Part shown: positions 1 to 64,000 of the stretch, piece by piece
Layout: each line of letters starts with the position of its first letter
How positions within the stretch are numbered: the first letter of the stretch is position 1
Assembly: GCF_001306175.1 (NCBI RefSeq)
Contig: NZ_LGKN01000003.1
Location: forward strand, 248,001 to 312,000
Direction of reading: 5' to 3'
From: Ardenticatena maritima
GTDB lineage: Bacteria; Chloroflexota; Anaerolineae; Ardenticatenales; Ardenticatenaceae
Length of the DNA: 64,000 bases
Notes under the pieces: generated by a model
What the model was told of the DNA's origin: nothing
Seen by the model: only the letters and a program-made list of their open reading frames with translations
Database searches by the model: none
Position numbers and translations under genes: made by a program

Positions 1-1233
1 CACGCCATACACATCGCCCACCGTGATGACGCCGGGCGACAAATCGGCTCGAAAACCGCCCAGGTTGGTATAGGCAATGTCGGCGTTGGGATAGGCGAAG
101 CGCCATGCGTCGGTGACGAGGTTATAGAGCGCGCTTCCCCGTTTGATACCGTTTTCGGTATAGCCGATTGGCTCTTCGAGCACATCGGCGGCGGCGTCGC
201 GCCAGCGCGCCACAATCATGGCAACATCAGGGTCTGGCGTCAGCGCGTCGGGGGTGTGCGTGTGCAATGAGGCGTTGGCTGAAACGATACGGTTGGTTGT
301 GGGGTCTACATCCAGGTCCAGGCGCGCATACGATTCCCAATGTTTCCCGCCAATGATGATGTGCACGCCGTCGCGTTCGTCGGCGACAAATTCGTTGCAA
401 TGCCCACCAGTGAGCACATCCACACCAAGTTGGGCGGCGGTGGGCACAAGTGCTTGAATCTCATCCAGACAGATATGCCCCAATGCGATAACGATGTCCG
501 CGCCTTCTTCGCGCAGGCGGGGGACCCATTCGCGCAGTGTCTCATCGTAGGGGCGGAAGCGCAACGAGGCGACGTTGTTGGGTTTGGTGGTGTAGGGGGT
601 GGATGTGGTGGTCAGCCCCACAATCCCCACACGCACCCCGTTGGCGTCGAGTATCGTGTAGGGGGTGAAGCCTTCGGGGATGTTGCCCGTTTCGGCGTCC
701 ACGATGTTGGCGGCGACATACGTGATAAGTCCCTCCGCCATGCGCGCTTTGAGCACATCCAACCCGAAGTCGAACTCATGGTTGCCGATGGCGGAAACAT
801 CGTATCCCATGGCGTCCATGACTTCATAGGCGGATTCCCCATCGAAGAAAGACGAGATGGCGGGACCCGTCCAGTTATCGCCGCCGCTCAGCAGAAGGAA
901 CGACTCATCGGCAGGGTCGTAGCCTTCTTCGGTGCGCCAGCGGGTCAGCAGTTCCGCCACGCCGCCCACCCGACGCCCGTCGCGTTCGTGGGGTTCGAGC
1001 CAGCCATGTTCGTCGTTGGTGTACAGGATGGTGAGATGGCGAATCTCATCTGTGGTGGGCGTGCTGTGGACGGTTTCGGGTGTGGTGGTGGCGGGCGGTG
1101 TCGCCGTCGCCGCGCTGGAAACCGTTGGTGTTGGTGTTGGTGTTGGCGTTGGGGCGGGAGATGCTGGTTGGCACGCCAGCACCAGCCCGCAGGCGAGGAT
1201 GGCGAGTGTGAATAGCAGACGACGAGCAAACAT
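1..1233 (-). CDS. 5'-nucleotidase/UshA-family metallophosphatase lipoprotein (3' end outside window)
   Basis: Reads without a stop from ATG at 1233 to the window edge (411 codons, C-terminus missing). A hydrophobic signal peptide ends in a lipobox (LVLAC, Cys21), followed by a short Thr-Pro linker, so the protein is probably a membrane-anchored extracytoplasmic lipoprotein. The calcineurin-type metallophosphatase domain shows ILYTNDEHGW, GGDNWTG, GNHEFDFG and a GGHCN motif, the metal-binding signatures of the UshA/YfkN family. The 5'-nucleotidase C-terminal substrate domain begins near residue 345 (YTENGIKRGSALYNLVTDAW) and is cut by the window. The likely role is hydrolysis of extracellular nucleotides or related phosphate esters for salvage; the exact substrate cannot be read. 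An AAGGAG Shine-Dalgarno lies 6 nt before the start. Confidence 0.9.
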   Translation of the reverse strand, partial: MFARRLLFTLAILACGLVLACQPASPAPTPTPTPTPTVSSAATATPPATTTPETVHSTPTTDEIRHLTILYTNDEHGWLEPHERDGRRVGGVAELLTRWRTEEGYDPADESFLLLSGGDNWTGPAISSFFDGESAYEVMDAMGYDVSAIGNHEFDFGLDVLKARMAEGLITYVAANIVDAETGNIPEGFTPYTILDANGVRVGIVGLTTTSTPYTTKPNNVASLRFRPYDETLREWVPRLREEGADIVIALGHICLDEIQALVPTAAQLGVDVLTGGHCNEFVADERDGVHIIIGGKHWESYARLDLDVDPTTNRIVSANASLHTHTPDALTPDPDVAMIVARWRDAAADVLEEPIGYTENGIKRGSALYNLVTDAWRFAYPNADIAYTNLGGFRADLSPGVITVGDVYGV

Positions 1234-1275
1234 GCAACACTCCTTCTTTTGGCGCGTCTGAATGCGGGATAGAAA

Positions 1276-1304
1276 AGCCGCCGCCCCAAAAGAGAGCGGC
1301 GGCT
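1276..1304 (-). terminator. Rho-independent terminator after the S1-domain gene
   Basis: A perfect 9-bp stem (AGCCGCCGC/GCGGCGGCT) with an 11-nt loop is followed on the minus strand by TTTTCT. It lies 20 nt past the stop of the S1-domain gene. Confidence 0.8.
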
Positions 1305-1324
1305 GTAAGCGTGCGAAAGGTTGC

Positions 1325-2251
1325 TTATTGATCGGCTTTCATCTGCTCGATGGTGCGGCGAATGATATCGTCCAGCGGGTTTTCTTCGTCGGCTTGTTTC
1401 TTCTTGCGCTTCTTCTTGGCGCGTTCCTGAGCGCGTGCCAGCGCCAGCGCGAAGAGCGAGACAGGCTGGTCGTCGCTTTCATCGTCAAAGGTGTACTCAA
1501 TGGCTTCGCGCGGTTCGCGCATGCTCAGGCTGATGCGTTTGCGCTTGCGGTCAATCCCGATGATGCGCACTTTCACTTCTTGCCCGACTTCGACCACGTC
1601 TTCAACGCGGTTCACACGCTCCTCGCTCAATTCCGAGATGTGCACCAGACCGTCGGTTTCCGCACCGATGTCCACAAAGGCGCCGAAATCAACGATGCTG
1701 GTGACGATTCCCGTGAATTCCTGCCCCTCTTCGAGGTCGCGCAAGCGCAGTTTGCCGTCGTCGGCTTCGCGTTGGGATTCGCGCGGCGCGTTGGGGTCAA
1801 TCATCGTCAGGCTGATGCGTTTGCGTTCCAGATCAATTTCTTTGACCCAGACGGTGACTTCATCACCTTCGGAGACCACGTCTTCCACCTTTTCGACGAA
1901 GCCGTCTTTGAGTTCCGAGATGTGCACCAGACCGTCGGTTTCCGCGCCGATATCCACAAACGCGCCGTAATCCTGCGTGCTGCGCACGATGCCTTTGAGT
2001 TCCATGCCGGGGGTCAATTCATCCATGTGCACCGTAATTTCGCGCTGCTGCTTGCGCGGTTTGCGGCGTCGGCGGCGTTTCTTGGGCTTTTCGCTCGTGG
2101 CCTCTTGGTCGGAAGTGGGCTCGCTGGTGCTTTCGGGGGTTTCGGCTTCGGCTACGGTCGTTTCTTCAACTTCGGCGGTCGGGCGTTCTTCCGTGGTCTC
2201 CGTGGGTGTTTCCACCACCTCCGGAGCCTGCGGTTCAATGTGCTCGCTCAT
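1325..2251 (-). CDS. RNA-binding protein with two S1 domains
   Basis: 308 residues. The first ~55 residues are acidic and Glu/Thr/Pro-rich (disordered), followed by a strongly basic stretch (about 56-70, KKRRRRRKPRK). Two S1 OB-fold RNA-binding domains lie at about 83-150 and 176-244, both containing DYGAFVDIGAETDGLVHIS or a near-identical version. The C-terminus is again Lys-rich, then acidic. S1 pairs of this kind occur in ribosomal protein S1 paralogues and other translation- or RNA-decay-associated proteins; full bS1 has four to six domains, so this is not a complete bS1. The start is supported by GGAGA 7 nt upstream. It has its own promoter (2348-2321) and terminator, so it is monocistronic. 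Confidence 0.85.
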   Translation of the reverse strand: MSEHIEPQAPEVVETPTETTEERPTAEVEETTVAEAETPESTSEPTSDQEATSEKPKKRRRRRKPRKQQREITVHMDELTPGMELKGIVRSTQDYGAFVDIGAETDGLVHISELKDGFVEKVEDVVSEGDEVTVWVKEIDLERKRISLTMIDPNAPRESQREADDGKLRLRDLEEGQEFTGIVTSIVDFGAFVDIGAETDGLVHISELSEERVNRVEDVVEVGQEVKVRIIGIDRKRKRISLSMREPREAIEYTFDDESDDQPVSLFALALARAQERAKKKRKKKQADEENPLDDIIRRTIEQMKADQ

Positions 2252-2320
2252 GGTGCGTCTCCTTTTCCAAAAAGATTTTCAAAATGCTGATTCTTCAACT
2301 GAATCATGGGCTAATAAGGC

Positions 2321-2348
2321 ATTATACAAGAAGCGCACAAAAGCGCAA
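2321..2348 (-). promoter_or_regulatory. Sigma-70 promoter for the S1-domain gene
   Basis: TTGCGC (2348-2343), 16-nt spacer and a consensus TATAAT (2326-2321) on the minus strand, about 70 nt upstream of the S1-domain start codon. Confidence 0.7.
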
Positions 2349-2478
2349 TTTGCACGTGAAGAATGGAACAAATTGGCGTTCATTTGGGCGCGTTTGACGA
2401 GGAACGCATTGCGTGGTACGCCTACACAAAGTGTTTCTGTTTTCAAGCGTTTTCATGTTCGCATGTCAGGAGGTTTTT

Positions 2479-3309
2479 ATGGGAATTGGCATTGATCATC
2501 TGGTGATTGGCGTGCCCTCGCTGGAAGCGGCGATTACCGCCTGGCGGGCGGCGGGGTTTCACGTCATTGAGGGCGGGGTGCATGCCGGCGGTTTGACGCA
2601 CAACGCCCTGGTGGTGCTGGAAGATGGCTCCTATTTGGAGTTGCTTGCGCCCACCAATGCGGTGCGCTGGCAGGCGTTGCGGGCGGCGGCGCGGGTGGGC
2701 TTGCTTGATGGTGCACTGAGCGGCTTTTCGCCCATTCAGAAGCGCATGGTGCGCTATGCGTTGGGACCATACGGCCTGGTGGATTTTGCCGTCAATGTGG
2801 AAGACGCCGCTGCCGAGGCTGAGGCGGCGGAAGCGCGGGGTGTGCTGATGACGCCCGCTATTGAAGGGGCGCGCGCTCGTCCTGATGGGCGCGAGGTGCG
2901 CTGGATTACGGCTACGCCGCAGGATGCGGATTTGCCCTTCTTCATTCAAGACCTGACGCCGCGTGAGTGGCGTGTGCCTGTGGAGGGCGCGGCGCACCCC
3001 AATCAGGCGTACAGCATTCGCAAATTGGTTGTGTTGGCGCGTCGTCCGGCGGAGACAGCGGCGCATTACGAGATGCTGCTCGATGTGTCGCCGGTCCGGT
3101 TTGACGAGCACGGCATTTTGTTTGCGTTGGGCGCGGCGCGTGTGGAAGTGCGCGAACCGATAAGCGATGAGGAACGCAACGCGCTGGGTAATCGGGCGGC
3201 GCGCCCGTGGGCGCTGGAACTGCGCACACACGATACCCACATGGCCGGCACGGTTGAATTTCCGCCGGAGTTGCACGTCCCGTTGACGCTGGTCCCCGAT
3301 GCGTTGTAA
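2479..3309 (+). CDS. VOC-superfamily (glyoxalase-like) protein
   Basis: 276 residues from ATG 2479, chosen because a perfect AGGAGG lies 5 nt upstream; an in-frame GTG at 2413 lacks such a site. The N-terminus (GIGIDHLVIGVPSLEAAITA) is the first beta-alpha-beta-beta-beta unit of a vicinal-oxygen-chelate fold, with His at the metal-ligand position. Further down are GGLTHNALVVLEDGSYLELL and a second VOC-like half beginning near IRKLVVLARR. It resembles the Glyoxalase_3 type (PF13468), whose substrates are mostly unknown. It converges on the mevalonate-type decarboxylase with only 5 nt between the stop codons. Confidence 0.75.
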   Translation: MGIGIDHLVIGVPSLEAAITAWRAAGFHVIEGGVHAGGLTHNALVVLEDGSYLELLAPTNAVRWQALRAAARVGLLDGALSGFSPIQKRMVRYALGPYGLVDFAVNVEDAAAEAEAAEARGVLMTPAIEGARARPDGREVRWITATPQDADLPFFIQDLTPREWRVPVEGAAHPNQAYSIRKLVVLARRPAETAAHYEMLLDVSPVRFDEHGILFALGAARVEVREPISDEERNALGNRAARPWALELRTHDTHMAGTVEFPPELHVPLTLVPDAL

Positions 3310-3314
3310 GCGGC

Positions 3315-4295
3315 TTACACCAACGTCGCCCCTGGACCGGGGCGGGCGATGATGATGTCGCGCACGCCGGGCAGTGAACGCGCCGCCGTCGCTACTGCGT
3401 CGCGGTGGTTGGCTTCACAAATCAGGTGGACGTTGGGTCCGGCGTCAATCGTGAACCAGACCGGCAGCCCCTCATCGCGCCAGCGTTCGATGGCTTTCAA
3501 GATGTCGAGCGTCGCCCCCGTCCAGTAGAACAGGCGCGGTTGACTGCTCATCATCACAAAGTGCATGGCCAGCGCGTCGGTTTCGATAATAGGTCCCAGC
3601 GTGGCGAGGTCGCGGTTGAGGATGGCTTCGCGCACGCGCGGCAGCGCTTTGTGCACCAGCGAGAGCCGCGTTTCCAGGAAGGGGCTGGATTCCGCCAGCA
3701 GATGCCCTTGCGCCGAGGAAACGCGCTTTTCGCCCTCTTCCACCACGGCCACAATGTCGCACAGGTCCCAATGTTCGGGTGGTGCGATTTGCTCCGCATA
3801 GGAGGTGGCGTCGTCAATGCCGGCGTGCCACCAGACAAACCCCCCTTCAATCGAGCGCGCCGCTGACCCGGAGCCACGCCGTGCAATGCGGCTCAGAGCA
3901 CGGGTGTCGAGTGATAGCCCCAATGCCGCGGCGGCGGCAACCGTCAATGCGGCAAAGGCGGAGGCGCTGCTGGCAATCCCCGCCCCCATGGGGAAGGTGT
4001 TTTCGGAGACGATGCGCGCCCGCCATGAGACCCCCGCCATTTCACGCAGAATGTCCAGGTGGCGTGAAGCGCGTTCAGTCGCGGCCGGCGCGGCTGGTTC
4101 GCCCCCGATGAGCAGTTCGTCGGCGGGCAGGTCGGGGTCGAAGGTGACGGTGGTGGTGGTGCGGGTGGTGTCCAGCGTGAACGAGACGCTGTCGTTCAGC
4201 GGAATGTTGAGCGTTGCGTCGCGCACGCCCCAGTATTTGATCAGGGCGATGTTGGCGCCGGCGTTGGCTGTTGCGGAACGAGGGTATGCGTTCAT
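3315..4295 (-). CDS. mvaD: Mevalonate-pathway decarboxylase (diphospho- or phosphomevalonate decarboxylase)
   Basis: 326 residues of the GHMP-kinase superfamily. The N-terminal ANAGANIALIKYWGVRD and NDSVSFTLD segments are diagnostic of mevalonate-diphosphate-decarboxylase-like enzymes. The glycine/serine nucleotide loop is GAGIASSASAFAAL, and GSGSAARSIEGGFVWW matches the conserved active-site stretch. The product would be isopentenyl diphosphate or isopentenyl phosphate. In Roseiflexus (Chloroflexota) a homologue was shown to act on phosphomevalonate and to need an isopentenyl phosphate kinase; the sequence here cannot decide between the two substrates. The start at 4295 is supported by AAGGAG 9 nt upstream. 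The gene lies 59 nt after the SNF2 stop and is probably cotranscribed with it. Confidence 0.85.
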   Translation of the reverse strand: MNAYPRSATANAGANIALIKYWGVRDATLNIPLNDSVSFTLDTTRTTTTVTFDPDLPADELLIGGEPAAPAATERASRHLDILREMAGVSWRARIVSENTFPMGAGIASSASAFAALTVAAAAALGLSLDTRALSRIARRGSGSAARSIEGGFVWWHAGIDDATSYAEQIAPPEHWDLCDIVAVVEEGEKRVSSAQGHLLAESSPFLETRLSLVHKALPRVREAILNRDLATLGPIIETDALAMHFVMMSSQPRLFYWTGATLDILKAIERWRDEGLPVWFTIDAGPNVHLICEANHRDAVATAARSLPGVRDIIIARPGPGATLV

Positions 4296-4354
4296 GGGCT
4301 GTTGCTCCTTGTGCCTGGGATTGGATGATGGGTGCATTGAGGCGTCGCCTCGCC

Positions 4355-7300
4355 TTACTCGAACAGGACGGCGATATCCTCTGGCGTCAGGTTCTTGAAG
4401 ATACCGCCTTCGGTAGTAATCAGTTGCGAGACCAGTTGTTGCTTGCGTTCTTGCAAATCCAGGATTTTTTCCTCAACCGTATCGCGCGTGATGAGGCGAT
4501 AGACGAAAACCGGCTTGTCTTGCCCGATGCGGTGGGTGCGGTCGGCGGCTTGTTGTTCTACCGCCGGGTTCCACCACGGGTCAATGTGAATGACGTAGTC
4601 GGCGGCGGTCAGGTTCAAGCCGACCCCACCGGCGCGCAGGCTAATCAGGAAGAAGGGCAGGCTTTCGTCATGCTGGAAGCGGTCAACAATCGCCTGGCGG
4701 TCGCGTGTTTGCCCGTCCAGGTAGGCGTAGGGAATACCGCGCGCGTCCAGTTCTTCGCGCACCAGCCCAAGCACCTTGACGAATTGGGAGAAGATGAGCG
4801 CCTTGTGCCCTTCCTCGCGCAATGTTTCCAGCGTTTCCAGCAACAGTTCAAACTTCCCAGACGTCCCCTGATAGGTGCGGTCTACCAATTTGGGGTGAAT
4901 GGCGATTTGGCGCAGGCGCAAAAGCCCTTCAAGCACCTTCATGCGGGCTTGTTGCAACCCTTCTTCCTGAATAAGCCCAAGCAAGAGATTGCGGTAGTGT
5001 GTGCGCCAATGTTCGTAGAGCGCGGCTTGCTCGTTCGTCATCTCGGTGAAGAAGACGCGCTCCGTGCGCGGCGGCAGTTCGGGTGCCACCTGGGCTTTGG
5101 TGCGCCGCAAGATGAACGGATAGACCAGCCGACGCAGAAGGTCGGCGGTTTCATCATCCTGGAAGCGTTCAATGGGCGTAGCAAAATGTTCGCGGAAGTA
5201 TTTGAAATTGCCCAGCAACCCCGGATTGATGAACGCAAAGAGCGACCAGAGTTCGATGGTGTTGTTTTCCACGGGCGTCCCGGTCATGGCAAGCCGATGG
5301 TCGGATTTGAGCAGGCGCAGGGCGCGCGCTGTTTTGGTGAGGGGGTTTTTGATGGCTTGCGATTCATCCAGCACGACGTAGTGGAACGTGTATTGGCGCA
5401 ACATTTTGGCGTCGCGCAGGGCGGTGCCGTAGGTGGTAATCACCAGGTCGTACTGGTCGAACACCGACGGGTCTTCGGTGCGCTGGGGACCCGCGTGAAC
5501 GAGCACCCGCAGAGAAGGCGTGAAGCGTGCGGCTTCGCGCCGCCAATTTTCAACCAGCGAACGGGGCACCACAATCAAGTCGGCGCGTTGCGCGTGCCCA
5601 CTTTCGCGCAGGGAGAGCAGGAAGACGAGCACTTGGACGGTCTTCCCAAGCCCCATATCGTCCGCCAGACAACCGCCAAAATGGTAGCGGTGCAGGAAAT
5701 GGAGCCAGTTGTAGCCGGCTTTCTGGTAGGGGCGCAGTTCGCCCTGAAACCCGCGCGGGAGCGGTACATCCTCGATGGCGTCAAAGCGATGCAAAAGTTC
5801 GCGCCGCCGTTCAAACTCTTCGTCCACGTCAACCTGTTCTACGTCGCCCAACAGCGATTCGAGCAGGCCGATTTGCGTGGTGCGGAAACGCAAGCCCTCA
5901 TCGGAGAGTTCGGCGAGCCCAAACACATGCTTGAATTTTTCCAACCATTCTTCGGGTAATTCGCCAACCGACCCATCGGCGAGTTTGACATACCGTCGTC
6001 CGCGTCGTAGCGCACGCCGAATTTCAGCCAGGGAGACGTTGACATCGCCGAATGAGACTTCGGCTTGCAGGTCGAACCAGTCAATCCCTGAGGAAATCGA
6101 AAGGCGCATAGAGGGCTTGCGCCGATTGACTTTGATGGATGCGAGCGATTCTTCGCCAAAGATTTCAAAGCCCTTGCGCAAAAGCATGGGGATATGGTGC
6201 AGCAGGAAGTCCACCGGGTCGGTATTTTTGCGCAAGGCGAACGCCCCTTCTTCCCGCCCGTATTTGAGCCCGTGTTGGCGCACCAGTTCGATCGCGTTGA
6301 TTTCGGTCTCAATGTCGCGCACAACACGCACCAGATGCCCCTCTTCGTCGGTGGTGAAGGTTTGCGAGGGCACTGTGCGCGCCGCCGCGACTTCGATATC
6401 GCCATAGGCAAAGCGCAGTTCAGCGCCGATGGTGTTTTCTTCATCGTCAAACAGGTAGAGCCGCGGTACCGGCTTGATGCCCTCGATGGTCTTCCAGAGA
6501 GGGGTATCGGCGAACGTCCAGGCTTCGGCGAGTTTGGGCAGATGCGTTTCGACGAAGGTGTCGTACAGCGACGGCGGGACCTGGATGTCGGTTTCCAGCG
6601 CCTCGTCGTCAAGCGGGGTTGCCATGCGAATGAGCCGCAGCGTGGTGGGGTCATACAGCCACATGGGTTCGTCTGTGATGATGTCGAGCGTTTTGGCGTC
6701 AATATGTTCGCCATGCGGCAGGCGTACTTGAACGTGGAGATGCAAATGACTGGTTTCGTCCCCCTCACAGGCCAGGACCCACTCGCCCAGCCCGTTGACG
6801 ATGGTCACGGGACCGGTGAGAAGGGTGAACTGATCTTCCTCGGCATAGAAAATCCAGGGCGTGTTTGTTGCCGCGAGCAAATCAAGCACTTCGCCCGGCT
6901 GGTAAGGGGTGCGCCGATAGCCCGCGCGCGCAAGGCCTTCGGTGCGGAGCAACAGTCGCGCCAGGGAAAATTCGCCCGGTGTCGCGATGATGCGCTCATC
7001 CAAATCGCGGGACGTGCGAAAGATTTCCTTGTCGGATGGGTGGACGAGGAGCGTGTGTGGTGAGGTCTCGTCGCCGTCCTTTGCAAACAACTCGGCGGGC
7101 GTTTGGGCAAGCGCTGCGCGTCCGCCTAAGCCGATGGGCACAACCATAAAATCGTACTTCTTTTTGAGCAATACAAACGCCAGGCGCAGAGGCGTATGCC
7201 CGCGTCGTGTTTTCCGTTGCCGCGTCTGGCTGTCCGGCGCGTAGTCAAGCAAGGTAGCGATGCGTTCTGACAAAAGCACGAGATGGTTGGGTTCTGAAAC

Positions 7301-7603
7301 GATAGTGCTCGATTCAGCCAGCGCCAACAAGAGCGCAAGGCTATGCTCGCAGAAGGGGTGCTCGTTCGATTTGCAGGTGCACAAGGCATACAGGCGCGAC
7401 GATGTGGTGAGAATCGTCACGTTGTACGTGCCGTTTTCAGTATGGACGCGCCCCGTAGCGTCGTTTCGCTTGTGTTGGCGAACTTCAACAGCGTCTGATT
7501 CCAACAAGTCAATGGCTTTAGCGGAAACAAAATCCGGAACTTGTTGGAGGATGTCGCCGAGCGCAAATCGTTCAAAGACGGTTGCTGAATAAAAGTCTTC
7601 CAT
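4355..7603 (-). CDS. SNF2/RapA-like DEAD-box ATPase with SWIM zinc finger
   Basis: 1,082 residues from ATG 7603; longer in-frame extensions reach across the upstream promoter and terminator and are unlikely. An N-terminal SWIM zinc finger has the CxC..CxH pattern (Cys75, Cys77, Cys85, His87). A long middle region has no recognisable motif. The C-terminal half is a SNF2 helicase core: DDMGLGKTVQ (Walker A), DESQ box with AIKN, LAMTGTPVENN, then the helicase-C motifs LRAGGVGLNLTAADYVIHID and QQAADRTHRIGQ. Bacterial SNF2 proteins with SWIM domains are DNA-dependent ATPases of uncertain role (transcription recycling or DNA repair). Transcription probably starts at the promoter at 7671-7642 and continues into the decarboxylase gene. 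Confidence 0.9.
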   Translation of the reverse strand: MEDFYSATVFERFALGDILQQVPDFVSAKAIDLLESDAVEVRQHKRNDATGRVHTENGTYNVTILTTSSRLYALCTCKSNEHPFCEHSLALLLALAESSTIVSEPNHLVLLSERIATLLDYAPDSQTRQRKTRRGHTPLRLAFVLLKKKYDFMVVPIGLGGRAALAQTPAELFAKDGDETSPHTLLVHPSDKEIFRTSRDLDERIIATPGEFSLARLLLRTEGLARAGYRRTPYQPGEVLDLLAATNTPWIFYAEEDQFTLLTGPVTIVNGLGEWVLACEGDETSHLHLHVQVRLPHGEHIDAKTLDIITDEPMWLYDPTTLRLIRMATPLDDEALETDIQVPPSLYDTFVETHLPKLAEAWTFADTPLWKTIEGIKPVPRLYLFDDEENTIGAELRFAYGDIEVAAARTVPSQTFTTDEEGHLVRVVRDIETEINAIELVRQHGLKYGREEGAFALRKNTDPVDFLLHHIPMLLRKGFEIFGEESLASIKVNRRKPSMRLSISSGIDWFDLQAEVSFGDVNVSLAEIRRALRRGRRYVKLADGSVGELPEEWLEKFKHVFGLAELSDEGLRFRTTQIGLLESLLGDVEQVDVDEEFERRRELLHRFDAIEDVPLPRGFQGELRPYQKAGYNWLHFLHRYHFGGCLADDMGLGKTVQVLVFLLSLRESGHAQRADLIVVPRSLVENWRREAARFTPSLRVLVHAGPQRTEDPSVFDQYDLVITTYGTALRDAKMLRQYTFHYVVLDESQAIKNPLTKTARALRLLKSDHRLAMTGTPVENNTIELWSLFAFINPGLLGNFKYFREHFATPIERFQDDETADLLRRLVYPFILRRTKAQVAPELPPRTERVFFTEMTNEQAALYEHWRTHYRNLLLGLIQEEGLQQARMKVLEGLLRLRQIAIHPKLVDRTYQGTSGKFELLLETLETLREEGHKALIFSQFVKVLGLVREELDARGIPYAYLDGQTRDRQAIVDRFQHDESLPFFLISLRAGGVGLNLTAADYVIHIDPWWNPAVEQQAADRTHRIGQDKPVFVYRLITRDTVEEKILDLQERKQQLVSQLITTEGGIFKNLTPEDIAVLFE

Positions 7604-7641
7604 GGGCGTATCTGTGCGTTGTTGCAAAATTTCGACCGTCA

Positions 7642-7671
7642 ATTGTACTACATGGGGAAAGATTTCACCAA
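7642..7671 (-). promoter_or_regulatory. Candidate promoter for the SNF2 gene
   Basis: TTGGTG (7671-7666), 18-nt spacer and TACAAT (7647-7642), minus strand, about 40 nt before the start codon. Two direct copies of ATGGGGAAA (read on plus, 7652-7660 and 7672-7680, 20-nt period) lie over and next to the promoter and may be an operator. Confidence 0.5.
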
Positions 7672-7675
7672 ATGG

Positions 7676-7721
7676 GGAAAAGTGAAAGAACGCCACGCTA
7701 TGCGTGCGCATGAGCGTGGCG
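7676..7721 (-). terminator. Terminator after the asparaginase gene
   Basis: A 9-bp perfect stem (CGCCACGCT/AGCGTGGCG, 7691-7721) extended by an inner 5-bp helix, followed on the minus strand by a T-rich run (TTCTTTCACTTTT). It ends the SMC-asparaginase transcript. Confidence 0.7.
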
Positions 7722-7755
7722 GCGGGAAGCGGACGGCGGAACGGCGGCCTGTTTG

Positions 7756-8700
7756 CTACCCGACCAGACCGCCCAGAATTGCCATGAGTTTGAGCCGCGC
7801 TTTGGGGCCATTCAACCCTTCGGCGAAGAGCACCCCTGCTTCTTCCAAATCGCGATAGGCGCCGGGGTATCCATACCCGTCCATGCTGTGCGCGACAGGC
7901 ACACGCCCCGCAATCGCAACGAGGATGCCCTTTTGGCGTGCCTCGCGGATGGCGTCCATCCACCAGGGGGGGACACGTCCCCCGCCAAAGCCTTCGATGA
8001 CGATGCCGGCGACGTTTTGCGCAATGAGCGCGCGGAGCAGTGTGTCGGGCATGCCGAGCGTGGCTTTGATGAGGTGCACATTGGGAACCAGCCGACGCAC
8101 GGGCAGGGCTTCGCGTTCAAGCGACCAATACCAGTGCACGTGTCCCTCAATCACGCGCCCCATGGGACCCCGCCCCGGCGATGCAAAAGCGTCCACGCCG
8201 TGCGATTTCATTTTCGTGACATAGCGCGCCGCGTGAATCTCGCCATTCATCACCACCATAGCGCCGCGGTTGTCGGATTGGGGGTCGAGGGCGACGCGCA
8301 CGGCGTCGGTGAGGTTGCGCACGCCGTCGTAGCCCGGTTCGCTGGCGTGGAGCATGGCGCCGGTGAGCACAACCGCCTTGTTGGACGGCACGGTCAGGTC
8401 GAGCAGGTAGGCGGTTTCTTCCATGGTGTCGGTGCCATGCGTGACGACGACACCGCGCACGTAGAGCCGTTCCAGCCGCTCAGCGACGACTTTCTGCAAT
8501 TGCCAGAGTTGTTCCAGGGTGAGGTGACCGCTGGGAATGTTGCTGAATGTTTCGACTTCAATCTCTACGCCTTCACCCCATTGGGGCAGGCGTGCGGCGA
8601 GTTCTTCACCACTCAGGGCGGGCACCGCCCCTTCGCCACTGTCTTGCATGGCGATGGTGCCGCCGGTGGAGATGATGACGATTTTGTTGCGTCGTGCCAT
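7756..8700 (-). CDS. L-asparaginase (type I/AnsA-like)
   Basis: 314 residues. The first active-site motif IVIISTGGTIAM (catalytic Thr in TGGTI) and the second motif VVVTHGTDTMEETAY are both intact, and the Lys-containing TKMKSHGVDAF segment of the asparaginase family is present. The reaction is hydrolysis of asparagine to aspartate and ammonia. No signal peptide is visible, so it is cytoplasmic. It starts 14 nt after the SMC stop codon, so the two genes are almost certainly cotranscribed; no functional link is known. Confidence 0.9.
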   Translation of the reverse strand: MARRNKIVIISTGGTIAMQDSGEGAVPALSGEELAARLPQWGEGVEIEVETFSNIPSGHLTLEQLWQLQKVVAERLERLYVRGVVVTHGTDTMEETAYLLDLTVPSNKAVVLTGAMLHASEPGYDGVRNLTDAVRVALDPQSDNRGAMVVMNGEIHAARYVTKMKSHGVDAFASPGRGPMGRVIEGHVHWYWSLEREALPVRRLVPNVHLIKATLGMPDTLLRALIAQNVAGIVIEGFGGGRVPPWWMDAIREARQKGILVAIAGRVPVAHSMDGYGYPGAYRDLEEAGVLFAEGLNGPKARLKLMAILGGLVG

Positions 8701-8714
8701 GGTTCGTTGCCTCG

Positions 8715-11700
8715 TTAGTGCTTCGCTGCACGGATGGCTTCATCAAGCGCCAGCGAGATGACCGTCGAAACGCCCGGTTCGGTCTGGCTGACGCCGTAGA
8801 TGGTGTCGGCGGCTTCAATGGTGCCGCGGTTGTGCGTAATGACGATGAATTGGGTTTCCTCGGCGAGTTCCAGCAAGGTTTCACGGAAACGCCCCACGTT
8901 GGCTTCGTCCAGCATGGCGTCCACTTCGTCGAGGACGCAGAAGGGCGCGGGGCTGACCGAGAGAATGGCAAAGATGAGCGCCGCAGCGGTGAGGGCGCGC
9001 TCGCCGCCACTGAGCAAGGCGATGCTTTGGGGGCGCTTGCCCGGTGGGCGGGCGATGATTTCCACCCCACTTGACAGCGGGTCTTCGGGGTTGGTGAGTT
9101 CCAGGTCAACCGTGCCGCCGCCGAAAAGCCGCTTGAAGTAGCGTTTGAAGGCGGCGTTGATGGCGTCGAACGTTTCGCGGAAACGCTCAGTCATCAAGCG
9201 GTCGAGTTCGGCGACGATGTGCCGCAAGTCAGCGGCGGCTTTTTCGAGGTCGTCGGCTTGTGTGGTGAGAAACTCGTAGCGCTCTTTCAACTCGGCGTAT
9301 TCCTGGGGGGCTTCGGGGTTGATGGCGCCCAATTGCCCGATGAGGCGGCGCAAGCGCCGGATGTCGTTTTCCAGCCCTTCGGGCAGAACGGTGACTTTGG
9401 GCAGGGTTGTCACCAGTTCGTCGAGCGGGAGCAATGTTTGCTGGGGGACGTCGCCCGACAAATCCTCGTATTCGACCAGTCCAAGGTCGTTTTCAATTTG
9501 CGTGCCGAGGTGCGCCAGGCGGTCTTCGGCGGCTTGCAGGGAAAGCCGCGCACGGTGGGCGGCTTCGTCGGCGGCTTGCCCCTGCTTGCGGAGCGCGTCC
9601 AGATGCTCTTCGGCTTGCACCTGTTCGGTTTCAATCGCCGCCAGCCGCTCTTCGATGGGACGAATGCGCGCCAGGTAGCCTTCCATGGCGGCTTCGATGG
9701 CGGTGATTTGTTGGGCGAGTTGTTGCTGGCGCTCGGCGAGTTTGGCGCGCTCCTCGCTCAATGCCGCCAGTTGGGCTTCTTTTTGGGCGCGCTGGCGTTC
9801 GAGCCGTTCGAGGGCTTGCTCCCATTCACGCCATTGGCGGCGCAAGCCGCTCAGTTGCTCATCCAGCACGGCGACGACGGTGCGGGCTTTTTCCACCGCT
9901 TCGCGCAGGGCGCCGGGATGGGCGGCTTCGAGCGCCTGTTCGGCGGTTTGCAGCGCCAGTTCAGCCTGCACCTGCTCGGCGGAGACGCGCTGGCTTTCGG
10001 TTTCCAGTTCCTCAGCCTGCACGCGCAGGGCTTCGTATTCTTTTTTCAGGCGGCGAATCAATTCACTGCGCCAGTTCTGCTCTTGCTGAACACGCTCAAT
10101 TTCGCGCTTTTCGCGTTCGATGGCTTGCCCCACCCGCTCCATGGCGCGTGAGACGTCGGCCATTTCGCGCAAAAGGCGCTCGCGTTCGGCTTCGTGTTCG
10201 GCTAGCAGTTCTTCGATTTCTTCCAGCCGCGCTTGTACCTCTTCCACCACACGGCGGGCGGCTTCGAGGCGTTCAGGCAGTTCCGCCCATTCGCGGCTCT
10301 GTTCGAGCAGTGAGCGCCCACCGGTATCGCCTTGCCCCGCCTGAAGCGAGCCGTCGGCGTGCAGCACGTCGCCGTCAATGGTGACGATGTTCCAGAAGTC
10401 GCGGTTCGCCAGGCGGGCGGCGGTGTTCCAATCGCGGACGATGAGCCACGCGCCGAGCAGATGTTCCAGCAAGCCGGGGTCTTCGGCTTGGACGAGGTCG
10501 GCGGCGCGCCCTAGCACCCCCGCATCTTGGGGAATGGCGCGGTAGCGCGGACCTTTCAGGTTCGCCAGGGGCAGAATCGTCACGCGCGTGGTGTTGTGGT
10601 TCGCCAGCCACTCGCGAATGACGATGGCAGCTTCGAGGTCGCGCACGACAAGCCCTTGCAGGCGGTCGCCCAGTGCGGCGCTGACGGCGACGGCGAGTTT
10701 GGGGGGCACGCGCAGGAAATCGGCGACGGGCCCCAGAATGCCGAACACCTGTCCGCGGCGGGCGGCTTGCAGAAGGGCGCGCACGCCCTCGGCGTAGCCG
10801 GTGCCTTCTTCGCGCAAGCGGGCTAAGAGGTCGCGGCGGGCTTCCAGTTTGCTGAGTTCGCGCTCCGCCTGGTTGAGCGCCTCGCGATGGGCGTCGCGCT
10901 CGGCGGTGGTTTCTTCGATGAGGCGCTTCATTTTGAGGAGCGCCACCTGCAATTCACCTGCTTGGCGGCGCAGGGTTTCGAGTTCGTCTTCGTGCAACTG
11001 GATTTCGCCTTCATGACGTGCCAGCCGCTTGCGCAGGTCGCTCATGGCGGCTTGGTGTTCTTCCAGTTCGCGGTTCAGGCGCTCGCGTTGTTCGCGGATT
11101 TGCGCTTGCTGTTGTTCGATTTCCACGAGCCGCGCCGAGAGGCGGGCGAGCCGTTTGCGGGCGGCTTCGACTTCGCGGCGCAGGCGTTCGCGTTCTTGCT
11201 CGGCGTCGCGCAAACGGGCTTGCGCCGCTTGGAACGCGGCTTGGGCTTGGGCGCGTTCGGCTTCGAGGCGTTCACGTTCGGCGCGCAAGTCGTTGCCCCG
11301 TGCAGCCAGGGTTTCGCGTTCGGCGTCAAGGGCGGCGAGTTCTTCGCGCAAGGTTTCGGCCTGGCGGGCAAGCAGGCGGGCGCGTTCTTCGGCGACCGCC
11401 TGGTCGCGCCGCAGGGCTTCAACGCGGCGGCGCTCGGCGGCACGGTCGCGCCGCAATTGTTCGAGTTCGTTGCGCAGGCGCACGGCTTCGGCGCGTAGGG
11501 TGTGCAGGTGGGCTTCTTGGGCGGTGATTTTTTCGCGCACCGCTTCGAGGGCGGCGCTGGTTTCCTGCACGGCGGCGCGGGCCTGTTGCACGGCTTGGGT
11601 GGCTTGCCCCCACTGGTAGCCGTACCATTTGCGCAGAAGGTCGCGCAGTTGCTCGTTCAGGCGGATGTATTCTTCGGCTTTTTCCGCCTGGCGTTGCAAG

Positions 11701-12374
11701 CGCCGCACACGCGGGGCGAGTTCGGCGACGATGTCGCGCGCGCGTTGCAGGTTTTCTTCTGTTTCGGCGAGTTTACGCAGGGCGTCGTTGCGTTTGCCCT
11801 GATACGCGCCAAGTCCCGCGGCGTCTTCAATCATTTGACGCCGCTCGTCGGCGCGCAAGGAAAGCGCAGCGTCCACCAGCCCTTGCCCGATGACGGTGTA
11901 GGTGGTGACGCCAATGCCGGCGTGCGCCAGCAGTTCCTGAATGTCGCGCAGGCGGACTTTACGCCCGTTGATGAGGTACTCGTTTTCGCCGCTGCGGTAG
12001 GTGCGGCGACCAATGACGACTTCGGAGAAGTCAATGGGCAGAATGCCGCTGGAATTGTCAATCGTGAGGAAGGCTTGCGCCATGCCCATGCGGGCGCGTC
12101 GGTCGGTGCCGTTGAAGATGAGGTCTTCGCTCTTTTTGGCGCGCAACACGCTCATGCGTTGCTCGCCCAAGAGCCAGCGGATGGCGTCGGCGATGTTGCT
12201 TTTGCCCGAGCCGTTGGGGCCGACAATGGCGGTAATCCCTTCGGGAAACTCGAAGACCGTTTGGCTGGCAAACGTCTTGAAGCCATGAATTTCAAGGCGT
12301 CGGACAAACGCCCCGCCTTTTTTCGGGTGTGATGTTTCCGATGGTGAGATGGTGGCTGTGTTCGACTCCGTCAC
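8715..12374 (-). CDS. smc: Chromosome segregation ATPase SMC
   Basis: 1,219 residues from GTG 12374. Walker A is GPNGSGKSN near the N-terminus. Two long Glu/Arg/Ala-rich coiled coils flank a hinge (around VFGILGPVADFLRVPP). The C-terminal head carries the signature LSGGERALTAAAL and Walker B FCVLDEVDAMLDEAN. This is the ring-forming core subunit of the SMC-ScpAB condensin. Start choice: an in-frame ATG exists at 12410, but it lies inside the -10 hexamer of the only good promoter (12438-12410), so it cannot be transcribed from there. GTG 12374 has GGAGG 4 nt upstream and sits about 29 nt from the predicted transcription start. Confidence 0.95.
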   Translation of the reverse strand: MTESNTATISPSETSHPKKGGAFVRRLEIHGFKTFASQTVFEFPEGITAIVGPNGSGKSNIADAIRWLLGEQRMSVLRAKKSEDLIFNGTDRRARMGMAQAFLTIDNSSGILPIDFSEVVIGRRTYRSGENEYLINGRKVRLRDIQELLAHAGIGVTTYTVIGQGLVDAALSLRADERRQMIEDAAGLGAYQGKRNDALRKLAETEENLQRARDIVAELAPRVRRLQRQAEKAEEYIRLNEQLRDLLRKWYGYQWGQATQAVQQARAAVQETSAALEAVREKITAQEAHLHTLRAEAVRLRNELEQLRRDRAAERRRVEALRRDQAVAEERARLLARQAETLREELAALDAERETLAARGNDLRAERERLEAERAQAQAAFQAAQARLRDAEQERERLRREVEAARKRLARLSARLVEIEQQQAQIREQRERLNRELEEHQAAMSDLRKRLARHEGEIQLHEDELETLRRQAGELQVALLKMKRLIEETTAERDAHREALNQAERELSKLEARRDLLARLREEGTGYAEGVRALLQAARRGQVFGILGPVADFLRVPPKLAVAVSAALGDRLQGLVVRDLEAAIVIREWLANHNTTRVTILPLANLKGPRYRAIPQDAGVLGRAADLVQAEDPGLLEHLLGAWLIVRDWNTAARLANRDFWNIVTIDGDVLHADGSLQAGQGDTGGRSLLEQSREWAELPERLEAARRVVEEVQARLEEIEELLAEHEAERERLLREMADVSRAMERVGQAIEREKREIERVQQEQNWRSELIRRLKKEYEALRVQAEELETESQRVSAEQVQAELALQTAEQALEAAHPGALREAVEKARTVVAVLDEQLSGLRRQWREWEQALERLERQRAQKEAQLAALSEERAKLAERQQQLAQQITAIEAAMEGYLARIRPIEERLAAIETEQVQAEEHLDALRKQGQAADEAAHRARLSLQAAEDRLAHLGTQIENDLGLVEYEDLSGDVPQQTLLPLDELVTTLPKVTVLPEGLENDIRRLRRLIGQLGAINPEAPQEYAELKERYEFLTTQADDLEKAAADLRHIVAELDRLMTERFRETFDAINAAFKRYFKRLFGGGTVDLELTNPEDPLSSGVEIIARPPGKRPQSIALLSGGERALTAAALIFAILSVSPAPFCVLDEVDAMLDEANVGRFRETLLELAEETQFIVITHNRGTIEAADTIYGVSQTEPGVSTVISLALDEAIRAAKH

Positions 12375-12409
12375 ATCTCCTCCGCATGGCTCGATACTCG
12401 CAAGGCGCA

Positions 12410-12438
12410 AGTGTAGAAGGGAGCGCTCGGTTTGTCAA
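12410..12438 (-). promoter_or_regulatory. Sigma-70 promoter for smc-asparaginase
   Basis: TTGACA (12438-12433), 17-nt spacer and TACACT (12415-12410), minus strand. This near-consensus promoter fixes the smc start codon downstream of it. Confidence 0.8.
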
Positions 12439-12484
12439 TCTTGCGGGAAGGTGGGCTTGGCGATAACCGCCCTTTTTTCTGGCT

Positions 12485-12512
12485 TTGACGCGCCGGGCAG
12501 AGCGCATATACT
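12485..12512 (+). promoter_or_regulatory. Sigma-70 promoter for the SelW-like gene
   Basis: TTGACG (12485-12490), 16-nt spacer and TATACT (12507-12512), plus strand, 35 nt before the ATG at 12548. It shows that transcription covers the short reading frame upstream of the in-frame TGA. Confidence 0.75.
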
Positions 12513-12547
12513 GAACGGTGCAAGCCCATATCACAAGGAGGGACAAC

Positions 12548-12817
12548 ATGTCGAAGGTCAAAGTCACGCTTGAATACTGCGCTGTTTGAAACTACTTGCC
12601 GCGCGCCGTCAGTTTGACGGACAAACTGCTGTCGGAGTTTCAACACCACATTGAATCGTTCACGCTGATTCCCTCATCGGGGGGTGTGTTTGAAGTCGCG
12701 GTGGATGGGACGCTGATTTACTCCAAGAAGGAAACGGGGCGGCATGCCGTCTATGCCGAAGTGCGCGAAGCCTTCTTGAAGGTTGTGCCCCACGCCGCGC
12801 AAGATGCGGATTCGTAA
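12548..12817 (+). CDS. Predicted selenoprotein, SelT/SelW/SelH (Rdx) family; TGA at 12587-12589 read as selenocysteine
   Basis: 89 residues from ATG 12548 to TAA 12817 if TGA codon 14 is read as selenocysteine. The start has an AAGGAGG Shine-Dalgarno 6 nt upstream and its own promoter. The redox motif is Y-C11-A-V-U14-N-Y-L-P-R-A, where bacterial Rdx proteins usually have CxxC and animal SelW has CxxU. The frame then continues with family-typical GGVFEVAVDGTLIYSKKETG. Rdx proteins are thioredoxin-fold oxidoreductases. A stem-loop 22 nt after the TGA (12606-12620) fits a bacterial SECIS. If TGA were a true stop, a 13-codon peptide would result, and an in-frame TTG at 12596 would give a protein lacking the active site. 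Selenocysteine machinery (selABCD) must exist elsewhere in the genome; none is in this window. Confidence 0.85.
12606..12620 (+). promoter_or_regulatory. Putative bacterial SECIS stem-loop (SelW-like gene)
   Basis: A perfect 6-bp stem CCGTCA/TGACGG closes a 3-nt loop GTT. The loop begins 22 nt after the TGA and its first base is G; known bacterial SECIS apical loops lie about 16-37 nt after UGA with a G in the first two loop positions. It lies within the coding sequence, as bacterial SECIS elements do. Confidence 0.7.
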
Positions 12818-12853
12818 CACGGTTTGGGTTGACGGAGCGCCGTTTGCCGAAAA

Positions 12854-12880
12854 GTGCACCCGTTTTGTGGGTGCGCTTTT
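12854..12880 (+). terminator. Terminator after the SelW-like gene
   Basis: Stem GCACCC/GGGTGC (12856-12874), extended by one G-T and one G-C pair, loop GTTTTGT, followed by TTTT. It makes the SelW-like gene monocistronic. Confidence 0.7.
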
Positions 12881-12920
12881 CATGTCGCAGGCGGAAAACA
12901 GGTTTGAGAAAGGATAGGCA

Positions 12921-13769
12921 ATGGCACGAGTGGCACAGGTTGGAGACCGTGTGTTGTTGATTGACCCCAAAGGCAAGCGGTACATGCTCACGCTGGAAGC
13001 GGGCGCCTCTTTCCATAGCAATCGGGGCATTGTGCACCACGATGACTTGATAGGGCAGCCGTTGGGGCGGGTGGTGTACTCGCATTTGGGAACGCCGTTC
13101 ACGGTGTTGCAACCCAGCATTGCCGATTTGGCGAAAGCAATCAAGCGCACGACGCAAATCATCTACCCCAAGGATAGCGGGCAAATTGTGGTGCGCATGA
13201 ATGTGTGCGCGGGGACGCACATTATCGAAGCGGGCACGGGAAGCGGTGGGTTGACCACCATTCTGGCGCATGCGGTCGCGCCGACCGGGCATGTCTATTC
13301 CTACGAACAGCGCCCCGAAATGACCGCCATTGCCGAACGCAACTTGGCGAAGGTTGGCTTGCGTGACTATGTCACGTTCTACACGCGCGATATTGCCGAA
13401 GGCTTTGAAGAACGCGATGTGGACGCCGTTTTTCTGGATGTGCGCGAACCGTGGCGGTATCTCCACCAGGTGGTGGAAGCCCTCACACCGGGTGGGTTCT
13501 TTGGGGCGCTGTTGCCGACGGTCAATCAGGTGAGCGCCCTGGTGGAAGCGATGGAAGGCGGTCCCTGGTTCGATGTGGAGATTATCGAGACGTTGGAGCG
13601 GCGTTGGAAAGTGAACCACGCCCGCTTGCGTCCGGCGGACCGCATGGTGGCGCATACGGCGTTTTTGCTGTTTGCGCGTTACGTGCCCGAGGTGCGCGCC
13701 GAAACGGAGGGCACGGTGGACGATGCGGTGCGCTATGCACCCAAGGGTGAGGATGCGCCGGAGGAATAA
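12921..13769 (+). CDS. trmI: tRNA (adenine-58-N1)-methyltransferase TrmI
   Basis: 282 residues. The N-terminal beta-barrel part (VGDRVLLIDPKGKRYMLTL, then HHDDLIGQPLGRVV) and the Rossmann methyltransferase with SAM loop IEAGTGSGGLTTILA are typical of TrmI/GCD14. Further family signatures are IYPKDSGQIVVRMNV and YSYEQRPEM. The enzyme makes m1A58 in the tRNA T-loop, a modification that stabilises tRNA in thermophiles. It probably acts as a homotetramer (family knowledge). The last ~25 residues are acidic and unstructured. Confidence 0.93.
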   Translation: MARVAQVGDRVLLIDPKGKRYMLTLEAGASFHSNRGIVHHDDLIGQPLGRVVYSHLGTPFTVLQPSIADLAKAIKRTTQIIYPKDSGQIVVRMNVCAGTHIIEAGTGSGGLTTILAHAVAPTGHVYSYEQRPEMTAIAERNLAKVGLRDYVTFYTRDIAEGFEERDVDAVFLDVREPWRYLHQVVEALTPGGFFGALLPTVNQVSALVEAMEGGPWFDVEIIETLERRWKVNHARLRPADRMVAHTAFLLFARYVPEVRAETEGTVDDAVRYAPKGEDAPEE

Positions 13770-13812
13770 AACAACGCCCTGACAGAACGCGCTACTCTGT
13801 CAGGGCGTTGTT
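13770..13812. terminator. Bidirectional terminator between trmI and the SMP-30 gene
   Basis: Perfect 17-bp stem (13770-13786 with 13796-13812), 9-nt loop. It starts one base after the trmI stop and ends 5 nt before the stop of the convergent gene. Confidence 0.85.
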
Positions 13813-13817
13813 CTTGT

Positions 13818-14783
13818 TTAGCGCCAGTGCCGCATGGGCAAGCCCGGAATGGGCGAGCGGAACGTTGGTAGGCGGTTCATGCCCAACGAGCCGAGATAGA
13901 CTGTGCGCAGGTCGGGACCGCCAAAGGTGATGCTGGCGGGCAATTGCAGGTGCGGTCCCGCACAGGCGAACATGTCCATGGGGGTTAGCGTCCCGTCTTC
14001 CAGTTTGGCTTCGGCGTTGTCAATGGCGGCTTCATTCACGTCGGAGAGTACGGTGTACACGTCACCATCCGGCGTGATGACGACCACCTCGTTGCGCACC
14101 AACAGCGTCACCCAGATATTCCCCTCGGCGTCGAAAGCGAAGCCGTCCACATACGCCCCACGCCCCAAATCGCCCGGCGGCACCACTTCTTGCGGTCCCA
14201 GCGAGCCGTCGGGCAGGACGGGGTAGCGTACCATGCGGCGCTTCATCGTCTCGGCAACGTAGAGGTACGATTCATCGTGGTTCATGCGAATTTCGTTCGG
14301 GAAGTAGATGCCGTCAGCCACGATGCGCGCGCCGTTTTCATCAACCAGGATGATGTAGCCGTCGGGACGGGGACGTTGGGCGGCGGGCCACCAGGGAATT
14401 TCCAGCGTCGAGACCGAAATCCAAAAGCGGTCGCGGCTATCAATGAAGACGAAGTTCGCAGCGCCAAGCGGTGAACGCCCTTCGATGCTGTCGAGAAACA
14501 CGCGCTCGTTCCCCTCGCGGTCCATCTGATAAACGCGCCCATCACCGAAGTTGGCGATGTAGAGCGTTTGGCGGTCGGCGCTCATCGCCAGCCCATTGGG
14601 TTCGTGCCCTTGCGAGCCGAGCAGTGTTTGCGTTCCGTCGGGGGCAATGCGCGTGACGCTTCCGCGTGCGTCGGAACACCAGAGCGTTCCATCAGGTTCA
14701 GCGAGCACACTTTCGGGGCGTGCCAAATCCCGCCCAACAAAGGTGAGGGTGGACGGGTCAACGCGAAAATCTTGGAGGGACAT
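13818..14783 (-). CDS. SMP-30/gluconolactonase/LRE-family beta-propeller protein
   Basis: 321 residues from ATG 14783 (GGGAGGA Shine-Dalgarno 7 nt upstream). Repeated propeller-blade phrases such as LAEPDGTLWCSDARG, PNGLAMSADRQTLYIANFGD, YFPNEIRMNHDESYLYVAET and DGFAFDAEGNIWVTL identify the SGL fold (PF08450). Typical members are calcium-dependent lactonases or related hydrolases; conserved Glu and Asn metal ligands are plausible, but the substrate cannot be inferred. No signal peptide. It has its own promoter just inside the preceding terminator region. Confidence 0.8.
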   Translation of the reverse strand: MSLQDFRVDPSTLTFVGRDLARPESVLAEPDGTLWCSDARGSVTRIAPDGTQTLLGSQGHEPNGLAMSADRQTLYIANFGDGRVYQMDREGNERVFLDSIEGRSPLGAANFVFIDSRDRFWISVSTLEIPWWPAAQRPRPDGYIILVDENGARIVADGIYFPNEIRMNHDESYLYVAETMKRRMVRYPVLPDGSLGPQEVVPPGDLGRGAYVDGFAFDAEGNIWVTLLVRNEVVVITPDGDVYTVLSDVNEAAIDNAEAKLEDGTLTPMDMFACAGPHLQLPASITFGGPDLRTVYLGSLGMNRLPTFRSPIPGLPMRHWR

Positions 14784-14829
14784 GCCAAAATCCTCCCCGC
14801 GTGGTTGGTTGGTGGAAGAGACGCGCGCT

Positions 14830-14858
14830 ATCTTACAGGCAAGGGGGCACTTTTTCAA
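14830..14858 (-). promoter_or_regulatory. Promoter for the SMP-30 gene
   Basis: TTGAAA (14858-14853), 17-nt spacer and TAAGAT (14835-14830), minus strand. The -35 falls in the T-tract of the upstream gene's terminator. Confidence 0.6.
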
Positions 14859-14865
14859 AAAGAAA

Positions 14866-14891
14866 CCCCCGCCGACTGATGCCGGCGGGGG
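14866..14891 (-). terminator. Terminator after the class-III aminotransferase gene
   Basis: 9-bp GC-rich stem (CCCCCGCCG/CGGCGGGGG) with an 8-nt loop, followed on the minus strand by TTTCTTTTTG. Confidence 0.8.
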
Positions 14892-14911
14892 TGTTGGTGT
14901 GGGGCAACCTG

Positions 14912-16264
14912 TTATGCGCCCAACACGGCTTGCAGCGATTCCTCGACCACGTCCAGCGCCACGTCGGCTTCTTCACGGGTAAGCGTCAGCGCGGGCATGA
15001 AACGCAGCACATTCTTGCCCGCCCCCAGCAACAGCACACCGCGCTTGAAGGCTTCATCCACCACGCGGTCGCGCAGGTCGGGGTTGGGGGTGTGGGTGTC
15101 GCGGTCGGTGATGAACTCGACGCCAATCATCAGCCCCTTGCCGCGCACGTCGCCAATTACGTCGAAGCGTTGTTGCATGGCTTGCAAGCGCTCCAGCATG
15201 TACGCGCCCACTTGCGTGGCGTTTTCGAGCAACCCTTCTTCTTCAATCACGTCGAGCGTGGCCAGCGCCGCCGCACACGAAACGGGGTTGCCGCCGAACG
15301 TGCTGGCGTGCGCCCCCGGCGGCCACGACATGAGGTCGCGTTTGGCGATGATTGCGCCGAGCGGCATGCCGTTGGCAATCCCTTTGGCGGTGCAGATGAT
15401 GTCCGGCTCGACGTTCCAGTGTTCCATGGCGTACCACTTGCCCGTGCGCCCGACGCCTGTTTGCACTTCATCGGCGATCATCAAAATGCCGTAGCGGTCG
15501 CACAGTTCGCGCAGGCGCGGGTGGAAGTCATCCGGCGGGACGATGTACCCCCCTTCACCCTGAATCGGCTCAACGATAATGGCGGCGACTTCGTCGGGGG
15601 CGGTGATGTGCCCAAAGATTTCGTGCTCAATCCAATCAATCACCCAGTCGGTGCAGGATTTTTTCGAGAGGTCGAATGGTGAGCGGTAGCAGTAGGGGTA
15701 GGGCACGTGGATGACGCCGTTCACCAGCGGCGCAAAGCCGCGGCGGTGTACCGGCTTGCTACCGGTGAGCGAGAGCGCCCCCATCGTGCGACCGTGGAAC
15801 GCGCCCAGGAAGGCGATGATGCGCTGGCGACCGGTGGCGTAGCGCGCCAGTTTGAGCGCGGCTTCCACACTCTCGGCGCCTGAGTTGGTGAAGAAGACAC
15901 GTTTGGGCGTTGTGCCGGGCGCAATCTGGTTCAGGCGTTCCGCCAGTTGGATTTGCAGTTCGTAGTAAAAGTCGGTCCCGGACATGTGCAGGAATTGTTC
16001 CGCCTGGCGTTTGATGGCTTCTACGACGCGGGGGTGCGAATGCCCCACCGCCGTCACCGCAATGCCGGCGGTCATGTCCAGGAATTTGTTGCCGTCCACG
16101 TCCCACGCCCACACACCTTCACCGCGCGCCATGACAAAGGGATAGCCGCGCGTATAACTGGGCGAGATGAGTTCGGCGTCTTTGGCGATGATTTCAGCAG
16201 CGCGTGGTCCCGGCAACGGGGTGCGGATTTCCGGCCGTTTCGTGTTCACGCTTCCTTGCGTCAT
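14912..16264 (-). CDS. Class-III aminotransferase (4-aminobutyrate aminotransferase-like)
   Basis: 450 residues from ATG 16264 (GGAGG 5 nt upstream). PLP-fold type I signatures include NSGAESVEAALKLAR, FHGRTMGALSLTGSK, IVEPIQGEGGYIVPP and DEVQTGVGRTGK, with the PLP lysine expected in IICTAKGIANGMPLGA. It belongs to the GabT/acetylornithine-aminotransferase group, transferring an omega-amino group (for example from GABA, lysine or ornithine) to 2-oxoglutarate; the true donor cannot be decided from sequence. It is cytoplasmic and monocistronic, with its own promoter and terminator. Confidence 0.88.
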   Translation of the reverse strand: MTQGSVNTKRPEIRTPLPGPRAAEIIAKDAELISPSYTRGYPFVMARGEGVWAWDVDGNKFLDMTAGIAVTAVGHSHPRVVEAIKRQAEQFLHMSGTDFYYELQIQLAERLNQIAPGTTPKRVFFTNSGAESVEAALKLARYATGRQRIIAFLGAFHGRTMGALSLTGSKPVHRRGFAPLVNGVIHVPYPYCYRSPFDLSKKSCTDWVIDWIEHEIFGHITAPDEVAAIIVEPIQGEGGYIVPPDDFHPRLRELCDRYGILMIADEVQTGVGRTGKWYAMEHWNVEPDIICTAKGIANGMPLGAIIAKRDLMSWPPGAHASTFGGNPVSCAAALATLDVIEEEGLLENATQVGAYMLERLQAMQQRFDVIGDVRGKGLMIGVEFITDRDTHTPNPDLRDRVVDEAFKRGVLLLGAGKNVLRFMPALTLTREEADVALDVVEESLQAVLGA

Positions 16265-16318
16265 ACAAACCTCCATCTTCACTGATGTTGTTGTTTTCTT
16301 GCAAACAGGCGGGTGCTC

Positions 16319-16346
16319 ATCCTATGCCGTTAGAGGAAGTTGGCAA
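16319..16346 (-). promoter_or_regulatory. Promoter for the aminotransferase gene
   Basis: TTGCCA (16346-16341), 16-nt spacer and TAGGAT (16324-16319), minus strand. A small inverted repeat (GGCAA/TTGCC, 16342-16356) overlaps the -35. Confidence 0.55.
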
Positions 16347-16358
16347 GGTTTTTGCCTG

Positions 16359-16898
16359 CTACGGGGGCGGATGACGTATGGCGGCGAGCAATTCAGCCAC
16401 CGAGGGGCGGTCAACGGGTTCGCGGCTGGGATGCGCGAGCGCGATGCGCCCATCAGGCGCGATGACGAAATCGCCCCCCAGTTGGAGCGGGTCGCCCTTG
16501 GCGGGGCGGAGTGATTCACCACGCAGTACTTTCTTGACATAAAACCAAAGTGTGCGTGGGCTGTACGTGCGGCTTGCCGAACGTTCAAGCCCGTAGGCGC
16601 GGTAGGTTTTGCGTTCCTCGTCCAGCAGAATGGGAAAATCAACGCCCGTTTCTTCACGCCATGCGCGCGCCCAGTAGGGATGCCCGAACGTGATGAGCAC
16701 AATGCGCGCGCCGAGGCGCTCAAACTCGGTTTTGGCGCGGTACACCTGCACCGCATGTTCGCGGCAGGGCAGTCACGCCAGGTGGCGCAGAAAAATGAGC
16801 ACAACAGGGTGCCCGCGGTGCGCCGAGAGCGTAAAGGCGTCGCCGTCGAGCGTGGGGAGCGTAAAATCGGGTGCATTATCGCCAACACGCAGAGCCAT
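16359..16898 (-). CDS. Predicted selenoprotein, SelU/PRXL2-like peroxiredoxin (AhpC-TSA family); TGA at 16775-16773 read as selenocysteine
   Basis: 179 residues from ATG 16898 (GGAGG 6 nt upstream) to the stop at 16359 if TGA codon 42 is selenocysteine. The N-terminus (RVGDNAPDFTLPTLDGD) is a peroxiredoxin/thioredoxin fold. The active site reads FLRHLA-U42-LP-C45-REHAVQVY, matching the [C/U]xxCRE motif of the SelU/PRXL2 (AhpC-TSA_2) family. After the TGA the frame continues with normal family sequence (GARIVLITFGHPYWARAW, GVDFPILLDEERKTYRAYGL, GGDFVIAPDGRIALAH), so this is not a degraded gene. Stem-loops follow the TGA on the mRNA. The predicted role is thiol peroxidase or redox enzyme. The Shine-Dalgarno lies inside the end of the APH-type gene, so translation is probably coupled. 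Alternatives are a point nonsense mutation or a sequencing error. Confidence 0.85.
16737..16754 (-). promoter_or_regulatory. Putative bacterial SECIS stem-loop (SelU-like gene)
   Basis: On the minus strand, GCGGT (16754-16750) pairs perfectly with ACCGC (16741-16737) around an 8-nt loop GCAGGTGT that begins with G, 23 nt after the TGA. A competing hairpin closer to the TGA (CCTGCCGC with GCGG-CAGG, two unpaired bases, loop GAACAT, 16768-16745) also starts its loop with G, but the loop begins only 12 nt after the TGA. Only one of the two can form at a time. Confidence 0.6.
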
Positions 16899-16899
16899 G

Positions 16900-17916
16900 T
16901 TAGACCTCCAAGTGATTGCGGTTGGGCGCGGCTTCCAAACAGGCGAAGGCGCGTTCAAGACGTTTCACACTGCGCAGCAGGTAGGTCGCGTGCGACGCCG
17001 GTTCATGATAGAGCACGAAATTGAGCAGATCAAGCGTGCGCCCCATGAGAAGCGACCACATATCGCGTTCATCGTGAAAGGGCCAGGGGAGCAGACGCTC
17101 GTACCCCGTGCGAAACGCGTGCGCCAGGTGCGTGAAATCATCGCGGTCGAAGATGTAAAAGAAGGTGATGGCAATGTCTTGCGCGGGATGCCCCCACATG
17201 GCGTCGTCGAAATCGAAGATGAGCAGTTGTTTGCGCCACACTTTCACGTTCCATGGGTGAAGGTCGCCGTGGAGGACGCGGATGGCGTCTGATTCGGTTT
17301 GCCACAACCGGCTGATGGTGGCTTGTACAAGCGCGTGTGCTCGTCGGAAGAGTGTTTCAGCGTGCGGCGGGGCTTCTTCCAGGTGGTGCGGTTCGAAGAG
17401 CACAATGGGGTCGTTGAAAGGAAAAGGCGAATCCATACGGCGCAGTGTAAACGCCGGGGGCGGCGTCCATGTTGCAGCGTGGCGGTGGAGATGCGCCATC
17501 GTTTCGCCCAATTGCGTGAATGTGCGCGTTGAAAGGTGCTTGGCGAGCAGGCGTCCGGGAAGCCAGGCGAACAGCACGCACAAACGGGGTTCGGGAACGC
17601 CGGGAGCGGTCGCTTCGACGACGAACGTCCCGTGGCGCGTAGGGAAGGGGGTGGGCACGGGCACGGATGTTTCGCGGCGGAGCGCCTCAATCCATGCCAA
17701 TTCCGACAGAATTTCGGCGCGGTTGCGTTCGTGTGGCCGGTTGATGCGCAATACAAAGCGCCCCCGGTCGGTTTCGACGCGGAAGATGGTGTTGTATGCA
17801 CGTGAGAGCAAGCGTACGTCGCGCACTGTTATGTCGTAGTGGCGCAATGCTTCCAGCGCAAGCCGCCGCAAACGGCGGGTTTGCCCACGTGGGGTGAGAT
17901 TCTCAAAAGGCTTCAT
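16900..17916 (-). CDS. Aminoglycoside-phosphotransferase-family (APH/choline-kinase-like) kinase
   Basis: 338 residues. The kinase-like fold has NTIFRVETDRGRFVLRINRP (nucleotide-binding Lys region replaced by Arg), the catalytic loop VLHGDLHPWNVKVW and the metal motif LLIFDFDDAMWGHPAQD. PF01636 proteins phosphorylate small hydroxyl compounds such as homoserine, choline, sugars or antibiotics; nothing points to resistance here, and the substrate is unknown. The stop codon (16902-16900) is one base before the start codon of the selenoprotein gene, so they form a two-gene unit. The upstream Shine-Dalgarno is weak and no clear promoter was found. Confidence 0.75.
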   Translation of the reverse strand: MKPFENLTPRGQTRRLRRLALEALRHYDITVRDVRLLSRAYNTIFRVETDRGRFVLRINRPHERNRAEILSELAWIEALRRETSVPVPTPFPTRHGTFVVEATAPGVPEPRLCVLFAWLPGRLLAKHLSTRTFTQLGETMAHLHRHAATWTPPPAFTLRRMDSPFPFNDPIVLFEPHHLEEAPPHAETLFRRAHALVQATISRLWQTESDAIRVLHGDLHPWNVKVWRKQLLIFDFDDAMWGHPAQDIAITFFYIFDRDDFTHLAHAFRTGYERLLPWPFHDERDMWSLLMGRTLDLLNFVLYHEPASHATYLLRSVKRLERAFACLEAAPNRNHLEV

Positions 17917-17952
17917 GAGATGCTCAAGGGTGTTGGTTCAAACAAAAAGAAA

Positions 17953-17978
17953 AAGCGGCGGCATACATGCCGCCGCTT
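17953..17978 (-). terminator. Terminator after the first sigma factor gene
   Basis: Perfect 12-bp stem (AAGCGGCGGCAT/ATGCCGCCGCTT) with a 2-nt apex, followed on the minus strand by TTTTTCTTTTTG. Confidence 0.85.
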
Positions 17979-17984
17979 GGGCTG

Positions 17985-19007
17985 TTAGGCAAGGTAGGCG
18001 CGCAGTTTGCGGCTACGGCTCGGATGGCGCAACTTGCGCAACGCCTCTTTTTCGATTTGGCGGATGCGCTCGCGCGTCAAGCCGTACTTGCGCCCCACTT
18101 CTTCAAGCGTATGCTCGCGTCCGTCCTTCAAGCCGTAGCGCAAGTTCAAAATGTGGACTTCGCGCGGCGTCAGGACTTCCAGGGCGCGCTGCAACTCCTC
18201 GCGCAGCCCGTCCGTCATCATCAGGTCAATCGGCTTTTCGGCGTCTTCATCGGGCAGGAAATCGCCCAACGTGGCGTCTTCATCGTCGCCCACCGGGGTC
18301 TCGAACGAGACGGGATGTTGGGCGAAGAGCAACAACTGCTCCACCTTGCTCACGGGCAACTCCATCTCTTCGGCGATTTCTTCGATAGTTGGTTCTTTGC
18401 CCGTTTCCTGCGCCAGGCGGAAGGCCGTTTCCTTCACCTTGCGAATCTTTTCCGCCATGTGGACAGGCAGGCGAATGGTGCGCCCCTGGTCGGCGATGGC
18501 GCGCCCCACCGCGTGGCGAATCCACCATGTGGCGTAGGTGCTGAACTTGTTGCCACGCTCCGGATCGAACTTGTCAATGGCGTGCATCAAGCCCATGTTG
18601 CCTTCCTGAATCAAGTCCGACAGCGGCACGCCATAGCCGCGATAGCGCACAGCGACGCTCACCACCAGGCGCAGGTTCGCCTTGATCAACTCCTGGCGCG
18701 CGGCGTCGCCCTTGCGGATGATTTCTTCCAATTCGGCGCGTTCTTCATCGCTCAGCGTGTCGCCTTCCTGTTCCAGGCGTTCGCGCGCACGGCGGGCGGC
18801 CTGCCAGGCGCTCGCCAATTCGTATTCTTGCTCGCGTGTCAGCAACTCATGGCGACCGCCTTCGCGCAGGTAGAGCGCCACCAGGTTGTGCGTGTCCATC
18901 TCTTCCAAACCTGGCACCTCTTCTTCCTCGAAGCGGCGCACAGGGCGTGTTTCCTTTTCTTCTTCCAGCGCTTGCAAAACGTTCTTGCGTTCTTCCAACA
19001 TACGCAT
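17985..19007 (-). CDS. Sigma-70 family RNA polymerase sigma factor (RpoD/SigA-like, group 1 or 2)
   Basis: 340 residues from ATG 19007 (GGAAGG 6 nt upstream; an alternative ATG lies at 19001). Conserved region 1.2 ([20 protein letters not shown]), region 2 ([60 protein letters not shown]), region 3 and region 4 ([40 protein letters not shown]) are all present. Region 1.1 is absent, which favours a group-2 role. The gene starts 26 nt after the HtrA-like gene and is probably cotranscribed with it. A second sigma of the same class lies 1.3 kb upstream. Confidence 0.9.
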
Positions 19008-19033
19008 CACCTGCCTTCCATCAATTCAATTTG

Positions 19034-20167
19034 TTAGTGTAAAAACATTTCATCTGGGCGTTTCCCAACGACGACCGTCAACGTTTTTTGTGTTTGTCCG
19101 CGCATGACGGTCAGCGTGATGGTTTCGCCCGGTTGGCTTTCGTGCATCAGCCGCGTAATAAACTCTTCCATGGAATGCACCGGCTGGCCGTTGAAGGCGA
19201 CAATTACGTCGCCGCCGGCGCGAAACTGGCGGTTGTTGATTTCGAGCAATGTGTTCGCGCCTCGCAAACCGGCTTGTTCAGCCGGCGACCCCGTGAGCAC
19301 CTGAATCACGTAAACGCCCGTCTCGGGCAAGCCCAAAATCGTGCTCATTTCGGGGTCCACTGTTTCACCTGCGAAGCCAAGCCACGGATAGGCGTGTTCA
19401 CCGGTTGTCAGAATGTCATCCACGATTTTGGCCACAACGGTGATGGGCAACGCATACGTGCGTGTGATAGTCGCTGTTGCCAGCGGCATGCTTCGCAGGG
19501 AAACCCCCGCCAGCCGGTATTCGCCATCGAACACCCCCACGTTGGAGATGTGCGCCAATGGCTGTTGGACGGCAATCACCATTGCATCGGGAAAGGGCAC
19601 AGAATAGCCATTGTGCGTTTCAACCCGAGCAACGGCGCTTACGCGCTCAACCTCGCCGACGACCATCTGGGTCTGACCGTTGACGCGGTTGAGCATGTAG
19701 ACCTGCTCGCCTCTGGCAAGAGGGCGTGTGCGTTTGGGTACGGCTTGCCCAAGTTGTTGGCTTTCTTCGATGGCGATAACCCCAATGTTGCTGATCAGGT
19801 CGTAGCCCACCACACGCCCACGCACACGGTTGCCGTTGGGCAAGGTCATGTTGAGCATACGGCAATCGGCGATGGCATGGGCGGGCACCAACAGATACCC
19901 ATCGTTGTTCCAGAGCACCGCCGTGTGTTGCTCTGAGTCGCCATCCAGTGCAATGTCGAAAACGGCGTTGGCAAGCAAATCGTGCCATTCAGCATCATAC
20001 ACGTTGGCCGCGTCATTGATGGGCGCGAGTGTTGATGGTGTTGCCATGAGCGGCCAGATGAATGATTGCAAGGCAAGGCTCAATGTTGTAACGCCAACGA
20101 GAGCCACGACACCAAGGCGCACGTTCAACGGTATTTTGTTCGTCCAGGTGTCGAGCCGCTCGAACAT
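19034..20167 (-). CDS. Membrane-anchored HtrA-like protein with degenerate protease domain and PDZ domain
   Basis: 377 residues from ATG 20167. One membrane helix (about 18-40) is followed by a trypsin-like S1C region (about 55-240) and a PDZ domain (about 262-368, with GVYVIQVLTGSPAEQAGL). Compared with DegP, the catalytic His is kept (His97 in VPAHAIAD), the Asp is replaced by Asn127 (SNIGVI versus DIALI), and a Ser (Ser208) sits in register but the GNSGG oxyanion motif is lost (HISNV). Proteolysis is therefore doubtful; it may be a membrane sensor or scaffold acting through its PDZ domain. It precedes a sigma-70 gene by 26 nt. Confidence 0.8.
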   Translation of the reverse strand: MFERLDTWTNKIPLNVRLGVVALVGVTTLSLALQSFIWPLMATPSTLAPINDAANVYDAEWHDLLANAVFDIALDGDSEQHTAVLWNNDGYLLVPAHAIADCRMLNMTLPNGNRVRGRVVGYDLISNIGVIAIEESQQLGQAVPKRTRPLARGEQVYMLNRVNGQTQMVVGEVERVSAVARVETHNGYSVPFPDAMVIAVQQPLAHISNVGVFDGEYRLAGVSLRSMPLATATITRTYALPITVVAKIVDDILTTGEHAYPWLGFAGETVDPEMSTILGLPETGVYVIQVLTGSPAEQAGLRGANTLLEINNRQFRAGGDVIVAFNGQPVHSMEEFITRLMHESQPGETITLTVMRGQTQKTLTVVVGKRPDEMFLH

Positions 20168-20188
20168 AACGCCTGTTTCAATTCCCCC

Positions 20189-20228
20189 TTGCCTGATGTG
20201 ATTGCCTATTGCAGGCAAGGGTAGTATA
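20189..20228 (-). promoter_or_regulatory. Candidate promoter and operator for the HtrA-like/sigma operon
   Basis: A TATACT -10 box (20228-20223) has only a weak -35. Downstream lies an inverted repeat TTGCCT-ATTGC-AGGCAA (20202-20218), with another TTGCCT half-site at 20189-20194. The repeats would overlap the transcription start and leader, as a repressor operator would. Confidence 0.4.
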
Positions 20229-20307
20229 CGGGGGAAAAATGAGAAAAAGATGAGAAAACGCTAAAACTCTCATGAGATAAAAAGCCATGTGATGCACAAA
20301 AGAAAAG

Positions 20308-20333
20308 GTGCGACGCATGTACGCGCGTCGCAC
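20308..20333 (-). terminator. Terminator after the second sigma factor gene
   Basis: 9-bp stem GTGCGACGC/GCGTCGCAC with an 8-nt loop, followed on the minus strand by CTTTTCTTTTG. Confidence 0.8.
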
Positions 20334-20358
20334 GTCCTTGGGCGGGTGGGATGCCGTT

Positions 20359-21492
20359 TCAAGCGAGGTAGTCGCGCAGGGTGCGCGCGCGGCGGGGGTT
20401 GCGCAGTTTTTCCAGCGCGCGGCTTTCGATTTGGCGGATACGCTCGCGGGTCACGCCGAATTTTTCACCGATTTCTTCCAATGTGTGGCACCGATTCCCA
20501 CGGAGCCCAAAGCGCAGTTCCAGCACGCGGCATTCGCGTGGGGTCAACGCCACCAAGATGCGTTCCAGATGGCAGGAGAGCAGTTCGCGGCTGACGATGT
20601 CGAACGGCGAGGGGCTTTGTTCGTCGGAGATGAAGTCGGCGAGTTCGGTCTCGTCTTCATCGTTCATCGGCGACGCCAGGCTGACGGTGTGATGACTGAC
20701 GTTGAGCGCATGGGCAACCTGTTCAGGGCTGAGGTCGCAAGCGTCGGCGAGTTCTTCCACCGTGGGCGGGCGTTCCAGTTCTTGCATCAGGCGGCGCTGT
20801 TCGCGGTGAATGCGGTTCAGGCGTTCGTGCATGTGCACCGGCAGGCGGATGGTGCGCCCCTGGTCGGCGACGGCGCGGGTAATGGCTTGCCGAATCCACC
20901 AGGTGGCGTAGGTGCTGAATTTGTAGCCGCGCGTGTGGTCAAACCGTTCGACCGCCCGCATCAACCCAATGTTGCCTTCCTGGATGAGGTCGAGCAGAGA
21001 GACACCTTGCCCCATGTAGCGCTTGGCAATGCTCACCACCAGCCGAAAGTTGGCTTTGATGAGATGGTCGCGGGCACATTCACCTTCGCGGATGAGCGCG
21101 CGCAAGCGGGCTTCTTCGTCGGGGTCGAGTGAGTGGTCGCCGGCGGCTTCAAGCAGGGCGGCGGCTTCGCGCCCGCGGACAATGGCTTCCGCCAGGGCGC
21201 TTTCTTCTTGCGGCGTCAGCAGGGGAATACTGCTGATTTCACGCAAGTAGAGCGCCATGTTGTCGTCGGTATTCACATTGTCAAAGGTAGGCGGCGTGTG
21301 GCGGCGGTGGTGGGGAAGGGCTTTCACCTTCACCCCTTTCATTTCCAACCACTCAATCAACGCATCGCGCGCCTGGGGGTCGTGCTGAATGTCGGGCACG
21401 TGCCGTGCAAGGTCTTGCTCGTGCAGGTAGCCGCGTTGTTGCCCCAAATGCAAAAGCGGTTGTAGAACGTCCAGATGTCGGATAGCGGTCAT
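20359..21492 (-). CDS. RpoD-type sigma factor with region 1.1-like N-terminus (likely housekeeping class)
   Basis: 377 residues from ATG 21492 (GGGAG 7 nt upstream). The N-terminus ([20 protein letters not shown], then [13 protein letters not shown]) resembles the sigma-1.1 domain of primary sigmas. Regions 1.2 ([20 protein letters not shown]), 2 ([40 protein letters not shown]), 3 and 4 ([40 protein letters not shown]) are complete. Region 4.2 differs slightly from the other sigma gene, so promoter choice may overlap. A near-consensus promoter (21590-21562) precedes it and a terminator follows, so it is monocistronic. Confidence 0.9.
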
Positions 21493-21561
21493 GTGCCGTC
21501 TCCCGGTGCGCTTGATTGGTTGTGTGGTTGGTTGGGAAGCAGGAGTTGGTGTTTATTGTCA

Positions 21562-21590
21562 AGTATAGCAAAAATGAAACCAAATTTCAA
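21562..21590 (-). promoter_or_regulatory. Sigma-70 promoter for the RpoD-type sigma gene
   Basis: TTGAAA (21590-21585), 17-nt spacer and TATACT (21567-21562), minus strand, in a locally AT-rich region about 70 nt before the start codon. Confidence 0.75.
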
Positions 21591-21663
21591 CCCCTTTTTT
21601 GTGCTATTTTTGGTAAATCTTTTGACCTATTCATACAAAAATTGCAAGGACAAAAGTCCTTTT

Positions 21664-21739
21664 TCGGGCGATATGCGGTATTCAGGCGTTGAAGTGCTGT
21701 TTGGGGACAGATGAATTGACGGAATGCGGCATCGCCCGA
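21664..21739. repeat. Imperfect ~20-bp inverted repeat flanking the CoA-transferase promoter
   Basis: The left arm 21664-21683 and right arm 21722-21739 are reverse complements at 16 of 18 aligned positions plus a 2-nt gap; the outer TCGGGCGAT/ATCGCCCGA is perfect. The arms are 38 nt apart. The right arm fills the spacer and overlaps the -10 of the plus-strand promoter. Confidence 0.65.
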
Positions 21740-21743
21740 TAAT
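21716..21743 (+). promoter_or_regulatory. Sigma-70 promoter for the CoA-transferase operon
   Basis: TTGACG (21716-21721), 16-nt spacer and GATAAT (21738-21743), about 33 nt before the ATG at 21776. Confidence 0.7.
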
Positions 21744-21775
21744 GCGCCTATCACCGAACCGATGGGGGAACTTCG

Positions 21776-22672
21776 ATGAGCAAGCAGATGAGGCTGACGG
21801 AAGCGATTGAGCGCTTCATCCCTGATGGCAGTGTTGTGGCGTTGGGCACATGCCTCGAAGCCGCCATTCCATTTGCGGCGGGGCATGAGATCATTCGCCA
21901 ACACCGGCGCGATTTGACCCTGGTGGGTCCAGTCTCGGATATTTTGTTCGACCAGTTGGTCGGGGCGGGGTGTGTGCGCCGGATTTCGGCGGCGTGGGTT
22001 GGCAATATGAGCGCCGGGCTGGCGCATTGTGTGCGCCGTGCCGTCGAAGAGGGCATTCCCGCACCTGTGGAAATCCGCGACCACAGCACTTTCAGCATTG
22101 GGCTGGCGTTGCTGGCGGCGGGGTTGGGCGCGCCCTTCATCCCCACCCGCACGCTCATGGGCTCGGATTTGCCGCTGGAAAACCCTGATCTGATTGAAAG
22201 CACCAACCCGCTCAACGAGTTGGGCGAACCGATTTTGCTGGTGCGCGCTCTGCAACCGGATGTGCTCATTTTACACGTCCAGCGTGCCGATGTTGACGGG
22301 CATGCGCACTACTGGGGACCGCTTGGCGTCACCCGTGAGGCGGTGTTAGCGGCGCGGCGCATCATCATCACCGCCGAAGAAATTGTGCCGCGCGAAACCC
22401 TTTTGCGCGACCCCAACCGTATCGTCGCGCCCGCGCACAAGGTGGCGGCCGTGGTGCATCTGCCTGGCGGGGCGCATCCTTCCCCCCTCTACGGCTATTA
22501 CGACCGCGACCACGCGTTTTTTGAGGAGTACCACGCCCGTACGCGCACCGTGGAGGGGTTTGAAGCGTGGTTGCGTGAGTGGGTGCTTGATACGCCCGAC
22601 CGCAACGCCTATTTGCGCCGTTTGGGTGAAGCGCGTTGGCAGGCGTTGCAGGCGGCGCGCCCCCAAGCCTGA
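21776..22672 (+). CDS. CoA-transferase family I, alpha subunit (GctA/IpdA-like)
   Basis: 298 residues, GGGGGAA Shine-Dalgarno. The fold signatures are LTEAIERFIPDGSVVALGTC, AWVGNMSAGLAHCVRRAVEE, SFxIGLALLAAGLGAPF-type helices and DVLILHVQRADVDGHAHYWG, as in the alpha subunit of glutaconate CoA-transferase and of the ring-cleaving IpdAB hydrolase. It would act with the beta subunit encoded 31 nt downstream. In IpdAB-type enzymes a Glu of the alpha subunit works in catalysis. Whether this pair moves CoA between acids or hydrolyses a ring is open because the beta subunit lacks the transferase Glu. Confidence 0.82.
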   Translation: MSKQMRLTEAIERFIPDGSVVALGTCLEAAIPFAAGHEIIRQHRRDLTLVGPVSDILFDQLVGAGCVRRISAAWVGNMSAGLAHCVRRAVEEGIPAPVEIRDHSTFSIGLALLAAGLGAPFIPTRTLMGSDLPLENPDLIESTNPLNELGEPILLVRALQPDVLILHVQRADVDGHAHYWGPLGVTREAVLAARRIIITAEEIVPRETLLRDPNRIVAPAHKVAAVVHLPGGAHPSPLYGYYDRDHAFFEEYHARTRTVEGFEAWLREWVLDTPDRNAYLRRLGEARWQALQAARPQA

Positions 22673-22703
22673 ACCAACGTCCAGCGAGAAGGAGTGCAGA
22701 CCA

Positions 22704-23465
22704 ATGACGTTCACACCACGCGAAATGATGGTTATTGCCGCCGCGCGTGAAATCCGTGACGGCGAGATTGTGTTTGTCGGCATACGTTTGCCCTTGGTGG
22801 CGTTTGTTGTGGCGAAGCAGACCCATGCGCCCAATGCCGTGGGCTACTTTGGGAGCGGCTTGATTCGTGAGACGCTCCCCGCAACCCTGCTCTACACCGT
22901 ATCCGACCCCGCGAACGTCGAGGGGGCGGCATGGGCGGGCAGCTTGGTGGATGTGATGGGCTTGCTCGCGACGGGGCACGTGGATGTGGGCTTTTTGGGC
23001 GGCGCACAGGTAGACCGCTTTGGCAACCTGAACACCACGCGCATCGGGCCGGCGCGTGCGCCCCGCATGCGTTTGCCCGGAAGCGGCGGCGCAGCGGACA
23101 TTGCTGCCTTTGCCAAGCGCACCGTCATTCTCATGCCGCATGAACCGCACCGCCTGGTGGAAGAGGTAGACTACATAACTTCACCCGGTTATGGCACTGG
23201 TGATGACTGGCGCGCACAGGTGGGTTTGCCAGGGGGAGGTCCTTCTGCCATCATTACCACATTGGGCGTGTTGCGTTTTGATGAACACGGCGAAGCCTAC
23301 CTGGCGTCGTATCACCCTTTCACCACACCCGAAGAGGTGCGCGCACACACTGGCTGGGATCTGCGGATTGCGCCCAATGTTGCCATGACCCCGCCACCAA
23401 CCGATGCCGAATTGCAGGCATTACGCGCCTACGACCCCGAAGGCGTCTGGGTGGGAACACCATGA
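22704..23465 (+). CDS. CoA-transferase family I, beta subunit (GctB/IpdB-like) lacking the catalytic Glu
   Basis: 253 residues from ATG 22704 (GAAGGAG upstream); the frame is open further upstream but overlaps the alpha gene. Family motifs HVDVGFLGGAQVDRFGNLNT, MRLPGSGGAADIA, RTVILMPHE and DYITSPGYGTGD are clear. In transferases of this group the active-site Glu lies in a (Y/F)ESG motif; here the codons at 22848-22856 give F-G-S-G (Gly50). Loss of this Glu argues against ordinary ping-pong CoA transfer and recalls IpdAB of steroid degradation, a CoA-transferase fold that acts as a hydrolase. Confidence 0.82.
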   Translation: MTFTPREMMVIAAAREIRDGEIVFVGIRLPLVAFVVAKQTHAPNAVGYFGSGLIRETLPATLLYTVSDPANVEGAAWAGSLVDVMGLLATGHVDVGFLGGAQVDRFGNLNTTRIGPARAPRMRLPGSGGAADIAAFAKRTVILMPHEPHRLVEEVDYITSPGYGTGDDWRAQVGLPGGGPSAIITTLGVLRFDEHGEAYLASYHPFTTPEEVRAHTGWDLRIAPNVAMTPPPTDAELQALRAYDPEGVWVGTP

Positions 23466-23470
23466 CGATA

Positions 23471-23538
23471 TTCTAACATTCTTCTAGCACCATTCTAACA
23501 AGTCTCGCCCAAAACTTGGGCAAGTTGTTGTGTAGAAT
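23471..23538 (+). promoter_or_regulatory. Regulatory region of hsp20-lon: three 11-bp-phased direct repeats, a palindrome and a -10
   Basis: TTCTAACA (23471), TTCTAGCA (23482) and TTCTAACA (23493) repeat with an exact 11-nt period. An inverted repeat follows (GCCCAA-AAC-TTGGGC, 23507-23521, overlapping AACTTG-GG-CAAGTT, 23513-23526), then TAGAAT (23533-23538) as a likely -10. No CIRCE or HAIR element was seen. The direct repeats lie upstream of the promoter, as an activator site would; the palindrome lies where a repressor could block polymerase. Confidence 0.5.
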
Positions 23539-23571
23539 GAGCCAGACTGTCCAGACTGTTTGGAGGCGACC

Positions 23572-23994
23572 ATGTCACGGTACAGTTCACTCTTTGGACC
23601 CCGGCATCTGGCATTGCAGGCGGAGATTGACCGCCTGTTCGACCAGATGATTGCCGAAGGGGTGGCGCGTGTGTATCGCCAATCGCATGCGTGGACGCCA
23701 CCGCTTGATGTCTTTGAGACGGAGCAAGCGTATGTGGTACGCATGGAAATCGCCGGCATGCGTACCGAAGACTTTGACATTCTCTTTCAAGAAGGTGTGT
23801 TGCTGATTCGCGGAACGCGGCCTGAGCCGCAATCGCCGCCGCGCACCTACCACCAATCGCAAATCCGATACGGCGAGTTTATTGCCGCTGTGCGCTTTCC
23901 CGATGATGTTCTGGTGGATGAGGTCGAGGCGGTCTATGACAATGGGTTTTTGCATGTAACGTTGCCCAAGAAAGCCAAGAACACGTCGCACTGA
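23572..23994 (+). CDS. Small heat-shock protein, Hsp20/alpha-crystallin family
   Basis: 140 residues from ATG 23572 (GGAGG 5 nt upstream; an in-frame GTG/ATG upstream is less well placed). The alpha-crystallin domain starts at TPPLDVFETEQAYVVRMEIA and includes LLIRGTRPEP, YGEFIAAVRFPDDV and the last-strand phrase YDNGFLHVTLPK. The IXI-type C-terminal tail is almost absent (ends KKAKNTSH). It is an ATP-independent holdase chaperone. The stop is 33 nt from the lon start, so chaperone and protease form a heat-shock operon. Confidence 0.92.
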   Translation: MSRYSSLFGPRHLALQAEIDRLFDQMIAEGVARVYRQSHAWTPPLDVFETEQAYVVRMEIAGMRTEDFDILFQEGVLLIRGTRPEPQSPPRTYHQSQIRYGEFIAAVRFPDDVLVDEVEAVYDNGFLHVTLPKKAKNTSH

Positions 23995-24027
23995 TGCAAA
24001 ACCCGCACACATACGAGGTGATGACTT

Positions 24028-26604
24028 ATGGATGCCAAGAACCTGTTGCAACAATTGCTGGAAGCAGTCAACGAGACGCCTGAAAACGAATCACCCGCGC
24101 CGACGCCGTCGGATGAAGAGGAGCGCAACCAGCCCGATATTCCTGAGGTGTTGCCCATTCTGCCCTTGCGCAACACGGTTGTCTATCCGATGACGGTCTT
24201 GCCGCTGAGCGCCGAACAACCGCGCTCGTTGCGGTTGATTGACGCCGCCATGCAGGGCAATCGTCTCATCGGGTTGGTGGGCATGCTTGACCCCTCGATT
24301 GAGACACCGGGACCGGATGAGGTCTATCAAATCGGGACGGTGGCGGTCATTCACCGCATGTTGCGCGTTCCCGACGGCAGCGTGCGCTTGATTGTGCAGG
24401 GCTTGGAGCGCTTTGAAATTGTCGAATGGGTTGCCGAAGAGCCTTACTTGCAAGCGCGTATCGAACTGCGCCCAGAGGAAGTTGAAGAAACACTCGAAGT
24501 TGAAGCCCTGTCGCGCAACTTGCTTGATTTGTTCCGCCGTCTGGTGGAATTGGTGCCCTACCTGTCCGAAGAACTGGTGATGGCGGCTGAGAATGCACAA
24601 GACGCGCGCCATTTGGTCTATCTTGTGGCGACGAGCGTGCGCATGGAAATCGCCGAAGCCCAGCAAATTCTGGAAGCGCCGACCGTCACCGAAAAACTGC
24701 GCCTGTTGACGCGCATTCTCAACCGCGAACTGGAAGTGCTCGAACTGGGGCGCAAAATCCAGTCCGAAGCGCAATCCGAAATGGAGCGCATGCAGCGCGA
24801 GTACTTCCTGCGCGAGCAAATGAAAGCCATCCAGCGCGAACTGGGCGAGGACGAAGAGCAAAAGGTCATCGAAGAATACCGCCGCCGCATTGAAGAAAGC
24901 GGCATGAGCGAGGAAGCGCGCGAGCAAGCCCTGCGCGAACTCTCGCGCATGGAAAAAATCCCGCCCCAAGCCGCGGAGTATGGCGTGATTCAAACCTATC
25001 TGGACTGGTTGCTTGACCTGCCGTGGGACAAGGTCACGCCCGATAATCTGGACATTGAGCACGCGCGCCGTGTCCTTGATGAAGACCATTACGACCTGGA
25101 AGAAATCAAGGACCGTATCATCGAATACCTGGCGGTGCGCAAACTGGCGCATGAACGTGCGGCGCAGGAAGCCGCTGCGTCGGAAGGTGAAGAAGGCGAA
25201 GGCGAAGGCGCGACGACGCCCGAAGAACCCGAAGCCCAGGGCGCCATTCTCTGCTTCGTGGGACCCCCTGGTGTGGGGAAAACCAGCCTGGGGCAGAGCA
25301 TTGCGCGCGCATTGGGGCGCAAGTTTACGCGCATGAGTTTGGGCGGCGTGCGTGATGAAGCCGAAATCCGTGGGCACCGCCGCACCTACATTGGCGCGAT
25401 GCCGGGGCGCATTATTCAGGCGTTGAAGCGCGTGGGCGTCAAAAATCCCGTCTTCATGCTGGACGAAGTGGACAAAATCGGGCGCGACTTTCGCGGCGAC
25501 CCGACGTCCGCGCTGCTGGAAGTGCTCGACCCGGCGCAAAACCACGCCTTCCGCGACCATTACCTGGACGTGGACTTCGACTTGTCGAAGGTGCTCTTCA
25601 TCGCTACGGCGAACTGGGTCGAGACGATTCCGGCGCCCTTGCTCGACCGTATGGAAGTCATCTACCTGGATGGCTATACCGAGCATGAAAAGATGCACAT
25701 CGCGCGTGGCTATCTCATTCCGCGCCAGTTGAAAGCGCACCACCTGCGCGAAGATGAAGTGACCATTGACGACGAGGCGCTCTTGCGCATCATCCGCGAA
25801 TACACACGCGAAGCGGGCGTGCGCAACCTGGAACGCGAGATTGGGCGCATTATGCGCAAGGTTGCCGCGCGGGTTGCCGAGGGCAAGGGCGAAACGCCTG
25901 TACACGTGACCGCCGAGAACCTGACCGACTTTTTGGGCAAACCGCGCTACTTCTTCGAGGTGGCGCAACGCACGTCTGTGCCCGGTGTGGCGACCGGATT
26001 GGCGGTGACCGCCGTGGGTGGCGATGTGCTCTTTGTGGAAGCCACGCGCATGCCTGGCCAAAAAGGTTTGACGCTGACCGGGCAACTGGGCGACGTGATG
26101 CGCGAATCGGCCAAAATCGCCCTTTCATATGTGCGCGCCAACGCCGAGCGCCTGGGCATTGACCCGGACTTTTTCTCGCACAGCGATATTCACCTGCACG
26201 TGCCGGCGGGCGCTGTGCCCAAAGATGGTCCGAGCGCCGGCATTACCATGGTCACGGCGATTGTATCGCTCTTGACCGGGCGACCGGTGCGGAGCAACGT
26301 TGGCATGACGGGTGAAGTCACCTTGCGTGGGCAAGTGTTGCCGATTGGCGGTGTCAAGCAAAAGGTGCTGGCGGCGCACCGCGCCGGGCTGGATACGGTC
26401 ATTTTGCCCAAGCGCAACGAGAAAGACCTGGACGACCTGCCCGACGAAGTGCGCGAAAAGATGAATTTCATTCTGGTTGAAACGGTGGATGAAGTGCTCG
26501 CCGCCGCACTGGAACCGACGCCGTCCACTGATGCGGCCGAAACGGTGGGCGAAGCCGCCGCAACAACCGCTGAAACGACGCCTGAAACGGCGCAGACGGA
26601 ATAG
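24028..26604 (+). CDS. lon: ATP-dependent protease Lon (LonA)
   Basis: 858 residues, GAGGTG upstream. The N-terminal LAN domain begins at [20 protein letters not shown], followed by a coiled coil, AAA+ ATPase with Walker [10 protein letters not shown] (about 412) and Walker [13 protein letters not shown], and a Ser-Lys protease domain with KDGPSAGIT (catalytic Ser about 735) and Lys about 777 ([14 protein letters not shown]). A Glu/Gly-rich insert of about 20 residues sits just before Walker A, and the C-terminus has a Thr/Glu/Ala tail; both are unusual for LonA. It is the cytoplasmic quality-control protease, in an operon with hsp20. Confidence 0.97.
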
Positions 26605-26616
26605 CGAACGGTGGGG

Positions 26617-26648
26617 AGCGTGGGGCATGGGAGCGTGCCCCACGCTTC
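26617..26648 (+). terminator. Hairpin after lon (weak terminator)
   Basis: Perfect 11-bp stem AGCGTGGGGCA/TGCCCCACGCT with an 8-nt loop, 13 nt after the lon stop; only a short TCT follows, so termination may be partial. Confidence 0.55.
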
Positions 26649-26687
26649 TGCATGTGAATGGAGAGCACACAAGGGGGAGACGCGACG

Positions 26688-29048
26688 ATGAAAGGACTCA
26701 AACGGTTGATGGGTGTTGCCACGGCGCTCTCGGCGACGGGAGCCGCCGCCTGGCAGCTCTACGAACGCTTCCAGAAGCGTGCCGTCCCTATCCTTGATGG
26801 CACTTTGCACTTCCCCGGCTTGCGCGAACCGGTTGAAATCGTGCGCGATACGTGGGGTGTTCCCCATGTGTACGCCCAAAACGAGCACGACCTCTTTTGG
26901 GTGCAGGGCTATCTGCACGCCACTGACCGCCTCTTCCAGATGGACTTCTTGCGCCGCATGGGAAGCGGGCGGCTTTCCGAGGTCTTTGGTGAGGCGACGT
27001 TGGAACTCGACCGCTGGGCGCGTATTTTGCTCTTGCGGCGCACAGCCGAACGCCATTGGGAGCGCCAGGATGAACACACACGCAACCGTGTGGTGGCTTA
27101 TGTTGCCGGCATCAATGCGGCGATTGACCGCATGGAAGCGACCGACGCCTGGCCGCCGGAGTTTCGGCTGCTGCGGTATCGCCCTGAACGCTGGACGGCT
27201 GTGGATACGCTGAGCGTGCTTGCGCAGGTGGTGCTGGGCTTCTCCGAGGATTTTGAGGTCGAACTGGTGCGTGATGCGTTGAAGCGCCTGGTTGGTGACG
27301 GCTGGGAAGAGATTTGGCCAGCGTACCCCGTGGATACGCCTATCATCTCCCTGCCGGGCGTCAAACGTGGGGTGAGCGCCAGCAACGCCTGGGTTGTGGC
27401 TGGGGAACGCAGCCGCACAGGCGCGCCCCTGCTGGCGAACGACCCACACATGACCTGCACAACCCCCGCCGCGTGGTACGAAATTCACCTGCATGGGGGT
27501 GATTTCCACGTCATTGGCGGCAGTTTGCCCGGTGTGCCCGGTGTGGTGATTGGGCACAACGAGCGTATTGCGTGGGGCATCACCAACAGCATGACGGATT
27601 GCCAAGACCTTTACATTGAAGAACGCCACCCCGACGAGCCGCACCTGTTCCGCTTTCGTGATGAGTGGCGTCAGGCGGAGATTGTCGAAGAGCGTATCCG
27701 GGTGCGCGGACGCAAGCAACCCGAAGCCCTGCGGGTGGTCGTCACGCATCATGGGCCGCTGGTGAGCGACTTTTTGCCCGACGAAACGCGCGACCTTGCC
27801 CTGCGCTGGACGTTCTACGACCCCGTGCTCTCGCTGGGCGGGATTTTTGCACTCAACCGCGCCCAAAACTGGGACGAATTCCGCGCGGCGCTCTACGAGA
27901 TTGGCGCACCGCCGCTCAATGTGGCGTATGCCGACGTGGACGGCAACATTGGCTGGGTGGTGGGTGGTCGCTTGCCTATCCGCCGCGCACACGATGGCAC
28001 ACTGCCCGTGGACGGTGCATCGGGGGCGTATGAGTGGGATGGCTACATTCCCATGGATGAAATGCCCGCCGTCTTCAACCCCGACGCCGGCTATGTGGTG
28101 CACGCCAACAACCGCCCGGTGGATGATTCTTACCCGTATCCCATTGGCGAATCCTTCTTCCCAGGGTATCGCGCGCAGCGTATCAGCGAACGCCTGGAAG
28201 CCGAGCCGCAACATGACACCAGCACGTTTGCCGACATTCAACTTGACACCTATGGACGCCCTGAGCATGCACTGGCGCAAGCCATCGCCCGCCTCGAAGA
28301 GGTCCCGCCTGACCTGGTGGTGGCGCAGCAGGCGTTGGCGGCGTGGGATGGGCACATGAATGCTGACAGTGTGGCGGCGGCGCTCGCAGCCACGACGCTC
28401 TACCGCTTGCGCTGGCTGTTGGTGAGCGACAAACTGGGGGCGGTGGGTGTGCACTTTGTCGGGCGGCGTATGGCAGACCGCGCTCATTGGCCCACAACGC
28501 CACTGGTCTATCGCTCGGTTGCATGGGTGATTGAGAAGGTGCAGAACCCTCACGATACCTGGTGGCATGTCCGCGGCGACCCGTCGGCAACGTATGAAAG
28601 TATGCTGGTGCAAGCCTTGCAACTGGCGGTGAATGATTTGCGCGCACGCTTCGACGGGCGCTTGCCCACGTGGGGCGAACTGAACCGGGCGCGGCTGGCG
28701 CACCCGTTGGGGCAATTGCCGCTGGTGGGGCGGCTGTTTGAACCGGAAGCCCGCCCGATTTCGGGAAGCCCCAGCGCGCCGTTTGCGAGCATGACGGCGG
28801 CGTTCGCTTACGTGGCCGAAAGCGACCTCTACGCAGGGCCTTCGTGGCGTTTCATCGCCGACCTGCACGATTGGGACGCCTGTCGCGCGGCGTTGCCCGG
28901 CGGCGAGTGCGGTGTTCCCGGTACGCTGTACACCACCAATTTGCTGGATGAGTGGTATGTGGGGCAATCGCACCCGCTGGCATTCTCGCGGGAAGCGGTC
29001 GAACGGGTGCAGGCGCACCGCCTGGTGTTGGAGCCGGGCGTGGATTGA
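26688..29048 (+). CDS. Penicillin-acylase-family N-terminal-nucleophile hydrolase
   Basis: 786 residues from ATG 26688 (AAGGGGGAG Shine-Dalgarno). The N-terminus has a membrane-spanning or signal stretch (LMGVATALSATGAAAW). The alpha-chain motif IVRDTWGVPHVYAQNEHDLF is followed by autocleavage at the SNAW motif (Ser232 would be the new N-terminal nucleophile) and the beta-chain motifs GVVIGHNERIAWGITNSMTD and YADVDGNIGWVVGGRLP. Family members hydrolyse amide bonds of beta-lactams, acyl-homoserine lactones or peptides; the substrate cannot be told. It is probably extracytoplasmic. It has its own terminator and no clear promoter. Confidence 0.88.
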   Translation: MKGLKRLMGVATALSATGAAAWQLYERFQKRAVPILDGTLHFPGLREPVEIVRDTWGVPHVYAQNEHDLFWVQGYLHATDRLFQMDFLRRMGSGRLSEVFGEATLELDRWARILLLRRTAERHWERQDEHTRNRVVAYVAGINAAIDRMEATDAWPPEFRLLRYRPERWTAVDTLSVLAQVVLGFSEDFEVELVRDALKRLVGDGWEEIWPAYPVDTPIISLPGVKRGVSASNAWVVAGERSRTGAPLLANDPHMTCTTPAAWYEIHLHGGDFHVIGGSLPGVPGVVIGHNERIAWGITNSMTDCQDLYIEERHPDEPHLFRFRDEWRQAEIVEERIRVRGRKQPEALRVVVTHHGPLVSDFLPDETRDLALRWTFYDPVLSLGGIFALNRAQNWDEFRAALYEIGAPPLNVAYADVDGNIGWVVGGRLPIRRAHDGTLPVDGASGAYEWDGYIPMDEMPAVFNPDAGYVVHANNRPVDDSYPYPIGESFFPGYRAQRISERLEAEPQHDTSTFADIQLDTYGRPEHALAQAIARLEEVPPDLVVAQQALAAWDGHMNADSVAAALAATTLYRLRWLLVSDKLGAVGVHFVGRRMADRAHWPTTPLVYRSVAWVIEKVQNPHDTWWHVRGDPSATYESMLVQALQLAVNDLRARFDGRLPTWGELNRARLAHPLGQLPLVGRLFEPEARPISGSPSAPFASMTAAFAYVAESDLYAGPSWRFIADLHDWDACRAALPGGECGVPGTLYTTNLLDEWYVGQSHPLAFSREAVERVQAHRLVLEPGVD

Positions 29049-29068
29049 CGAACCGCCACGCAAAGCGG

Positions 29069-29102
29069 ACGGCGCGCTGCGGCAAGCGGCGCGCCGTTTT
29101 TT
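29069..29102 (+). terminator. Terminator after the penicillin-acylase-family gene
   Basis: 9-bp stem ACGGCGCGC/GCGCGCCGT with an 11-nt loop, followed by TTTTTTC. Confidence 0.85.
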
Positions 29103-29204
29103 CTTCCTCACACAGCGCGCAATGTTGCGTTTTGTGCTATCATATTCGGACCAAGAGCCTATTTCTCACACCAACCACCATGACAACACGAAAGGGGTTT
29201 TTGT

Positions 29205-30404
29205 ATGGCAACAACGGCGTTGCATTCCATTCGCGTGCTCGATTTGACGCAAGCCCTGGCGGGACCCTACTGTGCGCAACTGCTGGGCGACCTCGGCGCT
29301 GACGTCATCAAGATTGAGCATCCGCGCGGCGGCGACCAGGCGCGTGGGTGGGGACCGCCCTTCCTCGCCGGGGAGAGTGCGTACTTCATGGGCACCAATC
29401 GCAACAAGCGCAGCCTGACGCTGGACTTGAAGCAGCCGGCGGGGCGTGAGATTCTGTGGCGTCTGGTTGATGCGGCGGATGTGCTCATTCACAATGTGCC
29501 GCGGGCGTCCAGTCGGCGCGCGTTGGGGATTGATGCGGAAACGCTCATGGCGCGCAATCCACGCCTCATTTGGGTGAGTATCACCGGTTTTGGCTTGACG
29601 GGTCCCGAAGCCGAGAAGCCGGGCTATGATGTGCTGGCGCAGGCGATGAGCGGCACAATGGCGCTCACTGGCGAACCCGACCAGGGACCGGTACGTTTCC
29701 CGACGCCCATGGCGGATATCACCACCGGGGTGTATGCGGCGCTGGGGATTTTGGCGGCGCTGTTTGAACGCGAACGCAGTGGGCGGGGGCAGGTGATTGA
29801 CATGGCGTTGCTGGATTCACAACTCACCTGGTTAGCGAATGTCGCTTCTGCTTTTTTGATGGCGGGCGTACAACCGCGCAAATTGGGCAACGCCCACCCC
29901 AACCTTGTGCCGTATCAACCGTTTGAAGCGGCCGACGGCTGGTTTATCGTGGCGGTCGGGAGCGAACGGTTGTGGCAACGCTTTTTGGACGCCATCGAAG
30001 CGCCGGACGACCTGCGTCAGGACCCCCGTTTTGCCACCAATGCCGACCGCGTGCGGCATCGGGATGTGTTAGTGCCGCGGCTGGCGGCGATTTTCAAGCA
30101 ACGCCCTGTGGCGGCGTGGTTGCAGGCGCTGGAAGCGGCGGGCGTTCCGTGTGGGCCCATTTTGCGCCCCGAAGAGGCGCTGGCGCACCCGCACGTGCTC
30201 GCCCGCAACATGGTGTGGGAGATGGAGCACGTGGCGGCGGGGCGTGTGCGCACCTTGGGCAACCCTGTGCATTTACAGCGTACACCGCCGAGCGTGCATC
30301 GGGCGTCGCCGTTGTTGGGTGAACATACGGAAGAGATTTTGCGCGAACTTGGCTATAATCAAGAAGCGATTGAAACACTGCGGAGAGAAGGGGTGATTGT
30401 GTGA
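29205..30404 (+). CDS. CaiB/BaiF family III CoA-transferase
   Basis: 399 residues, AAAGGGG upstream. Family signatures are IRVLDLTQALAGPYCAQLLG, GADVIKIEHPRGGDQARGWG, NRNKRSLTLDLKQPAGREIL and GYDVLAQAMSG; the catalytic Asp is present (Asp171 in PTPMADITTG). These enzymes move CoA between carboxylic acids, for example formyl-, succinyl- or carnitinyl-CoA, with strict acceptor specificity; the acids here are unknown. The last codons overlap the start of the DUF2877 gene by 4 nt (GTGA), which indicates translational coupling and a shared pathway. Confidence 0.9.
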   Translation: MATTALHSIRVLDLTQALAGPYCAQLLGDLGADVIKIEHPRGGDQARGWGPPFLAGESAYFMGTNRNKRSLTLDLKQPAGREILWRLVDAADVLIHNVPRASSRRALGIDAETLMARNPRLIWVSITGFGLTGPEAEKPGYDVLAQAMSGTMALTGEPDQGPVRFPTPMADITTGVYAALGILAALFERERSGRGQVIDMALLDSQLTWLANVASAFLMAGVQPRKLGNAHPNLVPYQPFEAADGWFIVAVGSERLWQRFLDAIEAPDDLRQDPRFATNADRVRHRDVLVPRLAAIFKQRPVAAWLQALEAAGVPCGPILRPEEALAHPHVLARNMVWEMEHVAAGRVRTLGNPVHLQRTPPSVHRASPLLGEHTEEILRELGYNQEAIETLRREGVIV

Positions 30405-31384
30405 GTCGGACACGCATTATTGCACGGGCAAACGCCATTTCATGGGGTGAACGCGCCGCGGCGCAGTTGCATCATGATTGGCTGGCTCGTGTCTGGACGT
30501 CGGAAGCCGAGGGGGCGTTGCTGCTCACCGATGATGGTGAGATGGTGCGCATTGTGCCGCATACCATTGGCGACGGTGATTTTTACCTGGTGCTGGACGC
30601 CGACGCGCCCCCCTTGCAACGGCTGATTCCGCGCGGCACATACGCCTGGCGCGTTGGAAACGAGTTGTGGATTGGCGATAGCCTCACTGTGCGCCTGCCC
30701 GAAAGCCCCCCGTGGTCGGGGGCGTTGGATTGGCGGGCGTTCGACACCCCGCCCGACGTGCTGGCGCGTCGCCTGGCCTGGCTGGGTGATGCGTTGCTGG
30801 CACGGGCGCCCGAAGGCTCTTTCGCCGGCTTGTTGCCCGAACTCCTTGCCGAGCAACCCATGCCCGACCGCGCCGACCTTCCCCGCGATGTGCGGCTTTT
30901 CCGCTGGCGGGCGGCGCGTGTGCTCCGCGGGCTGATGCCGGCGTTGCAAAATGGCGACATGCGCACGGTGGAAACGCTGACGAACCGCGCCGCCGGCTTG
31001 GGACCGGGCTCCCCACCGGCGGGCGACCATTTTTTGATGGGGCTGATTGCCGGTTTGCGCTTGTGGCCTGCGGTGATTGAAGCGAGCGGCTTGCGCGTGG
31101 AACCGGTGTTGAAGCGCATGATTGCCGGTGCCGCAGAGCGCACCAGTTTGCTGGGCTGGATGCTTCTCAACGATGCACTCAACCACGTCTATGCCGAACC
31201 CTGGCATCATCTGGCGGCGTTGTTGCGTGAACCACCCGACGCACGCCCCCCGGATGAGCAGCGCGAGGCGCTGATGGCGCTCTTGCAGGCATGGTTGAAA
31301 CGGCCGGACGCGCTGGCGTCGAGTGGGTTAGCGGGGTTCTTGTTGCCGTTTTTGTGGGATCAGCGACACGGGGAAGCGGAATAA
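30401..31384 (+). CDS. DUF2877 (AllH-like) protein
   Basis: 327 residues from GTG 30401. The motif AAGLGPGSPPAGDHFLMGLI matches the conserved GLGPGxTPxGDDF signature of DUF2877, whose E. coli member AllH (YlbF) is reported as part of oxamate carbamoyltransferase. No membrane segment or signal is present. Its coupling to a family III CoA-transferase, and the absence of AllF/AllG-like genes nearby, suggest a different role, perhaps in handling a carboxylate or its CoA ester. The family call rests mainly on this one motif. Confidence 0.6.
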   Translation: MSRTRIIARANAISWGERAAAQLHHDWLARVWTSEAEGALLLTDDGEMVRIVPHTIGDGDFYLVLDADAPPLQRLIPRGTYAWRVGNELWIGDSLTVRLPESPPWSGALDWRAFDTPPDVLARRLAWLGDALLARAPEGSFAGLLPELLAEQPMPDRADLPRDVRLFRWRAARVLRGLMPALQNGDMRTVETLTNRAAGLGPGSPPAGDHFLMGLIAGLRLWPAVIEASGLRVEPVLKRMIAGAAERTSLLGWMLLNDALNHVYAEPWHHLAALLREPPDARPPDEQREALMALLQAWLKRPDALASSGLAGFLLPFLWDQRHGEAE

Positions 31385-31404
31385 AGCGGCTTCTTGTGAG
31401 ATGC

Positions 31405-31433
31405 AAAACGGGGCACATGGTGTGCCCCGTTTT
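31405..31433. terminator. Bidirectional terminator between the DUF2877 and giant surface-protein genes
   Basis: Perfect 13-bp stem AAAACGGGGCACA/TGTGCCCCGTTTT with a TGG loop and T-runs on both sides. Confidence 0.9.
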
Positions 31434-31456
31434 TTGTGTGTGCATGTCGTCAAGCG

Positions 31457-34400
31457 TTAGTGGCGTCGGCGCCACAGCACGAACATACCCATCAGAGTCA
31501 GTAATGCGCTAGCCACCAATGCCGTGAGCCGTTGATGGGCAACAGCCCCGTCAAAGGCTGTCAGCGTAATGGCTGTTGGTGCAAACTGCCATTGGTAGTC
31601 TTCTACTTCACCATTTGTTACTAGCCCTGTGGGACGTGCCAGCCCGTTTGTGCTCCGCTCGTACAGACGGAAGCGAGCATTGAAAGTAGCCCCAATGTTC
31701 GTACCGGACGGGATGTCGAAGGTGATGGTTTGCGTTCCGTTGACCACGGACTGGTCGGTCAGGATTTGTTCTCCGCTGTCGTAGAAATCGCCATCGTGGT
31801 TCCAGTCAATCCAGGCGCTCACGTAGCAGGTGCCGGAACAGCCGCTCACGGTGATGTCCACGCTTCCGCCATTGTTGCCTGCGCTCCATTTGACCCCGGC
31901 TGTGCGTGTCACGCCATCATCATCGTTGCTACCATCGTTGTCGTCGCCTGTTGCGTCAGGGCTTTCCTGTCCGTCCGGGTCAGTGTCTGCGACCGAACCC
32001 AGTTTTAACGTGCCCACAGTGTGGCGGGCGCCGTCCACCGCCAGTTTGGTCAAGTTGTAGGACGAAGGCAGGTCGCCCAAGTCCACAGTGGAGATAAAGC
32101 CGAAGTCGCGGGTGGCCGAATTCCCGCCGCCGGAGAAGGTAACCGCTGGGTCAGTGGCTGGGTTGCCGTCGTAGTCCGTGGTGGTTGTGGGGCTTGTACC
32201 ACGCAGGCTGTAGGCGTTGGCGTTCGCCACCACGCGGTAGGTGCCATCAGCAAGGTTGGGGAATGCGTATGTCCCGTCGCTGGCCGTGGTGGTCGAGCCG
32301 ACCAGAATGTCATCACTATTGCCGCAGGTGTTGTCGGCGCCGCAGTACCAGAGGTAGACTGGCACGCCGTTGTAGCGGACGGTCTCGTCGGCGTCAATGT
32401 CGCCGATGCCGCTCGTCTGCCCGCCGCTATCCGTGTCGTGCCAGACCGTACCGCTGAGGCTGTTCGTGCCGTCGAAGCGATAGCCGAAGTCCACGTCCAG
32501 ATCGCAATTGCTGCAGGAATTCGTGCCAATTTGCGTCACGTTACCGCCACTGACGACCACATTGTCAGCCTGATTGTCAGCGTTGCCGCCGTCTGGCATG
32601 TAGGTTTGCGTCAGGCTACCCGGCCAATCGGGATCGCTGGTGTCCACCTGGACGTAATAGGTGCCGTCCGCTACACCGCCGAAGGCGTACTCACCGTTGG
32701 CATCCGTGCTGGTAGTTGCGACCACCGACGTGCAACTCGCATCGCTGCACAGCTTGATAGTGATGTCGGCAATACCCGGCTCGCCGGCGTCGCGCACGTT
32801 GTCTCCGTCGGTGTCAATCCAGAGCGTATCGCCGATGGAGGCTCCCGACGGCTTATAGCCGAAGTCGTGGCTCAGGTCGTTCTGGCCAAGTTGCAGGCCG
32901 TAGAAGAACGTGCTATCCGGCGCGGTGTAGCCTTCCAGGAGGCTAGTGTTGTCACAGTCGCCACCGGAGCAGGGCTGGCTGGGCGCGTCGGGGTCACCGG
33001 TTTGGGTGTAACCGTACAGCGTGCCGCCGGCGTTGAAGTTGCTGGAGGCCACCTTGACTATGTAGTTGCCCTCGCCCAAGCCGCCGAACAGGTAGTAGCC
33101 AGGGGCACCACTGCTGTTGTTCGCCGTGGTCGTGGTGGCGATGGCGGCGCCGTCGGGATTTCCGTCATTGTCGGTGTCAGCGTAGAGTTCGACCACCACG
33201 CCGTTGATGCCCGGTTCGCCGGGGTCGGGGTTGCCGTCGCCGTCGTAGTCGGCCCAGATGAAGTCTCCGATGGAGCTGGAGGTGTAGCCGAAATCGGCGT
33301 CCAGGTAAGACTGGGCAGCCGTGAGCGTCACAGCGTGCTGGCTGTCCTTTGTGCTGTCCGGGTCGCCGCTGATGGTCAGATTAGCCAGAGGTTGGCCCAC
33401 GTTGAAGTTGCTGCTGCCAACCTGCACAATGAAGTCTCCGGCGGGCAGGTTGGAAAAGGCGTAGTTGCCACTGGCATCGGTGGTCTGGGTATCCACCAGG
33501 GCATCCTCAGGGTCAATGACGCCGTCACCGTCTTGGTCTTGGTAGAGGTTGACGACCACGTTCTGGATGCCGCTCTCGTCGTTGTCCTGCGTGCCGTCGG
33601 CGTCAGCATCGTTCCAAATGGTGTCGCCGATGCTACCGAAACCCTGAGGTTGATAGCCGAAGTCGGCGGTGTCCACGTTGGTCGTGTTCAGCGTGACGGA
33701 TGCCTGGCTATCGCAGGTGCTGCAGGTGCCCGCCTCATCCGGATCGCCGGTCTGGCTATAGCCGCTGGGGATGTCGCCATCGGCCACCTTGACGATGTAT
33801 TTCGCCCCGTTGCCGGGCAGGTTGCTGAAGCCGTATACACCGCTGGCGTCGGTCGTATCGGTGGCGAGCAGCGTGTCGTTGCTGTCAATCACGCCGTCGC
33901 CGTCCCAGTCGCGGTAGAGGTAGACGGTGATGCCGCTGATGCCCTCTTCGCCGCTCTCCTGCGTGCCGTCGCCGTCCCAGTCGGCATACACTGTATCACC
34001 GATGCTCAGGCCGCCAGTGTAGCCGAAGTTGTAGGTGCCCTCGACTTCGTTGGCGCTCACGGTGAAGCCGCTGGTGGTCGTACTATCACACGTGGTGCAA
34101 GCACCGGTCTCATCCGGGTCGCCGGATTGGCTCATGCCGGGTAAATCAGTCGTATCCACCCGAACGTAATAGGTGCCCGGCGTGACGTTGCCGAAGGAGT
34201 AGAAGCCGTTGGCATCGGTATTCGTCGTAGCTGTAACGGTGTTGCAGGAACTGTCGCTGCAAAGGGAAACAGTTACCCCAGCAATGGGCTCTTCGCCGGC
34301 ATTCCAGTCGCCCTGGCCGTCGCGATCATTCCACACGTAACCGGTGACGGCCCCATTGTTGCTTGCGTTACGGTAGCCAAAACTGACGTTGGTAATGTTG

Positions 34401-37400
34401 TCCGAACCGCCGGAGTTGTCCACCGAGTTAAAGGTCCCGAGGTTCGCCGAATCGCTGTTCCACTGGTTGTCGCACGTGCTGCAGGTCGAGCCGGCGCCGT
34501 TTCCGGCCGGGTCGGCCTCGGCGCTGGTGACCGTGAAGCCCGCCGGTAGCGTGGTCGTATCCACTTTCACGTTGTAGAAGCCATCACGCAGGCCAGAGAA
34601 CGTGTAGTTGCCGCTGCTATCGGTTGTGGTGGTGGCAACCAGTTTCCAGGTGCCGCCGTTTTGTCCGCAGTCCTTGTTCGTTGACGCATCCGCGGGGTGT
34701 AACAGCAGCCCGTTGGGCAATGTACAGGCGTAGAGTTGGACTGTTGCCTCGGGGATGAAGGTATCACTGCCGTCATAGCCTGTGGTACCTGCCCAACCGG
34801 TGGTACCGTTCGTATCAGCCCAGATGGTGCCGGCGATAGAGCCGGACGTCTTGATTTCGACAGTGGCGGTATCCGAGTCATCGTTGGCGCGTTTACCATT
34901 AGCCAAATATGCATTGGTCACCGTAGCCGTATTGGTTGTGGGCGTCGGCGAGGCAGTGTCCAGGGCACGGAAAACTACCTGCACATTGCGCCGCCCGCCA
35001 GCATAGAGCGGTCCCAGATTCTCCCAGGTGAGTGTGCCCACGCTATTTGGCGGCGTGCCACTGGTGGTAGCGCTTGCGGGAGCGGGATTGGCGCGCACAA
35101 ATTCGAGAATATCTGCGTCGTAGGTATCAGTCAGCGGCAGAGTGACGATAGTGCTGTCTGCGCCGCCGCAGGTCTGGTCAGTGGTGATCACAAATGCGAT
35201 TGCATCTACTCCGATGTCACCGTTGACGTTGCCGGTGCCTTTGTTAGCGTAGAGTTGGGCTTCAGTCACGTTATTCTGGAAATCGGCCCATGTCCAACCC
35301 CCAGCGGGCGGGGTTACTGTGCTTTCAAATGTGTAGATTGTACCAGCTGGGCCGGTGAAGTCGGTGGTGCCATCAAAAGTAAAGGTCTCGTAAGTGCTAT
35401 CGTTGCGATACACGCGGATCTCGAATGTGTCACCACTTTGCAGATCCTTCAATTCCTTGACATACGCCATCACCTTGACGCTGGTGATATTCCCCAGTTT
35501 TCCGGCGGTGTTAAAGCCACTCAACCCAAGTAAGTCGGCGTTGTCGCTCAAATTCGTACTCGCATACTCGCCATCCGGTGGGGTCAGCGCGTTGTTGGGA
35601 TTGATCCACTGCGCGTTGGCCGAGTTGCCACCTGGTGGCGTGCCGCTGCTGTCCGGAATGGCGATAGTGGCCCAGACGGGGTACTGGCAGGCGCCATTGG
35701 ATGTGCCATCTCCAGGCAGCAGGTTGTTGAGGCTGATGGTGAAGGTAATCAATTCTCCGTTGTAGGCTGGGTCAAAGGTATTCAGCGTCTTGGCGATCTG
35801 CAAGATAGGGCCAAAACCGAAATCGGCGTCGTTGTAGTCCTGGCTGCCGCTGACGCTGACTGGCCATGTGGTTGTTGTGGTCGGACCATATCCTGTGGGG
35901 AGATCCGCGTCTGTGGTGTTTACCTGCACAAGGTAATTGCCGTCGGGCAAGTTGGCAAAGTCGTAATTCCCATTGGCATCTGTGTCTTGCGTTGAGATGA
36001 GTACGTCGTTGCTGTCTAGCGTGCCATCGCCGTTACGATCCCAGTAGAGGGAGACTTGCACACCACTGATGCCGCTTTCGCCTGTGTCCTGGATGCCATC
36101 GCCATCATCATCCTGCCAGACGAAGTCGCCAATGCTGTTCGTACCTTCGACCAATGTTGTGGCGCATGCTTGGGCAAAGGAAGGGGCATCCCCAAAGTGG
36201 CCTGTCGTGCAGTTTTCGACGAAGGGATCTCCGCCACCAGCAATATACCCTGATGGAATGGTCGCCTGGAAGGTGACCGTACCACTGTTCTTCCCACTGC
36301 CCTGCACGTCAAGTGGGGCATCCAGCCACCATTGGATGACGACCGGGTTCGTGCTGGTGCTTGTGGCGTTGCCGGGATCAGTGTTGCTCCAGGTCTGTCC
36401 GCCGTCGGTCGAGTAGCGGATGGTGACGCTGTTGCCGGCTGGGATGGTGTTGTTGGCTGCAGCGCTACCGCCAACATACGTGAGGCCGATAGGAACAGTG
36501 TCGCTGATCATCAACGTGCCAGTATACTCACCTGAGCTCAGGACCAATCCAGCCTGCGTGGTGCTGGAGGTGTTTTCAAAGGGGATGCTATAGGTGAAGG
36601 TGGTGTTTTCGGCCTGCGTCCCCGGTGCGGACTTGGAGAGTGTAACGGTGGGCGCATAGCTCATGGGGAAGGGGACACCAGTCCCATAGTCACCGTTGAA
36701 TTTCTCGTTGTCCGACCCTGACGCCACTTCTTGATACGGTGAGATGGGTACAACGCATGGGCCGCGCAATGCCTGGAAAGTGTAATAAACTTCGCCGCGC
36801 ACGTCTGTGTTGTCAGAGGGTAAATCGGTGAAGTAGAGTGTATGTTCAAAGGGAATAATGAGGTCTGGATTGCCGCCACTGCGGGTTACGGTCAAAACCC
36901 CTCTGGCCCCAATCAAGCGGAAACAGGATGGGTCGTAGGAGGGATCGCCAAAGGGTTGAAGCCAGGCATTGTAATCTGGAACGCCGTCATTATTGTTATC
37001 AAACCCTTGATTGACATTCCCCAAGCGATAGAGAACGCCGTTGGTTGTGATGATTTGCCCGGGGTACACCGTGCTTGTATCGGTGTTGAACCATTTGCCT
37101 GGTGGATTGCCATTGGGTTTGATCTTGTTAGCCATGGCGCTGATTTCATTGCGCATGGTAGCCGTGTGCGTGGCATTGGCCGAAAGTGTCGAGACCCCGT
37201 CTGACCCGATGGCCCACATGTCGAAGTCGAGCGACAGGTCGTCATCCGGCTTGACGGATGTGCCCCACGTTGGAATGGTGCTGCCGTCGGCATCGTTTAC
37301 CGCGAGGTGTGGATACTCAAAAGACCAGTACTGGTATTTGCACTGGCCGGGGTTCAGCGTGCCGAGTGAGCGGGCTGCATCGGCACTGCCCCCGAGATGG

Positions 37401-37747
37401 ATGAATACGTATGTGCCACTATACGTCAACCCACCGACTGTGGGGTTTGTTTTGCTGGGATATACTCCGGGGGTGCCGAGTAGAGAACCGCTTCCAGTGT
37501 AATCACCAATGTAAGCGGTGGCGCTGGTGATGGGGGTAGTGCCCGTATTACAAAATTTCCCAATGACGGTCGCTACTTTAGGGGCATAGGTGGCAGGTGT
37601 GAGTACATTTGAGTCAACAACGAGGTTGGGGGCGGCAATGATTTCCACAGAGAGAGTTCCGGCAGAGTGAAGTGGTGTCATATGAACAAATGTCCATAGG
37701 ACACCTACCAGCAGGAAAAAAACAAAGACGGCACGGCGTGAACGCAT
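31457..37747 (-). CDS. Giant secreted surface protein with eight SdrD B-like domains, GEVED domain and C-terminal membrane anchor
   Basis: 2,096 residues, AAGGAG upstream. A signal peptide (about 1-30) is followed by an Ig-like/DUF11-type N-terminal half with an inserted domain. There are eight SdrD/Cna-B-type repeats: the first starts near residue 537 (SIGDFVWQDDDGDG), six more lie between about 990 and 1,760, and the last starts near 1,761 (SLSGTVWHDTD). Most carry calcium-type DxDxDG loops and several carry a CxxCD motif. A GEVED-type domain (ends GEVEDYQW) comes next. The C-terminus is PTAITLTAFDGAVA, a hydrophobic helix and RRRH. Likely an extracellular stalk or adhesin. The same tail motif occurs in the secreted protein at 51242-51823. 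The upstream 120 nt are very AT-rich and hold a TATACT-like box (37798-37793) without a good -35. Confidence 0.88.
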   Translation of the reverse strand: MRSRRAVFVFFLLVGVLWTFVHMTPLHSAGTLSVEIIAAPNLVVDSNVLTPATYAPKVATVIGKFCNTGTTPITSATAYIGDYTGSGSLLGTPGVYPSKTNPTVGGLTYSGTYVFIHLGGSADAARSLGTLNPGQCKYQYWSFEYPHLAVNDADGSTIPTWGTSVKPDDDLSLDFDMWAIGSDGVSTLSANATHTATMRNEISAMANKIKPNGNPPGKWFNTDTSTVYPGQIITTNGVLYRLGNVNQGFDNNNDGVPDYNAWLQPFGDPSYDPSCFRLIGARGVLTVTRSGGNPDLIIPFEHTLYFTDLPSDNTDVRGEVYYTFQALRGPCVVPISPYQEVASGSDNEKFNGDYGTGVPFPMSYAPTVTLSKSAPGTQAENTTFTYSIPFENTSSTTQAGLVLSSGEYTGTLMISDTVPIGLTYVGGSAAANNTIPAGNSVTIRYSTDGGQTWSNTDPGNATSTSTNPVVIQWWLDAPLDVQGSGKNSGTVTFQATIPSGYIAGGGDPFVENCTTGHFGDAPSFAQACATTLVEGTNSIGDFVWQDDDGDGIQDTGESGISGVQVSLYWDRNGDGTLDSNDVLISTQDTDANGNYDFANLPDGNYLVQVNTTDADLPTGYGPTTTTTWPVSVSGSQDYNDADFGFGPILQIAKTLNTFDPAYNGELITFTISLNNLLPGDGTSNGACQYPVWATIAIPDSSGTPPGGNSANAQWINPNNALTPPDGEYASTNLSDNADLLGLSGFNTAGKLGNITSVKVMAYVKELKDLQSGDTFEIRVYRNDSTYETFTFDGTTDFTGPAGTIYTFESTVTPPAGGWTWADFQNNVTEAQLYANKGTGNVNGDIGVDAIAFVITTDQTCGGADSTIVTLPLTDTYDADILEFVRANPAPASATTSGTPPNSVGTLTWENLGPLYAGGRRNVQVVFRALDTASPTPTTNTATVTNAYLANGKRANDDSDTATVEIKTSGSIAGTIWADTNGTTGWAGTTGYDGSDTFIPEATVQLYACTLPNGLLLHPADASTNKDCGQNGGTWKLVATTTTDSSGNYTFSGLRDGFYNVKVDTTTLPAGFTVTSAEADPAGNGAGSTCSTCDNQWNSDSANLGTFNSVDNSGGSDNITNVSFGYRNASNNGAVTGYVWNDRDGQGDWNAGEEPIAGVTVSLCSDSSCNTVTATTNTDANGFYSFGNVTPGTYYVRVDTTDLPGMSQSGDPDETGACTTCDSTTTSGFTVSANEVEGTYNFGYTGGLSIGDTVYADWDGDGTQESGEEGISGITVYLYRDWDGDGVIDSNDTLLATDTTDASGVYGFSNLPGNGAKYIVKVADGDIPSGYSQTGDPDEAGTCSTCDSQASVTLNTTNVDTADFGYQPQGFGSIGDTIWNDADADGTQDNDESGIQNVVVNLYQDQDGDGVIDPEDALVDTQTTDASGNYAFSNLPAGDFIVQVGSSNFNVGQPLANLTISGDPDSTKDSQHAVTLTAAQSYLDADFGYTSSSIGDFIWADYDGDGNPDPGEPGINGVVVELYADTDNDGNPDGAAIATTTTANNSSGAPGYYLFGGLGEGNYIVKVASSNFNAGGTLYGYTQTGDPDAPSQPCSGGDCDNTSLLEGYTAPDSTFFYGLQLGQNDLSHDFGYKPSGASIGDTLWIDTDGDNVRDAGEPGIADITIKLCSDASCTSVVATTSTDANGEYAFGGVADGTYYVQVDTSDPDWPGSLTQTYMPDGGNADNQADNVVVSGGNVTQIGTNSCSNCDLDVDFGYRFDGTNSLSGTVWHDTDSGGQTSGIGDIDADETVRYNGVPVYLWYCGADNTCGNSDDILVGSTTTASDGTYAFPNLADGTYRVVANANAYSLRGTSPTTTTDYDGNPATDPAVTFSGGGNSATRDFGFISTVDLGDLPSSYNLTKLAVDGARHTVGTLKLGSVADTDPDGQESPDATGDDNDGSNDDDGVTRTAGVKWSAGNNGGSVDITVSGCSGTCYVSAWIDWNHDGDFYDSGEQILTDQSVVNGTQTITFDIPSGTNIGATFNARFRLYERSTNGLARPTGLVTNGEVEDYQWQFAPTAITLTAFDGAVAHQRLTALVASALLTLMGMFVLWRRRH

Positions 37748-37871
37748 GCTCTGCTCCTTGTATGTTTAATTAAGTTAAAAAAAGTGCATTGAAGTATAAT
37801 AGAAATATATTACGATGTATATTACAACAAAAAGATTATTTGATTTGAGAAAGACTCCTGCAAAACGCCTA

Positions 37872-39881
37872 TCAATACCGAATACGCGCCAGGTAGGTTT
37901 GTTCTGCCGCGGCGCGTACCTCGCCGAGCGTGCGCAAGCCTTGTGCTTCCAGCAAGGGGATGAGTTTCAGGAAAATGTGGGCGGTGGTAAGGGCGTCGCC
38001 CAGCGCCGTGTGCCGACGCACTACGGGCACGCCCAGGCGGGCGGCGATGGCTTCCAGGCTGTGGTCGTCATGTTCGGGGTGGACGAGCGCCGAGAGTAGC
38101 AGGGTGTCGAGCACCGGGTGATTGAAGCGCACATCGGCGGCTTGTTCAGCGGTGCGCAAGAAGCGCATATCAAACGCGGCGTTGTGCGCGACAAGCACAT
38201 CATCGCCGACGAACGCATGAAAGCGGCGCACAACCGCTTCCACGGGGGGCGCGTCCGCGACATCTTCGGGGCGAATGCCATGCACACGTGTGGCGCTTGG
38301 GGGAATCGGGCGGCGTGGGCGCACCAGTTCGTCAAACGTTTCGTTTTCGAGCAGGTGCATGTTGACGATGCGAACCGCGCCGATCGCAACGATTTCATCG
38401 CCCAGCGGGTCCAACCCGGTCGTTTCGGTGTCGAAGACGGTGTACGCCAGTGTGCGCAACGGGGCGGCGTTCACGTCCGGGGGTGGTGTTGCCGTGCGGA
38501 ACAGGACATCGAAGTCGTAGTATTCGGGGCGCGGTGCGACACGCGCTTCTGTGGGCGTTGGCGTGGGGAGCGTGGCGCGTGGGAGCAAAACCACCACATC
38601 CAGCCCGTCCGTGGTGCGCTGTGCCCAGATTTCGCCGCCGTGGTAGGCGATAACGTCGGCGAGGGCGGGCGTTGTGGGGCTGCTCGTCTGGAAGATGCGG
38701 CGCAGTCTGCCGGTTTCGGGCGGCGTCGTCGGGAAGTGAATGACCAGGCGCACAAAATCGCCGTCGCTGGTTGCGGCGAGATGGCGAGGACGCCCAAGAT
38801 GGGCTTGCAAAGCCGCCAGCGCCTGCACCAGCGCGTGCGTTTCGGTGCGTACCCAGACGGCGGGGGGCGGCGTCTCGTCGAGGGGGGCGTTCAAGCGTTG
38901 CGCCAGCACATTCAAAAAGTCGCTCAGAGGAATGTCATCCAGCCGCCAGCGGGCGCGCAGCACATCGGCGTACTCGCGGAGCGTCTCATCCAGTTCGGCA
39001 CTCAGGCGGGTGGCTTCTTCGGCGATGACGGCTTCCAGTTCCTCGCGCAGTGAGGCGTCCACCGCGGGAAATTCGCGCAACGTTTCGATGGCGGCGCGAA
39101 TGGCGGCGATGCGCCGGCGCACGGCTTCACTCAGCGTTTGCACCAGTTGGTCGCGGCGGCTGCTGGCTTCCACCTGGTGGGTAATGTCTTCCAGCGCGAG
39201 TACAAAGCCGCGCACATGCTCGTCGGCGTCGAGAGCGGGGGCGATGCGCACGCGAACGAACCGCCCCGCATGTGTGCGCACAACCAGCGTGCGGGCGTGC
39301 GATGCGGGAGCGTTGCGCATGGCTTCCAGAATGGGCGCCAGCGTAGACCGGTCGAGGCTGTCGAAGAGGGAGCGCCCCAGGGCAATGCGCTGCCCAAGCA
39401 GGGTTTCGGCGTGCTGGTTGTAGAGTGCAATGCGCCCGTCGGGTGTGCAGATGAGAACCCCTTCGGCAAGATTGTGGAGCAGCGCCACCAGGCGGGCGTG
39501 CTCGTCCGCAAATTGTCGGCGGGCATGTTCAATCGCCAGGTGTTGGGTGGAAAGCAGGCGGTCATACCGGTTCGCCAGGGCGTTGACGGCGTGGGCAAGC
39601 GCGTCGAACCCGTCGGGGAGAGGCTCGGTTTTCAGGCGATGGGCGGTGTTGACGGTGGTAATCGTCTGCACGTCCGAAGCGAGGCGGCGCGCCAGCCGGC
39701 TTGTTTCGCGCAGGCGACGCCAGACAGCCCCCACCACCACCAGCAAAACCAGCCCCACCCCCAGGATGAGCGCCAGCCGTTGAGTGGGGGTGAAGCGCGT
39801 GGCGAGCGCCACGCCAAGCCCGACGCCCAGCGCAAAGCCGCCCAGCGCCAGCGCCGCCCAGGGTTCCACACGGCGGTTCAT
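37872..39881 (-). CDS. Membrane PAS/pseudo-histidine-kinase fused to a DEDDh 3'-5' exonuclease (DnaQ-like)
   Basis: 669 residues. Two membrane helices (about 10-55) are followed by a linker helix and a PAS domain (about 130-230, with [20 protein letters not shown]). A histidine-kinase-like region (240-450) lacks the phospho-acceptor His and the N-box but keeps an ATPase-like end ([20 protein letters not shown]). A DnaQ-type exonuclease (about 478-669) shows [21 protein letters not shown] and the late H/D motif [14 protein letters not shown]. All DEDDh residues appear present, so nuclease activity is likely while kinase activity is not. Its start overlaps the response-regulator stop by 4 nt (ATGA), so both are made together. 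Simpler DnaQ-like genes accompany DUF294 and acetate symporter genes in proteobacteria. Confidence 0.85.
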
Positions 39882-40291
39882 GACTCCTTGACGTTGCGCC
39901 GTTCACGCAACACGCGCTGGACTTCTTCGACCAAATGACGTGTGGAGAAGGGCTTGGTGATGTAGGCATTTGCCCCCAGGGCGAACCCTTTGGAGATTTC
40001 CACGTCGCGCCCTTTGGCGGTGAGCATGACGATTTTCACGTCGTCCCACTCTTGGTGTTCGCGAATCCACTGGCACACCTCGAAGCCGTCAATCCCCGGC
40101 AGCATGATGTCAAGAATGACGAGGTCTGGCGGGTTTGTGCTGATGAGCGCCATGGCGTCTTCCCCACTGTGGGCGACCTGCACGTCGTAGCCTGCCTGGC
40201 GCATGAGAAACTCGATGGAAATCACGATGTTCGGCTCATCGTCCACGATGAGCACGCGCGGGCGGGATGAGTTGGTTTCATGGTGCGACAT
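39878..40291 (-). CDS. Single-domain response regulator (CheY-like receiver)
   Basis: 137 residues from ATG 40291 (GGGAG 7 nt upstream). It is a complete receiver domain: acidic pocket VDDEP, phospho-acceptor Asp61 in [13 protein letters not shown], Thr91 and Lys113 (ITKPF). No DNA-binding or other output domain follows. The start lies 14 nt inside the end of the histidine-kinase gene and the stop overlaps the exonuclease start, so kinase, receiver and exonuclease are translated as a set. The receiver may signal by protein contact, with the next gene product the obvious candidate partner. Confidence 0.92.
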
Positions 40292-43025
40292 GCGACAACT
40301 CCCTGGCTTGTTCTTCCGATGAAACGATGGGCAAGATGAACGCAAATGTTGCGCCTTTTCCGACTTCGCTTTCGACCCAGATGTGCCCACCAAGTTGGGT
40401 GATAATAGCGCGGCTGATGGGCAACCCCAAGCCGGTGCCGTGGGGGCGTCTGCCGTCGGGGAGCGGCACCTGGCTGAACTTGTCGAAGATGGCTTCACGG
40501 TATTCGGGGGCGACACCTGGACCGTCGTCTTGCACGTCCACGCGAAGATAGGCGTTTTCGACGCGCAGGCGCACCTGGACGTGCGAGCGGGCGAATTTGG
40601 CGGCGTTGGAAAGCAGATTGAGCATGACCTGCATGAGGCGGTCTTCGTCGGCGATGATGGTAGGCACGTCGTCGGGGATGGTGGCTTCGAGGGTAATCCC
40701 CCGTTCGTCGAAGAGTTGTTGGGTGGCGTGAATGGCGTTGCGCACGACGTTCGCCAGGTTGACCGCGCCCATTTCCCATTTGAACGTCCCCGATTCGAGT
40801 TTGGCGAAGTCGAGCACCTGGTTGATGAGGCGTGAAAGGCGTTCGCTTTCCTTGGTGATGATAGCGAGAAATTCCTGGCGTTGTTCGGGCGGCAGGTCGG
40901 GGTTATCGCGCAAAATCTCGGTCAGGGCGCGGATGGATGTGAGCGGCGTGCGGAGTTCATGCGTCACGGTGGAGATGAATTCATCTTTCAGGCGGTCGAG
41001 TTCTTTCAAGCGGCGGTTGGCTTCGCGCAGTTCGGCGGTGGCGGCTTCCAGTTCGCGCGATTTTTGTTCCAGGCGGCGGCTGTACGCCACCACCTGTGAT
41101 GTTTCATCGAGCATGTGGATGACTTCGGCGATGTCCAGCGGTTCTTCGGTGACGATGCTGGCAATCGCCACCCGTGCAGATGCCGCCCCGATGGAACCGG
41201 CGAGCAGCCGCTCAACGTATTCCACCATTTCAGCGTCCGGTTCCAGGTCGTGCCAATCGTTGACGCCTTTGCGGGCGGCAAATTCACTCATCACCTCGTG
41301 GGCGCGCGCCCGCCCCAGGAAGCGTTCCAACAATGTTTGCAGGTCGAGCGGCGAGGCGGTGCCGCGCCAGAGGTGGAGTTGCGACGTGTCAATATGGCGG
41401 AACACGTCCACAAAGAGCGCCGCCTGGCGGTGTTCGAGCACGCTTTGGCGGCTCCACAACGAACCGAGGATGTAGAGCAGACTGTTGGCGGTGAGGCTCC
41501 AAAAGAGTGCGTGGACGATGGGGTCGTACCCTTCCAGCCCAAACAGCGCGTAGGGGCGCAGCCATGCCAGCCCCCAGGGTCCCCGGTCGAGCAGGGCGGG
41601 CGAGAGCCAGCCGGTGGTTTGGATGAAGGTGGGGAGTGGCAGGGTGTAGAACCAGATGAGGAAACCGCCCGCCAGCCCCAGGAAAGCGCCCAGGCGCGTG
41701 CCGCCTTTCCAGTAGATGCCGCCGAGCAAGGCGGGCGCAAATTGCGCAACCGCGGCGAACGAAATCAGCCCGATAGAGACCAGTGAGATGGTGTCGCCCG
41801 TCAGGCGGAAGTAGAGATAGCCCAGGAAGACGAGCATGACAATCGCGCCGCGGCGCAGGCGCAGGAGAATGGCGGGCAGGTTGTGCTCCTCGCGCAAGAT
41901 GCCCGAACGCAACAGCAACGGAAAGATGAGGTCGTTCGAGAGCATGGTGCTGAGTGCGACGGTTTCGACGATGATCATGCCGGTGGCGGCGGACAGCCCG
42001 CCCAAAAACGCCAGAAACGCCAGCCAGTTGTGCCCTTGCACAAGCGGCAGAAGCAGGACGTACATGTCGGGCGGTGCGTCGCCTGCAAAGGTGAGCCGCC
42101 CCGCGAGGGCAATCGGCAAGACGAAGATGTTGATGAGGAAGAGGTAGAGTGGAAAGAGCCAGATGGCGGTGCGCACGTGCCGCTCGTCCACGTTTTCAAC
42201 AACCGCCATTTGGAACTGGCGCGGCAAGAGAATGATGGCGAGCATGGCGAGCGTGGTCAGCCAGAACCAGTTTTCGTACACATGCGGTGTGTCGGGGAAG
42301 GTGAAGAGCGCCCGCAATTCAGCATGTTCCGCCGCCGCCTGAAACAGATTGCCCAGACCGCCAAACAGCCCGAAGGTGACGAAAACGCCAACGGACAAAA
42401 ACGCGACCAGTTTGACAACCGACTCAAAAGCGATGGCGAGCACAAGCCCTTCGTGATGCTCCGTGACGTCAAGATGGCGTGTGCCGAACAGAATGGCGAA
42501 GAGGCTCATCATCAACGCGACATAAAATCCCGTGTCGCGCAAGAAGGGGATGGTTTCCAGGTCGGGCAGGGTGAGCGATGGGTAGTGCCATAACAGCGTG
42601 AAACTGACGGAGACGGCTTTGAGTTGCAAGGCGATATAGGGGGTAATGCCGAGCACGGCAATCAGGGTGACGATGCCGCCGAGCAAGGTGCTTTTGCCGT
42701 AGCGCGAGGCGATAAAGTCGGCGATGGAAGTGATGCGCTGGGTTTTGCTGATGCGGATGATTTTGCGCAGAACGAACCACCAGAGCGCCGCCATGAGCGT
42801 GGGACCCAGATAGGTGGGCAGAAAGTCCACGCCGCTGGTGGCGGCACGCCCGACGCTTCCGTAGAACGTCCACGCGGTGCAGTAGACCGCGAGCGAGAGG
42901 GCGTAGATGTAGGGATTGTTGACCAGGCTGCGCTCACGCTCGGCTTGTTGGTCGCCATAGTAGGCGATGGCGAACAGAATGCCGATGTATGTAAACGATG
43001 CCAGCGCAATGAGCAGAAGCGACAT
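40278..43025 (-). CDS. Sodium:solute-symporter-type sensor histidine kinase (CbrA/CrbS-like)
   Basis: 915 residues from ATG 43025. The N-terminal ~500 residues form an SLC5/SSS transporter fold with about 13 helices (for example [40 protein letters not shown]). A linker with a STAC-like segment follows, then a HisKA domain with His689 ([20 protein letters not shown]) and a HATPase domain ([32 protein letters not shown]). The proteobacterial relatives CbrA and CrbS sense or transport histidine or control acetate use. Neighbouring acetyl-CoA synthetase and symporter genes make a short-chain acid signal likely here. A small membrane-protein gene precedes it, as cbrX precedes cbrA in Pseudomonas. 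Confidence 0.9.
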
Positions 43026-43044
43026 GGCGGCTCTCTCCGCAAGC

Positions 43045-43239
43045 CTATCGCCGTTCAAGCAAGAAAGCCATGCACCAAATCAATCCCAGCCAGACCCCGA
43101 ACAGGTAGATGTACAGGACGGGAATCCCCCCCAGCAGATGGGGGCGGTTGACAAGCGACAAAATCGGGTAGTTGAGCAGCAAAAACCCAACGATGGCAAG
43201 CGCGGCAAGGCGTTGTCCGAGAAAACGTTGGCGGTTCAT
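43045..43239 (-). CDS. Small two-helix membrane protein (CbrX-like position)
   Basis: 64 residues with two hydrophobic helices (LAALAIVGFLLLNYPILSLV and VLYIYLFGVWLGLIWCMAFL) separated by a short loop and ending in ERR. It lies 19 nt before the histidine-kinase start and 20 nt after the CBS/DUF294 stop, in a tight same-strand run, so it is probably real. Its position matches that of the CbrX type, small proteins that precede symporter-type kinases. Function unknown; it may assist the transporter-like sensor. Confidence 0.7.
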   Translation of the reverse strand: MNRQRFLGQRLAALAIVGFLLLNYPILSLVNRPHLLGGIPVLYIYLFGVWLGLIWCMAFLLERR

Positions 43240-43259
43240 GGTTCCCCGTGTAGGTTCAG

Positions 43260-45071
43260 TTAGCCCAGCAAGTCTGTTTGATACCGCAAGCCGATGGCTT
43301 CTTGCATATCGCGAATGGCGAGAAATGTCTCTTTGAGCATGCGGCGTTCCAGCGATGAGAGCGATGCGAGCGTGATGGCGTTGCCAGGTTGCTGGTGGGC
43401 GCGCACGGCGTCAAGTTGGGCGCGCAAACGCAAGCGCATGAGAAAGCGAAAGGCTTCTTGCAACGTTTCCCCCCCTTCTTCACTGAGGATACCGCGGGCG
43501 ATGGCGTCATGCAAGCGTTCGACTGTTGCGCGCGCGGGGCTTTGGGCTTCGAGCGCGTAGAGCCGCGCCAGCGCTACAATGGGCGCGATGCCCCCACGTT
43601 TGAGGTCTACTTTGCCTTGCTCATCGCGAATGCGGCGCAGGAACCCCAGCGGTGGCTGCCACGCTTGCGCGGCGCGCGCCATGTGTGCCAGAAAGCGCGG
43701 TTGCGTGCCGCTGTGGCGGATGATGGTTTCCAGCGGGGCGAGCGAAAGCGTGCCGTGGACGCGGCGCATGTCAAAGAAAATCCCCGCTTCAAGCAGGGCG
43801 TCGGGGGTGGGGGTGTCCACCAGCGTGCGGAAGAGCCGCTCCCACTCGTCCAGCGGACGCCGCCAATGGGTCGCCATGTAGCCCCCCTTGCAGGGGGGAA
43901 ACCCCGCCGCCATCAGCCCTTCCACCACAAAGGCGGCGAATTGGGCGAAGTAGGCGTCGTGTTCGGGCGTTGTTTCGGCGTACACCAGCGCGTTGTCCTG
44001 ATCGGTGATGAGGAGTTGCTCCATGCGCCCCTCGGAGCCAAACACCAGCCAGGCGTAGGGGCAGGGGGGCGCGCCCAGTTCGTGTTCAGCAAGCGTGATA
44101 AGGCGCGTGGTGAGGGTGTCGTTGAGCGTGGCGACAATGCGCCCGATGTGCAGCACGTCCAGCCCGTTTTCAAAGAGCCAGACGACTGTGGCGGTGAGGT
44201 CGCGTGTGTAGGTGCGCACGTCGTCCACCCGTTGGGCGCGGCGCAGGCGCTCGAACAGGAGCAGGGGGTTGTGCAACTGATGGTGCAGCAGGTCGGTGTC
44301 GGTGATGACGCCGATAATGCGCCCCGCTTGTTCGATGGGCAGGTGGTGAATGCCGTGTTCGATCATCACCAGCAGCGCCTCAAGCAGGGTGGCGGTGGCG
44401 GGAATGGTGATGGCGGGGCAACTCATCACCGAGTGCACGGGCGTTTCGGGGGGGCGTTCGGCGGCAAGCACACGGCTGCGCAAATCGCGCACGGTGAGAA
44501 TGCCCACGGGGTCGTGTTCCACCAGCACAGAACTGATGTTGTGCCGGTGCATGGTGCGGGCGGCTTCGGCGACGCTGCTCTGCGGGGCGACAAACACGGG
44601 GGGGCGCTGGATGAGCGTTTGCACGCTGGTGGTGAAATCAGCCAATCCTGTGGGAGCGGTTGGCTCGATGGTGGTGGTGCGCCGCAGGCGTTCGCCCAGC
44701 CCCCGCAAAAAATAGTCGGCAAAAGCGGGGATGCGTTGCAAAAGGTCGCGGAACACGGGCTCGCGAATCTGGTAGATGACGCTCTCCTCGTCGGTGATGA
44801 CGTCGAACACGGGGGGACGTTGGGCGAGCAAGGATGGAAACCCGAACAGGTCGCCTTCTTCCAGCAAGAGGACGGTGCGCCCGTTGCGTTCCAGCCGCAC
44901 ACTCCCGCTGTACACGATGTAGAGGAAGTGGCTTGGTTCGCCGCCGGCTTCCAGAATGGGCGTTTTGGCGGGGTAGCGCACAATTTTGAGTGTGGCGACA
45001 ATCTGCTGGATGGTCGCCTCGTCCAGTTGGTCGAAAGGTGGTGTTTGGCGCAGAAAGTCGGACGGTTGCAT
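43260..45071 (-). CDS. cNMP-binding/CBS/DUF294 nucleotidyltransferase-like signalling protein
   Basis: 603 residues, GGGGGAG upstream. An N-terminal cyclic-nucleotide-binding fold (about 10-130; FLYIVYSGSVRLERNGRTVL, EGDLFGFPSLL) is followed by two CBS motifs (ILTVRDLRSRVLAA; GRIIGVITDTDLLHHQL), a DUF294 nucleotidyltransferase-like domain with WLVFGSEGRMEQLLITDQDN (GS..E and TDQD resemble the GlnD/GlnE active site), and a DUF294 C-terminal domain. Such proteins often sit beside acetate symporters and DnaQ-like genes. It probably senses adenine nucleotides and modifies or regulates a partner; the target is unknown. Confidence 0.88.
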   Translation of the reverse strand: MQPSDFLRQTPPFDQLDEATIQQIVATLKIVRYPAKTPILEAGGEPSHFLYIVYSGSVRLERNGRTVLLLEEGDLFGFPSLLAQRPPVFDVITDEESVIYQIREPVFRDLLQRIPAFADYFLRGLGERLRRTTTIEPTAPTGLADFTTSVQTLIQRPPVFVAPQSSVAEAARTMHRHNISSVLVEHDPVGILTVRDLRSRVLAAERPPETPVHSVMSCPAITIPATATLLEALLVMIEHGIHHLPIEQAGRIIGVITDTDLLHHQLHNPLLLFERLRRAQRVDDVRTYTRDLTATVVWLFENGLDVLHIGRIVATLNDTLTTRLITLAEHELGAPPCPYAWLVFGSEGRMEQLLITDQDNALVYAETTPEHDAYFAQFAAFVVEGLMAAGFPPCKGGYMATHWRRPLDEWERLFRTLVDTPTPDALLEAGIFFDMRRVHGTLSLAPLETIIRHSGTQPRFLAHMARAAQAWQPPLGFLRRIRDEQGKVDLKRGGIAPIVALARLYALEAQSPARATVERLHDAIARGILSEEGGETLQEAFRFLMRLRLRAQLDAVRAHQQPGNAITLASLSSLERRMLKETFLAIRDMQEAIGLRYQTDLLG

Positions 45072-45104
45072 GGCGCTCCCCCGTTGGTGCGAGCCCGTTT
45101 TGGG

Positions 45105-45506
45105 TCAGGTGGTACGCACAATGTAGCCTGAGCCCAGCCACGCGGCAAGTGCAAAAATCAAGTAGAGGGCGCGTTCGGGTTGGGGACCTTGCAGCCAGAC
45201 ATGCAGGGCGATGCCGATACCCAGCGCCGGTACCATGAGCAGACATGTGCGGACGACGCGCTCAAAGCCCACGGTGGGGGGCAGCGGCCAGACGCGGCTG
45301 AACGCCCACCCAAGCAGCACGCCGCCCGATGCGGTGATGAGGATGTGCGCCAGTGCGAGTGGCGTGGGAAAAACCCAGCCAAAGAGGTAGTGCCCGCCGA
45401 TGTAGAAGGCGAAGAAAAAGAGCGCAACCCCCAGCGCCGTGCGTATCAGGCGCAAGGGCAGGTTGGGCAGAACAACGAATGTGGGTTCTTGTTTGCGCGT
45501 AGCCAT
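45105..45506 (-). CDS. Unknown four-helix membrane protein
   Basis: 133 residues, AAGGAG 7 nt upstream. There are about four hydrophobic helices (RTALGVALFFFAFYIGGHYL; LALAHILITASGGVLLGWAF; TCLLMVPALGIGIALHVWLQ; a last one from ALYLIFALAAWLGSGYIV). No family recognised. It lies between the sodium symporter and the cNMP/CBS protein, 33 nt upstream of the latter, so it is likely part of the same regulatory operon. Confidence 0.65.
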   Translation of the reverse strand: MATRKQEPTFVVLPNLPLRLIRTALGVALFFFAFYIGGHYLFGWVFPTPLALAHILITASGGVLLGWAFSRVWPLPPTVGFERVVRTCLLMVPALGIGIALHVWLQGPQPERALYLIFALAAWLGSGYIVRTT

Positions 45507-45535
45507 GCGTCTACTCCTTGCCGGTTGCTGAAAGT

Positions 45536-45564
45536 GGGGGATGGCGCACGATGCGCCATCCCCC
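45536..45564 (-). terminator. Hairpin after the symporter gene
   Basis: Perfect 13-bp stem GGGGGATGGCGCA/TGCGCCATCCCCC with a 3-nt loop, 9 nt past the symporter stop. The following sequence has few Ts, so it may act as an attenuator or mRNA 3'-end protector rather than a full terminator. Confidence 0.6.
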
Positions 45565-45572
45565 GTTTGCGG

Positions 45573-47267
<1,695 letters not shown>

Positions 47268-47279
47268 GGCTGGCTCCTC

Positions 47280-47546
47280 TCATTCTTCATGCACGTCAAA
47301 TTCGCGGTCGAGTTTGTTCATGCGCCAGGCGTAGACGAAAATGAGAATCACGAAAATAATCATAGAACCCTGCTGGGCGAACCAGAAACTGAGCGGGATG
47401 CGCCCAAAGGTGATGCCGCTAAGCGGCTTGGCGAGCAAAATGGCGGCAACGTGGGAGACGAGCGCCCAAATGATGAGCAATGTGGTGATGAGGCGTACAT
47501 TGGCGCGCCAGTAGGCTTGCGCTTTCTCTTGTTGCTGCTGGTTCAT
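47280..47546 (-). CDS. DUF4212 small subunit of the sodium:solute symporter
   Basis: 88 residues from ATG 47546 (GGAGGG upstream). YWRANVRLITTLLIIWALVS and FWFAQQGSMIIFVILIFVYA are the two helices of the DUF4212 family, always encoded just before the large symporter subunit. It ends in LDREFDVHEE. It replaces the DUF485 protein that accompanies classical ActP. Confidence 0.9.
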   Translation of the reverse strand: MNQQQQEKAQAYWRANVRLITTLLIIWALVSHVAAILLAKPLSGITFGRIPLSFWFAQQGSMIIFVILIFVYAWRMNKLDREFDVHEE

Positions 47547-47646
47547 CTGTTGTCCCTCCTCTCTGTGCTGGTTGATTGGGCTCACGACACAACACGCACG
47601 GCTTGGACTTGATGGCGTTTCTCACCCCCCTTCATTGGAAAATGGC

Positions 47647-47664
47647 AGCCGTGGGCAAACGGCT
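47647..47664 (-). terminator. Weak hairpin after the acetyl-CoA synthetase gene
   Basis: 6-bp stem AGCCGT/ACGGCT with a 6-nt loop followed by GCCATTTTCC, minus strand, 4 nt past the stop. Read-through into the symporter genes is likely. Confidence 0.4.
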
Positions 47665-47667
47665 TGC

Positions 47668-49593
47668 TTACTCGGTGCGGCGCGCTTCTTTCATCGTGCG
47701 CCAGGCGGCGCGTGCTTCTTCCACAGAGCCTTCTTCCTCAATCGTGGTGATGTCGCCGGGGTCCTTGTCCAGAATGACGGCTTTGAGCACGCGGCGCATG
47801 ATTTTGCCGCTGCGTGTCTTGGGCAGCATGTTGACGAAGTTGATTTCGCCGATGACCGCCACTGGTCCCAGAGATTGGCGTACCGCTTGGCGCAGTTCTT
47901 GCTCCAATTCGGGGCTGGGTGTGTGCCCCGGTTTGAGCACGACGAACGCCGACAGCACCTCGCCGCGCACCTCGTCGGGGCGTCCTGTGACGCCTGCTTC
48001 GGCAACGGCGGGATGCGTGAGGAGCGCCGTTTCGACTTCGATGGTGCCAATGCGGTGTCCGGCAACGTTCACGACTTCATCCGCCCGCCCGGCAAACCAG
48101 ACGTAGCCGTCTTCATCGAGATGGGCAGCGTCGCCTGTGAAATAGACGCGCTGACCGGGGATGCGTTCCCAATAGTCGCGGTTGTAGCGGTCGTGTTCCC
48201 CCCAAAGCGTGGATGTCAGCCCAGGGAAGGGGTGCTTGATGGTCAGAATGCCTTTTTCGTTGGGCGCACAGGGCTGGCCTTCCAGCGTCATCACTTCAAT
48301 CTCGATGCCGGGCATGGGGAGTGCGGCAGAGCCCGGCTTGATGGGGACCATGTTCAGCCCATAGGGGTTGCCGATGACGGGACCGCCGGTTTCGGTTTGC
48401 CACCAGTGGTCAATCACCGGCACACGGTCGAGCAAGACATGTTTTTGCAGCCATTCCCAGGCGGGGGCGTTGAGCGGTTCGCCGGCGCACACAATGCGTT
48501 GGAGCGAAGAGAGGTTGTGGCGGCGGGCGGGACCTGTGCCGTAGGACATGAGCATGCGGACTGCGGTGGGGGCGGTGAAGATGCCTGTGATGCCAAAGGT
48601 TTCAATCAGCGAGCCAAACATCTCAGGTCCGGGGTAATCGAGCGCCCCCTCATAGGCGATGGTGGTCGCTCCGACCATGAGCGGGGCGTACACAATGTAC
48701 GAATGCCCCACAATCCACCCGATGTCCGATGTCGCCCACCAGACATCGGACGGACGCAGTTTGAAAAGCCAATCGCCCGTGCTCAAAATCCAGACGCCGT
48801 AGCCGCCGTGGCAATGGACGGTCAATTTGGGGCGTGCCGTTGTTCCCGAAGTCGCCATGATGAACGCGGGTTCGTTCGCTTCCATGGGCTGAACGGCGCC
48901 GCTTTGCTCCTCGCCACGTGCGAGAAATTCGTCCCAGGTGAGATCACGCCCCGCTTGCATAGGCAAATCCATGCCCGTGCGGTTGAGCACCACCACATGC
49001 TCCACCTGGTGCTCTCCAAGCGCGAGGGCGTCGTCCACAATGCCTTTGAGTGCGATATCGCGCCCTTTGCGGTAGGTGACATCGGCGGTGAAAACGAGTT
49101 TGGCGCCGCTGGCTTGAATGCGGCTGGCTAGCGCTTTCGCGCCGAAACCCGCAAACACCACCACGTGAATCGCCCCGATGCGTACCGCTGCGAGCATGAG
49201 CATGATGGCTTCGGGGCAGACGGGCATGTAGATGGTGAGACGGTCGCCTTTTTGTACACCCATGCCACGCAAGGCGGCAGCGACGCGTTCGACGTGGTGC
49301 AAAAGGTGGGCGTAGGTGAAAAGGCGTTGTTCGCCGCGTTCATTCGCGTAGATGAGGGCGGTGTGGCCGCCGTGTCCCTGTTCCACATGGCGGTCGAGCG
49401 CGTTGTAGCAGAGGTTGGTTTCGCCACCGATGAACCAGCGATAGCGTTCGGGGTAATTCCACTCGAAGACCTTGTCCCAGAGGCGGAACCAGTGGAGACG
49501 GCGGGCTTCTTGCGCCCAAAAGTGCTCCGGGCGCTCGCGGGCGGCGGCCATTTTGCGCCGAACGATGGGATTGATGAGATCAACGTTTTGCAT
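47668..49593 (-). CDS. acs: Acetyl-CoA synthetase (AMP-forming)
   Basis: 641 residues from ATG 49593 (AAGGAG upstream). The N-terminal Acs domain (FWAQEARRLHWFRLWDKVFE) is followed by the AMP-binding loop FIMATSGTTARPKLTVHCHG, WWQTETGG, YFTGDAAHLDEDGYVWFAGR and ADEVVNVAGHRIGTIEVE, with the catalytic, acetylatable Lys in TRSGKIMRR. It activates acetate (or propionate) to the CoA ester. It heads a same-strand run with the DUF4212/symporter pair and the symporter-type kinase, as in the proteobacterial acetate switch controlled by CrbSR. A promoter with extended -10 precedes it. Confidence 0.92.
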   Translation of the reverse strand: MQNVDLINPIVRRKMAAARERPEHFWAQEARRLHWFRLWDKVFEWNYPERYRWFIGGETNLCYNALDRHVEQGHGGHTALIYANERGEQRLFTYAHLLHHVERVAAALRGMGVQKGDRLTIYMPVCPEAIMLMLAAVRIGAIHVVVFAGFGAKALASRIQASGAKLVFTADVTYRKGRDIALKGIVDDALALGEHQVEHVVVLNRTGMDLPMQAGRDLTWDEFLARGEEQSGAVQPMEANEPAFIMATSGTTARPKLTVHCHGGYGVWILSTGDWLFKLRPSDVWWATSDIGWIVGHSYIVYAPLMVGATTIAYEGALDYPGPEMFGSLIETFGITGIFTAPTAVRMLMSYGTGPARRHNLSSLQRIVCAGEPLNAPAWEWLQKHVLLDRVPVIDHWWQTETGGPVIGNPYGLNMVPIKPGSAALPMPGIEIEVMTLEGQPCAPNEKGILTIKHPFPGLTSTLWGEHDRYNRDYWERIPGQRVYFTGDAAHLDEDGYVWFAGRADEVVNVAGHRIGTIEVETALLTHPAVAEAGVTGRPDEVRGEVLSAFVVLKPGHTPSPELEQELRQAVRQSLGPVAVIGEINFVNMLPKTRSGKIMRRVLKAVILDKDPGDITTIEEEGSVEEARAAWRTMKEARRTE

Positions 49594-49940
49594 GGTCCTG
49601 CTCCTTTGCAAGCGTGCAACCAGTTGCTGTTGGGTGTGGGTTCCCCGGTGGTGTTGCTGGCGAAAAGGGGCGATACCACCATAGCAAGCAGCCCGCACGC
49701 CCTCAACATGCCTGTGGATGGTTGTGGGGCTTGTGTCTGTGTAGTCGCCACCTACCCGTTCGTGTAGCCTTGTGGCGTGCGCAAAACAGGGGGTGTTGCT
49801 ATACTGCCTGGCAAAAGATGCCCCAACAATGCAGGACCTTTGTCCTTTTTTTGAAAATAGTGCCTTTGTCCCATGAATTCTTTTGAACCATTTCCCCCCG
49901 AAAACAGACTCATAAGTAGAAGGGAATCATCAAACGTCCC
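49594..49940. other. Divergent intergenic region between acs and the ECF sigma gene
   Basis: This 347-nt stretch holds the acs promoter on the minus strand. On the plus strand there is an extended -10 (TGCTATACT, core 49800-49805) without a good -35, and a GAACC box (49885-49889) about 50 nt before the ECF start that could be an ECF-type -35. No gene or RNA was recognised. Confidence 0.5.
49678..49706 (-). promoter_or_regulatory. Promoter for acs
   Basis: TTGAGG (49706-49701), 17-nt spacer and TATGGT (49683-49678) preceded by TGC (extended -10), minus strand. Confidence 0.6.
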
Positions 49941-50504
49941 ATGAACCAGGACAAACGTTTGCTCGAACGCATTGCACATGGCGACCGGACAGCCTTTGCC
50001 GCTTTGTATGACGCGCTTGCGGCGGATGTGTATCGGTATCTGCTCATCCTCTTGGGAGAAAAAGACGCGGCTGAAGATGTTTTGCAAGAGACGTTTTTGG
50101 CGGTTTGGCAACAGGCGCGGCAATTTCGCGGTGATTCGCGTGTGAAAACGTGGATTTTGGGGATTGCACGCTACAAGGCGTATACGCGGCTCAACGGACG
50201 CTATGAAGAACAGTTGGATGAGCAGATGGTGGATGGTTTGGTGGGTGAGGATGGATTTGAGACGTTCAGCCGTATCTGGCGAGAGATGCAAATTGCCCGG
50301 GCTGTCGCGCAGTTGCCGGTTCATCACCGCGAAGCGTTGGAACTTGTCTTTGGGTTTGGGCTCTCGTATCGCGAGGCGGCTGACGTGCTGGGATGCCCGA
50401 TCGGGACGGTCAAGAGCCGCGTCAGTTATGCGTTGAAAGCCTTGCGCGAACAGTTGCATTACTTGCGGGGAGCAGCGATACCCGCACGTGAGGAGGAAGC
50501 ATGA
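49941..50504 (+). CDS. ECF-family RNA polymerase sigma factor
   Basis: 187 residues. Region 2 (FAALYDALAADVYRYLLILL, DVLQETFLAVWQQARQF, VKTWILGIARYKAYTRL) and region 4 (LPVHHREALELVFGFGLSYR, EAADVLGCPIGTVKSRVSYA) are intact; regions 1 and 3 are absent as in all ECF sigmas. It overlaps its anti-sigma gene by 4 nt (ATGA). The Shine-Dalgarno is weak. Likely targets include its own operon and perhaps genes of the surface proteins sharing the C-terminal tail found at 51690-51823. Confidence 0.92.
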   Translation: MNQDKRLLERIAHGDRTAFAALYDALAADVYRYLLILLGEKDAAEDVLQETFLAVWQQARQFRGDSRVKTWILGIARYKAYTRLNGRYEEQLDEQMVDGLVGEDGFETFSRIWREMQIARAVAQLPVHHREALELVFGFGLSYREAADVLGCPIGTVKSRVSYALKALREQLHYLRGAAIPAREEEA

Positions 50505-51175
50505 AAACGCCGCATATGCAACAAGAAATCGAGGCGTTGCTCCCGTTCTACGTCAACGGTACGCTTGATGCGGAGGAAGCCGCGCAGGTGGAAGTCGCGC
50601 TGGCCACTTCAACGGAGATGCAAGAGGCCGTTCACGAGATGCGGATGCTGCAACAAGCGTGGACCACACGCACGCCCCCCGCTCCGTCGCCGCACCTGCG
50701 CGAGGCGCTTTTACACGCGGTCGAACCGCAACCCTCGCGCCTGCTGGCGTGGGCGTGGCACGCTTGCTTGCTGATTATCGTGGCGGTGCTGGTCTGGGCT
50801 GCGGTCTCGCCCGGCATTGTCCTGCGCTGGACGGTGGACCCCACAGCGGCGGATACCTACGCGGCGTTTGTGGTCTATCGGCAGATGGATGAGGGCGCGC
50901 CGGAGCAAATGGCGCTCTTGCCGGCTGGAGACCGCACGACCTTCGTGTTTGTGGATTCGTTCGTGCGTCCCGACCGCGAGTATGTTTATCGCGTTGTGGC
51001 GGTGGACGCCCAAGGGCGAGCCCTGGCGACACTTTCGGCGCATGAACGTGGACGGAGTGCCCTCTTCTATCAGGTGCTGACGCTGGCGGTCGCCCTTGTG
51101 GTTGGGTTGGCGTTGGCGCGTTTGATGACGCCCCTTTTGCGCGTTTCCCCGCGCTTGTCGTCTGTTCGGTTGTGA
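50501..51175 (+). CDS. Transmembrane anti-sigma factor
   Basis: 224 residues. The N-terminal cytoplasmic anti-sigma domain starts EIEALLPFYVNGTLDAEEAA, typical of zinc-less anti-sigma domains (no HxxxCxxC). A membrane helix (LLAWAWHACLLIIVAVLVWA) is followed by an extracytoplasmic domain of about 85 residues with fibronectin-like strands (TFVFVDSFVRPDREYVYRVV), then a second helix (VLTLAVALVVGLALARLM) and a short tail. It would hold the ECF sigma until an envelope signal acts. Confidence 0.82.
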   Translation: MKTPHMQQEIEALLPFYVNGTLDAEEAAQVEVALATSTEMQEAVHEMRMLQQAWTTRTPPAPSPHLREALLHAVEPQPSRLLAWAWHACLLIIVAVLVWAAVSPGIVLRWTVDPTAADTYAAFVVYRQMDEGAPEQMALLPAGDRTTFVFVDSFVRPDREYVYRVVAVDAQGRALATLSAHERGRSALFYQVLTLAVALVVGLALARLMTPLLRVSPRLSSVRL

Positions 51176-51241
51176 GCCTTTGCGGAGAGTGAGGTGTTGG
51201 GCTGTTCAACCGTCAACCGTGTAGTTTTCAAAGGAGGAGTA

Positions 51242-51823
51242 ATGATGAAACGTTTTCTGAGTCTATTTTTCATGGTTGTTTTTGTGTCCCTGGTTGTTCT
51301 CGCTGGTCCTGTTGCTGCCTTCAGTGGGGTATCAGGGAAGGTCATTGACAGCAAAACGAAACAGGGCTGGACGTATGGAGGTGAAGTATGGGTTTACGAT
51401 CCAAATACAGGAAATGTTTGTGCGACAGGTGTGTTGGGTGCCAATGGTAATTTCAATTTATCTTTAACGGGGTCTGATAATGCCTTGGGTGCGAGTGGAG
51501 TTGTTGATTGCACAGCGGCTGCTTATAATGGCAAAACCCTGGAGATTTTGATTGATTTTACATGTTATATGGGTGTAGGAACACCTTGTAATCCACCAGA
51601 AGGGACACCTGCTACCATTCAGTATCAATTTACCCAAAACGCAATTCCTGTGGTTTATAATGCTGGTTATCTCGAAACAGGCACAGGTCCCACCGCCGTC
51701 ACGCTGGAAGTCTTTAGCGGCGCCGCCGCCACCGAAACCGGCCGCCCGGTTGGCGTGCTCGTTGGCGCGATGGCGCTCGCAGCCGCCGGCGTGGTAGCCC
51801 TCGTGGCGCGTCGCCGCCGCTAG
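51242..51823 (+). CDS. Secreted protein with novel C-terminal sorting-like tail
   Basis: 193 residues from ATG 51242 (AAGGAGG 4 nt upstream; ATG 51245 is also possible). A signal peptide (LSLFFMVVFVSLVVLAGPVA) leads into a small beta-rich carboxypeptidase-regulatory-like domain (FSGVSGKVIDSKTKQGWTYG, then GVLGANGNFNLSLTGSDNAL). The tail is PTAVTLEVFSGAAA, a hydrophobic helix and RRRR, closely matching the end of the giant SdrD-type protein. The DNA for the body (about 51250-51680) is visibly AT-richer than the tail and neighbours, suggesting a transferred domain joined to a native tail. It lies 66 nt after the anti-sigma gene. The function of the body is unknown. Confidence 0.75.
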   Translation: MMKRFLSLFFMVVFVSLVVLAGPVAAFSGVSGKVIDSKTKQGWTYGGEVWVYDPNTGNVCATGVLGANGNFNLSLTGSDNALGASGVVDCTAAAYNGKTLEILIDFTCYMGVGTPCNPPEGTPATIQYQFTQNAIPVVYNAGYLETGTGPTAVTLEVFSGAAATETGRPVGVLVGAMALAAAGVVALVARRRR

Positions 51824-51843
51824 GACGCCGGCGAACCACCTCG

Positions 51844-51877
51844 ACGGGGCAGGCTCGCAAGAGCCCGCCCCGTTTTT
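51844..51877 (+). terminator. Terminator after the small surface-protein gene
   Basis: Stem ACGGGGC-GGCTC/GAGCC-GCCCCGT with one A/C mismatch and a GCAA loop, followed by TTTTTG. Confidence 0.85.
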
Positions 51878-51914
51878 GTTTGGTGCAACCTGAATGTGAG
51901 CGAACCCGCCGCGT

Positions 51915-53387
51915 TCACGCGACGAGCGCGAGCGCCACAAGGAGCGCCCCCGTGATCAGTGTGGTGGGAATGGAAAGCCCCCGCCAGGCGCGTTGTCCCA
52001 GCAAAGCAAGATGCCAGAGCGCAAGAGCGATGAAGAAGAGCAGCGGAACGCCGAGCGCAAGGGTGATTGTGGGTGTGGATGGCGTGGGGCTGTTGGCGTG
52101 CAACAGAAGCACACACCAGAACCAGAGCACCATGGGCGCCATGCGATACTCCGCCTCGCGCAAAAAGAGCCGCAGCGTGGCGTAAAACAGCCCGAAGAGG
52201 AACAAGGCGGCGACAAGGGGCGACAACGTCTCACGCGAGCCGATGGACGCCAGCGCATTGAGTGTACTCGTGAGATGGAGCGTTTGCGGCAACGCAAGCA
52301 AGGCGGCGCGTTGGGGCGTGCGCCACACAAATTGCAATAGTGGCGCAATGGTGAGGAAGAACGCCCCCAAGGCGATGAACAGACCATCGCGGTGGAGCAC
52401 CCACATGGCGCGGCGCTCGGCGAGCAGAAGATACCCCAGCACCGCCAACACGACCACCCCCGCAAGCCATCCGCCGGGCGCTGTGTAGAACGTCGCGGCG
52501 CAGGCAACCCCCACCCATCCCCAGTCGAGGGGGCTGCGGCGGTCGAGGCCGCGTTGGAGCATGAGCGTGCTCAACGTGAGACCGAACAGCAGGGCGGTGG
52601 TGGGTTCAGCATGGTGCGAGGCTTGCACGTGCAAGGGCCAGAGCGCCACGAAGAAGGCCGTGAGCAAGCCAATCTGCACGCCTTTGAGGCGCGTACCAAT
52701 CCAAAAGGCGTTGGCCACCGTCAGCGTCCCGATGAGCACCCAGACCAATCGCCCGCCGACGAGTGCGCCGCCCGCCAGACGGGTGGCGCTGCTGGTGATG
52801 AGCAGGCTCATTGTGGGGATGCCTTCGGGCGTGATGGTGAACGGGTTGCCGGTCGGCGGCGCGGGAAGCGTCAGGAGCGAAAGCGAAGTGGGCGGCGTGA
52901 GCGGCACAAGCCGCACGATGAAGGCAAGCGCCACAATCGTGAAGCCGGCGAGCGCAGTGCGCCGGTTGACTTCCCACCAGATGCTCCAATCCGTGCGCGG
53001 CCAGCCGCGCGGCGGCGCGACGGCGAGCAGATAGAGCGCGATGGCGAGCACCCAAAGCACCACATAGGCGCGATACGTCCCGCCAGGGGGCAGAATGGGC
53101 AGGCGATGCAGCACCCAGATGGTCAGCGCGAACGCCGCCCCCATGCTCACCGCCCGCCAGGGACGCTGGACGGCGGCGTCCCACAGGGCTTCCCAGATGG
53201 GCGGCAGTGTGGAGGCAGTGCGTGGGCGCTGAAACGCCGCACGTGCGGCCAGCATTGCAAGGAACGCCCACAACGCGCCGTCCAACCAGGGGGCTGTGGG
53301 GCTGGCAAAGGTCAGCAGGCTGGCCGTTGCGCAGAGCAACGCCAGCGCCCACCAGACCAGGCGTGCGAGCGATGGCGTGCGCATCAT
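51915..53387 (-). CDS. Polytopic membrane glycosyltransferase-like protein (GT39/PMT_2 type)
   Basis: 490 residues from ATG 53387, which overlaps the SDR stop by 4 nt. About a dozen hydrophobic helices are seen. A periplasmic loop with PTGNPFTITPEGIPTMSLLI precedes LIGTLTVANAFWIGTRLKGV and ALWPLHVQASHHAEPTTALL, the arrangement seen in lipid-carrier-dependent sugar transferases (ArnT/PMT-like). An acidic motif after the first helix, usual for the family, is not obvious, so the assignment is moderate. It is the last gene of a run MtnP-FtsW-SDR-GT. Confidence 0.55.
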   Translation of the reverse strand: MMRTPSLARLVWWALALLCATASLLTFASPTAPWLDGALWAFLAMLAARAAFQRPRTASTLPPIWEALWDAAVQRPWRAVSMGAAFALTIWVLHRLPILPPGGTYRAYVVLWVLAIALYLLAVAPPRGWPRTDWSIWWEVNRRTALAGFTIVALAFIVRLVPLTPPTSLSLLTLPAPPTGNPFTITPEGIPTMSLLITSSATRLAGGALVGGRLVWVLIGTLTVANAFWIGTRLKGVQIGLLTAFFVALWPLHVQASHHAEPTTALLFGLTLSTLMLQRGLDRRSPLDWGWVGVACAATFYTAPGGWLAGVVVLAVLGYLLLAERRAMWVLHRDGLFIALGAFFLTIAPLLQFVWRTPQRAALLALPQTLHLTSTLNALASIGSRETLSPLVAALFLFGLFYATLRLFLREAEYRMAPMVLWFWCVLLLHANSPTPSTPTITLALGVPLLFFIALALWHLALLGQRAWRGLSIPTTLITGALLVALALVA

Positions 53388-54220
53388 CCCAGTCGCTTGA
53401 ATAGCGTGTCGCGCAGCGCGGTGGGCAGGCACCGCATGAGCGGCGCAAACCGCGACGCCCCACGCGCAACAACATACCGCGGCTTGGGGCGCGGCGCGGC
53501 GACCGCTTCTTCAATCACGCGCACAACGTGTTCAACCGGCATGGCGTTGCGTTCACTGGCGGCAATCCAGCGTTCCATGCGTGCGACAAGCCGCCCATAC
53601 CATTGCATGCCCTCGGGGGGTAAATGTTCGCGCAAGGTTTGGGCTTCTTGCCGCCCCTTTTCCCAGATCGGCGTGGCAACCGCCCCCGGCTCGATCAGAA
53701 TGACGCGGATGCCTTGCGGCGCAACTTCCAGGCGCAGGCTGTCGCTGAGCGCTTCCAGGGCGAATTTGGATGCCGCGTAGGGACCAAAGAAGGGGGCGGC
53801 GATCAAGCCGCTCACACTGCTGATATTGACGATACGCCCGCGGGCTTGCCGAAGCAAGGGGAGCGCCGCTTGCGTGACGGCTACCACGCCAAAAACGTTG
53901 ACCTCGAATTGACGCCGCCAGCGTTCCAGTGGCACATATTCCACCGGACCACCCACAGCGATGCCCGCGTTGTTGACCAGCGCATCCAGCCCGTGATCGC
54001 CGACGGCTTCGCGCACCTGGGCGAGCGCCGTGGCGACTTGTTCGCTGTGCGTCACATCGAGCATGAGCGGCGTGAGCCGCGTGGAAGAGGCTTCGCGCAG
54101 GCGTTGCGCATCCGCTTCTTTGCGCACACCGGCAAAAACGCGCCAGCCCAATTGGTCGAAATGGCGGGCGGTTGCGTATCCAATGCCGGTTGAAGCGCCG
54201 GTGATGAGGATACTTTTCAT
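53384..54220 (-). CDS. Short-chain dehydrogenase/reductase
   Basis: 278 residues. Rossmann nucleotide motif ILITGASTGIGYATARHFDQ, NNAG motif ALVNNAGIAVGGPVEYV, and catalytic Ser-Tyr-Lys in IVNISSVSGLIAAPFFGPYA with YAASKFALEALSDSLR. A classical SDR of the oxidoreductase/retinol-dehydrogenase-like group; substrate unknown. Its start overlaps the FtsW stop by 4 nt and its stop overlaps the next start, so it is translationally coupled on both sides. Confidence 0.88.
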   Translation of the reverse strand: MKSILITGASTGIGYATARHFDQLGWRVFAGVRKEADAQRLREASSTRLTPLMLDVTHSEQVATALAQVREAVGDHGLDALVNNAGIAVGGPVEYVPLERWRRQFEVNVFGVVAVTQAALPLLRQARGRIVNISSVSGLIAAPFFGPYAASKFALEALSDSLRLEVAPQGIRVILIEPGAVATPIWEKGRQEAQTLREHLPPEGMQWYGRLVARMERWIAASERNAMPVEHVVRVIEEAVAAPRPKPRYVVARGASRFAPLMRCLPTALRDTLFKRLG

Positions 54221-55560
54221 GCGCGCACCTCCCTCGGTGGGTGTTGGCGTTTGGCGGGCGTGGGGGGATTGGCGTAAGCCGACAGGTTCAGCAGGATACC
54301 AACGGTGGCGTACATCGTCATGATACTGCTCCCCCCGTAACTGATGAAGGGGAGCGTGATACCCGTCAGCGGCATCAGTTTGACCGAGCCGGCCATGATG
54401 ATAAAGGCTTGCAAGCAGATGAGCGACACCAGCCCCGCGCCAAGCAAGAAGTAAAACGAATCCGCTTGACGGCGCGCCAACCGAAAACCGCGGTCGAGCA
54501 GAAACATGTACAAAGCAATGACCGCGCAGACGCCCACCAGCCCAAACTCTTCGGCGATTGCCACAAAAATGAAATCGCTGTGCACCACCGGCACCAGGTC
54601 CGGAAACCCTTGCCCCAGTCCTTGCCCCAAAATGCCGCCGGCGGCGATTGCCAGCAAGGCTTGCACAATCTGGTAGCCGGTCGTGGTCGCCGTGCTCCAC
54701 GGGTCGCGCCAGACGGCGATACGCACCTGCACATGGCTGAAGAGCATGGTTGCGAGGAACGCACCGCCGAGGAAAAGCCCCATCCCGATGAGGACATAAT
54801 CCGCGCGTTCGGTTGCCAGGTAGGTGAGGATGAGGAACGTGCCAAAGAAGAGCAACGCCGCCCCGAGGTCGCGCTGCGCCACCACCAGCAGCATCGCAAA
54901 GCCCCACATGATGAGCATGGGGAAGTAAACCCAGAGCCAACGCCGGTCGCGCCAGAGCCGCCCCAGCCGAATGTGCTTGAACTTTTCACGGTGAAAATCC
55001 AGATACCCGGCCAGAAACGCCACCAGCAACACCTTCAGCGGTTCGGACGGCTGAAAACCAAACGGACCAATCCGCAGAAAAAGGCTTTGCCCATTCCCCA
55101 GTGGGGTGAAACTGAGCAAAATCGTGAAGAAGAGCAGCACAATCCCCGGCAAGATGATGGTGTAGCGATACCGTTCCAGCGTGCGCAGTAAATACGGCCA
55201 CCCCGCCAGCCCCACCATCAGCGCAATGCCAACGCCAAAATTGAGCAGGTGGCGCAGGGTGAAATTGGGGGCAAGGCGCTCAATCAGCAACACGCCGATG
55301 GTGGTCAGGGTGATGGCGATGGGGAAGATGGTTTGGTCGGCGGTAGGCGCAAAGCGCGCCAGCCCGACATGCCCCACCAGCACCAGCCCCACAAAGAGCC
55401 AGCAGGGCCACCAGCGAGGTCCGAAGGCGCTGGCTTCCAGCGTGTTCAACAGCCAGAAGCCAGCGACAGCGAGCGCCAGCGGGAAGAGCAAAAGCGCCGC
55501 TTCCCGCCAGCGCCAGGTTGGCAAAGCGGTTGCGAGTGTCTGTTGCCAGCGTGCCAGCAT
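54217..55560 (-). CDS. FtsW/RodA/SpoVE-family cell-shape or division protein
   Basis: 447 residues, about ten to twelve membrane helices. Family hallmarks are FGFQPSEPLKVLLVAFLAGY, VAQRDLGAALLFFGTFLILT, SDFIFVAIAEEFGLVG and the C-terminal LMPLTGITLPFISYGGSSIM. SEDS proteins polymerise peptidoglycan glycan strands with a class-B PBP. No PBP gene is adjacent. It starts 6 nt after the MtnP stop. Confidence 0.92.
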   Translation of the reverse strand: MLARWQQTLATALPTWRWREAALLLFPLALAVAGFWLLNTLEASAFGPRWWPCWLFVGLVLVGHVGLARFAPTADQTIFPIAITLTTIGVLLIERLAPNFTLRHLLNFGVGIALMVGLAGWPYLLRTLERYRYTIILPGIVLLFFTILLSFTPLGNGQSLFLRIGPFGFQPSEPLKVLLVAFLAGYLDFHREKFKHIRLGRLWRDRRWLWVYFPMLIMWGFAMLLVVAQRDLGAALLFFGTFLILTYLATERADYVLIGMGLFLGGAFLATMLFSHVQVRIAVWRDPWSTATTTGYQIVQALLAIAAGGILGQGLGQGFPDLVPVVHSDFIFVAIAEEFGLVGVCAVIALYMFLLDRGFRLARRQADSFYFLLGAGLVSLICLQAFIIMAGSVKLMPLTGITLPFISYGGSSIMTMYATVGILLNLSAYANPPTPAKRQHPPREVRA

Positions 55561-55566
55561 ACGCGT

Positions 55567-56439
55567 TTACTGCTTCCAGTATTTGTCGAGCAGAAGCGAC
55601 AAGCGGCGGCGCGTTTCAATGGGTACCATCTCTGGCGCCGTCATCAACGCATCGCGCAGCGCGTCCCACGCCGGGCTGGTGAGGTCGGGCTGGCTGCTCA
55701 GCAGGCGCACGGCGTTGCGCACCGCTTCTTGCGCGTGTTTGACGTTTTGCTTCAGCGTGCGAATGACCATCTCGACGGTGACCGGTTCTTCGCTTTCGTG
55801 CCAGACGTCGTAATCGGTGACGTGCGCCATGACCGCGTAGGCGATCTCGGCTTCGCGCGCCAGTTGCGCTTCAGGGACGGCTGTCATCCCGATGATGTCC
55901 ATGCCCCACGCGCGGAAGACGTGCGATTCGGTGCGTGTGCTGAAACGCGGTCCTTCGATCACGATGAAATTGCCGCCTTTGTGCACGGTTGCGCCGGTCT
56001 CTTTCACCGCCTTGTAGAGCACGTCGCTCAACACCGGGCAGAAGGGGTCTGCCATGCTGATGTGGGCGACAATCCCATCGCCAAAGAAGGTGAGCGGGCG
56101 GCCACGTGTGCGGTCGAACAAGCCATCGGGAATAACGATGTGCCCCGGCGCATAGTCGGCGCGGAGACTGCCGCACGCGCTGACGGCAATCAGCCATTTC
56201 ACACCCAGCATCTTCATGGCGTAGATGTTGGCGCGGGTGGGAAGTTCGCCGGGCAGAATGCGGTGCCCGCGCCCATGCCGCGGCAGGAAAGCGACACGCT
56301 GGCCTTCGAGCGTGCCGATGACAATGCTATCACTCGGCTTGCCGAAGGGGGTATCAAGGTCAACTTCAACAATGTCGGTGAGACCTTCCATCTGATACAA
56401 GCCACTCCCGCCAATGACACCGATTGTGACTTCTTCCAT
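55567..56439 (-). CDS. mtnP: S-methyl-5'-thioadenosine phosphorylase
   Basis: 290 residues from ATG 56439 (AAGGAGG 7 nt upstream). Purine-nucleoside-phosphorylase-2 fold with VTIGVIGGSGLYQMEGL, FLPRHGRGHRILPGELPTRA, NIYAMKMLGVKWLIAVSACG, VIEGPRFSTRTESHVFRAWG and DIIGMTAVPEAQLAREAEIA. It splits methylthioadenosine to adenine and methylthioribose-1-phosphate in methionine salvage. Leads a four-gene operon; divergent from purB, also a purine gene. Confidence 0.95.
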   Translation of the reverse strand: MEEVTIGVIGGSGLYQMEGLTDIVEVDLDTPFGKPSDSIVIGTLEGQRVAFLPRHGRGHRILPGELPTRANIYAMKMLGVKWLIAVSACGSLRADYAPGHIVIPDGLFDRTRGRPLTFFGDGIVAHISMADPFCPVLSDVLYKAVKETGATVHKGGNFIVIEGPRFSTRTESHVFRAWGMDIIGMTAVPEAQLAREAEIAYAVMAHVTDYDVWHESEEPVTVEMVIRTLKQNVKHAQEAVRNAVRLLSSQPDLTSPAWDALRDALMTAPEMVPIETRRRLSLLLDKYWKQ

Positions 56440-56490
56440 GGGGGTGCCTCCTTGGATTGTTGGACTGTTTCTGGTGGTTTGGCAGGCGCG

Positions 56491-56519
56491 ATTGTAGCGG
56501 ATGTGGAAGTTTGCGACAA
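56491..56519 (-). promoter_or_regulatory. Promoter for the mtnP operon
   Basis: TTGTCG (56519-56514), 17-nt spacer and TACAAT (56496-56491), minus strand. Confidence 0.7.
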
Positions 56520-56573
56520 AGTGTTTTGGAGAAGCGTCGGCGTATGTGGTCGTTGAGCGCAGATTGTTCGAGA

Positions 56574-56601
56574 TTGCCTTCCCCCCAAAGGCGTTGATAA
56601 T
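56574..56601 (+). promoter_or_regulatory. Promoter for purB
   Basis: TTGCCT (56574-56579), 16-nt spacer and GATAAT (56596-56601), 37 nt before the purB start. Confidence 0.6.
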
Positions 56602-56637
56602 ACCAACGTCAACCAACCAGACAGAAAGAGGGAGAAG

Positions 56638-58056
56638 ATGGAAACCTTTTCGCACCGTACCTTCATCAGCCCCTTCACGTGGCGATATGGTTCGCCCGAA
56701 ATGCGCGCCATTTGGTCCGAAGTGGAAAAGCGCCGCTTGTGGCGTCGCATTTGGGTGGCGCTGGCGGAAGCCCAGGCAGCCGCGGGCTTGGTCACTGCCG
56801 AGCAGGTGGCCGACTTGCGCGCCCACATGGATGAAATTGACATTGAGCGGGCGCACGAAATTGAAGCCGAAATCCACCACGACCTGATGGCGGAAGTGCG
56901 CACGTTTGCCGAACAGTGCCCCGTGGGGGGCGGCATCATTCACCTGGGCGCAACCAGCATGGACATTGAAGACAACGCCGACGCGCTCCGTATCCGCCGC
57001 GCCCTGGATGTGCTGATCGAGCGGGTGCGCGGCTTGCTTGCCACCCTCGCCGACCTCATCGAGCGTGAAGCCGACCATGTGTGCATGGGCTTCACCCACC
57101 TGCAACCCGCCGAACCGACCACCGTCGGCTATCGGCTGGCAAACTACGCCCAAGACCTGCTGGCGGATTACGAATTTTTGCAACAGGTGCGGGCGTCTAT
57201 TCGCGGCAAGGGCTTCAAGGGCGCGGTCGGCACGGCGGCTTCCTACGCGGAGCTGCTGGCGGGCACAGGCATGACACCGCGCGAAATGGAACGCCGCGTC
57301 ATGGAAGCGCTGGGGCTGGAGCCTTTCCTCATTGCCCACCAGACCTACCCCCGCCGTCAGGATTGGCTGGTGCTGAACGCGCTTGCCGGCGTGGCGATGA
57401 CGCTCTACCGCTTGGCGTTTGATGTGCGTCTGCTGCAATCGCCCCCCTTTGGCGAATGGCGCGAACCCTTCGGTAAAAAGCAAGTTGGTTCATCCGCCAT
57501 GCCCTTCAAGCGCAACCCCATCAACGCCGAAAACATTGACAGCCTGACGCGCTTTGTCGCCGCTTTGCCGCGTGTCGCGTGGGACAACGCCGCCCATTCC
57601 CTGCTCGAACGCACGCTCGACGACTCCGGCAACCGCCGCGCGGTCTTGCCCGAAGCCTTCCTGGCGACCGAGGAAGCGGTTTTGCGCGCGCAGCGCATTC
57701 TCGCACGCCTGACGATTGACGAGCACGCTGTGCAACGCACGCTGAGCATCTACGGCACCTTTGCCGCCAGCGAGCGCGTGCTCATGGAAGCGGTGCGCGC
57801 CGGGGGCGACCGCCAGCATCTGCACGAAGTCATCCGCGAGCACAGCATGGCGGCGTGGGCGGCGGTACAGCGTGGCGAACCCAATCCCTTGCCCGACTTG
57901 CTCGCCAACGACCCCCGTTTGACAGCGCTTTTGCCCGCTGAGACAATTCGCACATTGCTGGACGCCACCACACACATCGGCGACGCCCCCAACCGTGCGC
58001 GCGAACTCGCGGCGCAGATTCGGCGTCTGCTTGAAAAGGCGAATGCATCGGCGTGA
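56638..58056 (+). CDS. purB: Adenylosuccinate lyase
   Basis: 472 residues, GAGGGAG upstream. Fumarase/aspartase fold with FSHRTFISPFTWRYGSPEMR, HLGATSMDIEDNADALRIRR, MGFTHLQPAEPTTVGYRLAN and the signature GSSAMPFKRNPINAENIDSL (catalytic Ser 285/286). It catalyses two fumarate-releasing steps of purine synthesis (SAICAR to AICAR, adenylosuccinate to AMP). Own promoter and terminator. Confidence 0.95.
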   Translation: METFSHRTFISPFTWRYGSPEMRAIWSEVEKRRLWRRIWVALAEAQAAAGLVTAEQVADLRAHMDEIDIERAHEIEAEIHHDLMAEVRTFAEQCPVGGGIIHLGATSMDIEDNADALRIRRALDVLIERVRGLLATLADLIEREADHVCMGFTHLQPAEPTTVGYRLANYAQDLLADYEFLQQVRASIRGKGFKGAVGTAASYAELLAGTGMTPREMERRVMEALGLEPFLIAHQTYPRRQDWLVLNALAGVAMTLYRLAFDVRLLQSPPFGEWREPFGKKQVGSSAMPFKRNPINAENIDSLTRFVAALPRVAWDNAAHSLLERTLDDSGNRRAVLPEAFLATEEAVLRAQRILARLTIDEHAVQRTLSIYGTFAASERVLMEAVRAGGDRQHLHEVIREHSMAAWAAVQRGEPNPLPDLLANDPRLTALLPAETIRTLLDATTHIGDAPNRARELAAQIRRLLEKANASA

Positions 58057-58067
58057 GAGCACCTGGC

Positions 58068-58106
58068 AAGACCTGGCGGCGCACACAACCCCCCGTCAGG
58101 TCTTTT
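58068..58106 (+). terminator. Terminator after purB
   Basis: Stem AAGACCTG/CAGGTCTT (58068-58104) with a long partly paired loop, followed by TT. Confidence 0.6.
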
Positions 58107-58187
58107 CGTATACGCGCTTCGGCTTTTTTTGAAAATGGAGCAGAATAGCGCTCCGTATGAGGATTGAATGTGTACATGGAGGCTCAC

Positions 58188-60533
58188 ATGTCCCGCGAAA
58201 ACAACCATGCTGTTGAAGTCTCCCTCAGCCGCGACCTCGGTTTGCTCGACATTACCATGATTGGCGTGGGAGCGATGATTGGCGCCGGCATCTTCGTGCT
58301 GACAGGCATTGCCGCCGGGCATGCCGGGCCGGGGTTGATGCTCGCGTTTTTCTTGAACGGCATCATCGCCACGATTATCGGCTCCGCCTACGCCGAATTG
58401 GGGAGTTGCTTCCCGGAAGCAGGCGGCGGCTATCTCTGGGTGAAGCAGGGCATGAGCGACATGTTTGGCTTCTTGTCGGGGTGGATGTCCTGGTTTGCGC
58501 ACGCTGTCGCTTGCTCGCTCTACGCCCTTGGTTTTGGTTCGTTCGCTGCCGAACTCTACAAAATCTGGTTTGGGACGCCGCCTGTTGAACAGCATCTCTT
58601 TGCAGTTGGCGCGGGTGTTGCGATTGCCGCGCTCTTCACCTTTATCAACTTTCGCGGCGCTTCTGAAACGGGGTTGGTGGGCAACATTGTCACCAGCATC
58701 AAAATCTTCATTCTGCTGTTGCTGGTGGGGTTTGGCTTGGTGAAGATTTTTGGCAACCCCACCTCGTTCGAGCACTACACGCCCTTCTTGCCCGAAGGCT
58801 GGTTAGGCGTCTTTGTGGCGATGGGGCTCACTTTCATCGCCTTTGAGGGCTACGAAATCATTGCGCAAAGTGGCGAAGAAGTGAAAGACCCCGCCCGCAA
58901 CATTCCACGCGCCATTTTTCTGAGTATCGTCATCGCGGTGACCATTTACCTTTTGGTGGCTTTTGTGGTGCTCGGCGCGATTGAACCGCCGCCGGGCGTA
59001 CCGATTTACAAGTATCTGGGGCAGTTGGGCGAATTGGGGATGGCGGAAGCCGCCGGGCAAATCATGCCCTATGGGAAAGTCATCTTGTTGTTGGCGGGGC
59101 TTGCCAGCACCATGAGCGCCCTCAACGCCACCATTTACAGCAGTAGCCGCGTCAGTTTTGCCATGGGGCGCGATGGCAACCTGCCCGACATTTTCGGGCG
59201 CATTCACCCCATCACGCATACGCCGCACTGGGCGGTCTTCATCAGCGGCGCCCTCATCATCTTGATGGCGATTGCCCTGCCCATCGAAGACGTTGCCGCC
59301 AGCGCCGACATCATGTTCTTGCTGCTCTTCATGATGGTGTGCTACTCGCTCATCACCTTGCGCGAACGCCGCCCCGACCTCGACCGTCAGTTTATGGTGC
59401 CCTTCTTCCCCTATCTGCCTTGGCTGGGCATCATTCTCTGCCTTCTGCTCTCGCTGACCCTCTTCGAGTTGAGTCCTATCGCTTGGTACACCGCCCTGGG
59501 CTGGATTCTCGCGGGTGTGGTGATTTACTTCTCGTATGGTGTGCGCCAGCGGGAACGCCGCGCCGCCGAGGAACGCCCCATTTTGCTGGAAGAAGTTGTG
59601 GCGGTGAAAGAGTATAGCGTGATGGTGCCCGTGAGCGACTTGGGGCAAGCCGACCGCCTGGGTGAGTTGGGGGCGATTTTGGCAAAGGTGCACGATGGCG
59701 AACTCTTTGCGCTGCATGTGGTGCGCGTGCCACGGGCGTTGACCATGAGCGAGGGGCGCGTGTTGCTGAAAGAGCGCCGCCACGTGCTTGACCTGGCGAT
59801 TGCCAAAGGCAAGCAGTACGATGTGCCCGTGCGCACCATGATTCGCCTGGGGCGTCGCATCGGCGAGACGATTTTGCAGACGGCGCGCGAACGCAAAGCC
59901 AACCTCATGTTGCTGGGGTGGCCGGGCTACACCCGCTCGCGCGATGTGGCGTTTGGCTCCGTCATTGACCTCATCAGCAAAGACCCCCCGTGCGATTTGG
60001 CGGTGGTGCGCTTCCGTGGTGCGTGGCAACCACCCAAGCGCATTGTCGTGCCTTTGCGTGGCGCCGGTTTGAATGCCCGCCTGGCGCTCTCTATCGCCCG
60101 CGATTTGCAAACCTTCTACGCCGACCCGGCGCATGGCGGCTATGAGGTAGAAGTTCAACCGTTGCACTTGCGCTTGCCTTCAACTGATGCACGCGAAACA
60201 GAGCAGTTCTACCAGATGGTGAACCGCGTGGCGGATGAATTGGGGGTGCGTATCTCCGCCATTGAGTACGAGGCGGACAACGTGGTGGACGGCATTGTCG
60301 AAGCAAGTCATGACGCCGACTTGATTATCATGGGGGCGTCGGAACAGGGGTTGTTTGAACAGCGGCTTTTCGGCAACATTCCCGAACAGGTGATGCGCCG
60401 CTCGCCGCGTACCGTGGTCATGTGCAAGGCGTACCGCGGGCAGGTGGCGAGCCTGTTGCGGCGGTTGTTCACCCCGGAACCGATTGACCTGACCGACCCA
60501 GAGTTGCACGGGTTGAAGAAAGAAAACGCCTGA
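58188..60533 (+). CDS. APC-family amino-acid permease fused to two universal-stress-protein domains
   Basis: 781 residues from ATG 58188 (GGAGG 5 nt upstream). The permease part (about 1-450) shows LGLLDITMIGVGAMIGAGIF, IATIIGSAYAELGSCFPEAG and FEGYEIIAQSGEEVKDPARN. From about residue 475, two USP-like domains follow (YSVMVPVSDLGQADRLGELG; KRIVVPLRGAGLNARLALSI), the second ending ADLIIMGASEQGLFEQRLFG with a Walker-like G(x)nG region, consistent with nucleotide binding. The cytoplasmic USP tail probably couples transport to energy or stress state. Substrate unknown. Confidence 0.9.
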   Translation: MSRENNHAVEVSLSRDLGLLDITMIGVGAMIGAGIFVLTGIAAGHAGPGLMLAFFLNGIIATIIGSAYAELGSCFPEAGGGYLWVKQGMSDMFGFLSGWMSWFAHAVACSLYALGFGSFAAELYKIWFGTPPVEQHLFAVGAGVAIAALFTFINFRGASETGLVGNIVTSIKIFILLLLVGFGLVKIFGNPTSFEHYTPFLPEGWLGVFVAMGLTFIAFEGYEIIAQSGEEVKDPARNIPRAIFLSIVIAVTIYLLVAFVVLGAIEPPPGVPIYKYLGQLGELGMAEAAGQIMPYGKVILLLAGLASTMSALNATIYSSSRVSFAMGRDGNLPDIFGRIHPITHTPHWAVFISGALIILMAIALPIEDVAASADIMFLLLFMMVCYSLITLRERRPDLDRQFMVPFFPYLPWLGIILCLLLSLTLFELSPIAWYTALGWILAGVVIYFSYGVRQRERRAAEERPILLEEVVAVKEYSVMVPVSDLGQADRLGELGAILAKVHDGELFALHVVRVPRALTMSEGRVLLKERRHVLDLAIAKGKQYDVPVRTMIRLGRRIGETILQTARERKANLMLLGWPGYTRSRDVAFGSVIDLISKDPPCDLAVVRFRGAWQPPKRIVVPLRGAGLNARLALSIARDLQTFYADPAHGGYEVEVQPLHLRLPSTDARETEQFYQMVNRVADELGVRISAIEYEADNVVDGIVEASHDADLIIMGASEQGLFEQRLFGNIPEQVMRRSPRTVVMCKAYRGQVASLLRRLFTPEPIDLTDPELHGLKKENA

Positions 60534-60555
60534 ACCGCCGGGAAAACCGCCAAAA

Positions 60556-60590
60556 AAAGAGCGGCGCACATGTTCGGTGCGCCGCTCTTT
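60556..60590. terminator. Bidirectional terminator between the permease-USP gene and nrdJ
   Basis: Perfect 14-bp stem AAAGAGCGGCGCAC/GTGCGCCGCTCTTT with a 7-nt loop; A/T runs on both sides. Confidence 0.9.
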
Positions 60591-60604
60591 GCTCTCAGGC
60601 AGGT

Positions 60605-63600
60605 TTAGCACTCGCTATAGCCGCACGAGTAGCACTTGCGGCACCCTTCTTCGTTGACAAGGCTGGCGTGCCCACAATCGGGGCAGATGTCCGCGTTCAA
60701 CACCCCACGGAAGAGATCGGGTTGCTCGGCGCTGGGCGGCGGCGTGGGCGCATGTGAGCCATTGCCGTTGCCCGTTTCATGCACGGGAGCGCCATGCTTT
60801 TGCAGGTCTTCTTTCAGGACGCGCGCCAGCGCATCGGGCAGGCTGAGCACGCGGTTCGCGCCAAAGCCCATGGGGCGACCACCGCCAATGCCGCTCAACT
60901 GGTCAATCACTTCTTCCAGCCGCTTCTCAGGCGACATGGGCGAGGGCAGGCGCAAAATCAGGCTGATGAGCCGCCCAATCGCTTCACTCACCGCCGCAAT
61001 ATCCGAACCGGCTTTGCCCACGTTCGCGAACACTTCAAAGGGTTGCCCCTCTTCGTCGCGGTTCACCGTCACGTAGGCTTTGCCCAGTGGTGTATGGATG
61101 AAGTAGGTTGTGCCTGTCAGCGAGCGTGGACGCGCCTTGCGCTGTGCCGTCTGCTGCTCGGCGGCTTGATAAACGGGCACGCTTTGCTTGAGAGCGTCGC
61201 TCGCCTTTTCGCCCTTCTTTTCGAGCAGGGTTTTCTTGGTTTCCAGCACCACCTTCTCGCGCGAGCCTGTGACGTAGACGGTGATCCCTTTGCATCCCAG
61301 TTCCCACGCCAGGAAATAGGCTTTGGCGACATCTTCCACCGTGGCGGTTTCGGGGAAGTTGATGGTCTTGGAGATGCTGTTGTCCACAAAACGTTGCAGT
61401 GCGGCTTGCATGCGCACGTGCTCTTCGGGCGTGATGTCCGACGCCACGACAAAGACATGGCGCAACGCTTCGGGGACGCCTTCCACGTTTTGGCAACTCC
61501 CCGTCAGCGCCACCGCTTCTTTGATGCGCGTGCGGGTTTCTTCGTCCACGCCTTCATGCGTCAGGGCTTGCTCGAACAACGGGCTGAAGTAGTAGAGGTC
61601 GAGCGTCTTGTCGCCGTCGCTCACGTGGCGGACGTACGAAAGCGCGAAGACGGGTTCACAGCCGTAGCCTTCCACACCGCTGACCGTGCTGAGCGTGCCT
61701 GTTGGCGCAATCGTTGTTTGGGCGGCGTTGCGAATCCCATGCCGCTTGATGCCCTCCACAACGCGCTCCCACTCGACGGCGGGGCGTCCCCAATCGTGGG
61801 TGTAGGGTTCCAGCGGCGTGGGCGGCTGCCATTTGAGGTTGTTCGGGTCGTAGATGGAACCTTCGATAGCGGGGAAGGGACCACGCTCTTGCGCCAGTTC
61901 GATGCTGGTGAGCATGGCATGGTAGCGCACCCATTCCATGATTTGCGCTGCCAGTTCTTGCCCTTCGGGCGAACCGTAGCGCACACGCAGCGCGTAGAGC
62001 ACATCCGCCAGCCCCATAATGCCCAGCCCGATACGGCGGGCGCGTTCCGCGGCTTCACGCAGTTCGGGCACGGCCGGCACGTACTTGTTGGCGGTGACCA
62101 CATCGTCAAGGAAACGGGTGGCTTTGCGGACGGTCTGCGCTAGTTTCTCCCAGTCGAGGCGGGCGCGGCCGTTTTCCCACGCCAGGTGGCGCGCCAGATT
62201 GACCGAGCCGAGGCAGCAGTTTTCGTAGGGACCAAGCCATTGTTCGCCGCATGGGTTTGTTGCTTCTAACTCATACAAATGCGGCACCGGGTTATCGCGG
62301 TTGGCGGCGTCAATGAAGAGCACGCCGGGCTCGCCGTTGTGGTGCGCGTATTTCACAATCTCGTCGAACAACTCACGGGCGCGCACGCGCTCCCACACAC
62401 TGCCATCTTGTGGACTGACCAACTCGAATTCAGCGTCGTTCTTGACGGCTTCCATGAAGGCGTCGGTGATGGCGACGGAGATGTTGAAGTTTTCCAGTTC
62501 GCCTTCCTGCGCTTTACACGAGATAAATTCGCGGATGTCGGGGTGGTCAACACGCAGAACCCCCATATTCGCGCCACGCCGCGAGCCACCCTGGGCGATT
62601 TCACCGAACGCTTTATCGTACACCCGCAAGAACCCCACAGGGCCTGTCGCGATGCCTGCGCTGGAATGCACAGGCGCTCCTTTGGGGCGCAAGCGGCTAA
62701 ACGAGAACCCATTGCCGCCCCCCGTTTGCTGGATGAGCGCCGCGTTGCGCAACGTGTCGAAAATACCGCCTTCGATTTTGCCCATGTCGTCTTCGATAGG
62801 AAGGACGAAACAGTTGTGGGCGGCGATACCTTCGGTGATGTAGGAATGATCTTCGGCGACTTCACAGTTATAGACTGTGCCGCTGAATGGAACAATTTCA
62901 ATGCGTTCGATTTCAAAGAAGGGACGCCCATCAATCTCCGTGACATATGTTCGCACAAAACGTTCATCTGGCTCTGGTAGTTCGATACCAAAGATACGAT
63001 GAATCAAATCACGTGATTGGAGTGGCGGCATGCTGACTTGGGCGGTTTCACTCGCATTGGGCGTGACGTAAGTGGTATCAGTCGGGCGGATAGCCGCGTG
63101 GTAGCCGAGACGAAGAACCATTTGCCAAATTTGATGTACCAGCCCGGGATTGGCGAGCGTGATACGGAAAGATCGGAAAGTCTTTGGGCTTTTCCGTCCC
63201 TTGACAGTGTAGATGCGTTCAAAAAACAAGCCATCTCCACGGAACAAACCGACGAGAAACTCTTCTTGCACCTCACGCGAAGCAAAGAGGAGCCAGGCTG
63301 GAAGCCGCTTGTGCGCCGAACCACGCCCGAAATGAGCCTGGAACCAGGTCGCAATGGTGCGGCTGTACAGGTCAATATTCGTCCAGCGCCCTTGCTGTGA
63401 ATCGTTGACGGTAGGCGAGATGCCGAACGTGGACTCAATGAGGTTCACGATGTCGCGCTGATACTCGCGTTCTTCGGTGCTCAATGTAAATCGTACGTAA
63501 CGCCCTTCAGTATCAATCGTTCCTTCAGCGACATAGTACCCACAGAGACGTGCAAATTCTGGTGTGAGTGTGATAAAACGCCGGCACCATTGCGATTGAC

Positions 63601-64000
63601 GCCCCGAATGTTGGTACGTTGCAGGGCGTCGTGCACGCACTTGGGTTTTAGTGGCTTCGCTTTCAATTTCTTCAGGAAACGGCAATTCAGCGAGGTCGAA
63701 CGTTGGCGCTGGGATTTCGCCCTGCGGGAAGCCGACTGCTACCTTATCCCCCACACGCAAATCCTCGACGCGTGTCCAACCGGTTGGCGTCAGAAGCGGG
63801 TGTTCAGGTGTTACCTCTAACGTCGTTCCAATCAGTTTGACCTTGATGCGATACAGCGGGCCATTGTATGAACGTTGCATTGTTTGTGTGACTGGACGGA
63901 AACGCCCTTGATGGGTCAAAACCAAATCGCCCACTTGCAAATCGGCAATGCGTTTGAGCCCATCAATGGTTGCCACGCGCATATCGGCTGTGAAACATGC
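60605..64000 (-). CDS. nrdJ: Adenosylcobalamin-dependent (class II) ribonucleotide reductase with intein (N-terminal part outside window)
   Basis: Open to the window edge. The C-extein (62812-60605, 735 residues) starts [18 protein letters not shown] and contains [59 protein letters not shown] and [20 protein letters not shown], the barrel and active-site stretches of NrdJ. The C-terminus is a zinc-ribbon ([22 protein letters not shown]) with the redox Cys pair. It reduces ribonucleotides using coenzyme B12 with or without oxygen. The only visible N-extein residue is the Ala before the intein Cys, so insertion is between Ala and Cys of the conserved ACFVLP stretch. Confidence 0.95.
62813..63997 (-). 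other. Intein with LAGLIDADG-type homing endonuclease inside nrdJ
   Basis: 395 residues from Cys1 (63997-63995) to the terminal Asn (62815-62813), followed by Cys+1 of the C-extein. Splicing blocks seen: A ([20 protein letters not shown]), B with TxxH ([15 protein letters not shown]), F and G ([20 protein letters not shown], then AHN|C). The endonuclease motifs are [12 protein letters not shown] and [13 protein letters not shown], each with an acidic residue, so homing activity is possible. All splice-critical residues (Cys1, block-B His, penultimate His, Asn, Cys+1) are present. Confidence 0.93.

Follow-up and report, generated by a model that had tools for sequence, protein, structure and literature searches.

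The selW-like gene of Ardenticatena maritima lies at positions 12548–12817 of the window, the window being the whole 64-kb stretch of DNA that was analysed. The gene and its signals are as follows.

12485–12512, forward strand: candidate sigma-70-like promoter, TTGACG-16-TATACT, recognized by consensus alone; the congener (L049) keeps the TATACT box
12536–12542, forward strand: ribosome-binding site AAGGAGG, read from the sequence; AGGAGG is also present in the congener
12548–12817, forward strand: selW-like gene, 89 aa with predicted selenocysteine (Sec) at codon 14 (CAVU), assigned by frame translation and profile matches (PF10262; TIGR02174 CXXU_selWTH)
12548–12550, forward strand: start codon ATG, read from the sequence
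12587–12589, forward strand: in-frame TGA, codon 14, predicted to be read as Sec given its conservation in 116 loci and the Sec machinery of the genome
12606–12620, forward strand: predicted bacterial SECIS hairpin (loop GUU, stem CCGUCA/UGACGG); relatives show compensatory changes in it, and Cys homologues lack it
12815–12817, forward strand: stop codon TAA, ending the gene at 12817

From the ATG to the TAA the frame is open, with the TGA as its single interruption. The positions of the ATG, TGA, TAA, stem and loop in the initial annotation all proved correct when the sequence was read again, and the AAGGAGG, the ATG and a candidate for the promoter that it saw leading into the frame are present, with 5 nt between AAGGAGG and ATG. 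The read-through product would be 89 amino acids long, with the N-terminus MSKVKVTLEYCAVUNYLPRAVSLTDKLLSEF. Translation puts the redox motif, C-A-V-U, at residues 11–14, and the TGA is thus the second redox residue of the CxxC/CxxU motif, as had been claimed.

The encoded protein, with U entered as C, matches the Pfam Rdx family PF10262 with an E-value of 3.4e-20 and 72.5 bits (cut-off 22.6 bits), the match spanning profile positions 1–69 of 74. It also scores above the cut-off of NCBIfam TIGR02174 CXXU_selWTH (60 bits, cut-off 34.2) and, by a small margin only, above that of NF041051, the SelT/SelW/SelH family (seleno)protein model named SelTWH_Campy (88.2 bits, cut-off 88). These matches uphold the Rdx/SelW-like identity proposed earlier. 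Two solved Rdx proteins, Atu0228 (2fa8, E 4e-13) and selenoprotein W (2npb, E 4e-5), match over most of the protein, this likeness being at the sequence level only. The genome has no other Rdx gene, and this one has exactly one in-frame stop, the TGA. Judged by its sequence, the gene is that of a canonical SelW-like CxxU selenoprotein, and we infer that the product would act as a thiol/selenol oxidoreductase.

The Ardenticatena genome (3.56 Mb, 98.6% complete) was searched for selA, selB, selC and selD, as the initial annotation had suggested, and the full set was found: a tRNA-Sec with the anticodon TCA (70 bits), and selA, selB and selD with 561, 355 and 367 bits, respectively. The selD gene has an in-frame TGA of its own (VACAGU; L130, about 1489–1551; C5:535771-536703). 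Selenophosphate synthetases are listed as a selenoprotein family (PMC1088965, PMC1794560), and Sec in selD is a known trait. None of the formate dehydrogenase matches in this genome contains an in-frame TGA.

In genome contigs and class genomes, the redox codon is TGA in 116 loci (109 distinct sequences), compared with TGT or TGC in 14 loci (13 distinct homologues). The hosts of the TGA loci include Chloroflexota, Bacillota, Poribacteria, Desulfuromonas, Acidimicrobiia and others. When E. coli genomes were searched at the DNA level, no match was obtained. Among the homologues, conservation covers the CxxU motif and the N-terminal segment as far back as the ATG, and close relatives have no scattered stops, only one TGA exactly at the redox codon. 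In the congener, Ardenticatena sp. S012_161, both the TGA and the hairpin are unchanged, and selW likewise lies between an SMC-like gene and a methyltransferase-like gene, where the neighbours are putative, being named from translations by eye. Counted from the TGA onwards, 22 base changes between the two Ardenticatena genes fall in synonymous codons and 13 in non-synonymous ones, while no hairpin codon has changed. The frame downstream of the TGA is under purifying selection.

The hairpin has six base pairs, 12606–12611 with 12615–12620 (CCGTCA/TGACGG), closing a GTT loop that starts 22 nt past the TGA. In the single Ardenticatena sequence its fold z-score is −0.21, within chance, and a comparable hairpin arises in 11% of the synonymous recodings of this stretch, the identical stem in 6.5%. 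Hence folding of one sequence was dropped as an argument, and the hairpin is significant because it is conserved and covaries across the 109 distinct relatives. The full six-pair stem is seen in 89 of these and in none of the 13 distinct Cys homologues; since the latter are more distant from the query, the contrast is supportive and not a strict control. Each stem pair forms in 90–98% of the distinct TGA sequences, and the loop-initial G is present in 107 of 109. At the pair +21/+27, G-C replaces C-G in 31 sequences, at +20/+28 T-A replaces C-G in 38, and at +18/+30 T-A or G-C is found instead of C-G in some. The mean number of stem pairs is 5.70, against 4.78 (maximum 4.94) in 2000 codon-column permutations, although shared ancestry, which this test ignores, inflates the difference. 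When one stem arm is slid, the mean is at most 2.94. Thus, of the SECIS-like hairpin described in the initial annotation, the stem, the loop and the 22-nt spacing are real, conserved and covarying, but in this sequence alone it is unremarkable.

The recoding of UGA codon 14 as Sec via the downstream hairpin, giving a CxxU protein, is in our view very well supported by the sequence comparisons, with a probability of about 0.97, because the TGA is conserved, the hairpin is conserved and covaries, the Sec machinery is complete, and TGA is otherwise an ordinary stop. In the likely mechanism, SelB carrying Sec-tRNA-Sec would bind the hairpin that follows the UGA in the mRNA by about 20 nt, the UGA would then be decoded as Sec, and the product would be a protein of thioredoxin-like fold whose redox centre is CxxU. 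We infer that Sec is actually inserted in Ardenticatena. Neither missing Sec genes nor close relatives with scattered stops, the testable observations that the initial annotation had named as counter-evidence, were found, and its proposal of Sec at this UGA is supported by the 116 TGA loci, the covarying hairpin and the full set of Sec genes.

A lone TGA in an otherwise open frame might also come from a sequencing error, or from a nonsense mutation that hit an Rdx gene of the Cys type or one that is dying, and Cys homologues with TGC or TGT do occur elsewhere. However, the codon is TGA in 116 loci, which represent many phyla and include the congener, whose identical hairpin likewise argues against a sequencing error, and selection has acted on the frame past the TGA. 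Conservation on this scale rules out an error or a pseudogene in practice, and we consider such an origin of the TGA extremely improbable. A coding downstream frame would also be seen if the TGA stood for a different amino acid, such as Trp in genetic code 4, or were passed by generic read-through. However, TGA commonly ends frames in this genome: it terminates 14 of the 34 long non-overlapping frames of the window and, at other loci, 19 of 36 (the counts rest on mechanical frames, not on curated genes). The genome also has release factor 2; hence recoding of TGA throughout the genome is ruled out. Ten genes examined near the selW-like gene end in TAA or TAG only. As the homologues have Cys at this position, and both a SECIS hairpin and the full Sec machinery exist, there is hardly any probability left for a residue other than Sec.

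It may further be supposed that translation starts internally, for example at the TTG at 12596, leaving the upstream frame untranslated. Mechanical ORF finding does yield 12596–12817, a protein of 73 aa. Against this, AAGGAGG and the ATG precede the TGA, and the conservation of the N-terminal segment and of CxxU reaches back to that ATG. An internal start was rejected on these grounds, its probability being negligible, and translation from the ATG through a Sec codon remains the preferred reading.

Two groups of relatives deserve separate description. The 690-kb plasmid of Cytobacillus spongiae (NZ_CP089998.1) carries, next to selD, a SelW-like gene (L153, 301–507) that has the TGA and a hairpin of the same type. 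This gene is not in the PLSDB gene table, which is incomplete, and may be a case of a missed gene. In three loci of the Verrucomicrobiales from two genomes (L121, L124 and L125; DUBC01000010.1, NYVP01000188.1 and NYVP01000027.1), both motif positions are TGA, giving a putative UxxU motif (ILYUGMUNYKPQAVSL). Their frames have an ATG followed by both TGA codons, and the usual hairpin comes after the second TGA. For the SelW-like family, the catalogues consulted give CxxU only (PMC13188914, PMC2398784).

Within the class, an Rdx gene is present in 179 of 396 genomes, and nearly all of the listed Rdx matches carry exactly one TGA. A tRNA-Sec match was obtained in 155 of the 179 genomes with Rdx as opposed to 140 of the 217 without it (Fisher p 5e-7, in a test that ignores shared ancestry). 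No tRNA-Sec match was seen in 24 Rdx genomes; 11 of them were looked at again, and 8 had selA, so that selC there was probably missed or is on a missing contig. The single-contig genome G325, where neither selA nor tRNA-Sec was found, has two Rdx genes (L136, L137), both of the Cys type, and no Sec-type one; a Cys-type Rdx in a genome without Sec machinery is what the Sec reading predicts. In G113 and G146 an Rdx gene is present, in G113 in the TGA form, and selA and tRNA-Sec were not found in the assemblies, which speaks against the Sec reading. Possibly, these assemblies are incomplete or the genes are decaying.

Bacterial selenoproteins of the SelW-like CxxU type entered the catalogues in 2005, and curated family models exist (PMC1088965, PMC1794560, PMC2398784, PMC9312934, PMC13188914). 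They are among the families of the bacterial selenoprotein survey (PMC1794560), account for 427 CxxU sequences in the Global Ocean Sampling set (PMC2398784), and are listed as SELENOW-like, PF10262, CxxU in the catalogues of 2022 (PMC9312934) and 2026 (PMC13188914). Literature titles and abstracts gave nothing specific that names Ardenticatena together with selenoproteins or the SelW-like family. The Ardenticatena gene is like the catalogued ones in family, CxxU motif, length, in-frame UGA and downstream SECIS with G in a small loop, and differs from them in nothing essential. As the family has been in standard catalogues since 2005, the locus is a further case of a known selenoprotein family.

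Hence the locus provides one more example and no new principle, the product being an ordinary small redox protein. Its main interest is that standard gene finders and table-11 annotation tend to truncate or miss such UGA genes. That SelW-like proteins prefer Sec has been noted before (PMC1794560). The prevalence of TGA among the listed Rdx genes tentatively suggests that the class might hold this protein almost wholly in the Sec form, a generalization that we regard as rather doubtful; if true, it would point to a strongly Sec-dependent reaction.
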